Source of the DNA: Candidatus Scybalocola faecigallinarum
GTDB taxonomy: Bacteria; Bacillota; Clostridia; Lachnospirales; Lachnospiraceae
Length of the DNA: 64,000 bases
Direction: 5' to 3'
NCBI GenBank assembly: GCA_018711005.1
Contig: DVIT01000028.1
Span: 1 to 64,000, forward strand
Of the stretch, positions 1-64,000 are shown one piece after another (the stretch's first letter is position 1; each line of letters starts with the position of its first letter). The translations under genes and the position numbers were made by a program. The notes beneath the pieces are model-generated. The model was not told the origin of the DNA, ran no database searches, and saw nothing but the letters and a program-made list of their open reading frames with translations.

Positions 1-209
1 AAGTTCTGGGGCCTGCGCTTGCGGCTGTTCATAGCCGCCTGGCCTACCAGAACATTTCCATTGTCCTCCACAAACACTGCCGATGGGAGCGAATATTTGC
101 TTCCAAACATACTTGTGCCAGTAGCAATATCCACCGGCTTTATCTTTCCGCTTTCATCCAGCACGCAGATGCTGGAATAGCTTGTTCCTATATCAATTCC
201 CGCGATCAT
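1..209 (-). CDS. Hsp70/DnaK-like family protein, N-terminal part (runs off window)
   Basis: Reverse translation from ATG at 209: MIAGIDIGTSYSSICVLDESGKIKPVDIATGTSMFGSKYSLPSAVFVEDNGNVLVGQAAMNSRKRRPQN; Hsp70 phosphate-1 motif GIDIGTSYS and PSAVFVEDNGNVLVGQAA. Too short for the ORF track. Confidence 0.85.
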   Translation of the reverse strand, partial: MIAGIDIGTSYSSICVLDESGKIKPVDIATGTSMFGSKYSLPSAVFVEDNGNVLVGQAAMNSRKRRPQN

Positions 210-254
210 AAATCTCCCTCCAACAGTAACCAGACTTCTAAATAGCCGCACTGT

Positions 255-989
255 TCAGCGCGGGAGAGAAGCTCTGTATTCCATAACCTTATCCATAAAT
301 TCTTTTACATATTCTTCACAGACATCGCCGTAATCTATGTGCCCTTCCTTCAGCCAGCTTCCAATAATAACGCCATCCGCGTACTTTAATTTCTCGCAAA
401 CATTCCCGGAAGTCACACCAGCCCCTACGATCAAGGGAAATTCTTTCAATACTGTTCTGAATTGAAAGAGTTTTTCGCTGGGGCAATCCTTCCCGGTCCC
501 TTCACCTGTTGTCACTACGGCATCGCAGCGCTGACGCGCAAGCTCTGCATCCTTTTCAAGTGTCCTGCCGCTTCTTATAGGCTGATACTTAAACCGCAGA
601 CCGCCCAGGACCTGGAAAGTCCGATCTTTCATAAGGGACATTAACTCATCCCCATATACCGAATCCAGTCCGGGGGGCAAGTGCCCGCACACAGAATCAA
701 TCTGTATAAAGTCCGCATTGTACTTTCCCGCAAGTTCAAAGGCTTTTCTGTAATCCCCCAGGATATTCACGCCATATATCCTGTCCGGCATGTTTTTATG
801 CAGGTATTCAAGCCCTTGAATACAATGATCTGTATTTCCAAAATAGTTTTCTACTAAAACCGCATCTACGCCGTTCCTGTAGTAAATATCCGTTTCCTTT
901 ATCATCCGCTCCATGATTTCTCCATTTGATCTGCCTTTCAGATGAAGCATGGCAATAATAGGCTTTTCTTTAAAGTTCAGCACTTTCAT
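255..989 (-). CDS. BtpA/SgcQ family protein (TIM-barrel)
   Basis: 244 aa; KPIIAMLHLKG, DAVLVENYFGNTD, GAGVTSGNVCEKLKYADGVIIGSWLKEGH motifs typical of the BtpA family. Confidence 0.8.
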   Translation of the reverse strand: MKVLNFKEKPIIAMLHLKGRSNGEIMERMIKETDIYYRNGVDAVLVENYFGNTDHCIQGLEYLHKNMPDRIYGVNILGDYRKAFELAGKYNADFIQIDSVCGHLPPGLDSVYGDELMSLMKDRTFQVLGGLRFKYQPIRSGRTLEKDAELARQRCDAVVTTGEGTGKDCPSEKLFQFRTVLKEFPLIVGAGVTSGNVCEKLKYADGVIIGSWLKEGHIDYGDVCEEYVKEFMDKVMEYRASLPR

Positions 990-1054
990 TACCTCCCCAA
1001 TTTAAATATAACAAAATATTACAGCTCTGATCGCAATTTTATATTTGGCAATCT

Positions 1055-1294
1055 CTATTTCCTGTGGCCGCCCCTCCCCGGCCTGTCCTCATCAACCGGA
1101 GGCCCGGCATATACGCAAAGGGGCGGCGCCGGATCCACAAAATTTTCGGGTGTATTCCCGCCATTGGGAGCCGGCCCCTTCGTCTGCCCTGATGATTTTA
1201 CATAAGCCCCGTCCGCCGGATTTTTACGTCCAGGCACAGTCGGAGCAGCCTTCTTTTCCTTTTTTGATCCAAATATCCTTCCGAAAAATGACAT
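1055..1294 (-). CDS. Short peptide, candidate radical-SAM-modified precursor (MSFFGRIFGSKKEKK...PPLCVYAGPPVDEDRPGRGGHRK)
   Basis: The 133-aa ORF overlaps the rSAM gene; an internal ATG at 1294 has a strong SD (AAGGAGGAAT) inside the 3' end of the rSAM gene, giving 79 aa with a Lys-rich leader-like N-term, Pro/Gly-rich C-term and a single Cys. Confidence 0.6.
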   Translation of the reverse strand: MSFFGRIFGSKKEKKAAPTVPGRKNPADGAYVKSSGQTKGPAPNGGNTPENFVDPAPPLCVYAGPPVDEDRPGRGGHRK

Positions 1295-1295
1295 C

Positions 1296-2324
1296 TTAAA
1301 ATTCCTCCTTTTCCCTTGGACAACAGGGCGATTCATAAAGCTTCCCATGAACAAAATAGTTGTAGGAGCGGCATCCGCCCCGGCATATGCCGCCAAAGCT
1401 ACATGAAGCGCATTTTCCGGTAAGCAGCTCCGGCGAAAATTTTCGGTTATAGGCAAATGCGTTAGGATCTTCCCAGATCTGTCTTAAAGTCTTTTGTCTT
1501 AAATTTCCCTCGATAAAATCATCGGCATACATGGACTCGCATCCCCGCACATTTCCCACACTGTCAATGCCCAGGGTATGGATCCCGCCGCTGCAGCCGC
1601 AAAATCCGGTCTTTCCTGAAAGGGAGCCCCGGACATAGCCTTCCTCCGGCGTATAGTATCCTATATTATCCGCGGCATAAATGGGAAATGGCGATTTTGG
1701 CGCCTGCTCCCGGACAAAACGGAGCACACCGACAAAATCAAACCTGTGATCCACACCGGATATTGCCGCATTTCCCATAGGAGAGCATGCCTGAAGCTGC
1801 CATGCCCGTATGGGAAGTCTTTTGAGAAAATCATAAAACTTTGGCAGCATTTTTGTGTTTTCATGGTTTAAGGTAGAAATCACCGTCACAGGGATTTGGT
1901 TTTCTGACAACTCCCTGATCGCTTTTACAGCCCGGGCAAAGCTTCCCTTTTGGCGGTATCTGTCATGGACCTGCCGGGGACTGTCCAGAGATACGGCTAC
2001 GGATTCAATCCCTGTATTTTTCAATGCCCGGATATTTTCCCGGGAAAACAGCCATCCATTGGTAATGATACATGTCTTTATTCCCCGGCTGGTCAATGCC
2101 TTTACAATGGCTTCCCAATCCCTGCGCATAAAAACTTCCCCGCCAATAAGGGACACCCGCCTGCATCCCAGCTCATGAAGCTGCCGGGCCACATCCACAC
2201 ATTCCCCCGTACTAAGCTCATCTTTCCTGGCCCGCCCGCCGGACGAACCGCAGTATTTACATGAAAAACAGCAGGCCAGGGTCAGTTCCCATACACAGGA
2301 ACTTAATATGTATTTCTCCGCCAT
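1296..2324 (-). CDS. Radical SAM/SPASM domain protein
   Basis: N-term CX3CX2C (CCFSCKYC), LIGGEVFMR (GGE motif), C-term SPASM-like Cys set (CGCSGG..GCES..CASCSFGGICRGGC..CC). Confidence 0.9.
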   Translation of the reverse strand: MAEKYILSSCVWELTLACCFSCKYCGSSGGRARKDELSTGECVDVARQLHELGCRRVSLIGGEVFMRRDWEAIVKALTSRGIKTCIITNGWLFSRENIRALKNTGIESVAVSLDSPRQVHDRYRQKGSFARAVKAIRELSENQIPVTVISTLNHENTKMLPKFYDFLKRLPIRAWQLQACSPMGNAAISGVDHRFDFVGVLRFVREQAPKSPFPIYAADNIGYYTPEEGYVRGSLSGKTGFCGCSGGIHTLGIDSVGNVRGCESMYADDFIEGNLRQKTLRQIWEDPNAFAYNRKFSPELLTGKCASCSFGGICRGGCRSYNYFVHGKLYESPCCPREKEEF

Positions 2325-2339
2325 TTTTACACGCTCCTA

Positions 2340-3470
2340 TCATCTTTCCTTCAGGATCCCGCTGTTCCTGAAATATTTTTCCAGCCCATCCCTGGCCATG
2401 GAACGGTATTTCATGGGCAGCTCCACCTGGGTCAGCTTAGGGCACCAGGCAAAGGCAGCCTCCCCCAGCTCCACCTGCTCCGGAAGCTGGGCGGACTCAA
2501 GATTTTGGCATTTGCAAAAAGCGTTGGGATAAATATGGGTAACGCTTGAGGGGATCACCACGGATTTAAGCTGTTTCATATTAAAAAATGCCGCCGTATA
2601 AATGACCTTCACGGTTGGCGGAACGATACAGATCTCATCCTCATCCCGGAAGTTCCGGTACAGGACCCCATTTCGGATCAGCAGCCCGTGCTGGCGGGTG
2701 GAACCTTTTTTCGCCCGGAAGCGGCTGTCCCTTTTGGCCCACCACGCTTCCCTTTTCTTTTGGGCTTCCTCAAGTCCTTCCATATATTTCCTGTGATCCG
2801 GCGCTATATCATCAAACTCACGGCTTGAGTAAGACTCAAAGGTACAAATGTGATTAAAAAACTCGTCATACACATAATAATTATATTCTTCTTCCATGCC
2901 AAAGCCGTCCTCATCCGGCCCTTCATACCCGGCATAGGTCCGGTTATAATAACGGCCATATCCATCCCGGCCGTAAATGGAGATCTCCCCATCCGCTTCT
3001 CCCCGGAACTGGCTAAATCCTGCGCTGTGCCACAGTTTTTCCGGCATGCTGTCCCGGGAGATACGCTGACTGGTGTAATAGCTGGCATCAAAAAAAGATT
3101 CCGGAGAAAATAATCCGTAAAATATAGCCAGGGGATGGACTGAAAGCATATCCATGGCTCCCTGATTGCCAAACCAGGCCGCCCTGGCCAGCCATGTGTA
3201 CGCCACCATCAACGGCCAGCTTTCTTCCATATGCTTATTCATATAGACATCAAAAGCTTTCTGGGAGGAAGGACTGTAGTCACTGATGAGCATGGTTTCC
3301 AGATGCCTTAAATGAGAGGAAACCTGCCCTAAGAAATGCTCATACAGCTTCATCATCGCCCGGGTATCCCCCATGGCGCACTGGTGTGCCAGACGGTCTA
3401 TCTCTTCCTTTTTGTATCTGTCCCAGATGATTTCCACATAATCCTGCCACCATGGCCGATAATAACTCAT
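2340..3470 (-). CDS. Leucine-rich repeat (BspA/LRR_5-type) protein
   Basis: C-term IVPPTVKVIYTAAFFNMKQLKSVVIPSSVTHIYPNAFCKCQNLESAQLPEQV = LRR_5 repeats; N-term unassigned. Confidence 0.7.
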   Translation of the reverse strand: MSYYRPWWQDYVEIIWDRYKKEEIDRLAHQCAMGDTRAMMKLYEHFLGQVSSHLRHLETMLISDYSPSSQKAFDVYMNKHMEESWPLMVAYTWLARAAWFGNQGAMDMLSVHPLAIFYGLFSPESFFDASYYTSQRISRDSMPEKLWHSAGFSQFRGEADGEISIYGRDGYGRYYNRTYAGYEGPDEDGFGMEEEYNYYVYDEFFNHICTFESYSSREFDDIAPDHRKYMEGLEEAQKKREAWWAKRDSRFRAKKGSTRQHGLLIRNGVLYRNFRDEDEICIVPPTVKVIYTAAFFNMKQLKSVVIPSSVTHIYPNAFCKCQNLESAQLPEQVELGEAAFAWCPKLTQVELPMKYRSMARDGLEKYFRNSGILKER

Positions 3471-3503
3471 GATCCTTCCCCCTTTTTTTCTTCCACTAAA
3501 AAG

Positions 3504-5060
3504 CTATTCTTCCACTAAAGCATTCAGGTGATAATACATCTGCTCATAAGAGCGGGCCAGGGTTGACGCCGCCTCCACATAGGTTCCGGAAAGCATAAAT
3601 CCGCTGGCTTTTCCATGCCACAGGGCTACCTTCTCTCTGGCGGCCCCTTCAAGCTGGGCCACCGTGCTGCCTTTTGGCATCCCAAGACGGTCCTCCGGGC
3701 TTCTGCCGTATTCCCCTGTCACCCGGAGAAAATCCTCCTGCTCCCTGTCATCCGTAAATTTCAGCTGGCCATTATAGTAAAGCTGCAGCACCTTTAATTC
3801 CTTTAAGGTCTGCACTGAGGACATAAGATCATCAATATTTTCCAGGAGCTGCTCGCAGATCCCCCGCATCTGGCGCCCGGAAGCGCCATTTTTCCGGATC
3901 TGGGCGATCACTGAGCGGATGGTATTAAAAATATACCGGGTTTTGATGAGAAATGTCCGGTTTCCAAAATGGCTGAGCAAAATTTCCCGCACGGCCCGGA
4001 TCCCGCACTTTTCCTGAAGGATCTCCCCGATCTCCTCCCGGGTCTTATCTTCCCTAAGCTGACGGGCGATTTCAAGGATGCCGTACTGGCCCACCTGGCG
4101 GATCAGCTCCCTGCGGGCCTTCGGGGTACCCAGAGCCATATAGGCAGGTTCTGTGCTGTCCGCAAAGGTAGCCGCGTCAAAAAGCAGCTCTTCCAGCTCC
4201 TCCTGAGGGGTTTTTGAAATAAGCTTTAAAGCTTCCCAATCCTCATCCTTAAGGCCAAAATATCCTTCAACCACCTTGGCGCATACAGGAAATACAGAAA
4301 ACAGCAGTCCCTTGACATTGGGATTTTTCATCACATTATCTGTCACTGCCTTTCCCGCCTCAACAGGAGTCAGCCCGGAAAAAATGTCCCACACGCCGCC
4401 CATATCCACCTTGGTCAGGATCCCAAGGGAATTAATGGGGGACGAAGACTGGCCACCGCTGTGAAAGGCGTCCAGAATATCTTTATCAAAGCCTGCCACG
4501 GTTCGGTTAAAAGCATAGATCACCGCGTCTGCCATAGAAGTTTCATAAAGAGTGTCCTCCGAGCCCTGAAGGGCCAGAAAATCCATAGTATTTTGAGCGT
4601 CTGTGCCGTACACGGAATTAAGTCCCGGGGTATCAATAAATTCCAGCTGCTTTAATACCGGGCTGGGATAGTAAATGATCAGATACTTCACATCATTGAT
4701 CCTGGGATTTTCTTTCTCATAGGCCCGGACAGACCACCGCCCTAAATCAGAAAAAGGCGCCTCCAAAGTTGTCCCATCCCGAAAACAAACCGTAATGGAG
4801 GGGCTCTCTCCATATTTAAACCATCCCACCGTATAGGTGGTTTCCAGCTCTCCTGTATATAAAATATCCGCCCCCATAAGAGCGTTCATAAATGTAGACT
4901 TTCCCGCCTTCATGATCCCTGCCACAGCCACCCGAAGGGGGGATTCCAGGCGTCCCCGCAGCTCATCAATGGTTTTTAACAGCTCCCCGGCCTCCGGGCA
5001 GTCCCGGCACAGGCGGGAAGCATTATTTAAAAGGCTGTACACTTCTGATTTCAGCGACAT
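3504..5060 (-). CDS. Dynamin-like GTPase family protein
   Basis: Walker A GIMKAGKST, DTPGLNS, TKVD (GILTKVD). Confidence 0.85.
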   Translation of the reverse strand: MSLKSEVYSLLNNASRLCRDCPEAGELLKTIDELRGRLESPLRVAVAGIMKAGKSTFMNALMGADILYTGELETTYTVGWFKYGESPSITVCFRDGTTLEAPFSDLGRWSVRAYEKENPRINDVKYLIIYYPSPVLKQLEFIDTPGLNSVYGTDAQNTMDFLALQGSEDTLYETSMADAVIYAFNRTVAGFDKDILDAFHSGGQSSSPINSLGILTKVDMGGVWDIFSGLTPVEAGKAVTDNVMKNPNVKGLLFSVFPVCAKVVEGYFGLKDEDWEALKLISKTPQEELEELLFDAATFADSTEPAYMALGTPKARRELIRQVGQYGILEIARQLREDKTREEIGEILQEKCGIRAVREILLSHFGNRTFLIKTRYIFNTIRSVIAQIRKNGASGRQMRGICEQLLENIDDLMSSVQTLKELKVLQLYYNGQLKFTDDREQEDFLRVTGEYGRSPEDRLGMPKGSTVAQLEGAAREKVALWHGKASGFMLSGTYVEAASTLARSYEQMYYHLNALVEE

Positions 5061-5141
5061 GTATTCTCCCTCCTGTTATCTTTCCGCTGATCCCAGGGGC
5101 AGCTTGCGCCCCTGCCTGAGTCATCCGAAACGCTTGACGGG

Positions 5142-5966
5142 CTAATCAAACAGCGGATCCCTGCACACATATAAAATAACTTCCTGGCCCCGCAGGACCT
5201 TGCCCTTATACGCATATCCCGGGCGAAATACCTCCGCGATCTGATTATCCAGCAAAGGATCGTCCACCGGCTTTGTATCCACCACCGTATGGCGGCTGCT
5301 GTCAAACATGCCGTCATCCTCTAAAATCTCCACGCCTGCCTTTTTCAGCAGCTTTCCCGTTTCCCGAAGCTGCCCTTCCACCAGACGGGCGGCGCTGGCA
5401 TTATCCGGGTCATTATCCCGGATCCATTCCCGACGCATCAGGAGATTATCCCGCATCGCGATCACATTCAGGATCATGGCCTCACATTCCTCATCCTGAG
5501 AAGCGGACGCTGCTCCGTCTTCCGGATAGCCTGCGGCCATCCCGCCTTCCTGTGGGGCCGCAGCGGTTTTGCCCTGGGGTTCCCAGGCGTTTGAAGCGGC
5601 CAAGGACTGATCCTTTAATTTTTCCTCATACTCCCGGCGCAAAGCGTCCATTTCCTTTCTGTGCTTTTCCTGAAGCTGAGTCAGCTCATTTTCCATGGTC
5701 TTAAGACGGCGCTCATTTTCCTGGTAATTCCACTCGTCTAAGCGCAGATCCTCCAGGTTTCTTGCCGCCCGGCGGGCCTGGGATTCTAATGTATCCATAA
5801 ACCGGCACAGGTTCCGGTCATCGCACAGGCCTTCTAAAAATCCGGCAAAGCCTCCGGGCTTTTGGATCTGAGCCCTGCTCTTTTCAAGGCCGCACAGGTC
5901 AAAAACCTTATCCAGGCTTTCCCGAAGACTGTTCATGCTCTCATACCGATCTGCCATAATACGCTC
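5142..5966 (-). CDS. Coiled-coil protein with GrpE-like C-terminal domain
   Basis: C-term LLKKAGVEILEDDGMFDSSRHTVVDTKPVDDPLLDNQIAEVFRPGYAYKGKVLRGQEVILY resembles GrpE beta-wing (GV..i...G..FDP..H.av....d....tV.ev...GY...drvlRpa.V.V). Start likely MADRYESMNS (ORF track extends to 6026). Confidence 0.65.
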   Translation of the reverse strand, partial: ERIMADRYESMNSLRESLDKVFDLCGLEKSRAQIQKPGGFAGFLEGLCDDRNLCRFMDTLESQARRAARNLEDLRLDEWNYQENERRLKTMENELTQLQEKHRKEMDALRREYEEKLKDQSLAASNAWEPQGKTAAAPQEGGMAAGYPEDGAASASQDEECEAMILNVIAMRDNLLMRREWIRDNDPDNASAARLVEGQLRETGKLLKKAGVEILEDDGMFDSSRHTVVDTKPVDDPLLDNQIAEVFRPGYAYKGKVLRGQEVILYVCRDPLFD

Positions 5967-6028
5967 CTTCCATTTTGAAAGACAATGCCTTTTTCTGGTC
6001 GCTGAGCGGCCAGAAAAAGGGTGCATTT

Positions 6029-8059
6029 TTACAAAAATCCATACTCAATTTTTTCATCAGGCGCTGTATCTTTTTTCCCTTCACGGCTGTAAGGAGCCTC
6101 TGCTTTTTCTTCTTTTTCCTTCCGGGAATGTTCCGGAAGCATCACCGTCTCGCTGGTAACCTTTGTAAATGCGGTGATCTGCTCCTCCAGCGCCTCCTCA
6201 TCAGCGATCTGCCGGTTTACAGCATCGGACTGTTTTTTAAGCCCTGCCATTTTCCCAGGAATATCCGCCTTGGCCAGGTTAATATTTTTCTGAAGCTTTC
6301 CAATATTCTCCTGGATCTCCCGAACCCGCTTTTTAAGCATCAGTTCAAACTCTGTGGTCAGGCTCATGCGGATCTGGGCAATGGCATTGACCACAGACGT
6401 ATTTAAGGCAGTGATACTTGAAGAAATGTGTCCGCTGATGGCCCGGTTTACCACGCCAATATCCGGCTCATCGTACTTTTTCAAAGAATCAACGCAACCC
6501 TTAGTCGTGCCAAAGGCGCCTCCTATCGTAGCCCCTACCAGCTTTCCCGCCTCCAGGCCTACCGGCCCGCCCAGGCAGAATCCCACGATGCCTCCCAGGA
6601 TGCTTCCCACAGCGGTTCCGGCCATAGAGTTTATCCCGATCTTTCGCCCACCGGCCAGAAGCCGGTCTGTGGCCTTTTTCTTGGGAAAAATCACCTGGAG
6701 ACTGTCATTGGGAACAAAATCCAGCTTTTCCAGGGCATCCCGGTTCACCTGAACGTCCAGCCGCAGAGAAGACCGGATATCCCCGATTTCTTTCTCCAAG
6801 CCATTCGCCAAAGACTCCTTAATATCCAAAAGGCCGCAGATGATCATATCATTTATATCCGAAAGGATCTGAGTATAGACCGATTCCTGACAAATTTCCG
6901 TGCGCCGCTGAGTTACATTGGCATCCAGAAGGTTCCTGGCCCCTGCGGCAATCTCCTGAACCTTGCTGTTAGCCTCACTGGTCAGGGTTGTGCAAAAATA
7001 ATTCAGCTGATTCCGCCACTGAGCGCTGTTTTGCTGAAAATCCTCCAAATGACGGATCTCCTCATTTAAAGCATCCACCAGCTTTTTCGCCTTATCCTGG
7101 TCGGTATTTAAAAGCTGATACTGGGCGGCAATGCTGTCCGCCATTTTCAGCAGTTCTTCTTTTCCCTGAAGAAGAAACGGCAGGATCAGAATCCGGGCTC
7201 TGTTTTTGGCGATCATTCCCCAAAGAGCTTCCTCCAGCTGCCCAAAATTACTGTTCACGTACATAGCTGTATTATTCCGGGCAAGGGACCGCAGCTTTGC
7301 CGTGCCGGACACAGGAATGATCTGAAGTTCCTCCGCACAAATCCCCAGCTCACGGCGGATCTTTTCCCGGTTATCTTCAATAATCACCGAATAATCCGGA
7401 TTCAGATCCTTCTTAGTCACCGGAAAGATCATATTTTTACAATATTGATAGCCCCGCTTTAAAAATCCCACTTCCGTTTCCGTCAAGCCGGAATTGGTAT
7501 CTGTCACAAACAGAAGCATATCTGCATTGGGCAAAAAGCCGTAGGTGGCCTCTGCGTGGCTGATATTTAAACTTCCCACACCCGGGGTATCCACAAAAAC
7601 CACGCCTTCTTTTAAAAGCTCATTGGGAATGGAAATGTTCAGCAGCTTTACATTTTTATAATTATTGGGATTTCCTTTTTCTGACACATAATTTTCAATG
7701 TCACTTCTGGAAATGGACTCTTTTTTCACGCCGCTGCCATCCTCCACCCAGGCCTCAATATTTTCCTCTTTACCGTAGCGCACTACAGTGACTACATTGG
7801 TACACACATTGACATCCACGGGGAACAAAGGCTGCGTCTCCCCTAACAGGGCATTTAAAAGGGTAGACTTTCCCCGCCGGGCCTCCCCGGCAGCCACCAC
7901 CATTAATTCTTTTTTCTCAAATTCCTGATAAATCTCCCCAAGGGTCTGGGCTGAGGTTTCATATCCCAGCTTTTGGGCCAGCTCGCCCCACTGCTTTAAC
8001 AGCTTTCCCGCCTGATGCTTTAGTTCAAAAAATGATTTCATATGTATCTGCCTCCCCAT
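6029..8059 (-). CDS. Dynamin-like GTPase family protein with glycine-zipper segment
   Basis: Walker A AGEARRGKST, VFVDTPGVGS, VTKKD; Gly-rich GTAVGSILGGIVGFCLGGPVGLEAGKLVGATIGGAFG. Confidence 0.85.
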   Translation of the reverse strand: MGRQIHMKSFFELKHQAGKLLKQWGELAQKLGYETSAQTLGEIYQEFEKKELMVVAAGEARRGKSTLLNALLGETQPLFPVDVNVCTNVVTVVRYGKEENIEAWVEDGSGVKKESISRSDIENYVSEKGNPNNYKNVKLLNISIPNELLKEGVVFVDTPGVGSLNISHAEATYGFLPNADMLLFVTDTNSGLTETEVGFLKRGYQYCKNMIFPVTKKDLNPDYSVIIEDNREKIRRELGICAEELQIIPVSGTAKLRSLARNNTAMYVNSNFGQLEEALWGMIAKNRARILILPFLLQGKEELLKMADSIAAQYQLLNTDQDKAKKLVDALNEEIRHLEDFQQNSAQWRNQLNYFCTTLTSEANSKVQEIAAGARNLLDANVTQRRTEICQESVYTQILSDINDMIICGLLDIKESLANGLEKEIGDIRSSLRLDVQVNRDALEKLDFVPNDSLQVIFPKKKATDRLLAGGRKIGINSMAGTAVGSILGGIVGFCLGGPVGLEAGKLVGATIGGAFGTTKGCVDSLKKYDEPDIGVVNRAISGHISSSITALNTSVVNAIAQIRMSLTTEFELMLKKRVREIQENIGKLQKNINLAKADIPGKMAGLKKQSDAVNRQIADEEALEEQITAFTKVTSETVMLPEHSRKEKEEKAEAPYSREGKKDTAPDEKIEYGFL

Positions 8060-8131
8060 TGCTTTTTAACAGATGTTCAGGACGGCAGGAAAAAGCAAGA
8101 AGACGGGCCGTCCTGAACAGATGCGAATGTT

Positions 8132-8659
8132 TTATATATCCCGGCAAAAATATCCGTAAAACTTTTTATTGATCTTTAAATACTGAGGAAAATGCCCGGG
8201 CTCCATAAGCTTTGAAAACAGCCGGATCATTTCCTTTTCCCGCTCAAAAGGCCGGTTGGCCATGATAGCCGCTGCCATAGCATCGTAGCAGTCATACAGC
8301 TGCCCCCGCAGAGCCTCATATTCTTCCTTTGTATGTACATCATCCAGGGCCTTATGCTTAAAATACCCGGCCGGCTTTGTATAGTCGATGCCCTTCCACT
8401 CTGTCTGATAAGGATACACCGTAAAATCAATCAGCCGGTCCGGATTTTTAATAAGGATAGTGGCTGAGCAGTAAATGGGATAAATGGCGGTTTTTTCCTT
8501 TCCCGGCGTCCTGGAAAAATAAGGGATTGTCAACGCCAGCGCTTTTCCTGCCTGACGGATACATGGCCAGCCGGAGACCAGTCCCATGGGAATGGAACTT
8601 CTTCTGAAATCACTCCGGTTAAACTGCTTCACTATTTGAAAGATATTTATTTCACTCAT
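8132..8659 (-). CDS. Hypothetical protein (175 aa)
   Basis: Clean ORF co-directional with neighbours; no recognised motif. Confidence 0.65.
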   Translation of the reverse strand: MSEINIFQIVKQFNRSDFRRSSIPMGLVSGWPCIRQAGKALALTIPYFSRTPGKEKTAIYPIYCSATILIKNPDRLIDFTVYPYQTEWKGIDYTKPAGYFKHKALDDVHTKEEYEALRGQLYDCYDAMAAAIMANRPFEREKEMIRLFSKLMEPGHFPQYLKINKKFYGYFCRDI

Positions 8660-8710
8660 ATGACTCTCCTCCTGAATTATTCTCTCCTTACCCGTAGGTC
8701 TCTGCCATAA

Positions 8711-9823
8711 TTAAGCGTAGGCTTCTACCATAAAACAGCCGCTGTCTTCCCAGGCATCCACAAAAGCATCCATTGGGACCATGGCGCCGCCTCCATTGGA
8801 CGCCCCGGGATCATTAATGATCACCATAGGTTCTGCCGGATTACTGTAATCAATGCCGGTTACCTGGATGGCATGATCCGCGTCCATGCCCGGGCCAAAC
8901 ATTTCTTCATTTTCCCCGCTCCACAGCTCGCCGCTGTCAACCCCAACGATCACCTGTCCGCCGCTGGCCAGACACTGCTCAATATCAGACATGGTGCTGC
9001 CCATGTTCTGCTCCACATGTAACCCCATATGCGCCAGGATATTTCCCACATCCTCCATGGTCGTCCCGCCTTCCAGATCATACCAGCCATTTTCCTCTGC
9101 CAGCTCCCTTAATTCTCCTTCGGAAAATTCCTGTCCGGTCAGCTGCTCAAGGACAAATTCCTGGGATGCCACAGCGCAGCTGGTGCCTGTTTCCTGCCAG
9201 TGCCAGTTCTCCATGTTTCCCGCCGGATCTCCCACAATACTGTCCATATCCGCCTGAGAAGGATCAAAAGTTTCATAAGCCGGGGCCGCGCCGCTGTCCT
9301 CAGGATAAATGGGGGAATACTGATCCACCGGCTCCATGGTTCCGTTTCCGTCTGTATCCATAAATTCTCCGGAAGCCTCAAAAATCCCGTCCCCGTTATA
9401 ATCCTCCGCTGTAATCATGTAATCTGCCTGGCCGTCTCCATTAAAATCCGAAACCGTTGTGGCAGAATAATAATCCATGATCCCATCCAGGTCTGTATCC
9501 GACGCAATCTCCGTCTGCACCGTATCCACAATGCCGTCTCCGTCCAGATCCAGCTGCTGCTCCACCACCAGGGTCTCCGCGATTCCGTCCCCATTTAAGT
9601 CCTCCTGGGACTGAAACAGCAGTCCATCCATGATCCCATCCCCATCCAGGTCCACCGGCGTACCGGCGCTGACCGGCTGGTACATTTCCATAGGATCCTG
9701 GTCTGCGTGCTGAGGCTGGTACATCTCCATAGGATCCTGATCTGCGTGCTGGGGCTGATACATCTCAAGATCATCATCTCCGCCATCGCCTAAACCGATC
9801 AAATCTAAAAAATCTTCAAACAT
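8711..9823 (-). CDS. Ca-binding-loop (DxDGDG) repeat protein with C39/papain-like cysteine protease domain
   Basis: Tandem EMYQPQHADQDPM repeats; DLDGDGIMDG / DLNGDGIAET / DLDGDGIVDT / DFNGDGQADY / DYNGDGIFEA loops; C-term ETGTSCAVASQEFVLEQLTG ... DHAIQVTGIDYSNP...VIINDPG (Cys ... His ... Asp/Asn order). No signal peptide visible. Confidence 0.75.
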   Translation of the reverse strand: MFEDFLDLIGLGDGGDDDLEMYQPQHADQDPMEMYQPQHADQDPMEMYQPVSAGTPVDLDGDGIMDGLLFQSQEDLNGDGIAETLVVEQQLDLDGDGIVDTVQTEIASDTDLDGIMDYYSATTVSDFNGDGQADYMITAEDYNGDGIFEASGEFMDTDGNGTMEPVDQYSPIYPEDSGAAPAYETFDPSQADMDSIVGDPAGNMENWHWQETGTSCAVASQEFVLEQLTGQEFSEGELRELAEENGWYDLEGGTTMEDVGNILAHMGLHVEQNMGSTMSDIEQCLASGGQVIVGVDSGELWSGENEEMFGPGMDADHAIQVTGIDYSNPAEPMVIINDPGASNGGGAMVPMDAFVDAWEDSGCFMVEAYA

Positions 9824-10026
9824 ACAAGACGCTCCTTTCCTGCTGTGTTTCCCACAGCATATATACTTTGTTTAGATAAACTTATTGTACTATCCGGAAA
9901 AAAATCTGTCTTAAATACGGAAAATTCGGATATGGATCCGGAAAAAACGGCGCCTTTATCACAAAAAGAGCTGGCCCATAAAGGCAGGCCATATTCCTAA
10001 AAACCTGTCTGCGATCGATCCATTCC

Positions 10027-10755
10027 TTACGTTTCCGAATGAATAAATCGCTCATATATCTCCTTTGCCTGGCTGTACATCCGCCGGCTGATCAGGATCT
10101 CCTCATTGGAATATAAAATAAATACATGATTTTTTGTGTCCAAACATCGGATCATGTGCATGTTTACAATATAGCTTTGGTGGCATCTTAAGAAAAAATC
10201 CGGCAAAACCTTTCCTATATCATCCAGTTTTGCGGTAAATATGTAATTTCTGGCATTTCTGGTCTGATACAAAATCACCTTTTTAGCATTACTTTCAAAA
10301 TAACAAATCTCGTCAAAAGGCAGACGCATTTGCTCACCTTCAAATTTAAACGGAAAATACAGTTTTCGTTCCTGCTTCTGGTGCCAGGCCACCAGCACCT
10401 TTAAACACTGTAAAATCTGTTCAGATGCATTAGGATCGCTGATAAACCCGGATGGCCGGATGAAAAGGGTCTTCACGAGGCCGGAAATATCCGGTCCCAT
10501 ATACACCCAGGAGCCTCTCAGACTGCAGTCCCTGAAATAGGCCGCCAGCTTAAATCCAAGTTCATACCGGGAAAAATCAACGAAAAAAATATCTTCCTCT
10601 GAAGCAGACTTTAAAAGATATTTCGCCGCATCTTCAAATTTTGCGCAAGCCATCAGTCGGAAGGTAATCCGCTCCCTTCGGAAATATCCTGCCATGGTTT
10701 CATATATCTGCTTTAAGCGATCCATTTTTTCATAATAGATAAACACACGTACCAT
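10027..10755 (-). CDS. LytTR DNA-binding domain transcriptional regulator
   Basis: C-term FPFDEICYFESNAKKVILYQ...DDIGKVLPDFFLRCHQSYIVNMHMI...ILISRRMYSQAKEIYERF is LytTR. Start MVRVFIYYEK chosen over upstream extension. Confidence 0.8.
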   Translation of the reverse strand: MVRVFIYYEKMDRLKQIYETMAGYFRRERITFRLMACAKFEDAAKYLLKSASEEDIFFVDFSRYELGFKLAAYFRDCSLRGSWVYMGPDISGLVKTLFIRPSGFISDPNASEQILQCLKVLVAWHQKQERKLYFPFKFEGEQMRLPFDEICYFESNAKKVILYQTRNARNYIFTAKLDDIGKVLPDFFLRCHQSYIVNMHMIRCLDTKNHVFILYSNEEILISRRMYSQAKEIYERFIHSET

Positions 10756-10944
10756 TGCGTCAGTCCTCCTGATATTGACCATATACGTACAAGACGTCTC
10801 TGACAAGGGAAGGACGGCAAAATATAATATACGGCGGCAAAAAATTATTTCTGTACACAGATAAGCAATAACCTGCACTCACCCCTGTAAAAATTTTTCT
10901 TCGTATTGACTTTTCCCCCAAATCGTGATAACCTTATAAAATCT

Positions 10945-11040
10945 GATTGAGGGAGTAGCAAGCGCCTGCTGCGCAGCAAGTCAACATACTGGCCCGACCG
11001 CCTGGCTTGCTTTAATATGCGAGACTCATGTATGACCGTT
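10945..11040 (+). ncRNA. yybP-ykoY-type Mn2+ riboswitch
   Basis: GGGAGTAGC ... GCAAGC/GCTTGC pairing ... TGCGAGACT conserved elements directly upstream of mntP and followed by an intrinsic terminator. Confidence 0.7.
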
Positions 11041-11076
11041 TTGTGCTGTACATGGATCTCTTTTTTTATGTATCGG

Positions 11077-11114
11077 ACTCAGGTACAGCTGACACGGCTG
11101 TATCTGAGTTTTTT
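11077..11114 (+). terminator. Riboswitch-associated intrinsic terminator
   Basis: ACTCAGGTACAGC-TGACACG-GCTGTATCTGAGT followed by TTTTTT. Confidence 0.8.
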
Positions 11115-11241
11115 ATATTTCCGGGTATTATTTCAATATCCCGGCGCATAAAATCCCTCCAGGCAGGGAGGTGGAACATTCGTAAATCGAACATTTTCAA
11201 GGAATTTCATAAAAAAACAATAAAAATTGGAGGAAGAAAAA

Positions 11242-11823
11242 ATGGATTTTATGTTTTTTCTTAACGCTGTCGCCTTTGGCGTCGGCCTTGCCATGGACGC
11301 CTTCTCTGTCTCCATGGCCAACGGTCTTAACGAGCCAACTATGCGGAAACGCAAAATGTGCGCGATTGCAGGCACATTTACATTCTTCCAGACATTAATG
11401 CCGCTTTTAGGATACTTCTGTGTCCACACCATCGCCAGCCTTTTTGAGGCCTTCCAGAAGTTTATCCCATGGATCGCCCTGATTCTGCTCTGTTTTATCG
11501 GCGGAAAAATGCTTTTAGAAGGAATCCGCAATAAAGACGGGGATGTGGAAACGCCTGCCGTAGGCTTCAGCGCACTGATCGTCCAGGGTATCGCCACATC
11601 TATCGACGCTCTGTCTGTAGGCTTTACCATTGCCGAACTTTCATGGGCCGAGGCCATCATCGAGGCTCTGATCATTGGCGCGGTTACCTTTGTCATCTGC
11701 CTGGGCGGCGTATTCATTGGCAGGAAGTTTGGAACAAAGCTTGCCAATAAAGCTTCCATTTTAGGCGGCATTATCCTTATATTTATCGGCATTGAAATAT
11801 TTGTCAGTGGAATGATCGGCTGA
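11242..11823 (+). CDS. mntP: Manganese efflux pump MntP
   Basis: GVGLAMDAFSVSMANGL and repeat GIATSIDALSVGFT; six-TM protein; SD GGAGGAAG before ATG at 11242. Confidence 0.92.
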   Translation: MDFMFFLNAVAFGVGLAMDAFSVSMANGLNEPTMRKRKMCAIAGTFTFFQTLMPLLGYFCVHTIASLFEAFQKFIPWIALILLCFIGGKMLLEGIRNKDGDVETPAVGFSALIVQGIATSIDALSVGFTIAELSWAEAIIEALIIGAVTFVICLGGVFIGRKFGTKLANKASILGGIILIFIGIEIFVSGMIG

Positions 11824-12078
11824 GAAAATAAGAAAGTTTATAAAGAAATCATCCCGGCCGCAATATTTGCGGCAATCGTTTAAAGAAAGGAATACAATTA
11901 TGATATACGGATCACAAATACCTGTCTGTCTGATACAGCAAGTCTGTCCCAAAAAACAAAGCATCTCCGGCTTAGCCGGAGATGCCCTGTAAAATTAATC
12001 CATATTCAGGATCTTTTCCCAAAGGCAGGTTTCAGTCTGATGACTTCGTTTTCCCCTGCCTGGAAACCAGCACAATGA

Positions 12079-12312
12079 TTACATGCCGGAATTCTGTCCG
12101 GACATCTGTTCTTCCTGTCTCTTGATCATACGGCGAACCATCTCTCCGCCAATAGATCCGGTCTGAGCGCTGGTCAGATCGCCATTATAGCCCTGCTTTA
12201 AATTTACGCCCAGCTCATTGGCAATCTCCATTTTAAATCTGTTCATTGCTTCTTTTGCTTCAGGTACTTCCATACGGCTGCCGTTGGAACCTGTTCCGCT
12301 TGTGTTTGACAT
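12079..12312 (-). CDS. Small acid-soluble spore protein, alpha/beta type
   Basis: KEAMNRFKMEIANELGVNLKQGYNGDLTSAQTGSIGGEMVRRMIKRQEEQ. Confidence 0.93.
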   Translation of the reverse strand: MSNTSGTGSNGSRMEVPEAKEAMNRFKMEIANELGVNLKQGYNGDLTSAQTGSIGGEMVRRMIKRQEEQMSGQNSGM

Positions 12313-12414
12313 GGTCTTTTCCTCCATATAAGATAATAGATTTATCAGACATATTTATGTCTGTAATGGTATTATCTGCAATACGTGCAATTATATGTTG
12401 GAAGTTTGTTACAG

Positions 12415-12885
12415 TCAGACAATCAGGCCATAGTCCGCAGGATCCGCCTGGCTTAACGTGCTGTTATGATATTTCGGCGACCATGTCACTTCATCGCCAA
12501 ACCAGTCCAGGGGCAAAAAATCCTGAGCCTCCTCTGTCGTGCCAAACTCAACCTCAGCGACCACCAGACCGGTAAAGGCCCCCTCAAATATGTCCAGCTC
12601 AACGTTCAAATATTCGCTTATAGGAATACAGTACCGTTTTTTCGTAATGAGATTACCGTCAGTCTTGGCCTTTAAATGCCCATAAGCATCTTCGTTTAAA
12701 GGCAGATTATATTCGGAACGGGTCATCAAGCCGGCAGATTTATAGGTCAGGTAATACTCATGATCCTGGCGCCTTATACGGACTACAGGATCTGTACATA
12801 AATATCCCTGCTCGATCTGGTGACAGGGATATGCCGCCAGATCCTCAGGCAGTTTTTTAACGAGGAACTTTCTCTCAATTTCCAT
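12415..12885 (-). CDS. CYTH domain-containing protein
   Basis: MEIERKFLVKKLPEDL...IEQGYLCTDPVVRIRRQDHEYYLTYKSAG...VAEVEFGTTEEAQDFLPLDWFGDEVT. Confidence 0.93.
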   Translation of the reverse strand: MEIERKFLVKKLPEDLAAYPCHQIEQGYLCTDPVVRIRRQDHEYYLTYKSAGLMTRSEYNLPLNEDAYGHLKAKTDGNLITKKRYCIPISEYLNVELDIFEGAFTGLVVAEVEFGTTEEAQDFLPLDWFGDEVTWSPKYHNSTLSQADPADYGLIV

Positions 12886-12937
12886 AATGCATTATTCTCC
12901 ATCATCCGCAGATGCAAGCCCCATAAACAGGAATGGC

Positions 12938-14302
12938 TTAGCGTTTTTCAAGAGGCACATAAGGCAAATGCTCCTGAACCGCCTTGTATGCCGGACGGAT
13001 GATCTTATCCGAATTGATCAATTCTTCAATACGGTGGGCGCTCCAGCCGACAATACGGGCTGTAGCAAACATAGGTGTAAACAATTTTGTAGGAAGATCC
13101 AGCATACTGTACACAAATCCGCTGTAAAAGTCCACATTGGCGCTGACGCCTTTGTAGATGCGCCGTTCTTCTCCGATCACCTCCGGAGCCAGACGCTCGA
13201 TCATGGAATACAGTTCAAAGTCACTTTCTCTGTGCTTTTCAACAGCCAACTTTTCAACAAATGCTTTAAAGATCGTCGCTCTTGGGTCTGAAATAGAATA
13301 TACGGCATGGCCCATACCATAGATCAGGCCCTTTTTATCAAAGGCTTCCTTGTGGAGCAGCTTTTTCAGATAACCTCTTACTTCCTCTTCGTCCTTTGGA
13401 TCTGTTAAATGCTCCTTCATATCGTGGAACATTTCCACAACCTTAATATTCGCTCCGCCGTGCTTCGGTCCCTTTAAAGAACCCAGGGCAGCTGCAATAG
13501 TCGAATAGGTGTCTGTACCGGAAGATGAAACCACATGCGTGGTAAACGTAGAGTTGTTTCCGCCGCCATGATCCATATGGAGTACCAGGGCAAGATCCAG
13601 CACAGTGGCTTCCATAGGCGTATAACTCATATCCGGACGAAGCATACGCAGGATATTTTCTGCAGTAGAAAGCTCCGGATCCGGATTATGTATATAGAAG
13701 CTGTCACCGCAAATGTAGTGATTATACGCCTGATATCCATAAACAGACAGCATTGGGAATACACTGATCAGCATCAGTGACTGACGCAGAACATTAGGTA
13801 TGGTCGTATCGTCCGGCTTATCATCATAGGCATATAAAGTCAGGACGCTGCGGGCCAGCGTGTTCATCATGTCGTTGCTGGGCGCCTTCATGATCACATC
13901 ACGCACAAAATTTGTGGGAAGTGAACGATAAGACGACAGTACATCTTTAAATTCCTTCAGTTGGGTCATATCCGGCAGCGTGCCAAACAAAAGCAGGTAA
14001 GCGACCTCCTCAAATCCAAACCGCTTTTCACTGATAAATCCGTGGACAATATCATTGATACTGATTCCCCGGTAATACAGCTCACCATCGCAGGGTACGG
14101 ACTTTCCGTCCACAACTTTCGATGAGATAATATCGGAAATATGTGTCAGACCTGCCACAACACCTTTTCCGTTAATGTCTCGAAGGCCCCTCTTTACGTC
14201 GTACTTTGTGTAAAGCTCCGGATTGATCACACCACTTTCATTGCACTTCCCGGCATATTCGAGAATCTCCGGTGTAATTTCATTAATGTCTCTCTCAGCC
14301 AT
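12938..14302 (-). CDS. Citrate/2-methylcitrate synthase
   Basis: HMDHGGGNNSTFTTHVVSSSGTDTYSTIAAALGSLKGPKHGGANIKV; YGMGHAVYSISDPRA; NVDFYSGFVYSMLDLP. Confidence 0.93.
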   Translation of the reverse strand: MAERDINEITPEILEYAGKCNESGVINPELYTKYDVKRGLRDINGKGVVAGLTHISDIISSKVVDGKSVPCDGELYYRGISINDIVHGFISEKRFGFEEVAYLLLFGTLPDMTQLKEFKDVLSSYRSLPTNFVRDVIMKAPSNDMMNTLARSVLTLYAYDDKPDDTTIPNVLRQSLMLISVFPMLSVYGYQAYNHYICGDSFYIHNPDPELSTAENILRMLRPDMSYTPMEATVLDLALVLHMDHGGGNNSTFTTHVVSSSGTDTYSTIAAALGSLKGPKHGGANIKVVEMFHDMKEHLTDPKDEEEVRGYLKKLLHKEAFDKKGLIYGMGHAVYSISDPRATIFKAFVEKLAVEKHRESDFELYSMIERLAPEVIGEERRIYKGVSANVDFYSGFVYSMLDLPTKLFTPMFATARIVGWSAHRIEELINSDKIIRPAYKAVQEHLPYVPLEKR

Positions 14303-14812
14303 AAGCCACCCACCTCTCTGATAATATAAAAAATAGTAAAAGTCATCCTCTGAAAAATGATTCAGCCGGACTTTTAATACAATGATAACATTTTTACAGG
14401 TACGTCCTGGGGATTAAATATATCCTGTCAAAAAAGCTTTCACCATAAACGCTTTCCCGACAAGATCCATGAAATGAATAAAAAACTATATGTCACATGA
14501 AATCAGGCTATAGATATGTCCTCCACAATATCTTCTGCCTGTTGTAGATGAATTGAATTGATTACATAATTATAAATAATATCGTTTGCTTGCTTTCAAT
14601 CGTCCATATAGTACCCTCTGAATATCATCTGTTTTTTATAAAAACACTCTGTTCTATCATTATAAATGAAATGTCTTAAAATTGTCAACCTTTTAATCCT
14701 ATTTTCGCAACATTGCAACAACTATTCAGCCAGACATCCGGACGAGCAAAAGAACTGTTTATTTGCTCAAGATTCTTTGTCCGTCCGGACATACGGCCTT
14801 TACCCAGCTGTT

Positions 14813-15130
14813 TTATCTGGCTTTAAAGGTTGAACAGCGTGTCTCGTCACAAACACAGGCACTTGGCCCGGAAATACAGACTTCTTTGGCCTGACAGCGG
14901 TAATCTTCATTGTAGACACAGTTACATGCCTTGCACTCAATATCTACGGACGGATTTTTTTCATGGCTGCGGCAGCTGTTGACAGCGTTTTCTCTCCGCT
15001 CCTGGAAATTATCGCAGCAGGTTTCCGACTCTGTTTTTGCATTAATGCCGCCTACGCAAATATGAGATATACAGCAATAAGGACTTTCATTGTGCATACA
15101 GTTTTTTGCATTACATTTTAAATTTGTCAT
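14813..15130 (-). CDS. DUF1540 domain-containing protein
   Basis: Two Cys motifs C.A.NCMHN....C....I.V and C.ACNCVYNEDYRCQAKEVCISG. Confidence 0.85.
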   Translation of the reverse strand: MTNLKCNAKNCMHNESPYCCISHICVGGINAKTESETCCDNFQERRENAVNSCRSHEKNPSVDIECKACNCVYNEDYRCQAKEVCISGPSACVCDETRCSTFKAR

Positions 15131-15268
15131 AAATCATTCCTCCTTACCTTCATTAGGATGACCCGACCACTTAAAATTTATACATTCAGCCCTGAAAGCA
15201 TCAAAAACTGTTGACAAAGCCGCCGCTGTTTGCTATGATTAATATCGCTTTAAAAAATGAATTTTTAT

Positions 15269-15341
15269 TGGGCTATCGCCAAGCGGTAAGGCACAGGACT
15301 TTGACTCCTGCATTACGTTGGTTCGAATCCAACTAGCCCAG
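15269..15341 (+). tRNA. tRNA-Gln(TTG)
   Basis: Cloverleaf: acceptor TGGGCTA/TAGCCCA, anticodon loop CTTTGAC, T-arm GGTTCGAATCC. Confidence 0.95.
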
Positions 15342-15379
15342 CTTGCAGGGTAATCCGTTACCCTGCATTTATATTGTAT

Positions 15380-15452
15380 GGGATATTAGCTCAGTTGGTA
15401 GAGCACCAGACTTTTAATCTGGGTGTCCGGGGTTCGAACCCCCGATGTCTCA
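15380..15452 (+). tRNA. tRNA-Lys(TTT)
   Basis: Acceptor GGGATAT/ATGTCTC, anticodon stem CCAGA-CTTTTAA-TCTGG, T-arm GGTTCGAACC. Confidence 0.95.
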
Positions 15453-15460
15453 TTTAATAT

Positions 15461-15540
15461 GCGGATGTGGCGGAACTGGCAGACGCGCCAGACTTAGGAT
15501 CTGGTACTTCGGTGTGCAGGTTCGATTCCTGTCATCCGCA
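15461..15540 (+). tRNA. tRNA-Leu(TAG)
   Basis: Acceptor GCGGATG/CATCCGC, anticodon stem CCAGA-CTTAGGA-TCTGG, short class II variable arm. Confidence 0.94.
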
Positions 15541-15566
15541 TTTTATTTTTATTATCTTTTGGTTTT

Positions 15567-15833
15567 TCAAATACTATCTTTTGGTTTTTCATAGGTCATT
15601 GCCTCAGGGCTGTCACATATACCTTTTGTGGTAGGATCTGTAACAATTCCCAATATCGTCAATATGGCAAAGACAGCATTGATCACAGTCAGCAATTTAT
15701 TTCCCAGATCTCCCAGATCAAGCGTATAGCCAAAAATCGCAGCAATAACCTGGATCAGTAAAAGTACGGCCGGGATCAGTGCCAGCCAGAAGCTTTTATT
15801 TTTCAGCCTGACAAGCCAGTTAATTTTTTTCAT
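15567..15833 (-). CDS. Phage holin family protein
   Basis: MKKINWLVRLKNKSFWLALIPAVLLLIQVIAAIFGYTLDLGDLGNKLLTVINAVFAILTILGIVTDPTTKGICDS, typical phi-LC3-type holin. Confidence 0.88.
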   Translation of the reverse strand: MKKINWLVRLKNKSFWLALIPAVLLLIQVIAAIFGYTLDLGDLGNKLLTVINAVFAILTILGIVTDPTTKGICDSPEAMTYEKPKDSI

Positions 15834-15921
15834 GTGCCATACCTTCCCTGTCTGTTTTTCAGACAATTATCGCGTTTACTCTATATAATATGTGCTTCGA
15901 CACATTTTGACCGGTATACCA

Positions 15922-15956
15922 AAAAAAAATGCTGTTTGAAACCAAACAGCATTTTT
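15922..15956 (-). terminator. Intrinsic terminator for minus-strand tRNA cluster
   Basis: Hairpin AAAATGCTGTTTG-AAAC-CAAACAGCATTTT flanked by A/T runs (T-run on minus strand). Confidence 0.8.
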
Positions 15957-15959
15957 CAA

Positions 15960-16034
15960 GGTGGATACAGGGACTCGAACCCTGGGCCTCCAGAGCCACA
16001 ATCTGGCGCGCTAACCAACTGCGCCATACCCACC
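15960..16034 (-). tRNA. tRNA-His(GTG)
   Basis: Reverse complement GGTGGGTATGGCGCAGTTGGTTAGCGC...CCAGA-TTGTGGC-TCTGG...GGTTCGAGTCC... Confidence 0.95.
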
Positions 16035-16056
16035 ATATCAATATTAAATTGATAAA

Positions 16057-16130
<74 letters not shown>

Positions 16131-16153
16131 ATCTGCTTCCTTTGCTCAAGGAA

Positions 16154-16224
16154 AGCGGGTGATGGGAATCGAACCCACGTATCTAGCTTGGAAGGCTAGT
16201 GTTCTACCATTGAACTACACCCGC
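16154..16224 (-). tRNA. tRNA-Gly(TCC)
   Basis: Reverse complement GCGGGTGTAGTTCAATGGTAGAAC...CTAGC-CTTCCAA-GCTAG...GGTTCGATTCC. Confidence 0.95.
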
Positions 16225-16250
16225 AAAAATCAGAAAATATAGGTTGGTCA

Positions 16251-16325
<75 letters not shown>

Positions 16326-16518
16326 GGGAATCCTGCGTTTCAGAGGTTTTCCCGAACGCAAGATATACTTTACCATAGCTTCCTTTATATGTCAACACTT
16401 TTTTTATTTATTTTTTAAATTTTTTCAACTATTCATCCATAAGCGAGGATTTAGCTGCGTTAGCAGCGAAAAAGCAGCGCCAGCTGCGGATCCGAGCCGA
16501 TTCCCCCGCAGGGCCGGA

Positions 16519-17031
16519 TCAGTACCAGCCCTGGGGTCCTTCCGGACTTCCGGTCATATAATACACGGTAAAGTTTGGCTTTTCTCCTTCTGTTACTTCC
16601 ATGATCATATACGAAGGTTTGCGGTTTGCCTGCCTTGGGTAGGAAATGCTTCCCGGATTGACGACGGTTACTCCCTGATCTTCTTCGATCATCGGGCAGT
16701 GGGTATGGCCATACATAGCCACACTGCACTGGTTCTGCAGCGCTATCTGGACAAGCCGCTCTGTTCCCATGGACACGCCGTAATTATGGCCATGGCACAT
16801 AAATATCCGCACACCGCCGGCTTCAATGATCTTTTCCCTTGGATAAGGGGAAAAAAAGTCATTATTTCCGCACACCATCTCTACCGGGCATGGCGCGATG
16901 GCTTCAAGGAGATCTTCACCGCCTTCCAGATCTCCCAGATGAATAATTAAATCCAGCGGACTTTCCTGTTCAATGGCCAGCTCCATGCGGCCGTTTTTAC
17001 CATGAGAATCACTGATCACTAATATTTTCAT
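16519..17031 (-). CDS. Metallophosphoesterase, YfcE/MJ0936 family
   Basis: MKILVISDSHGKNG...HLGDLEGGED...VCGNNDFF...MCHGHNYG...YGHTHCP...NPGSISYPR. Confidence 0.93.
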   Translation of the reverse strand: MKILVISDSHGKNGRMELAIEQESPLDLIIHLGDLEGGEDLLEAIAPCPVEMVCGNNDFFSPYPREKIIEAGGVRIFMCHGHNYGVSMGTERLVQIALQNQCSVAMYGHTHCPMIEEDQGVTVVNPGSISYPRQANRKPSYMIMEVTEGEKPNFTVYYMTGSPEGPQGWY

Positions 17032-17053
17032 CTTTAACCTCAACCATCTTTTC

Positions 17054-17674
17054 TCATTTGTCAGTATGTTCACCGTTCTCAATCAGATATTCCCGGATCA
17101 CGGTTTTCATAGCCTCCAGCGCTTTCCCCCGGTGGCTGATCTTATTTTTCACCTCCGGAGGCAGCTGCGCTGTAGAGCAGCCATATTCCGGTACATAGAA
17201 AATAGGATCATAGCCAAAGCCATTTTCCCCGGCAGGCTCATATCCGATCTCGCCTTCAATAGTTCCCCGGCAGGTTTTCGTTGTTCCGTCAGGAAATACA
17301 GCCGCAATGACGCAAACGAACCGTGCGCTCCGTTCCTTGCCGGACGCATCCTTTAACTGATCGATAATATACTGATTTTTCACATCATAAGAAGTATCTT
17401 CCCCTAAAAACCTGGCGGAATAAACGCCGGGAGCTTTATCCATATAGTCCACTTCCAGTCCGGAATCGTCTGCCAGGACAAGCTCTCCGGTCCGCTCATG
17501 GATGGCCGATGCCTTGATCAGGGCATTTTCCTCAAAGGTCGTCCCGTCCTCCACAATATCCACATCAAGCCCGGCTTCCTTCATGGAGATCACTTCCACA
17601 GGAAGATCCGCCAGGATCATGCGTATTTCTTTCATCTTTCCCTCATTGCCAGTGGCAAAAATAATTTTTCTCAT
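17054..17674 (-). CDS. rdgB: XTP/dITP diphosphatase (RdgB/HAM1 family)
   Basis: KIIFATGNEGKMKEIRMIL; TFEENALIKA; LADDSGLEVDYMDKAPGVYSARF; GFGYDPIFYVPEYG; SHRGKALE. Confidence 0.95.
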   Translation of the reverse strand: MRKIIFATGNEGKMKEIRMILADLPVEVISMKEAGLDVDIVEDGTTFEENALIKASAIHERTGELVLADDSGLEVDYMDKAPGVYSARFLGEDTSYDVKNQYIIDQLKDASGKERSARFVCVIAAVFPDGTTKTCRGTIEGEIGYEPAGENGFGYDPIFYVPEYGCSTAQLPPEVKNKISHRGKALEAMKTVIREYLIENGEHTDK

Positions 17675-19377
17675 TCACTTTCTCTCCTGTCAGTAAATAC
17701 TTTTAAACAGGCATTGGATTCATAGACCGACTCGATATTTTCCCACGTACGGCCATCATAGCTTAAATAACCTTCCCCGTCGAAAATATCCACACTGCTG
17801 GTCCATTCCCCTGTCTCATATTCAATGGCAACCGGCCGCAGGCTGTCTTCTGTCACCAGATGCACGATCACTGCAAATTTATCTCCGGCATTCACAGGAA
17901 GATCCGCTAAAAAGTCCACCGTATGGTAGCCGGCATTTTCAATATATCCGCTTTTTACATATTCCATTGTATCAAAGGATTGGCTGTCTGTAAAATCCCT
18001 GACGATAAAAATATCAAAATAACTGGACGGCCCTGTTGTATAAAATGCCGCAGCTTTTATCATTTCGTCCTTCTGGGCTTCATAGACATTGGAAAACCAG
18101 GCCCCTTCTTCGCTGTAGCCAATGGTTCCCACCCAGCCAAGAAGGTCGCTTTGATAAATACAGTCATAATTATCCGTAGTTTCCACCCGGGTATACACCA
18201 GATTATCAGTGCCGATATTTGTATCCTCATAAGAAATGTAAAAATATCCCCGGTCCCCAAACTGGCTTCCCCAGCTGTTCCTGCATAAAAAGGCGCCGTC
18301 ATTTTCCGGGTGTACGTTAAAATTTTCTTTGGGATAATCGTCATCCCAGCCAACAATGACAATATCATGATTTGCTGTATTTTTCCCGGGATAATAGTAT
18401 GAGCAGTTCTTAGCGCTGTAGTAGCTGGAGCTGCTGTTGGCAAATTCCATATCGGAATAAAATGAGCTTTGGACACCGCCCCACTGATGGATGGCAGCCT
18501 TGATCCCATCAAAATCTTTGGCCGGAATGCTTACAGCCTCCTGAAGATGGACGCTGGCCGTAAGGCTGCTGTCTGTTGCCCCATCCCCGTAAGGATCTTC
18601 ATTTTCCAGCACAGGCCCTTTCCAGGACGTCAGGTAAGCCAGAGCCATATTAAAATCCCCGCCGTCCTGCTGGGTCATATTGTACCCGGACATAAAACTC
18701 ATATGATCCGGCGAAAACATATAGCTTTCTCCCGGCATCAGTGAAGATTCCAGAGCTCCCAGGGACGCAAATGCCCAGCATGTCCCAAGATTTCCCTGAT
18801 CCCGCACCGGGGTAACACGCTCATCGTCCCGCATATCATAAGCTTTGGGCAGCGTCTCCGGAACACTTTGGGCATTGGTGACCACAGCGGTTTGAGTCGT
18901 CTCGTCCCACGAATAGCTTCCGCCAAAGGCCTCTGCCAGCAATGCTGCCGATACATAAAGCCGTCCATTGCGCCAGATCATCGGCTCGGCAAAAGCTGTA
19001 TCCTTGTTATCCACAACAGCGCCATCGGTTTCAGGAGAAATCCGCACCTCATGGCCATTTGCCTCAAAGCACAGATTTTTATCGCGGTCCACATCCACGC
19101 TGCTATAAAAGATCCTGGGAACCTGGGTAATGGGAATCATCAGGGACATGGATTCTGTCATATATGGCCGCTGAGATCCGGTAAAATTTAATGTCTCCCC
19201 GTCTCTTTCCACACAGATCTGCCCGCTGTTAATGGCATCTGCCTTTTTTACATTATAGTATACCTCTAAAGCCTGGGCTGCTTCTCCCATTACATGCCGG
19301 GGAGAATAAAACATACATACCGCTGCACCTGCACCGATCACCAGCACAATGATCAAAAGCCGCTTAATATATTTCAA
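17671..19377 (-). CDS. Secreted C1 (papain-like) peptidase with copper-amine-oxidase-N-like region
   Basis: Signal anchor; RDQGNLGTCWAFASLGALESS (catalytic Cys), NHDIVIVGWDDD (His), LCRNSWGSQFGDRGYFYISY (Asn); N-terminal GRLYVSAALLAEAFGGSYSWDETTQTAVV. Confidence 0.9.
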   Translation of the reverse strand: MKYIKRLLIIVLVIGAGAAVCMFYSPRHVMGEAAQALEVYYNVKKADAINSGQICVERDGETLNFTGSQRPYMTESMSLMIPITQVPRIFYSSVDVDRDKNLCFEANGHEVRISPETDGAVVDNKDTAFAEPMIWRNGRLYVSAALLAEAFGGSYSWDETTQTAVVTNAQSVPETLPKAYDMRDDERVTPVRDQGNLGTCWAFASLGALESSLMPGESYMFSPDHMSFMSGYNMTQQDGGDFNMALAYLTSWKGPVLENEDPYGDGATDSSLTASVHLQEAVSIPAKDFDGIKAAIHQWGGVQSSFYSDMEFANSSSSYYSAKNCSYYYPGKNTANHDIVIVGWDDDYPKENFNVHPENDGAFLCRNSWGSQFGDRGYFYISYEDTNIGTDNLVYTRVETTDNYDCIYQSDLLGWVGTIGYSEEGAWFSNVYEAQKDEMIKAAAFYTTGPSSYFDIFIVRDFTDSQSFDTMEYVKSGYIENAGYHTVDFLADLPVNAGDKFAVIVHLVTEDSLRPVAIEYETGEWTSSVDIFDGEGYLSYDGRTWENIESVYESNACLKVFTDRRESE

Positions 19378-19427
19378 TACAAGCCTCCTGTCTTATTTTC
19401 AGGCGCCTTTCCCAAGGTTGCAAAGGC

Positions 19428-20594
19428 TCATTCATTTGTCTTATGCGCCGAAGGTCTTGGCGGTTTAGGCCCTGAAAACTGATAAAAATATGCCTGGAGC
19501 ATACCATTATAAATTTTACGGTTCTTGTCCGCCTTCCTTCCAATATATTTCTGAGCATCCTCATAAGAGGTCAGGAGATATAGCGACCAGCTGTCCAGAC
19601 GCCGGAAAGCCTCCCCGATCTCCTGATACAGAGCCGGAAGCTGGGATTTTTCTTCCAGACGCTCCCCGTAAGGCGGATTAGTAATGATAAATCCATACTT
19701 TTTCGGATGGCTCAGGGCGCTTACAGGTCTTTGCTGAAAATGGATCCGGTGATCCACGCCGGCTTCCCTGGCATTGGCCCGGGCAATGCGAATCACATCC
19801 CCGTCAATGTCATAGCCCTGAATATCCATATCCGTATCATCTTTAATCAGGTCATTGGCTTCGCTGACTGCGTCGTACCAAAGCTTCTTTGGCAGAAAAT
19901 TTTTCCAGTTTTCTGCAGTAAATTCCCGGTTCATTCCCGGAGCGATATTTGCGCCGATCATCGCCGCTTCAATAGGAAATGTTCCGCTGCCGCAAAATGG
20001 GTCTACAAGGATACGGTCTTTGTGCCATGGGGTCAGCATGATCAGTGCTGCTGCCAAAGTCTCTGACACCGGCGCTTTTGCCGTAAGCCTGCGGTATCCC
20101 CGCTTATGCAGGGATTCCCCGGTAGTATCCAGAGTCACGGACACCTCGTCCTTATGTATGAACACACGAATAGGATAGTCGTCTCCACTTTCCGAAAACC
20201 AGGAAATATTGTACTTTCCTTTCATTCGTTCCACAATGGCTTTTTTTACAATGGACTGAATATCCGAGCTGCTGAAAAGCTTTGAATTTTTCGTCGTGGC
20301 CTTTGTCACCCAGAATCTTGCATCTGCCGGCAGGAAATCCTCCCATGGCAGCGCCCGGGTCTTTTCAAAGAGCTCATCAAAGCTATAGGCATTAAACCGT
20401 CCTATAACAAGCATGATCCGCTCTGTTGTCCTTAAAAAGATATTTGCCCGGCATATGGCATCCAAGTCTCCCCGAAAGGTTACCCTTCCGTCACTGACAC
20501 GGACGATCTCATATCCCAGATCCATAATCTCTCTTTTTAAAACAGCCTCAAGACCAAAATGGCATGGGGCATCAAATTCAAACTGTTGATTCAT
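19428..20594 (-). CDS. THUMP-domain class I SAM-dependent RNA methyltransferase (RlmL/YpsC-like)
   Basis: MNQQFEFDAPCHFGLEAVLKREI; VDPFCGSGTFPIEAAMIG; FIITNPPYGERLEE. Confidence 0.93.
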   Translation of the reverse strand: MNQQFEFDAPCHFGLEAVLKREIMDLGYEIVRVSDGRVTFRGDLDAICRANIFLRTTERIMLVIGRFNAYSFDELFEKTRALPWEDFLPADARFWVTKATTKNSKLFSSSDIQSIVKKAIVERMKGKYNISWFSESGDDYPIRVFIHKDEVSVTLDTTGESLHKRGYRRLTAKAPVSETLAAALIMLTPWHKDRILVDPFCGSGTFPIEAAMIGANIAPGMNREFTAENWKNFLPKKLWYDAVSEANDLIKDDTDMDIQGYDIDGDVIRIARANAREAGVDHRIHFQQRPVSALSHPKKYGFIITNPPYGERLEEKSQLPALYQEIGEAFRRLDSWSLYLLTSYEDAQKYIGRKADKNRKIYNGMLQAYFYQFSGPKPPRPSAHKTNE

Positions 20595-20745
20595 ATGTAC
20601 CTTTGACAGCCTTTTCTTTTGCAAAAGCCGTCTGCTCCTTCCTAATAAATCCCGGCCCGCCGCACCCTGGCCCGGCTCCGGTATTATCATACACCCCTAG
20701 TATATACTCTTTCCCGCCCCCAATCAACCATCGAAAAACAGATTT

Positions 20746-20887
20746 TGTGTCAAATTAAGCCAAGCCGTAAAAAGCGGGGGAGGTCAGATGCAAGCTCGCT
20801 TGCAGATGGTCGCCCACGGTTTTTACGATTTGGCGCATGCCATCATCGAAGGCGCAAGCCTGAGATGGCTTGGCTTAATTTGACACA
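20746..20887. repeat. 142-bp palindromic element with perfect 21-bp terminal inverted repeats
   Basis: TGTGTCAAATTAAGCCAAGCC at 20746-20766 and its exact reverse complement GGCTTGGCTTAATTTGACACA at 20867-20887; nested hairpin TGCAAGC-TC-GCTTGCA. Confidence 0.92.
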
Positions 20888-20895
20888 CTTCCCCG

Positions 20896-21004
20896 TAAGC
20901 CAAGCCGTAAAAAGCGGGGGGAGGTCAGATGCAAGCTTGCTTGCAGATGGCCTCCCACGGTTTTTACGATTTGGCGCATGCCATCATCGAAGGCGCAAGC
21001 CTGA
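20896..21004. repeat. Second, near-identical tandem copy of the element core
   Basis: Offset 140 bp from the first copy (20756-20863); differs by a few bases, e.g. GGGAGGTC/GGCCTCCC versus GGGAGGTC/GGTCGCCC. Confidence 0.9.
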
Positions 21005-21009
21005 AGATT

Positions 21010-21290
21010 TCGGCTCTATTTTGCATTTTTGCATTTATGGCCGTAGGATTTAGCCTGCTTCTACCCCTCTATTTTACATTTTGATGTTCTGAGCCGTAGA
21101 ATCCGGCCTTTGTATACACCCATATTTTGTATTTTTACGTTCTGAGCCGTAGAATCTGACTTTTTCTGCACGCATATTTTTCTTTTGGGCATTCTGAGCC
21201 GTAGACTCCCCTCTTTTTCTGCACGTATATTTTGCATTTCAGTATTCTGAGCCGTAGTGCCCCGGTTTATGCACCCTATCCGGACTTGTA
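21010..21290. repeat. Degenerate tandem array, 52-53 bp period, 5 units
   Basis: Core (GAGCC)GTAGAATCYGRCT...CATATTTTGYATTTT recurs with GTAG at 21043, 21096, 21149, 21201 and 21254. Confidence 0.88.
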
Positions 21291-21429
21291 ATATTCTAAA
21301 CGGAAGAAAAATCAGTGCCTTATAATGCCATAACTTGGTGAAATAAAGCAAAAAACTGCGGCCTGCAGACATCAAAGCTGCAAGCCGCAGAAAAAGACCC
21401 CGCCATGGCCGGCATTTTCTCCCGGCCTT

Positions 21430-21729
21430 TTATCTGCTCATGGGCCCGCTGTAGGCTTCCAGGCCGCCAATCACACTGAGTACATTATAGCCGCCCTGGT
21501 ACAGCTTTCTGGCTGCTAACAGGCTGGTTGCCCCATGGTCACAGTATAAAATATACGTTTTTTCCCGGCTCAGGCCAGACATTGGCAGGACAATACTCTC
21601 ATAGGGAATATTAATCGCTCCCGGGATATGTCCCTGCCAGTATTGAGACGGAAGACGCACATCTACAAGAACATATCGGGATGTGTCCGAATATTTTTCA
21701 AGATTCTTTGCAGGAATCGTATCAAACAT
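21430..21729 (-). CDS. Rhodanese-like domain protein
   Basis: VLVDVRLPSQYWQGHIPGAINIPYESI...KTYILYCDHGATSLLAARKLYQGGYNVLSVIGGLEAY. Confidence 0.9.
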   Translation of the reverse strand: MFDTIPAKNLEKYSDTSRYVLVDVRLPSQYWQGHIPGAINIPYESIVLPMSGLSREKTYILYCDHGATSLLAARKLYQGGYNVLSVIGGLEAYSGPMSR

Positions 21730-21952
21730 AATACCACCTTTATTTCGTATTTCCGGCAGATACTGCTTTTCTTCGGCAGATTTATCCTGCCGGTAAAGAT
21801 TTCATAAGAATGTTCGGCCTGCGATTACAGTGTATCAGTCCGGTGCTTTCGGAACATATTTTTTAACGCAGCATCCTAATCATTCTTATAAAACACAATA
21901 TTCTGCAAAATAAAAATGGTTCCCTTACCTAATGACACATTTACAAAAATGC

Positions 21953-24900
21953 TTATCTTTTCTGGCGTTTTATGAATCTTTCCAAAAATATTCCGGCAAT
22001 AGCTGTTACAGAAAATACCATAATGATACCGCACAGCATTAGAGGTGCTGTATCACCGGTCTTCACTGCCTGAGTTTCCCGTGAGTCATCACTGCTTTGT
22101 CCATTTCCGGTTTGCGCGGATTGGCCGGGCATTCCCGACTCAGATCCACTTCCGGAAATCCCGCTATTTTCAGTTTCCGCCGTATCTGTGGATGTGTCGG
22201 AATTTTCTGTCCCGGACTCACCTGCAGATTCCCCGGGAGTTCCTGTCTCAGACTCATCTGTGGATTCCCCTGGGGTCTCCGTTTCAGACTCGCCTGTGGA
22301 TTCACCTGGAATTTCTGTTTCAGATTCGCCTGTGGATTCACCTGGAACTTCCGTCTCCGGCGGCGCAGGAATCGATGGGATCCATGTCTCATCTGACAGA
22401 CCAAACACACCTAACACAGCATTAGCCTGAGTCTGGGAAATCTGGGGCCGCAGATCATTAATCTGGTATCCGGCGCCATAGGAACCAAACTCATAAAAAC
22501 GGGCTTCCTGATAGGAATTGCCGCTCATATCCTCATAAGGCTCCTGTGCATTAATAATGCCGCTCATATAAGTATCGATCCAGTAGATCGCCCCATCCGG
22601 GCCCCATGGCCGGGCCAGCCGGAAAGCATCGCCGCTGCAGCCTTCTTCAGCCGTCACCGAGCATTGGTAAAAGACCAGACCAAAATCAGAATCCGCAGCA
22701 GTTCTTGGCGCGCAAATAATTCCGCTTTGGGCATGGGTGGGCACGTATACAAAAACAATGTCACACCGGTTAAACAACACCTGAGCATCGTCCCCGGAAT
22801 AAATAAAGTCAATCAGTCCTTCAATGCGGCAGTCGGTAAATGTCTGTTGTCCGGCATGGAGATACAAGGTGTCCTGAACACCGGAAACCGTTACATTTAC
22901 AAAGCTTGCCCCGTCAGCATCACAGCGCAGGGCATCTGCAGACTGATTGCTCCGGTCTTCTGAATCATAAACATAGTCATTGGCAAAGGTAAGATTTTCC
23001 GCCCGGAAATTTACCGCAGAGCTTTGGATATACACAGCGCACCGAAGGGCCATATCTCCGCCGGCAGCATAATCAAGATCCCCGCCATGAAGCGCAGCCG
23101 GATAACAGTGGATAGATGTGCTGTCTGCACCTTCACCGATCAGTGTAATATTTGGCGCGCTGACGGTCAGCTGTTCATTATAGCTGCCGCTGCGGATATA
23201 GATCACCTTTTCCCGGTCATTGTCTGAAGGCACCGCATTCACTGCCGCCTGTACGGTTTTATAAACCGGAATGCCGCTGGCATCCGCAGCTCCATCGATA
23301 CCTGCATAGGAGGCATCCACGATCACATCAACCGTTCCGCTATTCATGGGCAGATAGACATAATTTAATGTCATTCGGGTCTGTCCGCCCCGGGCGTCCG
23401 TATGAATCAGTGTCCATGTGCTGCTGCCCTCCGGAAGTGTCACATCAAATGAAAATCCGGTTTCATTTCCATCTGCAGCAGCAGTAACGGACTGAACGTC
23501 TAAAAGCGTTTCTCCCTGGAAAATAGCAACCGATCCGCTGCGGTCCGCCGTGCCTGCAATGGTCAGTTCAGGGGAAGACACCGTACCTTCCGCTCCCCGG
23601 GTCAGCTGAATATGGGCGCCTTCATCGGGAGAAAGGAAATCCCCGGCATGTCCTGCCGATGGCAATGCCCATACTACAGGGGAAGGATTGCTCCAATTAT
23701 CTGCAGAATATGCGATCACATAATAATAGTATGGCACTTCCGCCGTCACCTGGACATCTGTATATTGCAGCTCGTCTCCCAAAGCAGTATAAATAACCGA
23801 CGCATTGTCAGCGCCTTCATCAGAGGAATACCGGTAAATTTCATAGCGCTCCGCTTCCGGTACTGCGGACCAGGAAACAGCCACCGAATCTGCTCCTGCA
23901 TTTAAACTTACCTGAGGTGTTTGCAGTGCCCGCATCACATCAATGACTGCGGACATTTGCCCTTCTGTGGCTGTGCCGCTGTTCCCCAATCTTCCGGAAA
24001 CTCTGAACTGATAAAAACCACCCTCCGTAATGGGATACAAAAAGCTGTTTTCTGTTGTTTGAGCGATTTCTGTCCACTGGCCGCTGTCATGGCTGACCTC
24101 CACCACATAATATCCGTCACCGCTGGCCAATACGCTGCTGTTCCAGGTGACCTGGATAGCGTCCCTTGTAGCTGCCGCCTCAGCAGACACAGAACGTACC
24201 ACCGGAGCTGATCCAATAGGCGAATAACAGTCGTTCTGATCATATAAAACCGTGCCGCTGGCATTATAATAAGTCATGTTGGTTACTGTTGCTGATGCAT
24301 TGGCCAAAAGCAGGCCAAACCTTACCTGAGTATTTTCACCGTCCTGAGCAAAAACAGCATAATCGCTGTCATTATACGGAATCGTCATACTTACGGCTTC
24401 TCCGCCCTGAGGCGTCATTGTCAGCACAAGTCCCCCGGATGTCTTAGATGCTGAAACATGGACCACCTGTCCCTCGGCTGTATCTGCATTAATCCCGCCG
24501 GCGCCGATGGTTCCGTCTGCGCGGGTGTAAATTCCCCGAAGGTTTGTGGAATTACGGATACCAGCGACGGCAATATTCGTGTGATTTGTATCGTCATAAA
24601 CCCCGAAAAATACTCCGTTAGCCGATGTATTTCCGCAATCCGTAACAACAATATCCGCTTCAAAACGGTTCATATCCGCAGTTTCCGGAAAACTGTACCA
24701 TCCCACATTGTCCTGGAGAACCTGTCCGGTGGTCATATCACCGCCGACCTGGGAAAGCATAAGCCGCTGTCCCACCGGACGTACAGACAGTCCGCTGCCA
24801 TCGGAAGCAGGTTCTTTCTCCTGAGGCTTTGTTTGTGCATCCGGCACCTGATTGGTAACAGAAATATTATGAATGTAGCCGCTTCCGCCGCTGTAAGTCA

Positions 24901-26125
24901 AAGTAATAGTTGCAGCCTCACCGGTATAGGTCACACTGGCCTTATCCCCATCTGCTGCTGCCTTAGCTGTTATGGAATTTGTGGAAAGAGTACCGCTATT
25001 GTCAACAGAAACCGAAAAGGATCCGTCATCTGCGGAATACTGGCACAGTTCCAGATCGATCTGAGCGTTCCCGGCAACTTTAATCTGAATCGCATCACTC
25101 TCAGAAACAGCAATACCATGGGCAGCGTCATTGTACCGGATACTGTTATTTCCGATCAATGTCAAAAGTCCGTCCTGGGCAGGTACACTTGCCCCTCCGG
25201 AAATGGTATAACCGTTTGTATATAATGTGGAAACTACGCTTCCATCTGTAAAGTCATACGTATGGGTTTCACCATCAGCCACAGGAACGCCGGAAGCGCT
25301 GTTATCCTTAACGATTACCGTATAAGATAACGGGCCTGTGGTGGTATCTGTGTAGGTAAAAACCAGCGTATTTCCGGATCTGCCGGCAGTCACATTGCCG
25401 CCGGTAATAGTATACATTGCATCTGTCAGGCTGCCTCTGCCGGCCCCTTCCAGATCAGCCCATAAAATTGCTGTATTGTTTGTGGCAAGCTCTACGCTGC
25501 CATTTCCCTGAGATGTTACTGAAAAAGATGTCTGAGAAGAATTTCCCGGTGTCACTGCAAAAGAAGTGCCATTGATGTCAAAAGAAAAAGTCTTGCCAGT
25601 GTCCCACAGGACTTTGGCCTGGATGTCATTGGAAATTTCAGCACCGGCTCCAGCCGATGAAAGATCAACAGTTGCGCCGCCGGTAATCTCATAAAGATCC
25701 GGCTGGGCAAAAACAACCTGATAGGTGCGGCCCACAGGTAAAGTGGCCGTATATGTATTATTGGAGATCACAGCCTGTCCCGCTGTTTCCTCCCCGTCCA
25801 TAAAAAGGAGGGTCTCGCCTTCCACCGATCCTGAACCTGCTAAGCTTACCGTTCCCCGCACAGTGGCTGTTTCCACCGGTGTGATCGTCCGGGCAGTAAG
25901 ATAATGAAGGTAAATGCTTCCGCTGCCGCTGATGGTTATGGTCATTTGTGCCGCTTCGCCCGTATAGGTAAAGGATTGTGTAAAGTTGTCATTGCTTTGG
26001 TCTCCCGTAAGGGAAATCTGTCCGCTGCTGCCATTGGCACTCCATGTAGCCTGAGCGTCATTGCTGTAGGCGCATACGGGAAGGGTCACCGTTGTCTGTC
26101 CGGCAGGCACGGACAGCGTAAGCAC
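21953..26125 (-). CDS. Pectinesterase-like (CE8) multidomain surface protein, ORF downstream of an in-frame amber codon
   Basis: Pectinesterase motifs YKTVQAAVNAVPSDN...VIYIRSGSYNEQLTV...GDMALRCAVYIQSSAVNFRAENLTFAN...GVQDTLYLHAGQQTFTDCRIEGLIDFIYSGDDAQVLFNRC; FnIII-like regions; C-term PGESTGESETE repeats, VKTGD, TM and Arg/Lys tail. Confidence 0.8.
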   Translation of the reverse strand: MLTLSVPAGQTTVTLPVCAYSNDAQATWSANGSSGQISLTGDQSNDNFTQSFTYTGEAAQMTITISGSGSIYLHYLTARTITPVETATVRGTVSLAGSGSVEGETLLFMDGEETAGQAVISNNTYTATLPVGRTYQVVFAQPDLYEITGGATVDLSSAGAGAEISNDIQAKVLWDTGKTFSFDINGTSFAVTPGNSSQTSFSVTSQGNGSVELATNNTAILWADLEGAGRGSLTDAMYTITGGNVTAGRSGNTLVFTYTDTTTGPLSYTVIVKDNSASGVPVADGETHTYDFTDGSVVSTLYTNGYTISGGASVPAQDGLLTLIGNNSIRYNDAAHGIAVSESDAIQIKVAGNAQIDLELCQYSADDGSFSVSVDNSGTLSTNSITAKAAADGDKASVTYTGEAATITLTYSGGSGYIHNISVTNQVPDAQTKPQEKEPASDGSGLSVRPVGQRLMLSQVGGDMTTGQVLQDNVGWYSFPETADMNRFEADIVVTDCGNTSANGVFFGVYDDTNHTNIAVAGIRNSTNLRGIYTRADGTIGAGGINADTAEGQVVHVSASKTSGGLVLTMTPQGGEAVSMTIPYNDSDYAVFAQDGENTQVRFGLLLANASATVTNMTYYNASGTVLYDQNDCYSPIGSAPVVRSVSAEAAATRDAIQVTWNSSVLASGDGYYVVEVSHDSGQWTEIAQTTENSFLYPITEGGFYQFRVSGRLGNSGTATEGQMSAVIDVMRALQTPQVSLNAGADSVAVSWSAVPEAERYEIYRYSSDEGADNASVIYTALGDELQYTDVQVTAEVPYYYYVIAYSADNWSNPSPVVWALPSAGHAGDFLSPDEGAHIQLTRGAEGTVSSPELTIAGTADRSGSVAIFQGETLLDVQSVTAAADGNETGFSFDVTLPEGSSTWTLIHTDARGGQTRMTLNYVYLPMNSGTVDVIVDASYAGIDGAADASGIPVYKTVQAAVNAVPSDNDREKVIYIRSGSYNEQLTVSAPNITLIGEGADSTSIHCYPAALHGGDLDYAAGGDMALRCAVYIQSSAVNFRAENLTFANDYVYDSEDRSNQSADALRCDADGASFVNVTVSGVQDTLYLHAGQQTFTDCRIEGLIDFIYSGDDAQVLFNRCDIVFVYVPTHAQSGIICAPRTAADSDFGLVFYQCSVTAEEGCSGDAFRLARPWGPDGAIYWIDTYMSGIINAQEPYEDMSGNSYQEARFYEFGSYGAGYQINDLRPQISQTQANAVLGVFGLSDETWIPSIPAPPETEVPGESTGESETEIPGESTGESETETPGESTDESETGTPGESAGESGTENSDTSTDTAETENSGISGSGSESGMPGQSAQTGNGQSSDDSRETQAVKTGDTAPLMLCGIIMVFSVTAIAGIFLERFIKRQKR

Positions 26126-26164
26126 TGCACCATCGGATACCAGTGCGCCATGCTGAGTGTCGTG

Positions 26165-26386
26165 CTAGGTCATCCCTGTTGCCATCAGTGATCCGTCCGG
26201 CCCGGAATAGATAGGGGCATTTTGGTCTCTAAAGTCCCATGTTACCTCCGATCCATCTGCGGTCAATGCCTGACCTGCAGCTCTTACCTGGATGCCTGGC
26301 AGGCTGCCCAGGACAAGAGATACTGCCAGAAGAAGCGCTGCAGCCAACGCCGCAGGTTTCCCCGGCCTTCGATTAAATAATTTCAT
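26165..26386 (-). pseudogene. N-terminal signal-peptide fragment of the same gene, ending in TAG
   Basis: MKLFNRRPGKPAALAAALLLAVSLVLGSLPGIQVRAAG...DGSLMATGMT-TAG; same reading frame as 21953..26125, no other stop between the two ORFs. Confidence 0.75.
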
Positions 26387-26645
26387 TGTTTCTCACTCCT
26401 GTAAATAAAATACATAGTTTATACAGACGCCCGGACACATTCCTAAAGCGCCTATACTCAGTAAAATTGTATCACCATTTTTCCTGATAAACAATAGCTG
26501 GCCTTTTTAATTTCATTAATCTGGTAACGGTTCAGGGGTGGATGCGGCATACCTTCGCCACATCCACCCCTGTTTGGGACTCTTTATTTCCCCATACCCT
26601 GTGTCATGTCACAGATCTGAAACCGATCGTACGGATCCTGCTGTC

Positions 26646-26858
26646 TTATCTTCCGCAATTATAGGAAGAATCGGTCTCATCAGACATGTTATAGGAATTT
26701 TGTGTGCTTTGAACATTGCTCGTATAAGCACTGTTTTTGGCACCGCTCTTGGCGCTGTTTTTAGCATTGCTCTTGGAACTGTTTCTTCCGCAGTTCTTAG
26801 AAGCGGTGTTTGTTGCGCCGTTTTTTGATGCACTGTTTTTTCCACGATTCTCTGCCAT
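26646..26858 (-). CDS. Small Ser/Asn/Lys-rich protein (70 aa)
   Basis: MAENRGKNSASKNGATNTASKNCGRNSSKSNAKNSAKSGAKNSAYTSNVQSTQNSYNMSDETDSSYNCGR with strong upstream SD (AAGGAGGAAAT). Confidence 0.65.
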   Translation of the reverse strand: MAENRGKNSASKNGATNTASKNCGRNSSKSNAKNSAKSGAKNSAYTSNVQSTQNSYNMSDETDSSYNCGR

Positions 26859-26862
26859 AAAA

Positions 26863-26969
26863 TTTCCTCCTTCTTGGCCTGTCCTTTAAGGCCATACAGG
26901 TATCCCCGCAGGGGATTTCCTCCTTTTCGGCCTGCCTTTTAAGGCCATACAGGTTATCCCCGGAGGGGA
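26863..26969. repeat. Two tandem copies (53-bp period) of an SD-bearing leader repeat
   Basis: tttcctccttcttggcctgtcctttaaggccatacaggtatccccgcagggga then tttcctccttttcggcctgccttttaaggccatacaggttatccccggagggga; third copy at 36132. Confidence 0.9.
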
Positions 26970-27068
26970 TTTCCTATGAAAGCCGGCCGGCTTTTTTGGC
27001 GGGCTTTCATGGTCATAGTATGACCTGGTGACAGAAAGATATTCTGGCAAAACATGGCTTGCAAAAAA

Positions 27069-27117
27069 GCAGCGTATTCTATTTATGATGTTAGGATCAA
27101 TAAGTAGAATACGCTGC
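27069..27117. repeat. Inverted repeat / large hairpin
   Basis: GCAGCGTATTCTA ... TAGAATACGCTGC, 13-bp perfect arms. Confidence 0.8.
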
Positions 27118-27161
27118 CTATTTATGGCTATTTTAGCCCCAATCGCAATTTTATTCTTGGA

Positions 27162-27440
27162 GGTCGCAGAATTTAGGCTCCAACTTCGGTCTAATTTGTG
27201 ATTTTGCTGTTTTTGACTGTACAATCCGGGTTCACAATACCCCCAAATAAAAGAAAACGTCGTTTTTGACCGTAGGATTCAGTCTCACAGTACCCCCAAA
27301 TAAGAGAAAACGTCATTTTTAACTGTACAATTCGGACTCACAATACCCCCAAATAAGAGAAAACATCGTTTTTAACCGAAGTCGATCGGGAAATCCTACC
27401 ATCATATATGCAAAAATTCCATTTTTGACCGAACCAGGCT
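27162..27440. repeat. Degenerate tandem array, exact 53-bp period, about 5-6 units
   Basis: Register positions 27166, 27219, 27272, 27325, 27378, 27431; consensus GTASRATYCRGNCTCACARTACCCCCAAATAAGAGAAAACGTCGTTTTTGACC. Confidence 0.9.
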
Positions 27441-27514
27441 CAAAAACATCCCAGTGCTGCCCAAGACCACTCCCATTCCAAAACAAACTCCCCAAACTTG
27501 AGGAAGCTCCTGTT

Positions 27515-28054
27515 TTAATAATCCCCTTTAGGCAGGAGAACTTTTTTTATATATTTAAAGGTATAAGCCTGGCCCCGTTTGGCCAGCATTTTCAGAAGCT
27601 TTTCCAAAAGGGCCCGGGTCTTTGGGTGGATCAGGATATAATCCTTCGTCAGATTATAATAGTCCAAAGGACACTGATCGGTATAGTTGTCTCCTTTATA
27701 GACCCGTGAGGCCGCAATGCGGTCCATCATCATCTCCACCACGTATTTTAAAGGCATCTTGACCCCTTTCAGTATTTTATCCGGGCCTACGTCGTTCCAA
27801 TACTCATAATGGTGCTTATTGCGTCCCTTATGATGAAGCCATGCGCCGGAATAGCCGAAAAGCTCCCGCTCCCGGGCGTTTGGGCTGCGCTTTCCGCCCT
27901 GGTAGTAACGTACGCCGGTGATAAATTCAGATGGACTGTACTTGGAAAGGTCATGCAAAAGGCCCTGCTTATACAGCCCAACGCTGAAACAGTATTTCAT
28001 AACAAGCCATTTGTGGTATGTGATGGTTTTAAAATGCCCTGAAAGTTTATTCAT
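27515..28054 (-). CDS. DUF5662 family protein
   Basis: HFKTITYHKWLVMKYCFSVGLYKQGLLHDLSKYSPSEF...HHKGRNKHHYEYW. Confidence 0.85.
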   Translation of the reverse strand: MNKLSGHFKTITYHKWLVMKYCFSVGLYKQGLLHDLSKYSPSEFITGVRYYQGGKRSPNARERELFGYSGAWLHHKGRNKHHYEYWNDVGPDKILKGVKMPLKYVVEMMMDRIAASRVYKGDNYTDQCPLDYYNLTKDYILIHPKTRALLEKLLKMLAKRGQAYTFKYIKKVLLPKGDY

Positions 28055-29223
28055 AATTGCTTCGGTCCGTCTCCTATCTCTACAACATAAAAGTCTGCGG
28101 CATACCCAATACGCTCTTTATAAGCCCGGCCTACATTTTCAATAAATGCATCCACGCAGTCCTCACGGACAATGCTCACACTGCATCCGCCAAAGCCTGC
28201 GCCGGTCATTCTTGCACCTAAAACGCCCTCCTGCTGCCATGCAGTCTCCACCAAAGTATCCAGCTCAATGCCGGTGACCTCATAATCATCCCGCAAAGAT
28301 ACATGGGAAGCATTCATCAGCCGTCCGAAGGTTTCAAGATCCCGGTCCTGCAAAGCCTTCACAGCCCGCAGCGTCCGCTGGTTTTCACTGACAGCATGGC
28401 GGGCCCGGCGCATATTTACCGGATCCTTGATGGCATAGGCCACAAGGTCAAAATCATCCGGGGTCAGCTCCCCTAATGCCTTCACCGGCAGGAGCGTCTG
28501 AATATCTGCCAGGGCAGCCTCGCACTGGCTGCGGCGTTCATTATACTTAGAATCCTCCAGGCGGCGCACTTTATTGGTATTTCCAATGACAATGCGGTAG
28601 CCTGCAAGATCAATAGGCGCATATTCATATTCCAGGGTGGCAGTATCCAGAAAAACCGCATGTCCGGCCTTGCCCATGGCAATGGCAAACTGATCCATAA
28701 TGCCGCAGTTGACGCCCACAAACCGGTTTTCCGCATACTGGCCCAGCTTTGAGGCAAGTACGCCGTCCACATCAAAATTAAATATATCAGTAATCACCTT
28801 GCATGTCAATATTTCCAGGGATGCTGATGAGGACAGGCCGGACTTGTTGGGAATGTTCCCCACACAGGCAAAATCAAGGCCGCAGTCCAGCGTCATACCA
28901 TGCTCTTTAAAGGCCCAGATCACGCCTTTGGCATAATTTGTCCAGTCATCTTCCTTTTTGTAAGACAGGTCGTTAATATCCGACTCAATAATACCCAGCT
29001 CATCAAAATTCATGGAGTAAAAACGCAGCTTTGAATCCGTACGCTTTCTGGCCACGCCGTAGGTTCCTACTGTCAGGGCACATGGAAAAACATGGCCGCC
29101 GTTATAATCCGTATGCTCTCCAATAAGGTTCACCCGTCCCGGAGCAAAAAAGGATAATATTTCTCCTCCGGGCCCCATTTTTTCCGTAAATGCTTTTTTC
29201 AAATCTTCTAAAATCTGTATCAT
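28051..29223 (-). CDS. galK: Galactokinase
   Basis: FAPGRVNLIGEHTDYNGGHVFPCAL; GLSSSASLEI; GARMTGAGFGGCSVSIV. Confidence 0.97.
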   Translation of the reverse strand: MIQILEDLKKAFTEKMGPGGEILSFFAPGRVNLIGEHTDYNGGHVFPCALTVGTYGVARKRTDSKLRFYSMNFDELGIIESDINDLSYKKEDDWTNYAKGVIWAFKEHGMTLDCGLDFACVGNIPNKSGLSSSASLEILTCKVITDIFNFDVDGVLASKLGQYAENRFVGVNCGIMDQFAIAMGKAGHAVFLDTATLEYEYAPIDLAGYRIVIGNTNKVRRLEDSKYNERRSQCEAALADIQTLLPVKALGELTPDDFDLVAYAIKDPVNMRRARHAVSENQRTLRAVKALQDRDLETFGRLMNASHVSLRDDYEVTGIELDTLVETAWQQEGVLGARMTGAGFGGCSVSIVREDCVDAFIENVGRAYKERIGYAADFYVVEIGDGPKQL

Positions 29224-29259
29224 AATATCCTCCTGAAAAATTCTCACTGTCCGGCCAGG

Positions 29260-30759
29260 TCAGCCGTTCACGGCCTGAATAAAACGCCCAAAGGCTTCCT
29301 GTCCTGCCTCATCCCGCTTAAATACGCCGCACTGCTCTAATATTCCGGCGTATACATAGCCGATCTCATCCTGCAGGATCGCGTCTGCATTTTCATTGGT
29401 GATCTCCGGATATTTTTCCCGGATCATATCTGCCCATTGGGCATGTTTGGCGATCTGCTCATCCTGGCTCACATCCCTGCCGTTCACCAGACAGTCTTTC
29501 AGCAAAGCCATTTCCTGCTTTAAGCGAGCCGGAAGAACGGCCAGTCCCATAACTTCAATAAGGCCGATATTTTCTTTCTTAATGTGGTGGTACTCCTTGT
29601 GCGGATGGTACAGTCCGTCCGGATGTTCTTCGGTGGTAATGTTGTTGCGCAGTACAAGATCCAGCTCGAACTTTCCGTCCCGCATCCGGGCGATAGGGGT
29701 AATGGTATTGTGGTTTTCTCCCTGAGTCTGCGCAAAGATCACCGCGCTTTCATCTGTATAGCCCCGCCAGCACTTTAAGATCCGGTCAGCCAGCTCTACA
29801 AGACGGCTGCTGTCCGGGCTGGCAATGCGGATCACGGACATAGGCCACTTAACAATGCCGGCTTCCACATCTTCAAATCCTTTAAATTCCACAGGGGTTT
29901 CCACAGGGGCCTTGGCCATGGCAAACTCATAATGGCCGCCCTGGAAATGATCATGGGTCAGGATAGAACCGCCGACAATGGGCAGATCAGCATTGGAACC
30001 TACAAAATAATGAGGGAATATTTTTATAAAATCAAACAGCTTTATAAATGTACTCCGGTCAATCTTCATAGGTACATGGGCCCCGTTAAACACAATACAG
30101 TGTTCATTATAATAAACATAGGGCGAATACTGGAGATACCAGGGCTGCCCGTTCATTTTCAGGGGGATCACCCGGTGGTTCTGGCGGGCCGGATGGTTCA
30201 GCCGCCCGGCATAGCCTTCATTTTCCCGGCACAGCAGGCACTTGGGATAGCTGGAGGACCTGGCCTTTAGGGCTGCGGCAATGGCCTTAGGGTCTTTTTC
30301 CGGCTTGGAAAGGTTAATAGTCACATCCAGATCGCCGTAAGGGGTCTTTGTTACCCATTTCATATCCTTTTTCACCCGGTAGGTGCGGATATAATCTGTA
30401 TCCTGGCTGAACCGGTAATAAAAATCCGTAGCTGCCTCAGGGCTTCTCCGGTACTTATTCCAGAAAACATCGATCACCTGGGACGGTCTTGGCACAAGGC
30501 ATCCCATAAGCTTTGTATCAAACAGGTCACGGCCTACAATGCTGTCGTCCTTTACAATCCCCCGGCGCACAGCGTCATCCGTCAGATCCTTTAAAATATC
30601 TTCCAGCGGAGACAGGATCACCGGATCCGGATCATACTCATCCAGTTCCATAACCTCCAGGATACGGTTAATAGCATAAACCTTATCATCCTCCCGGATA
30701 AGCCGCTTCTCCACCCCATAATTTACAAGCTGGCAAATTCTCTGATCCACAGTCATCAT
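29260..30759 (-). CDS. galT: UDP-glucose--hexose-1-phosphate uridylyltransferase (Firmicute type)
   Basis: KCLLCRENEGYAGRLNHPARQNHRVIPL; YVYYNEHCIVFNGAHVPMKI; ILTHDHFQGGHYEFAMAKAP. Confidence 0.96.
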   Translation of the reverse strand: MMTVDQRICQLVNYGVEKRLIREDDKVYAINRILEVMELDEYDPDPVILSPLEDILKDLTDDAVRRGIVKDDSIVGRDLFDTKLMGCLVPRPSQVIDVFWNKYRRSPEAATDFYYRFSQDTDYIRTYRVKKDMKWVTKTPYGDLDVTINLSKPEKDPKAIAAALKARSSSYPKCLLCRENEGYAGRLNHPARQNHRVIPLKMNGQPWYLQYSPYVYYNEHCIVFNGAHVPMKIDRSTFIKLFDFIKIFPHYFVGSNADLPIVGGSILTHDHFQGGHYEFAMAKAPVETPVEFKGFEDVEAGIVKWPMSVIRIASPDSSRLVELADRILKCWRGYTDESAVIFAQTQGENHNTITPIARMRDGKFELDLVLRNNITTEEHPDGLYHPHKEYHHIKKENIGLIEVMGLAVLPARLKQEMALLKDCLVNGRDVSQDEQIAKHAQWADMIREKYPEITNENADAILQDEIGYVYAGILEQCGVFKRDEAGQEAFGRFIQAVNG

Positions 30760-31015
30760 AAAACTACTCCTTCCCTTTTGTATCATCATCCGGCTCCGGA
30801 CCGGACTTTTGCATCACACATCGTTCTGGTTTCAGTTTATCTTTTTTTTCCGTCAGATACAATGAAGAAATGTTTTTTTTATATGTCATTTTGTTGCAAG
30901 TCTTTTAAATTTTATTTATACTCAGATCATAACGATCCGGCCATGGCCCCATGCCGGACAGCGGACTTCGATCCAAGCAGCGCCATTAATAAAAACGGGG
31001 AGGTTTTATAAATTC

Positions 31016-31846
31016 ATGAAGAACTCTGACCGGATGCCATTTAAGGACTCCTATAAAAATCTGGATAGAACATTTGTTGCATTATCTGTATATAATACCG
31101 GCCGGCAAAAGTGTACGCCCATGTATCAGTGGGGACCGGGGATCCGGGACCATTATCTGATCCACTACATTATTTCCGGCCAGGGCTGGTATGAAACCCG
31201 GGATGCCCGTTATCATTTAAAGGCCGGGGATGTTTTTCTGGCATTTCCCCATACGCCCATGACCTATTATGCCCACCAGGATGACCCGTGGGAATACTGC
31301 TGGGTTGGCTTTAACGGAAGCGACGCCCTGTCCATTGTCCTTGCGGCGGGATTTACAAAAAAGTCCCCGGTGATCTTTCAATTTTCCCGGGGGGATCTTT
31401 TAGAGGACCGCATTTCCCAGATTTATCAGTGTCACGGCTCAGACCAGGCCCATTCCCTGGAAATGACGGGAAAGCTGTATTCTGCTCTGGCCCTCCTTGT
31501 GGAAAATGCGCCGGATACGGCCCACGGCGCCCAGGATACCTATGTGCAAAAGGCTATGGAATATATTAACGGCCATTTTGCCTATCCGGTTTCCGTGGAA
31601 GAAATCGCCTGCTATACAGGCATCAGCCGCAGCCAGCTATACCGGGCCTTTCAGCAGCAGCTTCACATGTCCCCCAAGGAATATCTTACCCGGTTCCGCA
31701 TCCGCCAGGCCTGCCGGCTTTTAAAAAATACCGACCTTCCCGTATCCACCATTGCCGGCTCTGCAGGCTTTGACAACAGCCTGTACTTTTCCCGGGTATT
31801 TAAAAAGGCTATGGGTCAAAGCCCAAGCCAGTACAGGAAAGCATGA
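31016..31846 (+). CDS. AraC family transcriptional regulator
   Basis: Cupin-like N-term; C-term VSVEEIACYTGISRSQLYRAFQQQLHMSPKEYLTRFRIRQACRLLKNTDLPVSTIAGSAGFDNSLYFSRVFKKAMGQSPSQYR. Confidence 0.95.
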   Translation: MKNSDRMPFKDSYKNLDRTFVALSVYNTGRQKCTPMYQWGPGIRDHYLIHYIISGQGWYETRDARYHLKAGDVFLAFPHTPMTYYAHQDDPWEYCWVGFNGSDALSIVLAAGFTKKSPVIFQFSRGDLLEDRISQIYQCHGSDQAHSLEMTGKLYSALALLVENAPDTAHGAQDTYVQKAMEYINGHFAYPVSVEEIACYTGISRSQLYRAFQQQLHMSPKEYLTRFRIRQACRLLKNTDLPVSTIAGSAGFDNSLYFSRVFKKAMGQSPSQYRKA

Positions 31847-31851
31847 AAAAA

Positions 31852-31897
31852 GAGAAAGAGCCATTTTTCCGCGAGAAATGGCTCTTTCTCATGTTTG
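31852..31897 (+). terminator. Intrinsic terminator-like hairpin
   Basis: GAGAAAGAGCCATTT...AAATGGCTCTTTCTC just after the AraC stop. Confidence 0.6.
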
Positions 31898-31948
31898 GGG
31901 GACATAAAGTCATGCTTTCATACAGTTATGAAGGCATGGCTTTATGCC

Positions 31949-31980
31949 GTAACCGTTCAGATGGCTGAACGGTTACTTTT
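31949..31980. terminator. Perfect hairpin plus T-run
   Basis: GTAACCGTTCAG-ATGG-CTGAACGGTTAC-TTTT. Confidence 0.65.
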
Positions 31981-31996
31981 ATAATGGCATATTTTA

Positions 31997-32785
31997 TTAA
32001 TAAACCCCACATTCAATACGGGTCAGCTCTCTTTTCATTGCTGCCAGCTGGAATGCAACCTCGTTGTACTCATTTTTGCCGGTATGATGCTCAGTTCCCC
32101 ATACGCCCTTGTAGCCGGCGTCATAAATCGGTTTAAGCACTTTATCCACCCGTTCGCAGTATGGCTGGGAGAAATGCATGTGGATAGCGCGGCTGGCCAT
32201 TGCACGGTCCTTGGCATCCTTTTCCTCAAGGGTGGAATTTGCCCAGTTGCCAAGATGGAGCAAAAGGCCGAAGTTATCATCATTAATAGCGTCAAACATG
32301 GTTTCCACCACTTCAAAAACCGTAGATGCGCCCCAGTGATTTTCAAAGCACACTTTAAAGCCTTCATTGGCGCCAAAGCGGGCATACTCACGGAACTTTT
32401 TGGATGTATAGTCGATCTGCTCATCGGTCATTTCCAGAGTATGTACTCCAAGGTCAAAACGAATGGTCTTTGCTCCAAGGATCTTTGCTGCTTTCAGACA
32501 GTCGGCGGCAACGTCATTCTGACGCTTTAAGTCTGCTTCATTGTCTGCCCATGGATGAGCAAAGTCACAGCACAGGTTTACAAGAGTCAGCTCACGCTCA
32601 TCTAATGCCTGGCGTACCTTTTTTAAATAATCGTCATCATAGGTTGTAATAAAACCATTCCAAATATCTGCGGTATCCAGGCCGTATCTGAAACGGCATG
32701 TTTCAAGGTAATGGAAAATGTCCATCTTTTTTTCTTCTAAAAGTCCGTGAAATGAAAAGGATGCTACTGACTGTTTAAATTTCAT
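31997..32785 (-). CDS. Sugar phosphate isomerase/epimerase (AP endonuclease 2-like TIM barrel)
   Basis: DIWNGFITTYDDDYLKKVRQAL...LVNLCCDFAHPW...FENHWGAS...LLLHLGNWAN...GVWGTEHHTG. Confidence 0.87.
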   Translation of the reverse strand: MKFKQSVASFSFHGLLEEKKMDIFHYLETCRFRYGLDTADIWNGFITTYDDDYLKKVRQALDERELTLVNLCCDFAHPWADNEADLKRQNDVAADCLKAAKILGAKTIRFDLGVHTLEMTDEQIDYTSKKFREYARFGANEGFKVCFENHWGASTVFEVVETMFDAINDDNFGLLLHLGNWANSTLEEKDAKDRAMASRAIHMHFSQPYCERVDKVLKPIYDAGYKGVWGTEHHTGKNEYNEVAFQLAAMKRELTRIECGVY

Positions 32786-33936
32786 TGAAATAAACCTCCC
32801 GGATATTTATATTTCAGTTCGCCAAAGGGCGTTTCCTGACGCTTGATCGCCATGGATTGAGACATGGCCATGATCTCGTCGGCAGTAACCTCCCGTCCCA
32901 GACGGCCGGACAGGTAAATGCCTTCTGACAAAAGCAGCGTATCTAAAGCGATCTGCGGTGTGTCGATCTGCTCAACCTCTCCCCGAAGGGCATAGATCCA
33001 GTGCTTTTGAGAATTATCCATATGTTCATATTTAGGATCCAGCTGATGGTGGCGGTACTCAGCGCCTCCAATATCAAAAACAGCGTCCATATCCATATCT
33101 GCAATGTTGGAGTAGAAGGCCACCGGCGACAAGGTCAGCCCGCCTTTATCCCCGCAGATCACACTATCTCCCAGATTTCCCAGATTCACTGCCCAGGACT
33201 CTACAATGTCCATGGTAATGTTATTTTCAAACTTGGCAAATCCGGCGCCAAACTCCTCTACATTAAAGCCGGAGATTTCCCGGCGTCCCGGATCCATATC
33301 CAGTTCCTGATAAATTTGTCCGCTGACCCGCTCAAGCTTAGGCAGCCCCATTAAATAAAGGATCTGTGAGATCCGGTAAACGCCCATATCAAACAGTGCG
33401 CCGCCTCCGGCCCAGTATTTGGAGTCAAATTCCTTTTCACCATATCCGTCCACATATGGGCGGCCCCGGCGGCGGAAACCGCAGGAACGGGCATGGTAGA
33501 TCTTTCCAAGATGCCCCCCGGCAATAATGTCTCTGGCGGCAAGGGCCTGTCCTCCGTAAAGGAAGGAAAGCTGAATATGGAGCTTTTTCCCAAAATATTT
33601 TGCCGCATCAGCCATGGCCTTGGCGTCGATCCACGCACCGGCCATAGGCTTTTCACAGTAACAGTGCTTACCGCTCTCCATAACTTCAATAGCGATGGGC
33701 GCATGAAGATTGTTGTGGAGGCAAACGTCCACACTGTCCAGATCGTCTCGTTTTAAAAGCTCCCGGTAATCGGCATACCGGTCTTTAATGTTATATTCAT
33801 CACAGAACTTTTCCAGCACATCTGCACGGATATCGCAGGCAGCTGCCACGGTCACGCCGGGGATTTCCTGATACATCTTCATGTGCTGGTGGGCAATGAT
33901 GCCGGTTCCGATGATTCCCACACGGATTTCTTTCAC
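32782..33936 (-). CDS. Gfo/Idh/MocA family oxidoreductase
   Basis: IRVGIIGTGIIAHQHMKMYQEIPGVTVAAACDI...YCEKPMA; SD AAGGAGG before GTG at 33936. Confidence 0.93.
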   Translation of the reverse strand: MKEIRVGIIGTGIIAHQHMKMYQEIPGVTVAAACDIRADVLEKFCDEYNIKDRYADYRELLKRDDLDSVDVCLHNNLHAPIAIEVMESGKHCYCEKPMAGAWIDAKAMADAAKYFGKKLHIQLSFLYGGQALAARDIIAGGHLGKIYHARSCGFRRRGRPYVDGYGEKEFDSKYWAGGGALFDMGVYRISQILYLMGLPKLERVSGQIYQELDMDPGRREISGFNVEEFGAGFAKFENNITMDIVESWAVNLGNLGDSVICGDKGGLTLSPVAFYSNIADMDMDAVFDIGGAEYRHHQLDPKYEHMDNSQKHWIYALRGEVEQIDTPQIALDTLLLSEGIYLSGRLGREVTADEIMAMSQSMAIKRQETPFGELKYKYPGGLFQ

Positions 33937-33964
33937 AAAAAACGCCTCCTTCTCACATGAGCCA

Positions 33965-36130
33965 TTACCGGCTCTGTCCAATGGTCACCCGGGCTGTTTC
34001 CACATCGGCAGAACTGGATCCGATCATCAGATCAAATTCACCCGGCTCAAATACAAATTCACCGTCATTATTCCAGTAGGCCAGCATTTCCCTTGTAATA
34101 TCAAAAGTAATCGTCCTGAACTCTCCCGGCGCAAGCTCTACACGGTTAAAACCGCGAAGCTCCTTCACGGGACGGACCACCTGGGCCGCAATATCGCGGA
34201 TATAAAGCTGCACCACCTCAGTTCCTGTCCTGTCGGAAACATTTTTCACGGTGATCCCGGCGCGGGCGACCACAGTCTCATCCGGGCAGCAGCCTTCACA
34301 TTCTAAAACCTGAGTCTCAAATGCGCTGTATTCAAACCGGGAATAGGTCAGGCCATAGCCAAAGGCAAACAAAGCCTCATTGGGGCAGTCCAGATAACGG
34401 GAAATATACCGCTCATCCTTGCCCTGGGTCGGACGGCCTGTATTAAATGCATTGTAGTGGACAGGGATCTGTCCCACATTGTATGGAATGCTCATGGTCA
34501 GGCGGCCGGACGGGTTTACCTTGCCGGTAAGAATATCTGCCAGTGCAATGCCTTCCTCACAGCCCAGATGCCATCCCTGAATAATCCCATCGGCACAGTC
34601 CATCACCGGATAAATTTCCATGGGACGGCCGGAATGTACAATCATGACCACCGGACGGCCGGTCTGCTTTAATGCCCATAAAAGGCGTTCCTGGTTGGGG
34701 GACAGACGCAGGCATGTTTTGCTGGCAGCCTCGCCAAAGTCCTCGCCGCATTCGCCTACAGCGGCAATGATCACATCGCAGTCCTTTAATGCTTCTGCTG
34801 CAGCCTGGACCTGATCCTCTACATCCTTGATCCCTCTTTGCAGAGATCCTAAAGGCTCTGTCATGGCCGTAATGATGTTGGCATACGGCAGACGGCGTTT
34901 CAGGCTTAAATACAGGCTTTCGTCCGCCTCTGTCTTTTCACAGCCGGCAAACGGACCTGCAAGACCGATGGTCTTAACCTCCGGTCCAAGGGGCAGCACG
35001 CCCTGATTTTTAAGAAGGACCGGACATCCCACAGCAATATCATAAGCGGCCTGCAAATGCTGGCTGCACCGGTGGAGGGCTGCCTCATCCTCCTCGCTGG
35101 CATCTTTATATGGGTTCTCAAACAGTCCCAGAGCATCCTTAAGCTCCAGGATCCGTGTTACCGCCTCATCGATCAGGCTTATATCCAGACGTCCCTCCTC
35201 TAAAAGCTGGGACACGTAAGAAAGATAATTGGTCGACATCATTTCAATATCTACACCGGCCTGGATACATTTCTGGGCAGCCTCGGCTCCGTCTCTGGCA
35301 ACGCCGTGGCTGATCGTTTCATCCACAGATGCATAATCAGAGATTACCGGGCCTTCAAAGCCCCATTCTTTTCTTAAAATATCCCTAAGCAGCCACTGAT
35401 TTGCACTGGACGGGATCCGGTTCACCGGATTAAAAGAAGTCATGACCATAGCCACATGAGCGTCTACAGCCGCTTTATATGCCGGAAGATAATATTCACG
35501 GAGCACTCCCTCAGAAATGTCTACCATGTTGTAATCCCGGCCGCCCCAGGGCGCGCCGTAGCCGGCAAAATGCTTTACGCAGGCTGCAATACGGCCTTTT
35601 TCTTTAAAATCATCCCCCTGGAAACCATGGACTGCAGCTTTCGTCATCTGACAGTTGAGCCAAGCATCCTCACCGGTAGACTCCATAACGCGGCCCCAGC
35701 GGGGATCCCGCACCAGGTCTGTCATCGGTGCAAAGGTCAGATGCAGACCAGATGCCGCACTTTCCTTTGCCGCAATGTGAGAAGCCTTCTCATAATTGTC
35801 CGGATTAAAGCTGCACCCCATAGCCAGAGGAATGGGGAAGCCTGTACGATAGCCGAAAACTACATCGCCCATAAAAAGAATGGGAATATGCAGACGGCTT
35901 TCTTTCATATTTTTCTCCTGGATTGCCCTAAGCTGCCGTGCTCCGTATCCGTTAAGTGTACTTCCGATCTTATCCAGCCACTGAGGCTGTACGTTAAATT
36001 CATTCATGGGACCTGTCAGATCCATCGTAGGGTCGATCCCTAAAAACTCCGGAGACAGCTGGGTCATCTGGCCCAGTTTTTCCTCCAGGGTCATTTCTTT
36101 TACAAGGTCTTCTATAAATTTCTTTGCCAT
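33965..36130 (-). CDS. Beta-glucosidase, GH3 family
   Basis: RDPRWGRVMESTGEDAWL; ACVKHFAGYGAPWGGRDYN; GPVISDYASVDE; C-term FnIII-like. Start MAKKFIED with SD AAGGAGGAAAT. Confidence 0.95.
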   Translation of the reverse strand: MAKKFIEDLVKEMTLEEKLGQMTQLSPEFLGIDPTMDLTGPMNEFNVQPQWLDKIGSTLNGYGARQLRAIQEKNMKESRLHIPILFMGDVVFGYRTGFPIPLAMGCSFNPDNYEKASHIAAKESAASGLHLTFAPMTDLVRDPRWGRVMESTGEDAWLNCQMTKAAVHGFQGDDFKEKGRIAACVKHFAGYGAPWGGRDYNMVDISEGVLREYYLPAYKAAVDAHVAMVMTSFNPVNRIPSSANQWLLRDILRKEWGFEGPVISDYASVDETISHGVARDGAEAAQKCIQAGVDIEMMSTNYLSYVSQLLEEGRLDISLIDEAVTRILELKDALGLFENPYKDASEEDEAALHRCSQHLQAAYDIAVGCPVLLKNQGVLPLGPEVKTIGLAGPFAGCEKTEADESLYLSLKRRLPYANIITAMTEPLGSLQRGIKDVEDQVQAAAEALKDCDVIIAAVGECGEDFGEAASKTCLRLSPNQERLLWALKQTGRPVVMIVHSGRPMEIYPVMDCADGIIQGWHLGCEEGIALADILTGKVNPSGRLTMSIPYNVGQIPVHYNAFNTGRPTQGKDERYISRYLDCPNEALFAFGYGLTYSRFEYSAFETQVLECEGCCPDETVVARAGITVKNVSDRTGTEVVQLYIRDIAAQVVRPVKELRGFNRVELAPGEFRTITFDITREMLAYWNNDGEFVFEPGEFDLMIGSSSADVETARVTIGQSR

Positions 36131-36131
36131 A

Positions 36132-36183
36132 TTTCCTCCTTTTGGCCTGATCTTTAAGGCCATACAGGTATCCCCGAAGGGGC
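36132..36183. repeat. Dispersed SD-bearing leader repeat (third copy)
   Basis: tttcctccttttggcctgatctttaaggccatacaggtatccccgaagggg matches the copies at 26863 and 26916. Confidence 0.9.
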
Positions 36184-36327
36184 TTCCTCCCTGTATCCTA
36201 ACAATAACTGCTTTCATTTTTCATTATAGCTTTGTCCCGCTTAAAAAGCGTGACAATCCACAGACTGTTTATGACAAAAAATGCCGCAGTCGGCTTGCTT
36301 ATGCCTGACTGCGGCAGTCCTTTATTT

Positions 36328-37137
36328 TCAGCATGCCCGGCGCATATCCCCCGGTGCAGCTCCGTAGTATTTGCGGAAAGCTCTGTAAAACGTACGTGTT
36401 GTTTCAAACCCTGATTCCATAGCAATATCTGTCATGGACTTTTCCCCGGCCTCGATCAGCGCCATGGCATGGGTGCATCGCAGTCCATTGACATACTCGA
36501 TCAGACGGCAGCCGAAGATTTCGTTGAAAATATGGGAAAACCGGCTTTTGCTGTAGCCAAAATGGCCGGAAATCTCCTCCAGGTCGCAGCATTCAAGGTA
36601 ATGATCTTCAAGATATTCCAAAACCTCCCGGGCAAAGGAACCGTTTTTGCCCCGGACCGCCGGCACCAGCCCTGCATGCTCCATGATCCATCCAAGGATC
36701 AGATAGGCACATCCCATCATATGGGCATGGCCCGCTATGGCAGAGCCTTCTTCCAGGCACTGATAGATTTCCTTAAAGCACCATAAAATATGGCCCTGTT
36801 CCTCCATCCCGCCATCCCCGGCATCAACAACCGCCCGGGCAAAGGTATAGCTGCTTAAAACCGTCTTAAACGCCGCGATCACTTCCTGGGGGATCGTACA
36901 CACCCATGTGCGGGTGCCGCCCGTCATTTTAAAGCTATGGATCGTATATCCCGGAACGATCAGGATCTGTCCCTGGGATACCTGATGCGTACTGCCGTTT
37001 AACACAGCGGATAAGCTTCCCTGGAGCACATAAACCAGCTCAATGCTTTTATGAAAATGGGGATAACAATCCGGATTTTCACTCTGCCAGCATATTGGAT
37101 GCCTGTGCAGGTCTCTTGAATATTCATAAAACTCCAC
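36328..37137 (-). CDS. AraC family transcriptional regulator
   Basis: C-term DLEEISGHFGYSKSRFSHIFNEIFGCRLIEYVNGLRCTHAMALIEAGEKSMTDIAMESGFETTRTFYRAFRKYYGAAPGDMR. Confidence 0.95.
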   Translation of the reverse strand: MEFYEYSRDLHRHPICWQSENPDCYPHFHKSIELVYVLQGSLSAVLNGSTHQVSQGQILIVPGYTIHSFKMTGGTRTWVCTIPQEVIAAFKTVLSSYTFARAVVDAGDGGMEEQGHILWCFKEIYQCLEEGSAIAGHAHMMGCAYLILGWIMEHAGLVPAVRGKNGSFAREVLEYLEDHYLECCDLEEISGHFGYSKSRFSHIFNEIFGCRLIEYVNGLRCTHAMALIEAGEKSMTDIAMESGFETTRTFYRAFRKYYGAAPGDMRRAC

Positions 37138-37151
37138 GTAAACACCACCTT

Positions 37152-38192
37152 CTACGCTTCCATCTCCCGGTTAAAATCATTGCAGGCCCGGATGATCGCT
37201 TCATACCGCTCCACAGGTATGTAATAGGCCATGCTGTTTCCTGTACCAAGAGCATAACGCCCTTTTTCTTTCGTCAAATTTAAAATATCCGTACAGCGCT
37301 TATAAATCTGTTCCGGATCCGAGGCAAATAAATACTGAAGATCCAGGCCGCCCAGGATCGTAATACGGTCGCCCCATTTTTTATAGCTGTCCTCCACACA
37401 TAAAATATTATCCTCATAGCTGTGCTTGGCGTCATATTTCATATCGTCAATAATATCATCCATAACGTCATTCATGTAGCCGCAGGAATGGAGGACAACC
37501 GGTTTGCCGCAGGCATGGGCTGCCGCTGCGATCTGCTTATGCCACGGAAATACATATTTGCGCATATCCGGCACAGATAAAAAGGTCTGGGTATTAAAGC
37601 CCCAGTCGTCATTGGAGATTAAAAATCCAACGCTTTCATAGGGGGCTGCTGCCTTATAATAATCTACAAAGGTCTGGCCCACACGGCAAAAGATGGCTTC
37701 CAGAAGTTCCGGATCATCATAAAGCATCATGCACAGGTTATCATAGCCCAGGATGGCCGTTACATTTTCCAGTACGCCGCCTGGCCCCATAACCGCCAGC
37801 TTCATGCCTTCCGGAAGATAGCTTTTAATATCTTCCAGGATGGAAAAGTCGCATTTGGAAACATCCGGCCACGGATAAGCCTCGTAGCTTTCCCAGTCTG
37901 TAATGATCCCGTCGCCGCTCATGGATACGGAAGCGCCGCTTTTGCGCTCCTTTACCGGAAATGCCAGATTACATGCCGTTGTGGTGGCATAGTCATATCC
38001 GGCGTTATATGCGGCGTCGATGACCATTTTTAAATAGCCCAGAGGATCCTCCGGATCCGCCTTATGGCCGGCAAAATATTCATTTACCGGGCCGTCCATG
38101 AACAGTTCAAACAAAGGTACTCTGCGGGTCTTTTTTCCGCGAAGCACCTGCAAAAGGTTTTGAATATCCGGTTCACATCTTCTAAGTATCAT
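37152..38192 (-). CDS. Uroporphyrinogen decarboxylase (URO-D) family protein
   Basis: KTRRVPLFELFMDG...VMGPGGVLENVTAILGYDNLCMMLYDDPELLE...KPVVLHSCGYMNDVMDDIIDDMKYDAKHSYED...GGLDLQYLFASDPEQI. Confidence 0.85.
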   Translation of the reverse strand: MILRRCEPDIQNLLQVLRGKKTRRVPLFELFMDGPVNEYFAGHKADPEDPLGYLKMVIDAAYNAGYDYATTTACNLAFPVKERKSGASVSMSGDGIITDWESYEAYPWPDVSKCDFSILEDIKSYLPEGMKLAVMGPGGVLENVTAILGYDNLCMMLYDDPELLEAIFCRVGQTFVDYYKAAAPYESVGFLISNDDWGFNTQTFLSVPDMRKYVFPWHKQIAAAAHACGKPVVLHSCGYMNDVMDDIIDDMKYDAKHSYEDNILCVEDSYKKWGDRITILGGLDLQYLFASDPEQIYKRCTDILNLTKEKGRYALGTGNSMAYYIPVERYEAIIRACNDFNREMEA

Positions 38193-39196
38193 ATCGGTTC
38201 ACCTTTGTGCCTGGAAACACAACTTTCCCTTTCAACTAAATATGTAGACAATATTTGCCGGCTGCCCTTTGTATGATTCTGCATCATATCATAAAGGGTC
38301 GTCGCTGCCAACCGTCCCAGCTCATAGATCGGGCGGTGGATGGTGGTCAGGGCCGGCTTTGTCATGGCCGCCATAGGAATATCATCCATGCCGATAATGG
38401 AAACATCCTGTGGCACCTTATATCCGCACTCCTCCAATGCCTGGATGGCAGAAATCGCCATTTCATCACTGGCCGCAAAGATCACCTCCGGAAGCACATG
38501 GTTTTTATCCATAAGCCACTGCTTCATGACCTCATAGGCGATCTCCGCCTGAAAATCTCCCCGAAGTATACAGTCTTTCTGAAGATTCAGGCGGTAATCA
38601 CTGACAGCATCCATAAACCCTTTTTCACGCTGCTCGCCATCATAGCCGTTACCCATAATACAGCCTACCGATTGAAAGCCCTGGCGGCTGATATAGCGGC
38701 CGACCTCATAGGCGCTTCCCTGATTATCGATCAAAATACTGGAAATATAGTCCCCGGTCAGATCCCGGTCCATAACTACGATGGGGCAGTCCTCGCTGGC
38801 GATGCGGGTCAAAAGCTCGTCCTCAATATGCTCCACAAAGACAATGGCTCCATCCACCATTTTCTCCTTCAGCAAACGGGTCACCTTGCGGATATGGGGC
38901 GAACAGCAGCAGGCAACCATATCCTGGGAATAGCAGTTAAAAACATCCTCTACGCCCTTGATCAATTCACCAAACATGGGACCGGACAGGGAGTAGGCAA
39001 AATAACCGACAAAGCCCATTTTCTTTGATTGAAGGCTTTTTGCCACACCGCTTGGCACATATCCCAGTTTTTTCGCCGCATCATAAATCCTTTGTTTCTT
39101 TTCCTCGCTTACCGGCCCTGAATTATTCAGGGCATAGGACGTCGATGTTACCGACACACCGGCCTCCCTGGCTACATCCTTAATTGTTACTCCCAT
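38189..39196 (-). CDS. LacI family transcriptional regulator
   Basis: MGVTIKDVAREAGVSVTSTSYALNNSGPVSEEKKQRIYDAAKKLGYVPSGVAKSLQ. Confidence 0.97.
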   Translation of the reverse strand: MGVTIKDVAREAGVSVTSTSYALNNSGPVSEEKKQRIYDAAKKLGYVPSGVAKSLQSKKMGFVGYFAYSLSGPMFGELIKGVEDVFNCYSQDMVACCCSPHIRKVTRLLKEKMVDGAIVFVEHIEDELLTRIASEDCPIVVMDRDLTGDYISSILIDNQGSAYEVGRYISRQGFQSVGCIMGNGYDGEQREKGFMDAVSDYRLNLQKDCILRGDFQAEIAYEVMKQWLMDKNHVLPEVIFAASDEMAISAIQALEECGYKVPQDVSIIGMDDIPMAAMTKPALTTIHRPIYELGRLAATTLYDMMQNHTKGSRQILSTYLVERESCVSRHKGEPI

Positions 39197-39342
39197 TTTT
39201 TCACGCCCTCTGTTGTTTTTATTTAATCACCTGGCACCAAACTCAGAAGTCATATCTTACATTATTATAACTTGTTGTCCATGCCATTTCAATAAATGTC
39301 CTTCAGGAGTTGCTCCTTCCGCAAAAGCTCCCGCCCGGTCAT

Positions 39343-41772
39343 TTATTCATGGGACCGGGCATCCGGGATAAATCTCAGGATCAGACGGTCCGCAGTCCGG
39401 GCGTCCAGCCGGCTGGCTACACGGGTGTTTCCGTTGTCCTCATACACATCATAATCATTGGATGGAGCAACAATATGTGTGCCTGCCAGAAGGATGGTAT
39501 CTGACAGCTGTGTGGGGCGAAGCACCCACGCGTCCTTTTCCCTGGACATGATCTCTGCTGTGGAATAGATCACCTTTTTCCCGTCAATATCCATGTTCAG
39601 AGGAAGCATCAGCCCTTCTCTGGATGGAATCCTTAAGTGCATGCCGTCAAACAAAGGCGCTCCGTTTAAGGTGATGCGGGCATTTTTTTCAAAACCGTCC
39701 AGATTAAATACATGGAGCATCCGCTCATCCTCACCATTGCTCATTGTCGTCATAAACAGACCATGGTATTTTTCATCATGGGCCAGAGCCGGACGGCAGC
39801 CCATGGATGCCAGCATCTTTTTCCAGTTTTCCAGATGACAGATATAGGGAGAGCCCATAAGCAGCACTTTACCATTGCCAATCTTCTTTTCAAAGGCAGC
39901 GATCTTTCCGGTGTCTGCTGTAACAAGCAGGGGGATACAGTCCTCCACCGCATAAGTCTCTGCGCTGACAATGGATACTTCCGCGCTGTCGCCAATATAG
40001 CCGGATGGCTGAAGGGCTGCAAAATAACCGTAATGGTTTTCGCAAAGGCCTACCTCTCCTATGCCCATGGCATCTTTAAGTACGGTACAGTCCTCTCCTT
40101 CCATATCCATCACCGGCAGAGCGCCGTAAAGGATAAGATTTCCGCCCTGGCGCACATAGTCTGCCAGACGCTCCTGAAGCTTTCCATCCATGTAGGAGGA
40201 GGAAAATACAGCAAGGGTCGGTACGTTTTCCGGTGAAACCGGCTGATCCTGGATATTTACGGCGCTGAAACGGAAATTGTTCAGCAAAAGTGTTCTGGAA
40301 AAGCGCTCAATACCATCCTGGCCACGCCAGCGGATAATATTTTCCTGCAGCTTCTTTTCCTTTTCGCTTTTTGGATAGCAGTATTCTGTCATGTAATAAT
40401 CCGGAATAAATCCAAGCCAAAGGTCGTCCCGTTCTTCCTGCATGACTGCCAGCTTATCGCCCATGGCGCCTAAAAGCTTCATGACCTGAGCCATACGGTC
40501 ATAGGTATAGTTCAGCTCCCCTTCCGGGCTCACCGGCGCTGCAAAGCCATGGCGTTCTCCCGTAAAGGCAATGCGGCTGTTGCCGTCATTGTAGCCGTCT
40601 ACTTTATAATTTTTTCCGCCGCAGAACAAATAGCAGTTCAGCGCCTTATTGCCCTGGGCCACGCACATGCGGGCCTTAAAGTCCACACCGGACACATCCG
40701 TCCTTGCATTGTAGATCTCGCCGTAATTGGCATCGCCGCATTCAAATTCAAAGGATGCCAGCGGCTGGTTGGGACGGTTGACGGATTCCATATAAGCATT
40801 GATCAAATACAGGTCCTGGAAATTATCCATAGTCAGGTTTCCAAGATAAATATCTGATCCCGGCAAATACTCATCGGACTGGGTGTAGGCCTCATACAGC
40901 TGGCTAATGCCGATCATATAAGTCAGGCCCCTTCCGCCGCCGGTGCCGTGGATATTAATAAGATAAGGCACATCCTTTACCCCATGCTCCCGGGCATAAT
41001 CTTTCAGTGTCTCCACATACTGTGCAAAACGGCGGCGCATAAAATGTCCAAGATCCTGCTTTAAGGACAAAACATAGGATTCTTCCGGGCTGCGCACACC
41101 GGACTTAAAGGCTTCCTCATCCCCGTTAAAGAAAGGATACCTTTGGGAAAGCTCCCCGGCATTCCAGGTCCGGGTCAGATATGTCCTGAAATCATTCAGG
41201 ACGCCGTCATTAAGATCCGGAGAATTGGAGCACCAGGAGATCATGCCAATCTCATTGTCCAGCTGAACGCCGATAATATTTCCGCCGTTAGGCTGGAGAT
41301 GGCGGGCCAGGATAGGCATGACCTGGGCGTACCAGTCTTTGGCACACTTTAAAAAGTTTTCATTGGAATAGTCCAGGGTGGTGTTCTGGGTCACTGCGCC
41401 GTCCCAGCTTACGGGACGCACATCCGGGTATTCTCTGGCTACCCAGTAAGGAATGCCTTCGTTTTTCATTTCAGCCATAATAAATGGGCCCGGACGGGCA
41501 ATAAAATATAAGTCGTTTTGTTCGCACAGCTGAATAAACCCTTCTACATCCAGCTCCGGCCGTGTGTGGCCGTCCAGATCAAAAACGCCGTGCTCCGGTT
41601 CGTGGCAGATCCATGGAATATAGGTAGCCACTGTATTAAATCCCGCAGCTTTCAGCTTATCGATACGATCCTGCCAGTCTTTTTTATCCAGCCGGAAATA
41701 GTGGATCTCTCCGGCCAGGATCAGCTCCGGCCGGCCGTCAATACATATTTGTCTGTCCTTAAGTTCAACCAT
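39343..41772 (-). CDS. Beta-galactosidase, GH35-like
   Basis: LILAGEIHYFRLDKKDWQDRIDKLKAAGFNTVATYIPWICHEPEHGVFDLDG...IARPGPFIMAEMKNEGIPYW...IIGVQLDNEIG. Confidence 0.92.
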   Translation of the reverse strand: MVELKDRQICIDGRPELILAGEIHYFRLDKKDWQDRIDKLKAAGFNTVATYIPWICHEPEHGVFDLDGHTRPELDVEGFIQLCEQNDLYFIARPGPFIMAEMKNEGIPYWVAREYPDVRPVSWDGAVTQNTTLDYSNENFLKCAKDWYAQVMPILARHLQPNGGNIIGVQLDNEIGMISWCSNSPDLNDGVLNDFRTYLTRTWNAGELSQRYPFFNGDEEAFKSGVRSPEESYVLSLKQDLGHFMRRRFAQYVETLKDYAREHGVKDVPYLINIHGTGGGRGLTYMIGISQLYEAYTQSDEYLPGSDIYLGNLTMDNFQDLYLINAYMESVNRPNQPLASFEFECGDANYGEIYNARTDVSGVDFKARMCVAQGNKALNCYLFCGGKNYKVDGYNDGNSRIAFTGERHGFAAPVSPEGELNYTYDRMAQVMKLLGAMGDKLAVMQEERDDLWLGFIPDYYMTEYCYPKSEKEKKLQENIIRWRGQDGIERFSRTLLLNNFRFSAVNIQDQPVSPENVPTLAVFSSSYMDGKLQERLADYVRQGGNLILYGALPVMDMEGEDCTVLKDAMGIGEVGLCENHYGYFAALQPSGYIGDSAEVSIVSAETYAVEDCIPLLVTADTGKIAAFEKKIGNGKVLLMGSPYICHLENWKKMLASMGCRPALAHDEKYHGLFMTTMSNGEDERMLHVFNLDGFEKNARITLNGAPLFDGMHLRIPSREGLMLPLNMDIDGKKVIYSTAEIMSREKDAWVLRPTQLSDTILLAGTHIVAPSNDYDVYEDNGNTRVASRLDARTADRLILRFIPDARSHE

Positions 41773-41787
41773 AAATAAAAGCCTCCA

Positions 41788-42723
41788 TTATTCACCGGTA
41801 ATACCGGATTTATCAATACCTTCCATAAACCACCGCTGAGTAAAGAAGTAGATCACAAGCAGCGGCAGGATGTTCAGGCAGGTGCCTGCCATTTTAATCG
41901 CTTCATTCACTGTATTTCCAGTATTCATACCTGCTGCTGCAGGATACAGGCTTTTGAATGTAGCTTCAAATGCAGACAGCTGCATAGGCAGTGTCTGAAT
42001 CGTGCTTCCAAAATACATTGTAGCCATGTATGTATCATTCCAGTACCATACAAGAGACAGCAGGAATGTCAGCAGGTAAGCCGGCAGCGCCGTAGGAACG
42101 GCGATCTTTAAAAAGATCCTGAAATTTCCTGCCCCGTCCACCTTTGCAGCTTCCTCCAAAGCCTTGGGCAGCTGTGAGAAAAACTGAAAAAATACAAGGA
42201 TGAAAATAGCGCTTTTGATCCCCTGTCCAAAAATCGCAGGGAAAATATACGCTTTCAGGCTGTATAATATGCCCAGATCCCGGTACATTAAAAACTGAGG
42301 AATGGATGTTACCTGGGGAGGGATGATAAATGTGGCCAGGACCAGGGCAAAAATCACTTTTTTGCCCCGGAAATTAAACCGTGCCAGTCCATATCCGATC
42401 AAAGAGCAGGAGCACATCTGCAGCAGCGCCGGAATGATACTTGTATAAATACTGGCCCACAAAGACTTCCAGTAATTAAGGATCTCAACAGCGCGCACAT
42501 AGTTTTCCCCGTAAAAGCTCTGGGGGATCCAGGCCACCAGAGGATTAACAATATCATCCGGGCTCATAAAGCTCTGGGACACCATTTGCAGCAAAGGATA
42601 GATAAATACAAAACCAATAATGATCACAAAGGCATACAGGCAAAGCTTCCATACGATCCCGCGGCCGTTGCTTCCGATAAATATGCGGCGGATCTTTGCC
42701 CAGTTGATTTTTCCCTGCTTCAT
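41788..42723 (-). CDS. Carbohydrate ABC transporter permease
   Basis: Multi-TM; EEAAKVDGAGNFRIFLKIAVPTALPA permease motif. Confidence 0.93.
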   Translation of the reverse strand: MKQGKINWAKIRRIFIGSNGRGIVWKLCLYAFVIIIGFVFIYPLLQMVSQSFMSPDDIVNPLVAWIPQSFYGENYVRAVEILNYWKSLWASIYTSIIPALLQMCSCSLIGYGLARFNFRGKKVIFALVLATFIIPPQVTSIPQFLMYRDLGILYSLKAYIFPAIFGQGIKSAIFILVFFQFFSQLPKALEEAAKVDGAGNFRIFLKIAVPTALPAYLLTFLLSLVWYWNDTYMATMYFGSTIQTLPMQLSAFEATFKSLYPAAAGMNTGNTVNEAIKMAGTCLNILPLLVIYFFTQRWFMEGIDKSGITGE

Positions 42724-43661
42724 CTGTTCTTCCTCCTTATCGCTTTAAGCCTGCGCTTTTCCCGCTTTGCCAGACGCTTGTCCGCCTCTGAACGCAGACC
42801 GTAGATCTTCACAAACAGCGCCAGCACAAGCACAAGGACCACAAAGTAGATAAATGCTGTTGCCGATGCATAGCCAAGACCCTGATTAACGGAAAATGTA
42901 TATTCCTGGATCAAAACGATCACATCATTTAAGGCAAAGGTGGAAATAAATACAATGGTGTACACAATGTTTATGATCACAATAGGCCTCAGGTTGGGCA
43001 GGGTGATCTTCCAGAAGGATTCCCACTTGGAAGCCCCGTCAATATAGGCCGCCTCATACACCGGACGGTCAATCTTCTGCAGGGCGGATAAAAAGATCAG
43101 GATCTGCACACCGCAAAACCACAGGATCATAATAAAGGAATCGATCAGGTTTGAAAAAATCGTTCCAAGGACGCCGGGCAGGACCATGATCAGCTCCTGC
43201 ATGATCCGCATATCCTCCACACCCTGGATGGTGGTTGCGCCGCTGTCGATGAGCTCCTGCATTACAGGACCGCTGACAATAATAACCGGCAGGAAGAACA
43301 CCGTACGCATCAGGCCCTTGCCTTTCAGGTTCATGTTGACGATCATGGCGATCACCAGTGAGAACACGATAATGATCGGTACCTGGACGATGAGCTCACC
43401 TACATACGTCAGCAGGGCGTCCACAAATTCCACATCGCTTAAAAAAGCATTTTTATAATTGGCCAGTCCAAGGGGTATGGTGCGGATACCGTCGGACGTA
43501 ATCGTTACCTGGAAAAAGCTCAGTACAAAGGTACGGATCAGGGGATAGAGCGTAAATACGAGAAACCCGATGACCCAAAGAGCAACAAACATCCAGCCGT
43601 AAATATTTTCACGGATCCGGTTGGTCATTCTGAACTTTTTTGTTTTTTTCTTCTCTTTCAC
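42720..43661 (-). CDS. Sugar ABC transporter permease
   Basis: Multi-TM; YEAAYIDGASKWESFWKITLPNLRP. Confidence 0.93.
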   Translation of the reverse strand: MKEKKKTKKFRMTNRIRENIYGWMFVALWVIGFLVFTLYPLIRTFVLSFFQVTITSDGIRTIPLGLANYKNAFLSDVEFVDALLTYVGELIVQVPIIIVFSLVIAMIVNMNLKGKGLMRTVFFLPVIIVSGPVMQELIDSGATTIQGVEDMRIMQELIMVLPGVLGTIFSNLIDSFIMILWFCGVQILIFLSALQKIDRPVYEAAYIDGASKWESFWKITLPNLRPIVIINIVYTIVFISTFALNDVIVLIQEYTFSVNQGLGYASATAFIYFVVLVLVLALFVKIYGLRSEADKRLAKREKRRLKAIRRKNR

Positions 43662-43676
43662 GTTTTATCCACCTCC

Positions 43677-45845
43677 TTACTGTACATTGCCTACAGCATA
43701 GCTTAAAGCGTCCACAGTGACGCTGCCGTCTGTAAAAGGTTCATCGGAATAATTCACAGTGATAGTTACTCCGTTATCATAAGTTACCCGGACCACATTG
43801 TCTGTCAGCATATCATGGCGTACCATGGCGGCATTGCGCACACTGCCAAGAGCGTCGCTTAATGTATGATATTCGCTGATCATTTCTTCTTCCCAAATGG
43901 AAAACTGGGATGTATACAGCCAGGACGTTGCCGTATCCAAAAGCTCTATGGAATCCTCTCCTGTGATCATCCAGGACGGGAACTCACCATATTCAATGGC
44001 CTTAAGCAGATCCTTCTGACGGTCAGCGTGGAAATTGGAACGTGTGCCGTAATAATCAATATAGCCTTTTAAAACCATCTGCATAAAAGGTACAGTATCT
44101 GTAAATACCATATAGTTGGAAGAATCTGACGGCATTTCATAAATGGCCGAAGCATTGGGCCACATATACTGGGATGCCCGGTACACAGCCAGCTCCATAT
44201 CTTCAGAGCTCAGGCCTGCGTAAATGTCCATGGCCTCCTGGCGGGTGGACGGCTGTTTTTCATTCCAGTTGGAATACAGCTGGTAGCCTACTGTATCCAG
44301 GGCAAGCACAGATGCGCCTGCTTCTTTGTACTTTCCGGCTTCCTCATTAAACTGCTCCAAAACAAATGTGGGTGCCAGATAATATACGGATTCTCCACGG
44401 AAGGTTTCCAAAAGCTTCTGGTTAATATTCTGGGCAACATCCTTTTGCTTGCTGTATCCGCCTACGCCGGTGCAGCCCACTGAAAAATCTGCCCAATATC
44501 CAAGGCTGACGCCCTGGCCGGCCCATTTTTCAGCTGTTTCCTTCCACTGGGACTTGGATGCAATATCCCGTGTAAAGGATGCCGATGAAGGCGAAGCGCT
44601 TCCTGCACCGTCCGGTGAATATCCGAACATTACCGCAGTAATGGGATTGACGCCCCCTTCACAAAGGGTATTAATAATATCATCCGCCTGCTCCATGGTA
44701 GTCATTTCAATAGTCTTTGAACCTACCATCTGCTCCTCCTGCTCGGACATTAAAAGCTCCAGGCGCATGGGGATGCGTTCATCTTCCGCCGCGCTGCGCT
44801 CCAGGATCCCGGTTTCCACCAGATAATCCTGGTAAACACCAGCCATACCGGAATAATCCGCAGCCTCAGGACTTAAAAAGTAAAAGTGCTGGATAATATC
44901 CATATGATTGCGTTCCGACTGGTTGGCAACCATTGTATCTCCCGACTGATTTAAAGAACGGGTATAAGTTTCTCTGTAAATAAACCGGGCTGTCACATAG
45001 TTGGCCGGAAGTTCACGGCCGCACACATTGGCCTCAATAGCCGCATAAGCGTCTCCGTCCTCAATAATGGCGGTTATGCCGGACTGGCCTTCCTCCTGGA
45101 TAATACCGTACACAGGCATATAGATCTGCTCTGCTGCATTTAACATGGAACGCTCAGTAAGCACGGCAAAATCACCCACGCCCATTTCCTGGCCATAGAT
45201 CCGCTTGGAATAAGCGCCGCTGGCGGCCACACTGACCTGGTCGGTGCGGATCAGCGCCCCGCAGCCGTCAGGGATAAACAAATATCCCGGAACATCACTG
45301 CCATAGGTGGCGCCTAAAAAGGGGAAAATATACAGGTTTTGCAGACGGTTCCCATCCTCCGGCTCCACAATGCTGTCATCCGGCACATTCACTGTGAGAC
45401 GGCCGTTTTCCATGGAAACGATCAGCTTTAAGGCAAAGCCTGCGTCATAGGTAATATCCGCTTCAAAGCCGGAATCGGTATAATTAATATCCGCGGTGGC
45501 ATTGTCTTTAAAAGGCAGCCGGGTCAGCTTCATATCCGGGCTCATATATTCAACAGTTACGCCGGAATACATAAAGCTCTGCCAGCTGTCATTAAGCCCC
45601 TCTGCCGACGGGGCAAAAGATGCATAAACATTGCCGGACTGATGGTCCTCCACCATGATCCCCATGGTGGATGTGTTTAAGTACAAGGTCATGGCCTCGT
45701 TCTGGACCACCGGCTCAAAGCCCTGTGCTGCTTCCACAGAAGTATCCGCCTGTGTATTCTGGATTTCGGAGCCGTAAACAGGCAGTACAGCCATTGTCAG
45801 AGCTAATGCCAGTGCGATCATCCTCTTTAAGTTTTTCTTAACCAC
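43677..45845 (-). CDS. DUF5696 domain-containing secreted protein
   Basis: Signal peptide MVKKNLKRMIALALALTMAVLPVYG; QNEAMTLYLNTSTMGIMVEDHQSGNVYAS, characteristic of DUF5696. Confidence 0.8.
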   Translation of the reverse strand: MVKKNLKRMIALALALTMAVLPVYGSEIQNTQADTSVEAAQGFEPVVQNEAMTLYLNTSTMGIMVEDHQSGNVYASFAPSAEGLNDSWQSFMYSGVTVEYMSPDMKLTRLPFKDNATADINYTDSGFEADITYDAGFALKLIVSMENGRLTVNVPDDSIVEPEDGNRLQNLYIFPFLGATYGSDVPGYLFIPDGCGALIRTDQVSVAASGAYSKRIYGQEMGVGDFAVLTERSMLNAAEQIYMPVYGIIQEEGQSGITAIIEDGDAYAAIEANVCGRELPANYVTARFIYRETYTRSLNQSGDTMVANQSERNHMDIIQHFYFLSPEAADYSGMAGVYQDYLVETGILERSAAEDERIPMRLELLMSEQEEQMVGSKTIEMTTMEQADDIINTLCEGGVNPITAVMFGYSPDGAGSASPSSASFTRDIASKSQWKETAEKWAGQGVSLGYWADFSVGCTGVGGYSKQKDVAQNINQKLLETFRGESVYYLAPTFVLEQFNEEAGKYKEAGASVLALDTVGYQLYSNWNEKQPSTRQEAMDIYAGLSSEDMELAVYRASQYMWPNASAIYEMPSDSSNYMVFTDTVPFMQMVLKGYIDYYGTRSNFHADRQKDLLKAIEYGEFPSWMITGEDSIELLDTATSWLYTSQFSIWEEEMISEYHTLSDALGSVRNAAMVRHDMLTDNVVRVTYDNGVTITVNYSDEPFTDGSVTVDALSYAVGNVQ

Positions 45846-47850
45846 GAGCGGCCACCTCCTGAATCAAACTGATAATAAAGTCTCGTAACTGTCCGTACAG
45901 CAGCCACAGGATAAATCCTGCCAATAAGAACAGGGCAATGGTAAAGGCAGTCACTGCCAGGTTCTTAAACGTCTTGGACAGAGAATAGTCGTGGATCTCC
46001 TTAATCATCATCACAAACAGGACAACGCACCAGGCGATCACGGCAAACATGGCAAACTGGTAAATAAACCCTTCATTCAACGTCAGCGCATGGGTAAGGA
46101 TCTGAAGGGGCAGGGCAAATACAAGATAAGGAGTCAGGGCATAGATTGTACCGCAGTACAGATCCCGCACCTTGCCTTCGCCTTCGGTAATGGTACTTAC
46201 CAGATAGTTGCAGGCGATAAATAAAAATACCGGGGCAACCACCCACATGATCTCGCTGAACAAGCTGATCCGCCATGGATTGGATGTATTAAACAAATAG
46301 CTGACAACGTAAATGTCCGTAAACTGTAAAATAATAAGCCATATGTATAAAACTGTTGCAGAAGCAATGCTGGCGCGTCCCTTAAACTTCATTTCATAAT
46401 AAGCATCCGACGGCTTTTTCATCATTTTTCCTGCAAAGCAGATCTGGGAGATCAGACGGACATTTAAGATCTTTTTCTTAACCCTGCGCACCGGATCCAA
46501 AATATGCTTTCTCCGGTCAATGGCCCGGATCACACCCCACACAATACAAAGGGCAATAATGATCACTACGGTCAGTCCCAGATTATTCTGGAGCCATTCG
46601 TTGCGGTAAACCCAGTAGGTCTGGGAATAGCCTTCTTTATTTTCAGCAATACGGTAATTACTCAGCGCTGAGGCATAGTTCTGGTTTTTATAATCCGCCT
46701 GGGCCAGAGCCTCATAAGCCATAACAAAGCTGCTGTTCATCTTGCGGATTTCTTCCCATGTCTCCTGGCTTTCTGCATAAAGCCCGTCATTGTACATGGC
46801 AATACCTTCATGAACCGTGCGGGCAAATTCTGTAGCTTCATAATGGACAATACAGCCCATGCCCCGGTCCAGGACGTACAGCTGGCCATCATCCGTCACT
46901 TCAATAGCTGCCGGCTCTCTTAAAATGCCCACACGCTCCCGGTCGCTGTCCCGGCCGCCAAAGGCAAACAAAAGATTGCCATTGCTGTCATATTCATAAA
47001 TGGTTCCTTCTGTTGTTACGGAAAATGTATTGCCGTCGCCGTCCACATCAACATCCACGTAGCTTCCGGCCACCACCATGTCATCAAACAGGTTCAGTCC
47101 GGAAATACTCAGCTTCTTTATAGGCTCAGTAATACTTTCACCGGAAGTGACTGTATAGATCAGGCCCTGGCTGTCAATACCTACGTTGGTCACGCTGGGC
47201 GGCGTGTTCTTAAACAGCTTGTTCAGCTGTTCTTCTGTAAAAAAGGTTCTTTGCAGGATCATTTTAAAAGTATTGTTGGTAGAGTTTGAACCAAAGTACC
47301 CTAAAAAGTCTCCCTGGGGATTAAACTGCATCAAACCTGCTGTTGAGCCTTCAGAAACCACGTACAGATTGCCTCTGGCGTCAGTGATAAGCTTTACAGG
47401 CACAAAATTTGTATTGGCGCCAAAGATGGCTTCTGTAGGCTTCTCAATGTACCGTTCTAATTGAAAATCCATGGAATAGATCCATACTTTTTGCGCTCCC
47501 CGGTCGGCTATATAAATATGACCGTCTGCCACATGGATCCCGGTGGGCGCGTTCAGGTTTTCGTCAGTATACTCTCCTACGCTGCCGTCAGGGGAAACGG
47601 TTACGATCCGGCTGTTGCCTGTATCGCAGATATACATGGTCTGATCGTCAGCAATATAAAAATCCTCCGGAGTGCTCAGGCTGTAATTTAAGACCTCCTC
47701 GGCACTGTAGGCTGTCTGGGTATCCACCACATAGCCCCCCGGCCCCTGGGTCCAGGTAATATAAGGCTCCTGGGCAAATGACCCGGAAGGGATGGTGGCC
47801 GCCAGCAGCACAGCCGCCGCCAGGCTCTTTATAAATCTTTTTATTTTCAT
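45838..47850 (-). CDS. NHL-repeat / YIP1-family membrane protein
   Basis: Signal peptide; NHL-like beta-propeller (DDQTMYICDTGNSRIVTVSPDGSVG...); C-term multi-TM YIP1-like region. Confidence 0.78.
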   Translation of the reverse strand: MKIKRFIKSLAAAVLLAATIPSGSFAQEPYITWTQGPGGYVVDTQTAYSAEEVLNYSLSTPEDFYIADDQTMYICDTGNSRIVTVSPDGSVGEYTDENLNAPTGIHVADGHIYIADRGAQKVWIYSMDFQLERYIEKPTEAIFGANTNFVPVKLITDARGNLYVVSEGSTAGLMQFNPQGDFLGYFGSNSTNNTFKMILQRTFFTEEQLNKLFKNTPPSVTNVGIDSQGLIYTVTSGESITEPIKKLSISGLNLFDDMVVAGSYVDVDVDGDGNTFSVTTEGTIYEYDSNGNLLFAFGGRDSDRERVGILREPAAIEVTDDGQLYVLDRGMGCIVHYEATEFARTVHEGIAMYNDGLYAESQETWEEIRKMNSSFVMAYEALAQADYKNQNYASALSNYRIAENKEGYSQTYWVYRNEWLQNNLGLTVVIIIALCIVWGVIRAIDRRKHILDPVRRVKKKILNVRLISQICFAGKMMKKPSDAYYEMKFKGRASIASATVLYIWLIILQFTDIYVVSYLFNTSNPWRISLFSEIMWVVAPVFLFIACNYLVSTITEGEGKVRDLYCGTIYALTPYLVFALPLQILTHALTLNEGFIYQFAMFAVIAWCVVLFVMMIKEIHDYSLSKTFKNLAVTAFTIALFLLAGFILWLLYGQLRDFIISLIQEVAARG

Positions 47851-47862
47851 GGGACCGTCCTC

Positions 47863-48735
47863 CTACTTGATACCGGAATGGGCCATTGTGTCCATGACCT
47901 GCTTTTGCATCACGATAAATATGATCAGGTTTGGAATAAACATGATCAGCGCCGCAGCTGCCGCCATTCCCTGGCCCACCACATCATTGCCGGTTGTTGT
48001 CAGCGTAGACATATAGAAGGCAAAGGTTTGGTTGACCTCGGAATTAACATACAAGGACGATGCATCAATAGTATTCCACGCCGTCTGGAATGCCAGGATG
48101 GCCACTGTGGCCAACGGCGATTTTGATAAAGGCAGCACGATCCTGAAAAAGATCGTCCGCTCCTTGGCCCCGTCAATACGGGCAGCCTCTAAAAGCTCAT
48201 CCGGGATCTGGTCCATAAACTGCTTAATCAAAAACAGTCCCACCGGCAGAGCCAGGGCAGGGATCACATGAACCCAGAAATTATCGATCAGCCCCAGTTC
48301 ATTGATCACAAGATACTTGGGGATCATAACTGCCGTAGGCACGAACATCAGGGCCAGTGTATTCATATTAAATACAAAGTTTTTGAGGCGGAATTTCTTC
48401 TTCGCCAGGGCATATCCGGCCAAAGAGCTGATCAGCAGTGTAAATACAACGGTCAGCAATGTTGAGGCAAGGCTGTTGAAAAAGTACCTGGCAATAGGCA
48501 CATTGGATGTTTCCATGGTTGCAAACAGCTTGCGGAAGTTGGACAGGGACGGATTGCGCACAAAAAACTTCGGCGGATAGGCAAACAGCTCATCAATGGG
48601 CTTAAAGGCCTGGCAAAAAATAAAGACAATAGGCAGTGCCATCACCACGGACATAATAATTAAAATAATATAAAATTTTATCTGGCTCTTATGAAACCGG
48701 GTCGGATTAATTTTTGTTCCCTGAAAAGATGCCAT
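47863..48735 (-). CDS. Carbohydrate ABC transporter permease
   Basis: [32 protein letters not shown]; start [10 protein letters not shown] preferred. Confidence 0.93.
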
Positions 48736-48746
48736 ATTCACACCCC

Positions 48747-49667
48747 CTAGTCTTTCTCGCCCAGCAGCCGGAAGATTACCCGGGGGCTGAACCAAATGAG
48801 CAGGAGCAATACAACAGAGATTGCCGCTGCATATCCCATTTCGTAACGCAGGAAACCATAGTCCTCAATATGGTTGAGCATCATCTGCCCGGCATACTGA
48901 GGCGTGGGATTGGCTCCTGAAAGCTGCACGCCGATGGCGCCGCTCTGGAACGTATTAACAACAGCCATAACAGCTCCGAAAAGCATCTGAGGCTTCATGG
49001 ACGGGATCGTAATATAAATGATCTCCTGGAAACGGTTGGAAATACCGTCAATATATCCGGCCTCATAAAGGTCTGTATTAATATTTAAAATACCTGCCAG
49101 CATGGCCAAAAATCCCACGCCCATACTGCTCCACAAGGATACGACGATCATAACCGGCATCAGGTATTCTGTAGACTGGAGCCACTGGATCGGCTCCTGG
49201 ATCCAGCCAAGATTGATCAGCACGCTGTTTAAATATCCTGTCTGGTCACCATTAAAGAGAACCTTCCAGATAACGGTCATGGTTATACCGGAGGTCATGG
49301 ACGGTGAATAAAGGATCAGGGCGAAAATGGTCCTGGGCAGATGAGGGATCTGCGCCAGTACCCAGGCCAGGAAAAATGAAAGGAAATATCCGGCCGGCCC
49401 TACGATCAGTGAAAATTTTATTGTATTGGGCAGCACGTACTGCATAAATACACTGTCACTGGTAAACAACGTTATATAATTTTCCAGCCCAATAAAATTG
49501 GGGAAATTTATGGAGTCAAAATCCGTAAAGGACAAAATGACTGCCAGAAGTACCGGGATAACGATAAAAACCGCAAACAGTACAAGATAGGGGGCAAGAA
49601 ATAAATAAGCAATGCCCGCTTTATTTAAACCGCCCTTTTTTCTTACAGCTTTTTTTCCATTACTCAT
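48747..49667 (-). CDS. Sugar ABC transporter permease
   Basis: [27 protein letters not shown]; multi-TM. Confidence 0.92.
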
Positions 49668-52623
49668 CACTTCCCACCCAGCTTTCTATCTGTTCCACTG
49701 TCGGAACTGTATATTCTTTTACAACAACACCATCCTGGATATAGCCAAATTCTTCCATCTTTCTGGCAAGCTCCTGGTTCATCAGGATGACACCGTCATC
49801 CAGGGCGCTCCTTGCGTTGTCCCCGTCAAATACGATCTCATTCCATATGTTGCTGATCTCACGCTCTACCATATAGCTGGCCGGCGTTTTGGGGAACTCG
49901 TACAGCCATTCCCACTGATCCAGGATAACCTGTTTATGTTCTTCCGGGATCGGCATCTGGCTGAAAGCTTCCAGATTGGCAGTGTTCCATATATACTCAT
50001 CGCCGTAAAGCAGCTTCATCTGCTCGCCGAACTCGATCTGAGTTTCTGTGGAGGACCACCATTTTAAAAACTCCCAGGATTCCTCGATCATATCAGATTT
50101 AGAGAAGATCACAGACGTCTGTCCGCCGCCGGTGCTCCAGCGGGCTACTTCTCCGTCCTCATTAACAAATCCCGGCATAGGCGCAATATCCCATTTACCA
50201 GACAGCTCTGCAGCCGCAGCATCCAGCTTCAAATATGTGGCAAAATTGGACACACCAATAGGCAGGTCGCCGCTTCTGAAGGACTGGTAAAAATCACCTA
50301 CCTGGGATGGAATACCGTAAATGGTATACAAATCTGTCATAAATTTAATAGCGTCCAGACCTTCTTCACTGTTTAAGGCCACCGTCATGCCATCCTCGCT
50401 GTAGATGGTGGCTCCCTTCTGATAAATAAAGGGCAGCGTGGTGGAGAACGTCTTAAAGCTGGAATTTAATGACAGAGGTGCATAAAAGTTCATACCATAG
50501 CGCTGAAGCTCCGGAAGGATCTCCACAACATCATCCCATGTATCCGGAACCGGGATGCCCAAACTTTCCAAAAGGTCGCTGCGGTAAAACATTACATAAA
50601 AATCCTGAGTTTCCGGTAAAGCATAAATGCCATCCTCATAGGTATGGGTAATAAACGCCCCTGGCGCAAAGTTTGCAGCCACCTCATTAAAATCGTCAAA
50701 CTGGCGCAGATCGTAAACCGAACCGCGGATTGCCAGGTCATAAGGCAGGTGGATACTGACACCCAAAGCCACATCGGGCTGGGTATTGGTCGTATTGGCC
50801 AGGATCAGCTTCTGTTCATTAGGCATAATGGAGAAATTCACTTTAATGCCGGTCTCCTCAGTAAACTGAGCGTCCGTCATTTTCTGCAGCAGATCAATAT
50901 AGTTCCGGGCACGGTTGACCCATACGGTAATCTCTTTTGTTTCTTCTCCGCTGTCGCCGGTGCTTTCATCTTCAAAGGAGCTTAAGAAATATTTTGTGCC
51001 TTCCACAAACTTGGTCATAAGGTTTTCTTTAAACTCCGGAAGTTTAGCATCGGTCTGGGCCAGATAGATCTGATCCAGGGACAATGGCTGGGACACAAGG
51101 CCTTCGGTCAGTTCTCCCAGTGTCTGGCTGACGGAACCGGTACCTTCAGACAGCATAGTCATATTGTTAGGGATGCTGTCCGGATCTGCCGCCAGGTTCC
51201 GAAGCTGCTGGGCACAGATCTTAAGGCTTGTCAGCTCTTTATTTTTATCTTCTCCCATATTAATTTCTGTTAAGATTGCCGCCTGCTCCTCCAACCCGTC
51301 GGCAATACTGTTTAATGTATCGCTGATGCCCGGGATGTAGCTTTCAATCTCCCAGTCCCGGTAAACATCTGAATTATTTCCAATAAGCTTGCGGATCTCC
51401 AGGGCCATGTCATTGACCTGGTCGTTTAACTCCCGCACTGCATCTGCCACAGGCAGAAGCATGGTGGAATCCACTTCAATACCTAAAACGTGGGTTCCCT
51501 CCGTAAGGTAGATAGGATAATATCCGCCGTCATTGCCAAGGACAGTCACTGCCCACTCACTGGTGGAAGGAATGACCATAGATCCTGCTTCGGCAAATGG
51601 GATTTCTCCGTCAATGGTGATGCTGCGGTGGATATATGTATTGTTGGCCGATGAGCTGCTGGCTGTATCGTTGGCTGCCTTTGCCTCGGACTGTTTGGCT
51701 TTCAGCGCCAGATAATACCAGCCCTCCTGTTCTACATTAAATTCATAGTAAAGGGCATCGCTGTTATCCTGCCAGGTTTCTCCGCCTACAGCGCTCATAA
51801 GATAGGTATTGGACTCATAAGGATAGCATTCCACATCCCGCATTTCTGTAGGCCGCGGGGTAGTGCTGTTTTTATAGTCCATCCGCTCCGCTTCAATAGT
51901 GATCAGTGTATCGCCTCCGGTATTTTCCGGCAGGGAAGCGGCATATTCTTCATAAGCAGGAACTTCCTCCGGGGACTCTATATAAAGCTTTGACAAATAG
52001 ATGCTCCCCTGGTTGACCTTAAGCTCCAGATGGTTAGTGCCTTCCTGAAGGTCAAACAGCAGATAGTCTGTTGTTTTTTGTGATAAGGTCCTGAAATTTT
52101 GTGTCTGCCAGGAGGAAGAAACAGTGACCTCCGGCACGATCTCATCCCCGCTCTTATCCCGGGAAAACGGATAGTCGGCAACTTCAAGCAGCTGCGGCAA
52201 AACAATGTTTTGCGCATCTGTGCCTGGAAACTCTCCTTCCTGTAAAAGGCCCAAAAGGCAGTCTGTATTTGACGCCTCGCTTACGGCATACTCAGCACGG
52301 ATCTTATAAGATCCCGCCTGCTGTACATCCACGTTAAAGGACAGTGAATCTCCGGCAGTTAAATATACCACAGGGCCGTCACTGCCCTGTGGTACATTTT
52401 CCTGCGCTATTTGTCCATCGCCTGCGAAATCAGCAGCGTTCACCTGAATGCTTACACCGTGTACCGCCGGCGTCCCGGCATCCTGGCTGCCAGCCTCAGA
52501 TGCCGGACGGGTAAGTGCATATACCTTATGTGTTCCTTTTATGAGAGAGATGCCAAAAAGCACCGCAATTACCGCGATCACAACAACGGTTGTGACAATT
52601 CTTTTTTTCTTAGAATGCTTCAT
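49660..52623 (-). CDS. Membrane-anchored extracellular solute-binding protein with N-terminal carbohydrate-binding-like regions
   Basis: N-terminal TM; two CBM-like beta regions; C-terminal SBP domain ([59 protein letters not shown]...). Confidence 0.85.
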
Positions 52624-52654
52624 AACATCATCCTCCAATGGAGTTATGGATCAT

Positions 52655-54115
52655 TTACTGGGTAACCGCATCGATTACTGTCTGTACTTCCTGGATAGAG
52701 CTGTTGGCCAGTGTATTGATCTGTTCTGCATAATCGTCAATGTTCAGATCGCCATGGACGCAGGCGTCGATTACCTGAGCCATTGTAGCATTATCAGCAT
52801 CTGCGGTGCTGATACCTGTCGGTGCTTCCCAGCGGGCATTTGTGTATCCCGGTGTGTATTTGAAGGCTTCAACGACAGCGTTGCCTTCCATGTTTTCATA
52901 AACTTCCTTAACGCCGGCCATTTCATAATCTGTAAAGTAGCGTGTCATGATTTCTTCATCCTGGTTTGCAGGAAGGCTGTTCCATGTCAGCTCCGGATCA
53001 GCATCTAACAGATCCATTCTTGCCATAATACCTTCTTTGCTGAAGGAGATGAATTTAAGGAAATCATAAGCTTCCTGAGGATGCTCTGTTGTTTTGGAAA
53101 TAAAAGCATAGTCCGGGATAATACCTGTCTTGCCGTCAGGAAGGCCGACAAATTCCACATTGGAAGCCATGTCTGAATAAACGCCTACATTGGATGTGGG
53201 GTCAAAGCACATAGCAACCTTTCCTGCAAGGAATGCATCCCAGTCGCTCTCTGTTCCAAAGTTGGCTTTCTGCTCATCGGTCAGAGAGTCAAAGCTGTAG
53301 CCGTTAGTATAAATGGACTGGCAGAACTTTATACCTTCAATAAATTCCGGAGAATTTAATGCTACTGCGCCGTCATTATAGGTAAACCATCCAAGCTCAG
53401 GATTTTTAATAAACGGATACCATTCAAAAATGTTTCCGCCGGCCTGCTTGATGGCAATAATGCCTTCACTTGGTGCAGACATATTTTCCAGCGCCTGCTG
53501 GAAATCATCCATTGTATAGCCGATGGATAATGGCTCCTGGTTTTTAGATTCAAACAGGTCTGTATTTACATATAAGCCCATAAGGTGCATACCGGTGGGG
53601 ATACCGTAAGTACCGGAGCCGTATTTTCCGGATTCAGACAAAACTGTGGGGATATTGGCCCAGTCCTCGTCATTTTCCACATAGGAGGTCACATCCAGCG
53701 CCCAGTCATTAGCAACGGCTGTGGGAAGGTCTGCAACAAAGCATACATCCGGCATCGTTCCGCCTGCAGCAGCTGTTGTCAGGGATTCAACCCACTTTGT
53801 CGTATCCATTTCTGTAGCGATCTCAATGTTAATGTTTGTATGGAGTTCTTCATATTTCGCAATGATCTGCCGTTCAATATTATTTTCTTCTTCTGTTCCA
53901 AGGCTCCAGGATGCAAATCTTAAAGTGATCTGTTCCCCGTCCCCGGCTGCCTCGCCGCCGGTGCTGTCAGAAGAAGCGCTGCTTTCTCCGGTTGTATCTG
54001 TACTTCCGGAACCTGCTGCGGAGCTGCCTTCTGTGTTGGAACCACCGCAACCTGCCAGCATGGATACCGCCATAACTGACGTCATAGTAACTGCTGCTAA
54101 TTTTTTGAATTTCAT
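52655..54115 (-). CDS. ABC transporter substrate-binding lipoprotein
   Basis: Lipobox SMLAGCGGS; ITLRFASWSLGTEEENNIERQIIAKYEELHTNINIEI. Confidence 0.94.
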   Translation of the reverse strand: MKFKKLAAVTMTSVMAVSMLAGCGGSNTEGSSAAGSGSTDTTGESSASSDSTGGEAAGDGEQITLRFASWSLGTEEENNIERQIIAKYEELHTNINIEIATEMDTTKWVESLTTAAAGGTMPDVCFVADLPTAVANDWALDVTSYVENDEDWANIPTVLSESGKYGSGTYGIPTGMHLMGLYVNTDLFESKNQEPLSIGYTMDDFQQALENMSAPSEGIIAIKQAGGNIFEWYPFIKNPELGWFTYNDGAVALNSPEFIEGIKFCQSIYTNGYSFDSLTDEQKANFGTESDWDAFLAGKVAMCFDPTSNVGVYSDMASNVEFVGLPDGKTGIIPDYAFISKTTEHPQEAYDFLKFISFSKEGIMARMDLLDADPELTWNSLPANQDEEIMTRYFTDYEMAGVKEVYENMEGNAVVEAFKYTPGYTNARWEAPTGISTADADNATMAQVIDACVHGDLNIDDYAEQINTLANSSIQEVQTVIDAVTQ

Positions 54116-54131
54116 GATCATTTTCCTCCTG

Positions 54132-57100
54132 TTATTTTAAATATACATGGACGTTTCCGTCATTTTTCACTGCCTTAAGCCACTGTTCCTTTTCTACCCG
54201 CACGCCGCCTTTCCGATAGGGGTGGTCCATACGCTCAAAAGGAATCTCTTTATCTTCACATACCAGGCGTTCCACCCGGGCCCCATCCCCTTGAATGTGG
54301 AAGCACAGGCAGACGTTCTGATCAAAAATTTCATACTGAACCTGAAGTCCATCCAGCTTTTCAGGGATTACCGGATCGATCTCCAGCTCTGTCTTTTTAT
54401 CACGGATACCAAGGATATTTCCCAAAAGTCTGCCCATGAAGATCCCCGGTCCGCTGGAATAAATGCGCCATCCGCCTTTAACCGGCATTTCCCCGGTCTT
54501 TAACAGGTCGAATTTTTCAGCATACTGGTAGCGGTCTGAAAAATCACCTTCCGAGCTGCTGAAATAAGCGTTGCTCTGACGGAGCTTGGCATTTTTAACA
54601 TAATCTTTAATATTTACAGGCACGATCTTCATCATGCTGTCAAAAGCTTCCCTGCCATCGCCCATAGCCGCCATAGCTTCAATATAACGAATATGTGCAT
54701 GGACATACTGAAGGCTGATCTCACGGCCTACATTAGCGGCCTGTTCGGCCCTCTGGAAATATTTGCTGACGCCTCCGGCATACCGGGCCGGACGGTCCAT
54801 CAGTCTTACACCGTCAGGGAAGGTCAGCTTTTCACGGATGAGAGCCACATTGGCCCGGGCCTGCTCCGGGTCAGCCATATGGCTGATAATGCTCCGTGTT
54901 AATGGAAGAAGCCGGTAATGGATGCCGGTCTTATCATCCAGAGGATGGAGCATGTAGGATAAGCTTCCATCATCGTTTAAATAAACAAATCCGGCAATAA
55001 CACCGTCTTTTACAAGGTATTTTTCAAATGCATCCTTAACGGCTGCTGCGATCACCTTCAGGTTATTGGCCATTAAAGCATCCTGGGTATCCTGGGAGCG
55101 TTCCAGCCCTTTTACAAGTCCCTCCAATGTCTGGTAGGCCAGTGCCTGGGTCCATGCGCTGACAAGGCGTTCTTTCATTTTCGGATCTGCCGGCTGAAGG
55201 GTATCGTCCCAGTCGCCTCCCGCGTAGGAGATCAGGGCCGTATCATCAACAAAGCGTCCGCCAACAGACTCCAGCGCCTTTTCCAAATGGCCGCGCACGG
55301 TCTGAGTTTCGCCCAGGGTGCCGTCCGGATACCGGTAAGGTACGCTGGCGCTAAAGATGGATGTATCTTTTGTATATTCCACATAATCCCCAAGACATTT
55401 CAGCGGCCAGAAAACCACATCTCCGTGGCAGTCGCCCGCCATCACCGGGTATGCATCAAACATGAACCACTGTGGCCATTCTCCGGTTTCGCCGTTTTGA
55501 TGGGCAAAAATTTCCAAAAGAGTTTCTCTGGCCAGCTCAAAATGGCCTGTGGCCAGCAGCAGCTCCATCGGCCCCTGGCACACATCTCTTGTGCCCCAGG
55601 CTGCGCCGTTGCACTGTTCAAGCCCTCTTGGTGTATAAAAATGAACAAAGGCATTATGAATGTACCAGTCGGATAAAACATTCAGCTTTTCAATGGCTGT
55701 TTTTTCTTTTTCCTGCGCCGGTGCATCCGGAGCAAAAGATAAATGCAGGCCCCGTTTAAACTGGTGATAAAAGCTCTGGTATTTTTCCAGTTCTTCTTTC
55801 AGTTCCAGGTCAAAGCCTTCTTTTCCATGAACCGCTTTACATTCATGGGAAGGATATTCCCCATCCAGAGTTCCCAGGATTTCCACCTTAAATTCGTTTC
55901 CGGAAAATGCCGCGCACAACAGGGTCCGGTCACGGCCTTTGCCGTCCTCATAAAAGATCCCGTCATCGCTTACCGACGCATCTTCAGGGAAGCGGATCAT
56001 ATAAGACAGGTTTGGATAAACCTTCCGTATGGAGGACGCTGATTCCGGGAAAATACGGACGCTGCTTTCAAAGCCGGAAATTTCCACAGGCGAGTCAAAC
56101 TCAAAGCCTTCCATAGACAGCTGGCTTGTAAGGATAAAGCTGTAGGAACGTCCCTTAAGGGAGTATGCCTGCAAGCTTACCTGTGGCTGATCTGCTGATG
56201 CCATAGCTGTGATCACAAGAATGTCATCGCCAAGCTTGTAGTACCATGTGGAAAAATTAAATCCTGCTGCCCAGGCGGCCGGCATGGCAAGCACCTGGTA
56301 AACATCGCCGTTTTTAACCCACAGCCGCTGTCCTGTATATTTTTGGAGATTTAAAAGTCCCCGGTTGGAACAAAGCAGCCGGTTGGCATCTGTATTTCCC
56401 ACAGAGATCTGGGCATGGAACAGACCATACATATAGTTGGTGGAAGTCATTAACCCGCGGCTCAGCTTCTTGTCATCTGCAAGTGTGGAAATAATGTTTC
56501 CGTGAGGCCGTTCTGTCAGCACCTCTTTTGCCTGAAGGACCACATGGGTATGTTCCGGTGTAAAAAATGAAAGCAGCCGGTCATCTTCCCATTCCTCCAG
56601 GATCCGCTCAGGAAACAGAGCCTTAAGCTCCTCCCCGGTCAGTTCCCCGGAAGAAAATGCGCCGCCAAAGCTTTTGCTTTTCTTCACAGGAACAATCGCT
56701 TCCTCGTTTTCTGCTTCTGCAAGGCCTTCATAGGCTGCCAGGATCTTGTCCTGATCTAATGCTTTTTCGGCGGCTGTTTCCAGATTTTCTTTAAACATGC
56801 CATAAAAAGCTGCGGTCTTTGGCCCATCCAGGATCATCCATTCTGTCCACAGCCCGATGTAGGCCAGCTCATACTGATATTTTTTTGCCGGCGCTTCATC
56901 GTACAGGGCCTTGATCTTTTGATCCTTTTTAACGGCTGTTCCAAAAAACTGCATCTCGTCGGTACAGTAACCGATCACCCGGCCCTGGACACACCCCTGC
57001 TGAAGGTAGGGGAATTTGCCGCCCTGGCTTTGATTCTGCCGTGAGCAGATGGTATAGCCATTAGGCCCTTCGTCTATAAAGTGATCCAAATACTGGCTCA

Positions 57101-57527
57101 TATAAAGCTCATTGGTGCGGATCGTATTTTTATCTGCAACCCCCGCATCCTGTCCGTAGATCAGCTGGACGCGCTGTCCGCTGCCAGACAGGGAAACTTT
57201 CCAGAACCACAGATTATCCCGGGCAAAAGTAAAGTAAACCGTATAATGGATTCCTTCTGCATCCCCCCTGAAAACCAGGCCATGGCTGGTTTTTGTAACC
57301 GTGCTTTCCGAACGGCACCCTAAAAGGGGATAAATGCCATCCTCCCCATCCTCATGGTGTACTTTCAGGAAAATATTATTGACCGAACCCTCAAATGGAT
57401 GGCCCATAAACTGGTTGACCATAAAATTGGCCACTGTAAATTCCCGAATATCGCCGTTTGGAAAGAACTCATACTTTGCATCCCCGCAGGTGAAGGTTAT
57501 GCATTCCGCCTGCTGTTCTAGTATCAT
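54132..57527 (-). CDS. GH36/GH94-type glycoside hydrolase/phosphorylase-like protein
   Basis: Long (GYTICSRQNQSQGGKFPYLQQ...GAAWGTRDVCQGPMELLLATGHFELARETLLEIFAHQNGETGEWPQWFM...GGDWDDTLQPADP...), (alpha/alpha)6-barrel phosphorylase-like. Start MILEQQAECIT with SD GGAGGAGC. Confidence 0.82.
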   Translation of the reverse strand: MILEQQAECITFTCGDAKYEFFPNGDIREFTVANFMVNQFMGHPFEGSVNNIFLKVHHEDGEDGIYPLLGCRSESTVTKTSHGLVFRGDAEGIHYTVYFTFARDNLWFWKVSLSGSGQRVQLIYGQDAGVADKNTIRTNELYMSQYLDHFIDEGPNGYTICSRQNQSQGGKFPYLQQGCVQGRVIGYCTDEMQFFGTAVKKDQKIKALYDEAPAKKYQYELAYIGLWTEWMILDGPKTAAFYGMFKENLETAAEKALDQDKILAAYEGLAEAENEEAIVPVKKSKSFGGAFSSGELTGEELKALFPERILEEWEDDRLLSFFTPEHTHVVLQAKEVLTERPHGNIISTLADDKKLSRGLMTSTNYMYGLFHAQISVGNTDANRLLCSNRGLLNLQKYTGQRLWVKNGDVYQVLAMPAAWAAGFNFSTWYYKLGDDILVITAMASADQPQVSLQAYSLKGRSYSFILTSQLSMEGFEFDSPVEISGFESSVRIFPESASSIRKVYPNLSYMIRFPEDASVSDDGIFYEDGKGRDRTLLCAAFSGNEFKVEILGTLDGEYPSHECKAVHGKEGFDLELKEELEKYQSFYHQFKRGLHLSFAPDAPAQEKEKTAIEKLNVLSDWYIHNAFVHFYTPRGLEQCNGAAWGTRDVCQGPMELLLATGHFELARETLLEIFAHQNGETGEWPQWFMFDAYPVMAGDCHGDVVFWPLKCLGDYVEYTKDTSIFSASVPYRYPDGTLGETQTVRGHLEKALESVGGRFVDDTALISYAGGDWDDTLQPADPKMKERLVSAWTQALAYQTLEGLVKGLERSQDTQDALMANNLKVIAAAVKDAFEKYLVKDGVIAGFVYLNDDGSLSYMLHPLDDKTGIHYRLLPLTRSIISHMADPEQARANVALIREKLTFPDGVRLMDRPARYAGGVSKYFQRAEQAANVGREISLQYVHAHIRYIEAMAAMGDGREAFDSMMKIVPVNIKDYVKNAKLRQSNAYFSSSEGDFSDRYQYAEKFDLLKTGEMPVKGGWRIYSSGPGIFMGRLLGNILGIRDKKTELEIDPVIPEKLDGLQVQYEIFDQNVCLCFHIQGDGARVERLVCEDKEIPFERMDHPYRKGGVRVEKEQWLKAVKNDGNVHVYLK

Positions 57528-57558
57528 TTTGCTCCTCCTGATTCGTTGATTAGTTTCC

Positions 57559-57572
57559 TTGAAACGTTTCAA
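57559..57572. promoter_or_regulatory. LacI-family-type operator (perfect palindrome)
   Basis: TTGAAACGTTTCAA. Confidence 0.7.
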
Positions 57573-57620
57573 TATCTTTTCCAAAAAAATACCGAACAAC
57601 GTCGGTTATTTTGTCTTTTC

Positions 57621-57634
57621 TTGGAACGTTTCAA
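57621..57634. promoter_or_regulatory. Second LacI-family-type operator (one mismatch)
   Basis: TTGGAACGTTTCAA, 62 bp from the first, in the divergent intergenic region. Confidence 0.65.
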
Positions 57635-57926
57635 TGTTTTTGTTTATGTCTATATCCTACAACTACCACATGCGTTTGTCAATATAGCAAAAATAATTTT
57701 CCATATTATCTAATTTTATAAGCACTTTTTTATGCATTTCCACAACAAACCCGGTCCGACACCTGTAAAAATGCTGCTATTAAGACCGCTAAAATCCCAC
57801 CGGAGCTTTCGCCCAGGAAACCTCAGCATTTTTTATCACAAACCTACCAGCGAATGACTCGAAATCCCATGAAAAATCCTCTATGCTTTGAATCAGAAAA
57901 CTATATATGAGGAAAGGATAAAAATT

Positions 57927-59066
57927 ATGTCAGATGCAGTATTAAACCAATTTACACCGCAAAAGAAAGAAAAACAGATCGATACATCCAAAAAACTGAA
58001 ATTCGGCATTATCGGCACCGGCTGGATCGCAGAATCCCATGTGGAAAGCCTGATGAAAATGCCGGATGTGATCATTGCCGCCGGAGCAGATATTATCCCC
58101 GGAAAAGCAAAAGAATTTTTCAGCCGCTATGGACTTAATGATGTGCGCTGCTATGAAAGCCATACAGAGCTTTTAGAAAAAGAAGAACTGGATGCTGTAT
58201 GTATTTGTACATATAACAAAACCCATGCCCAGTGCGCCATCGACGCTTTAAACGCCGGCGTTCATGTGCTTCTGGAAAAGCCGATGTGCGTTACCACAGA
58301 AGAAGCCCTTGCCATCATTGAGGCGGAAAAAGCCAGCAACTGCCTGCTTTCCATCGGCTTCCAGCCCCGTATGGATAAAAATATGCAGATGATCAAAAAA
58401 ATCGTGGATTCCGGCGAGCTTGGAAAGATTTATTATATCCAGACCGGCGGCGGACGCCGCAGAGGTATCCCCAACAGCACCTTTATTGAAGAAAAGACCG
58501 CCGGCATCGGCGCTTTAGGAGATATTGGCTGCTACTCCCTGGATATGGTGCTTAACGCCATCGGTTATCCAAAGCCTCTGACCGTTTCCGGATATAAATC
58601 CGCCTACTTTGGCACAAATCCCAAATACAATAACCCTGAGGACGCCGCCCGTTTTGATGTGGATGACTTTGCTGCTGCTTTCATCCGTCTGGAAGGGGAT
58701 ATTGTGCTGGATTTCCGTATTGCATGGGCTATGCACATTGACACTCCGGGGGATACGATCATCCTTGGTACTGAAGGCGCTTTACGCATCCCGTCCACAG
58801 AATGCTGGAACGGTTCCATTGGCGGCCCGTTAAAGATTTATAAAGATGTTGCCGGAAAACAGGTAGAATTTGAAATTCCGCCGGAAGCAGAGCCTGGCGA
58901 CGGATGGGGATTATTTGATATGAAGCTGCGCTCCTTTGCCGATGCGATCAAGGAAAATCTGGAGCCGCCGGTACCTTCCAGCCAGATCTTATATAATCAG
59001 GCGATCCTGGACGCTATTGTGCGTTCTGCAAAACTGGGTCACGAAGTGGAAGTAAACCTTCCCTGA
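57927..59066 (+). CDS. Gfo/Idh/MocA family oxidoreductase
   Basis: LKFGIIGTGWIAESHVESLMKMPDVIIAAGADI...VLLEKPMCVTTEEALAI; SD GAGGAAAGG before ATG. Confidence 0.93.
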   Translation: MSDAVLNQFTPQKKEKQIDTSKKLKFGIIGTGWIAESHVESLMKMPDVIIAAGADIIPGKAKEFFSRYGLNDVRCYESHTELLEKEELDAVCICTYNKTHAQCAIDALNAGVHVLLEKPMCVTTEEALAIIEAEKASNCLLSIGFQPRMDKNMQMIKKIVDSGELGKIYYIQTGGGRRRGIPNSTFIEEKTAGIGALGDIGCYSLDMVLNAIGYPKPLTVSGYKSAYFGTNPKYNNPEDAARFDVDDFAAAFIRLEGDIVLDFRIAWAMHIDTPGDTIILGTEGALRIPSTECWNGSIGGPLKIYKDVAGKQVEFEIPPEAEPGDGWGLFDMKLRSFADAIKENLEPPVPSSQILYNQAILDAIVRSAKLGHEVEVNLP

Positions 59067-59097
59067 CCCCAAACTTACAAAGGAGGTTTAAACGCAT

Positions 59098-61026
59098 ATG
59101 GATTTTATTTCATGGAAAGATATTGAATTTAAAGACGGCTTTTGGGGACTGCGCCAGGATGTGCTGGCCAATGCCACTGCCGACGCCATTTATAACCGCT
59201 TTGATGAAACCGGCCGCATCCGTGCCATGAACCTGAACTGGAAGGAAGGAGATCCTTGCCGTCCCCATGTGTTCTGGGATTCTGATGTGGCTAAGTGGAT
59301 GGAAGGCACAGCCTATCTTTTGTACCACCGTCCGGATCCGGAGCTTTCTGACAAGCTGGAAAAAATCATTGACGCCATCGAAAAGGGACAGACCGAGGAC
59401 GGCTATTTTAACTCTGCCATCATGACCCTTGTTCCTGAAAAACGTTTTAAAGACCGGACCAATCACGAGCTTTATACAGCCGGACATTTAATGGAAGCTG
59501 CCGTTGCCCACTATGAGGCCACCGGACAGGAACGTTTTCTCAAAATTATGGAGCATTTTGCCGACTGTATTGAAAAGGCTTTTGTTACAGAAAAAACCGC
59601 ATCCTTTAAAACACCGGGACACCAGGAGATCGAGCTGGCCCTGCTGCGCATGTACCATGCCACAAACAATCCCCGTTACCTGGAACTGAGTGCCCACTTT
59701 GTCCGCCAGCGCGGCCTGGATCCCAATGACCGGGTATTTTCCGTGCCTAACGGCACACCGCCGGCATATCCTCCCTGTGACAACCAGCTTTACTACAATG
59801 ATACCTATGCCCAGGATGATGCCCCTGCCCACCAGCTGGAAAAGGCCGGCGGCCACGCAGTAAGAGCTATGTACTTTTACACCGCCATGGCCGGGGTTGC
59901 CCTGGAAACCCACGACGAGGATTTATTTAACGCATGCCGCCGTCTTTGGAACGACAGCACAGGCCGGAAAATGTATGTAACAGGCGGCGTCAGCGCGGAA
60001 CGCTATGGCGAGGCCATTGGCACCGAATATGTCCTGCCCCTTGAGCTGTCCTACGCAGAAACCTGCGCCTCTGTGGCTATGGCTAATTTTTCCAAGGCTA
60101 TGTTTTGTCTTGAGCCGGACGGAAAATATATGGATATGATCGAGCTTGAAATGTACAACGGCGCCCTTGCCGGCCTGTCTCTGGATGGAAAGGGATTTTT
60201 CTACGACAATGCCCTTATGTGCCGTCCGAGAGTGACAGACTTCTTCAAAGGCATCCATGCAACGCCGCTGTATCCCCCTTATGAGCGCCAGGAACTTTTT
60301 GAATGCTCCTGCTGCCCGCCCAATATTTACCGCTTTATTGCCGCTATTGGCCAGTATTTTTACTCAACAGACGGCCACAGGCTCTTTGTCCACCAGTACG
60401 CAAACTCCTCAGCTTCTGTTGCATGGGGATCCGGCAAGATCACCCTGGAGCAAAAGACCGAGTATCCCTGGGACGGCGATATTGCCGTCACCCTTCACGG
60501 CAAGCAAAGCTTTCCGGGCGAAATCGCCCTGCGTATTCCCGGATGGTGTTCATCTGCAGATATACGGGTCAACCATCAGCCTGTACCTTACTCCATGAAA
60601 AACGGCTATGCCTATATCTGCCGCCGCTGGCAGGACAATGATCTGATCCAGCTGCATCTTGCCATGCCTGTAACAAAGCTTTTCTCCAATCCTAATGTTA
60701 CAGAAACCGCCGGAAAATGCGCTCTGCGCCGCGGCCCCATCATCTACTGCCTTGAGGGGATCGACCAGCCGGAATATGATATTTTTGACATGTGCCTGCC
60801 AGACAGCTATAATGACTTCTCACTGACGACGATGACCATTGCAGGCCAGAAGGTCACTGCCATTGGCGGAGTTGCCATGGTCAGCGACCCGGAAGCTTTT
60901 TCCGGTCCGCTGTATACCACCAGCCTTCCCCATCGCCGTCCGGCTCCAATGCGGGCTGTTCCTTATTATTGCTGGGCCAACCGGGGTGTCAATGACATGA
61001 CCGTATGGATACAGCACAACGGATAA
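59098..61026 (+). CDS. GH127-family (beta-L-arabinofuranosidase-like) protein
   Basis: FKDGFWGLRQDV...AYLLYHRPDPELSDKLEKIIDAIEKGQTEDGYFNS...ELYTAGHLMEAAVAHYEATG...FECSCCPPNIYRFIAAIGQYFYSTDG. Confidence 0.93.
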   Translation: MDFISWKDIEFKDGFWGLRQDVLANATADAIYNRFDETGRIRAMNLNWKEGDPCRPHVFWDSDVAKWMEGTAYLLYHRPDPELSDKLEKIIDAIEKGQTEDGYFNSAIMTLVPEKRFKDRTNHELYTAGHLMEAAVAHYEATGQERFLKIMEHFADCIEKAFVTEKTASFKTPGHQEIELALLRMYHATNNPRYLELSAHFVRQRGLDPNDRVFSVPNGTPPAYPPCDNQLYYNDTYAQDDAPAHQLEKAGGHAVRAMYFYTAMAGVALETHDEDLFNACRRLWNDSTGRKMYVTGGVSAERYGEAIGTEYVLPLELSYAETCASVAMANFSKAMFCLEPDGKYMDMIELEMYNGALAGLSLDGKGFFYDNALMCRPRVTDFFKGIHATPLYPPYERQELFECSCCPPNIYRFIAAIGQYFYSTDGHRLFVHQYANSSASVAWGSGKITLEQKTEYPWDGDIAVTLHGKQSFPGEIALRIPGWCSSADIRVNHQPVPYSMKNGYAYICRRWQDNDLIQLHLAMPVTKLFSNPNVTETAGKCALRRGPIIYCLEGIDQPEYDIFDMCLPDSYNDFSLTTMTIAGQKVTAIGGVAMVSDPEAFSGPLYTTSLPHRRPAPMRAVPYYCWANRGVNDMTVWIQHNG

Positions 61027-61036
61027 TCCATAAAAC

Positions 61037-61069
61037 AAAGGGGACCTTCCATACGGAAAGTCCCCCTTA
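61037..61069. terminator. Intrinsic terminator-like hairpin between convergent genes
   Basis: AAGGGGACCTTCC-ATAC-GGAAAGTCCCCCTT. Confidence 0.65.
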
Positions 61070-61083
61070 AAACACGTATTTTT

Positions 61084-61560
61084 TTATTCCCAGGCAGCAA
61101 TGCTTCCTTTAATATCATTATTAATCACAAAGTATGCTTTATTTTCCTCAGTTTTTAAATAAACGACCAGGTCCTTAAGATCCTTCATAAGATTTCCCTG
61201 AGCCTTCCACTGATTTTTAATTCGGGCAATAATATCCTGCTGTTCTACCTGATGCTGGGCAAACTGGTAGAAAATGCTGATCTTAGCCGCGCCCTTGCTT
61301 TCCGAAGCTTCTGCTGCGGCGCATCTTTTAGCTGCCGGTGCTTCCGTTTTTGCTGCCGCACTGTCAGCTTTCACCTGAACCTCAGAAGCCTTGACATCCT
61401 GAGCTTTTACTGTTTTTTCCTCTGCCGTATTCCTTTTGGCAGGAACGTCATTTTCTGTCACTGCTACGCATGCCTCAGCGGTCTGCTTTTCTGCGGCACA
61501 TTCAGTCTGACGTTTCATCATTTTTTTCATCAAACGTTTCTTCACGTAACAAACCTCCAT
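61084..61560 (-). CDS. DUF6465 family protein with Ala/Glu/Lys-rich N-term
   Basis: C-term ISIFYQFAQHQVEQQDIIARIKNQWKAQGNLMKDLKDLVVYLKTEENKAYFVINNDIKGSI. Confidence 0.75.
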   Translation of the reverse strand: MEVCYVKKRLMKKMMKRQTECAAEKQTAEACVAVTENDVPAKRNTAEEKTVKAQDVKASEVQVKADSAAAKTEAPAAKRCAAAEASESKGAAKISIFYQFAQHQVEQQDIIARIKNQWKAQGNLMKDLKDLVVYLKTEENKAYFVINNDIKGSIAAWE

Positions 61561-61639
61561 TTCTTTCCGAGCTTCTAATTATAGCGTTTTTCACAGAAGT
61601 TGTCAAATGTGTATGAAACGCTCCATGATCCGCAGTTTT

Positions 61640-62992
61640 TCAGTCTACAGTAATGATCTTTTGCTCTCTGGACTTTTCAAGCTGCTCCAGGATCACAGGG
61701 ATCAGCGCGTCTAAGGGCTGGGTTACCTGCTCCCCGGTGGTCATATTTTTCAAAGTCACTTTTCCTGCTGCGATTTCATCCTCGCCGATAAAGGCAGCAA
61801 ACGGGATGCCCAGCTTGTCTGCATAACCGATCTTATGCTTGAACTTTTTCTGTTCAAAATAAATCTGGGCAGGAACCCCGGCAGCGCGCATGGCTGTTGC
61901 CGTGCCGATGGCATAAGACAGATCCGAGGTCATAGGGATCACCAGCACAGCCGGGCCGGCAGCGGATGCATTTAAGTAGCCCATGGTGCTTAAAATATAA
62001 AACAGGCGGGTCAGGCCAATGGAAATACCTACGCCGGGCAATTTTTTATCCGTATAATATTCTGCCAGGTTATCATAACGGCCGCCGGAGCAGATAGAAC
62101 CGATCTCCGGATGCTTGTTAAATGTGGTTTCATAAACCGTGCCTGTATAATAATCCAGGCCTCTGGCAATACAAAGATCGATCTTATAGTTTTTCTCAGG
62201 CACGTTAAAGGCGGCAATGCCATTGGCAACAGCTTCCTGCTCATCCACACCCGCATCAAAAACAGCGCTTTTATTGCTGTATGCCCGCAGCTGCTCAATC
62301 ACCTGCTGTGTTGATCCGGAAATGCTGATAAACTTAAGGATTTCCCGGCACTGCTCTGATGATGCCCCAAGATCTTCCAGTTCCTTAGCCACAGCGTCCG
62401 GACCGATCTTTTCGATCTTATCCACGATACGCAAAATATCCGTAACATTTTCCGACAGATCTAAAATTTCAAAAAATCCGGACAATACTTTGCGGTTATT
62501 GATGCGGATGGTAAAATCATCCAGGCCGAGGCTTGTGAAAATATTATAAATAATACTTGGAACCTCAGCGTCATTCATAATATCCAGCTTTGTATCGCCA
62601 ATAATGTCGATGTCTGCCTGATAAAACTCTCTGAAACGTCCCTTCTGGGCACGCTCGCCCCGGTAAACCTTACCAATCTGGAAACGTTTAAACGGAAATG
62701 TCAGGCTGCTGTAATTTTTTGCCACATATTTTGCCAAAGGCACGGTCAGGTCAAAACGCATGGCCAGATCTGTATCCCCTTTGTTAAAGCGGTAAATCTG
62801 TTTCTCTGTTTCTCCTCCGGCCTTTGCCAAAAGCACCTCTGAGGACTCCAGGATTGGCGTATCCAAAGGCAAAAATCCATAGGATGCATACACATCCTGA
62901 AGGGTACGGACGATTTTATCAAATTTTAACTGCTCCTGGGGCAGCAATTCCATAAATCCGGACAATGTTCTCGGGGTCACTTTATTTCCCAT
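61640..62992 (-). CDS. hisS: Histidine--tRNA ligase
   Basis: MRFDLTVPLAKYVA; FQIGKVYRGERAQKGRFREFYQADIDIIG; ARGLDYYTGTVYET; GGRYDNL; GISIGLTRLFYIL. Confidence 0.96.
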   Translation of the reverse strand: MGNKVTPRTLSGFMELLPQEQLKFDKIVRTLQDVYASYGFLPLDTPILESSEVLLAKAGGETEKQIYRFNKGDTDLAMRFDLTVPLAKYVAKNYSSLTFPFKRFQIGKVYRGERAQKGRFREFYQADIDIIGDTKLDIMNDAEVPSIIYNIFTSLGLDDFTIRINNRKVLSGFFEILDLSENVTDILRIVDKIEKIGPDAVAKELEDLGASSEQCREILKFISISGSTQQVIEQLRAYSNKSAVFDAGVDEQEAVANGIAAFNVPEKNYKIDLCIARGLDYYTGTVYETTFNKHPEIGSICSGGRYDNLAEYYTDKKLPGVGISIGLTRLFYILSTMGYLNASAAGPAVLVIPMTSDLSYAIGTATAMRAAGVPAQIYFEQKKFKHKIGYADKLGIPFAAFIGEDEIAAGKVTLKNMTTGEQVTQPLDALIPVILEQLEKSREQKIITVD

Positions 62993-63095
62993 AGGTAATC
63001 TCCTTCCAATCTCTTATCCCTTGTGGGGACAGTCCGCCGTCCCCAGGGGCATGTAAATACGGTATTTCTTATCTTACCACATCCTATGGGAATTT

Positions 63096-63551
63096 TCAAT
63101 CAATAGGGATCTTTTGGGCGGTCCATGTATAGTCTGCTTCATTGATCTCCATCACCGCCATGGACAGCGGCCCGCCAAACCGGGGCCTGCCGCAGCTCCC
63201 CGGATTCAGCCACAGCCGTCCGTCGATTATTTCCTGAAAATATTTATGGCTGTGGCCAAAGATCACCACATCAATACCATCCAGGTTCCGGGCAACATCT
63301 CTTTTATCATGGGTCAGGAAAAAGTGTACGCCCCCGATCTGAAAACGCAGACTATCCTTAAGGCTTCCTGCCCACATCCGGTCATTATTTCCCCGTACCG
63401 CATAAATGCTCCCCAAGGGACGCAGGGCATCCAGAATGCTTTCTCTGGCAAAATCTCCGGCATGGATAATGGCATCGCACGTTTTTACCACCTCTAAAAC
63501 CGAAGGCCGCAAAACATCGTGGGTATCTGACATAACTGCGATCCGTTTCAT
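63096..63551 (-). CDS. Metallophosphoesterase, YfcE/MJ0936 family
   Basis: MKRIAVMSDTHDVLRPSV...IIHAGDFA...VRGNNDRMW...FLTHDKRD...FGHSHKYF...NPGSCGRPR. Confidence 0.93.
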   Translation of the reverse strand: MKRIAVMSDTHDVLRPSVLEVVKTCDAIIHAGDFARESILDALRPLGSIYAVRGNNDRMWAGSLKDSLRFQIGGVHFFLTHDKRDVARNLDGIDVVIFGHSHKYFQEIIDGRLWLNPGSCGRPRFGGPLSMAVMEINEADYTWTAQKIPID

Positions 63552-63562
63552 TTTGCACCTCG

Positions 63563-64000
63563 TCAGTGGAGTATAATGGCATCTTCATCCGGTTCTTCAA
63601 ACACCGGCATACATGGCCCGGCTTCCATAAGCATTTCTAAAAGCTCGTGATCATAGTTATGGGCCACTTTGCAGCTTCGGTCAAAGATCATCGTCGCCTC
63701 ATCTCCCGGAGTGCTTGCCGGCCAGCAGGGAAGGGCCGGGATGTTTGGATTGCCATAACGGGCAAAGGCCACCCATGCGCCGCTCATGCGTTCTTCCAGA
63801 CGGTCGGAAACCCCCGGGATATTGCACACAGCAACCTTATCTGTATTATGGAACACAAAGGGGATCTCCGAGCAGTGCCATGCCGGCTTTCCTCCTTCCA
63901 GAGGAAACTCATAGGCAAATAAATAGGAATACACCGGCGCTTCATTATAAACGCTGCGCTTTGCAACATAATCCGCTGTAGGTACCCGGAACAGACCGTC
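63563..64000 (-). CDS. Carboxylesterase/lipase type B family, C-terminal part (runs off window)
   Basis: Frame open to window end: DGLFRVPTADYVAKRSVYNEAPVYSYLFAYEFPLEGGKPAWHCSEIPFVFHNTDKVAVCNIPGVSDRLEERMSGAWVAFARYGNPN. Confidence 0.88.
   Translation of the reverse strand, partial: DGLFRVPTADYVAKRSVYNEAPVYSYLFAYEFPLEGGKPAWHCSEIPFVFHNTDKVAVCNIPGVSDRLEERMSGAWVAFARYGNPNIPALPCWPASTPGDEATMIFDRSCKVAHNYDHELLEMLMEAGPCMPVFEEPDEDAIILH

Follow-up and report, generated by a model that had tools for sequence, protein, structure and literature searches.

The window analysed here, a 64,000-nucleotide stretch of DNA from Candidatus Scybalocola faecigallinarum, begins at a contig end, and direct extension upstream of base 1 is therefore precluded. 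Positions 1–9823 hold ten co-directional minus-strand ORFs spaced 0–81 bp apart, all of which we recovered, in agreement with a preliminary description of a tightly packed block. Together with a regulator gene beyond them, the genes run in the order LytTR regulator, C39-like protease, U9, dynamin-like GTPase Dyn1, GrpE-like protein, dynamin-like GTPase Dyn2, leucine-rich repeat (LRR) protein, radical SAM enzyme, 79-residue peptide, BtpA-family protein and the start of an Hsp70 gene; every feature given below lies on the minus strand. HMM matches confirmed the protein types already proposed (Hsp70 start, GrpE, two dynamins, C39, LRR_5 and radical SAM/SPASM).

The objection that several independent promoters might divide the block found no backing, as promoter-like sites (20, vs 14.5 ± 4.0 in shuffled sequences) are not clearly above expectation. 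One of them, AAGACA-17-TACAAT at 9884..9912 in the 203-bp gap between the LytTR and C39 genes, is a candidate operon promoter by its match to the consensus, and its sequence context is shared with the sibling locus L078. A 15-bp hairpin (5988..6020) separates Dyn1 from the GrpE-like gene, and L078 has a hairpin of different sequence at the equivalent position. Comparison of the core genes with those of L078 gave dN/dS values of 0.05–0.23, indicating purifying selection.

The C39-like cysteine protease (8711..9823; 370 aa) has Peptidase_C39_2 (PF13529, 1.5e-6) as its only Pfam match over the cut-off, and alignment places the Q/C/H/D active-site residues. It was assigned to the cytosol, as neither a hydrophobic nor a signal segment was found in it. 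Seven N-terminal DxDGDG-type repeats (9341..9652) resemble calcium-binding loops, and calcium binding is putative, judged from the motif. The repeat number varies (two in L078, nine in the G960 homologue, two in Anabaena), and the repeats are fused to C39 in some lineages and separate in others, forming a neighbouring gene of their own in Rhodococcus. Proteolysis may not be universal in the family, since the L084 homologue has lost the Cys position. The family is patchily distributed, occurring in 8/358 Lachnospiraceae and 3/291 Clostridia genomes, with the window's own genome included in both counts. U9 (8132..8659) is a conserved core protein that matched no Pfam or NCBIfam family and whose AF2 model reached a pLDDT of only 34. 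The C39 and U9 proteins are 92% and 91% identical, respectively, to their L078 counterparts.

A LytTR-domain transcriptional regulator (10027..10782), which was absent from the earlier gene list, is 85% identical to the L078 LytTR protein (PF04397, 1.1e-20); the latter is 42% identical to the LytTR protein that heads the equivalent operon in G960. The regulator is part of the block, and it is core in Clostridia.

The dynamin genes form an adjacent pair encoding GTPases with G1/G3/G4 motifs. Dyn1 (6029..8041; Dynamin_N, 9.9e-24) has intact motifs and a Gly-rich hydrophobic segment at residues 472–496; its nearest solved structure is IniA (6j72, 1.3e-30), and alignment with L078 suggests that it probably starts at 8041 rather than 8059. 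Dyn2 (3504..5060; Dynamin_N, 3.7e-17), the soluble partner, is closest to a Cj-DLP, 95% identical to its L078 counterpart and 32% identical to its Anabaena homologue along the full length (2e-79). With Dyn1 as the query, a single scan of GTDB contigs matched L078 only.

Four further genes, of which the preliminary description had counted the LRR protein, the radical SAM enzyme and the peptide as members of the system, are not core. The LRR_5 protein (2340..3470; PF13306, 2.9e-14) is retained in L078 (75.5% identity). For the radical SAM/SPASM enzyme (1296..2324; PF04055, 8.6e-29; SPASM, 4e-6), three further genomes of the genus yielded no close relative and the L078 locus lacks the gene; its best NCBIfam model falls far under the cut-off. 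The 79-residue peptide (1055..1294), ending PPLCVYAGPPVDEDRPGRGGHRK, was read from one genome only, matched no Pfam or NCBIfam family and is a candidate substrate of the radical SAM enzyme. A BtpA-family TIM-barrel protein (255..989; PF03437, 2.6e-23) was also missing from the earlier list. We class all four as accessory because L078 carries a metallophosphoesterase in the radical SAM/peptide/BtpA slot, and G960 and Anabaena lack the LRR, radical SAM and peptide genes.

An Hsp70 without a substrate-binding domain and its GrpE-like partner

The 5′ end of the Hsp70 gene (1..209) matched PF00012 over 69 residues with an E-value of 4.7e-4, below the cut-off because the contig ends within the gene. 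By tracing the Hsp70 array through contig ends, we found that the gene continues on contig C43 (exact 92-bp overlap) and encodes 671 aa in full; next to it comes a second gene, for a 781-aa Hsp70-Sel1 protein. The genome holds several Hsp70 copies whose ATPase domains are almost identical and whose tails have diverged, and between this genome and L078 the ATPase domain is 94% identical and the tail 28%. The ATPase domain looks intact (PF00012, 1e-53, nucleotide motifs present). Pfam HSP70 matches end near position 370 of the 599-position profile, a comparison in which no substrate-binding domain was found in the system's Hsp70s, and a pattern search of them revealed no VLLLD-type hydrophobic linker. 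Where the substrate-binding domain would lie, the proteins have a Sel1, LRR (LRR_5 in L128) or RCC1 module, a CD225/transmembrane segment or a conserved tail. A Pfam scan assigned the tails to no family; a PH-like fold was considered from their sequence pattern. The proposed link between a chaperone/exchange-factor pair and a dynamin pair is real and conserved, but this Hsp70 differs from ordinary chaperones in missing the substrate-binding domain.

The GrpE-like protein (5142..5957) combines a helical N-terminal half with a GrpE domain that withstands HMM comparison: PF01025 scores 45.4 bits (9e-12) against a curated cut-off of 25.8, and a profile of the protein finds E. coli GrpE (1dkg) among PDB entries at 2.9e-4. 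Alignment with L078 indicates a probable start at 5957 instead of 6026. The AF2 model has low confidence (pLDDT 63), with a long helix, a helix pair and C-terminal strands. The G960 orthologue (46.6 bits, 3.8e-12) and the Nonomuraea protein (38.2 bits) were also matched, the Rhodococcus proteins fell under the cut-off (1e-4) and none was found at the Anabaena locus. Searching 392 genomes of the order with the GrpE profile gave only weak matches, nearly all to ORFs of ordinary GrpE size (~160–260 aa) and none of the long type in the window. The window's genome also has a separate canonical grpE with a neighbouring Hsp70 gene on contig C61. In Actinobacteria, both the Hsp70 and the GrpE-like protein carry transmembrane segments that anchor them in the membrane.

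Relatives in other genomes

When neighbourhoods were compared, the arrangement was seen again in other families, with relatives in at least three phyla. In G960, which belongs to a different family of Clostridia, the seven genes LytTR-Hsp70-C39-U9-Dyn1-GrpE-Dyn2 share a single strand with gaps of −1 to 78 bp, at identities of 42% (LytTR), 47% (Hsp70), 54% (C39), 57% (U9), 42% (Dyn1), 33% (GrpE) and 54% (Dyn2). An Anabaena plasmid has the order Hsp70...C39-U9-Dyn1-Dyn2 (6e-64, 6e-72, 9e-16, 2e-94 and 5e-107, respectively). Rhodococcus plasmids carry Dyn1-GrpE-like-Dyn2-Hsp70 with C39 and a DxDGDG protein nearby, and in 26/26 actinobacterial plasmid records the C39 gene lies 5.5–10.9 kb from Dyn1. 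In Nonomuraea the order is Dyn2-GrpE-Dyn1-Hsp70, with the Hsp70 fused to CD225 and caspase-domain genes on both sides. The GrpE gene thus lies between the dynamins in Bacillota, Rhodococcus and Nonomuraea.

Some Lachnospiraceae C39/LytTR/Hsp70 loci (G015, G342) showed no dynamin in the stretches that were read. Two kinds of candidate relative were rejected. In the Lachnospiraceae loci L031, L032 and L079, which comprise three dynamins, an M48 peptidase and zinc ribbons, M48 rather than GrpE lies between the dynamins, marking a different dynamin system. A GrpE-Hsp70-J cassette in L088, of the same genus as the window, lacks dynamin genes, and the reading frame of its Hsp70 is broken.

Discussion

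That the block is a conserved unit is well supported. Chance grouping of unrelated genes is excluded for the core because the core is under purifying selection and its arrangement recurs across families and phyla; although the accessory genes differ among loci, core order is kept at 33–57% identity in another family, relatives recur in three phyla and C39 lies near Dyn1 in all 26 plasmid records, leaving this explanation a very small probability.

Our literature search found no named system of this composition, as had been claimed beforehand, and no paper describing the block as a system. The closest precedent is the set of DO-GTPase/GAP1-N2 conflict systems with HSP70 and GrpE, some of which add a second HSP70 without a peptide-binding domain (Kaur et al., 2020; PMC7159879). 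The two share a GTPase, HSP70 with GrpE (the second theme of those systems), membrane proximity, variable components and an occurrence in Firmicutes and Actinobacteria. However, the GTPases of the block are dynamins, with no match to DO-GTPase (PF19975/PF19993) among the window proteins; no Pfam match to GAP1 was found in window or scanned sibling proteins, and the block is without an FNIII protein. Conversely, C39, U9 and the dynamin pair lie outside the description of Kaur et al., in which the word dynamin is absent (PMC7159879). The two are nevertheless connected, because the Anabaena relative holds DO-GTPases inside its locus (2.7e-15).

Like Cj-DLP1/2, BDLP and IniA/IniC, the block encodes a neighbouring pair of unlike dynamins, only one of which carries a hydrophobic segment, but no Hsp70, GrpE or C39 partner has been described for those pairs, and IniB of iniBAC is not beside the window dynamins, which only U9 and GrpE adjoin. 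LeoABC shares dynamin-like GTPases, with weak PADLOC scores (LeoA/LeoBC likeness; Dyn1 1e-16 and 6e-15, Dyn2 1e-6), but is without Hsp70, GrpE or C39. Canonical DnaK-DnaJ-GrpE shares the Hsp70 ATPase and GrpE domains, whereas the block has no substrate-binding domain, VLLLD-type linker or J-protein. The protease resembles peptidase C39-like proteins in PF13529 and its active-site residues but differs in the DxDGDG fusion and in its operon setting, and the ABC transporter fusion of C39 bacteriocin-processing transporters was not found in it.

A role in membrane remodelling in response to membrane stress or an invader appears most likely. The evidence is about evenly balanced on the fuller proposal, an undescribed conserved system of SBD-less Hsp70, GrpE, C39, U9, dynamin pair and dedicated regulator, for which we infer four steps and a trigger. 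The Hsp70s would be ATP-switch receptors, each recognising its own trigger or site on the membrane through an exchangeable C-terminal module (Sel1, LRR, RCC1, conserved tail, CD225/transmembrane). GrpE would then reset their nucleotide state, coupling Hsp70 to assembly or disassembly of a Dyn1/Dyn2 complex. Gated by its DxDGDG repeats, for example by divalent ions entering through a damaged envelope, the C39 protease may cut a partner and so release or end the response. Finally, Dyn1, with its hydrophobic segment, and Dyn2 would reshape the cytoplasmic membrane or seal it, which would shield the cell from envelope damage or delay its lysis by phage. Several points count against this proposal: the divergent sequence and low-confidence model of the GrpE-like protein, the sub-cut-off Rhodococcus matches and the lack of a GrpE in Anabaena, the absence of a J-domain partner from the window operon, the weak Leo scores of the dynamins, the dynamin-free G015 and G342 stretches and the lost Cys position of L084.

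Abortive-infection-type defence, in which the Hsp70s would sense invader proteins, C39 would set off a cascade of proteolysis and the membrane of the infected cell would be disrupted by the dynamins rather than repaired, has a lesser but appreciable probability. It would fit receptor tails that differ while the ATPase domains are nearly the same, the caspase-domain flanks and Hsp70-CD225 fusion of Nonomuraea, the DO-GTPases of known conflict systems in Anabaena, and the plasmid carriage, along with a C39/LytTR pair downstream of conjugation-like genes in L141. The logic of chaperone NTPase, GTPase and protease also occurs in Kaur et al. (2020; PMC7159879). However, the core has no obvious killer domain, neither C39 nor Dyn2 had a match in IMG/VR scans, PADLOC found only the weak Leo likeness, and dynamin precedents shield membranes: DynA guards membranes and delays phage lysis (PMC8844932), and IniA, which carries out membrane fission, is linked to drug tolerance (PMC6715688). 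A little more tentatively, the block may represent a new prokaryotic immune or membrane-surveillance class in which tandem Hsp70 ATPase-domain receptors with swapped modules are reset by GrpE and trigger dynamins via calcium-gated C39; by analogy, such receptors would functionally resemble NLR/STAND receptors.

A chaperone-driven machine that assembles or disassembles dynamin coats, much as Hsc70 uncoats clathrin, and that works constitutively for the envelope, vesicles or sporulation, with no part in stress or defence, could account for the GrpE gene between the dynamins, the IniA/IniC-like pair that adjoins a canonical dnaK-grpE-dnaJ operon in Nocardia and the strong purifying selection. We consider this improbable, as housekeeping genes do not usually show patchy spread, carriage on plasmids or such varied Hsp70 tails, and both a J-protein and a substrate-binding domain are lacking. 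A RiPP locus, in which the radical SAM enzyme modifies the peptide and the remaining genes serve self-protection or export, is very improbable: the short ORF begins 1 bp past the radical SAM/SPASM gene, but the core is complete without both in L078, G960 and Anabaena, and the block has no exporter. This reading is contradicted for the core and could fit the accessory cassette only.

Bacterial dynamins occur mostly in gene pairs and their control is poorly understood. In paired DLPs the two proteins assemble into hetero-oligomers (PMC6104087). A dedicated Hsp70/GrpE module accompanies such a pair, together with a protease, in Bacillota, Cyanobacteriota and Actinomycetota, and this conserved linkage makes them direct candidates for dynamin regulators within a testable seven-gene unit. 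The fusion to CD225 and the caspase-domain genes nearby hint at a tie to antiviral membrane biology. If the proposal is true, an Hsp70 ATPase domain that bears interchangeable recognition modules in place of a substrate-binding domain would be serving as a receptor, a role not expected of Hsp70.

Results

The ten co-directional, tightly spaced minus-strand ORFs of the preliminary description were borne out at 1–9823, with gaps of 0–81 bp, and a LytTR regulator gene (10027–10782) lies upstream. The window takes in the first 64 kb of a Lachnospiraceae contig (C62), and base 1 is the end of that contig. Pfam matched the named components Hsp70 (start only), radical SAM/SPASM, LRR_5, two Dynamin_N proteins (Dyn1 and Dyn2), GrpE and Peptidase_C39_2, and also a BtpA protein; the 175-aa protein U9 and a 79-aa peptide gave no family matches in searches that included Pfam. 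Three independent loci give Pfam support for the GrpE-like domain, and a match to PDB 1dkg at 2.9e-4 adds to it; the AF2 model is weak and contributes little. The active-site Q, C, H and D of the C39-like protease are kept in most members, though not in L084. Both dynamins have intact GTPase motifs; Dyn1, which carries a hydrophobic segment, is closest to IniA, and Dyn2 to a Campylobacter DLP. The 79-aa peptide (1055–1294, C-terminal CVYAGPPVDEDRPGRGGHRK) follows the radical SAM/SPASM gene, was seen in a single genome and is a possible RiPP precursor.

When GTDB contigs were scanned with Dyn1, one relative emerged, in Candidatus Mediterraneibacter stercoripullorum (L078), with the order LytTR-C39-U9-Dyn1-GrpE-Dyn2-LRR-metallophosphoesterase-Hsp70, then a 365-aa protein and a Ser/Thr kinase. 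Core proteins of the two loci are under purifying selection (dN/dS 0.05–0.23). Because the radical SAM, peptide and BtpA genes are missing from this sibling, they form a replaceable cassette. A profile of the C39 protein reached a genome of the same class but another family (G960), where LytTR-Hsp70-C39-U9-Dyn1-GrpE-Dyn2 lie on a single strand with gaps of −1 to 78 bp and 33–57% identity to the window core. This operon has no further genes and therefore defines the core. Thus the composition first proposed for the whole block stands for Hsp70, GrpE, C39, Dyn1 and Dyn2, and is not supported for the radical SAM/peptide pair, absent from both relatives, and for the LRR gene, absent from G960. Strong hairpins lie between Dyn1 and GrpE in the window (5988–6020) and the sibling (about 9828–9860); the stem sequences differ, and the pair suggests a conserved intercistronic RNA structure.

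In every Hsp70 member examined the Pfam match stops near profile position 340–377 of 599. The substrate-binding domain is missing, and in its stead are Sel1, LRR_5, RCC1, CD225 or a conserved tail that Pfam assigns to no family. Joined by an assembly overlap (an exact 92 bp) to contig C43 of the same genome (L176, 5408 bp), the window Hsp70 would become a 671-aa protein, and the next gene would be an Hsp70-Sel1 of 781 aa. Contig C19 (L175, 3332 bp), also from this genome, shows a 72-bp self-overlap and carries the end of an RCC1/Sel1 version together with the beginning of a further copy; C19 and C43 look like a collapsed tandem array of Hsp70 genes whose ATPase domains are near-identical and whose tails are Sel1, RCC1 or others. 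The ATPase domains are 84–96% identical to the sibling's, the tail of the first copy 28%. As judged from these sequences, the motor appears conserved and the recognition part exchanged.

The co-occurrence in other genomes that the preliminary description required was confirmed. The core arrangement also recurs in other phyla; independent occurrences come from at least two families of Bacillota, from Cyanobacteriota and, within Actinomycetota, from Nocardiaceae and from Nonomuraea. Searching plasmid records with Dyn2 gave a full-length homologue (2e-79) on Anabaena plasmid pANA01. Here one strand encodes, in succession, an Hsp70 reduced to its ATPase domain, a pair of DO-GTPase-like proteins, two unknown proteins, a DxDGDG-repeat C39 protein, U9, Dyn1 and Dyn2. 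Nonomuraea has Dyn2-GrpE-Dyn1-Hsp70, flanked on both sides by caspase-domain genes; its GrpE, above the Pfam cut-off, has an N-terminal transmembrane segment, and its Hsp70 (L178:15617-17017) is fused to a CD225 (IFITM-family) domain. Rhodococcus plasmids carry, in this order, Dyn1, a short transmembrane GrpE-like protein (PF01025 1e-4, below cut-off), Dyn2 and Hsp70, or else Dyn1-Dyn2-Hsp70; genes for C39, for a DxDGDG-repeat protein separate from it and for an ECF-type sigma factor are nearby. Dyn1 lies 5.5–10.9 kb from C39 in all 26 actinobacterial plasmid records carrying C39, many of them closely related plasmids that represent few independent events. The plasmid records listed with C39/dynamin genes include Prescottella equi plasmids of ~120 kb from animal and human isolates. 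In Nocardia farcinica (L179:6022-12269) an IniA/IniC-like dynamin pair stands immediately upstream of a canonical dnaK-grpE-dnaJ operon.

In further Lachnospiraceae loci the C39/LytTR pair is recombined with three dynamins (G275), a HerA-like ATPase and dynamins (G255, G322), HerA, Hsp70-LRR and Hsp70-Sel1 (G015, G342), or HerA, Hsp70s and dynamins (G225). The C39 family is rare and patchy: searches covering part of each taxon found it in 8 of 358 Lachnospiraceae genomes (a count that takes in one weak match and the genome of the window) and 3 of 291 Clostridia genomes (the window's own included). Several compared loci are draft or metagenome assemblies, and genes on unannotated contigs were called by a simple ORF picker and checked against profile hits. 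At the end of one contig (L141; C68 of G934) a LytTR-C39 pair lies directly downstream of genes that resemble conjugation genes, which suggests that an integrative element carries the pair. Distinct from these loci is a cluster that recurs in Lachnospiraceae (L031, L032, L079, L080) and combines three dynamins, an M48-type peptidase and zinc-ribbon proteins. A further genome from the window's genus carries a second GrpE-Hsp70-J/SEC-C-like cassette (L088:10227-14183), in which a stop codon interrupts the Hsp70 frame.

Discussion

These comparisons establish the anatomy and conservation of the core. As the preliminary description held, no named system of such composition was found in the literature searched (mostly without subscription journals, and without preprints). 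The nearest precedent is the HSP70 and GrpE theme of the GAP1-N2 DO-GTPase systems (Kaur 2020, PMC7159879), but Pfam finds their defining DO-GTPase and GAP1 absent from the window, whereas DO-GTPases are present in the Anabaena relative. There is a reasonable chance that the window system represents a new class.

For trigger, signalling and output we infer from DynA (PMC8844932), IniA (PMC6715688) and paired DLPs (PMC6104087), and from the way NTP-dependent conflict systems are built (PMC7159879), a scheme in which Hsp70-type receptors would be reset by GrpE and C39 would gate a dynamin output. The same core could instead serve abortive defence, or chaperone-driven turnover of a dynamin coat; both are rivals to membrane remodelling. 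Our best reading is that the system would carry out remodelling in response to membrane stress or to invaders.
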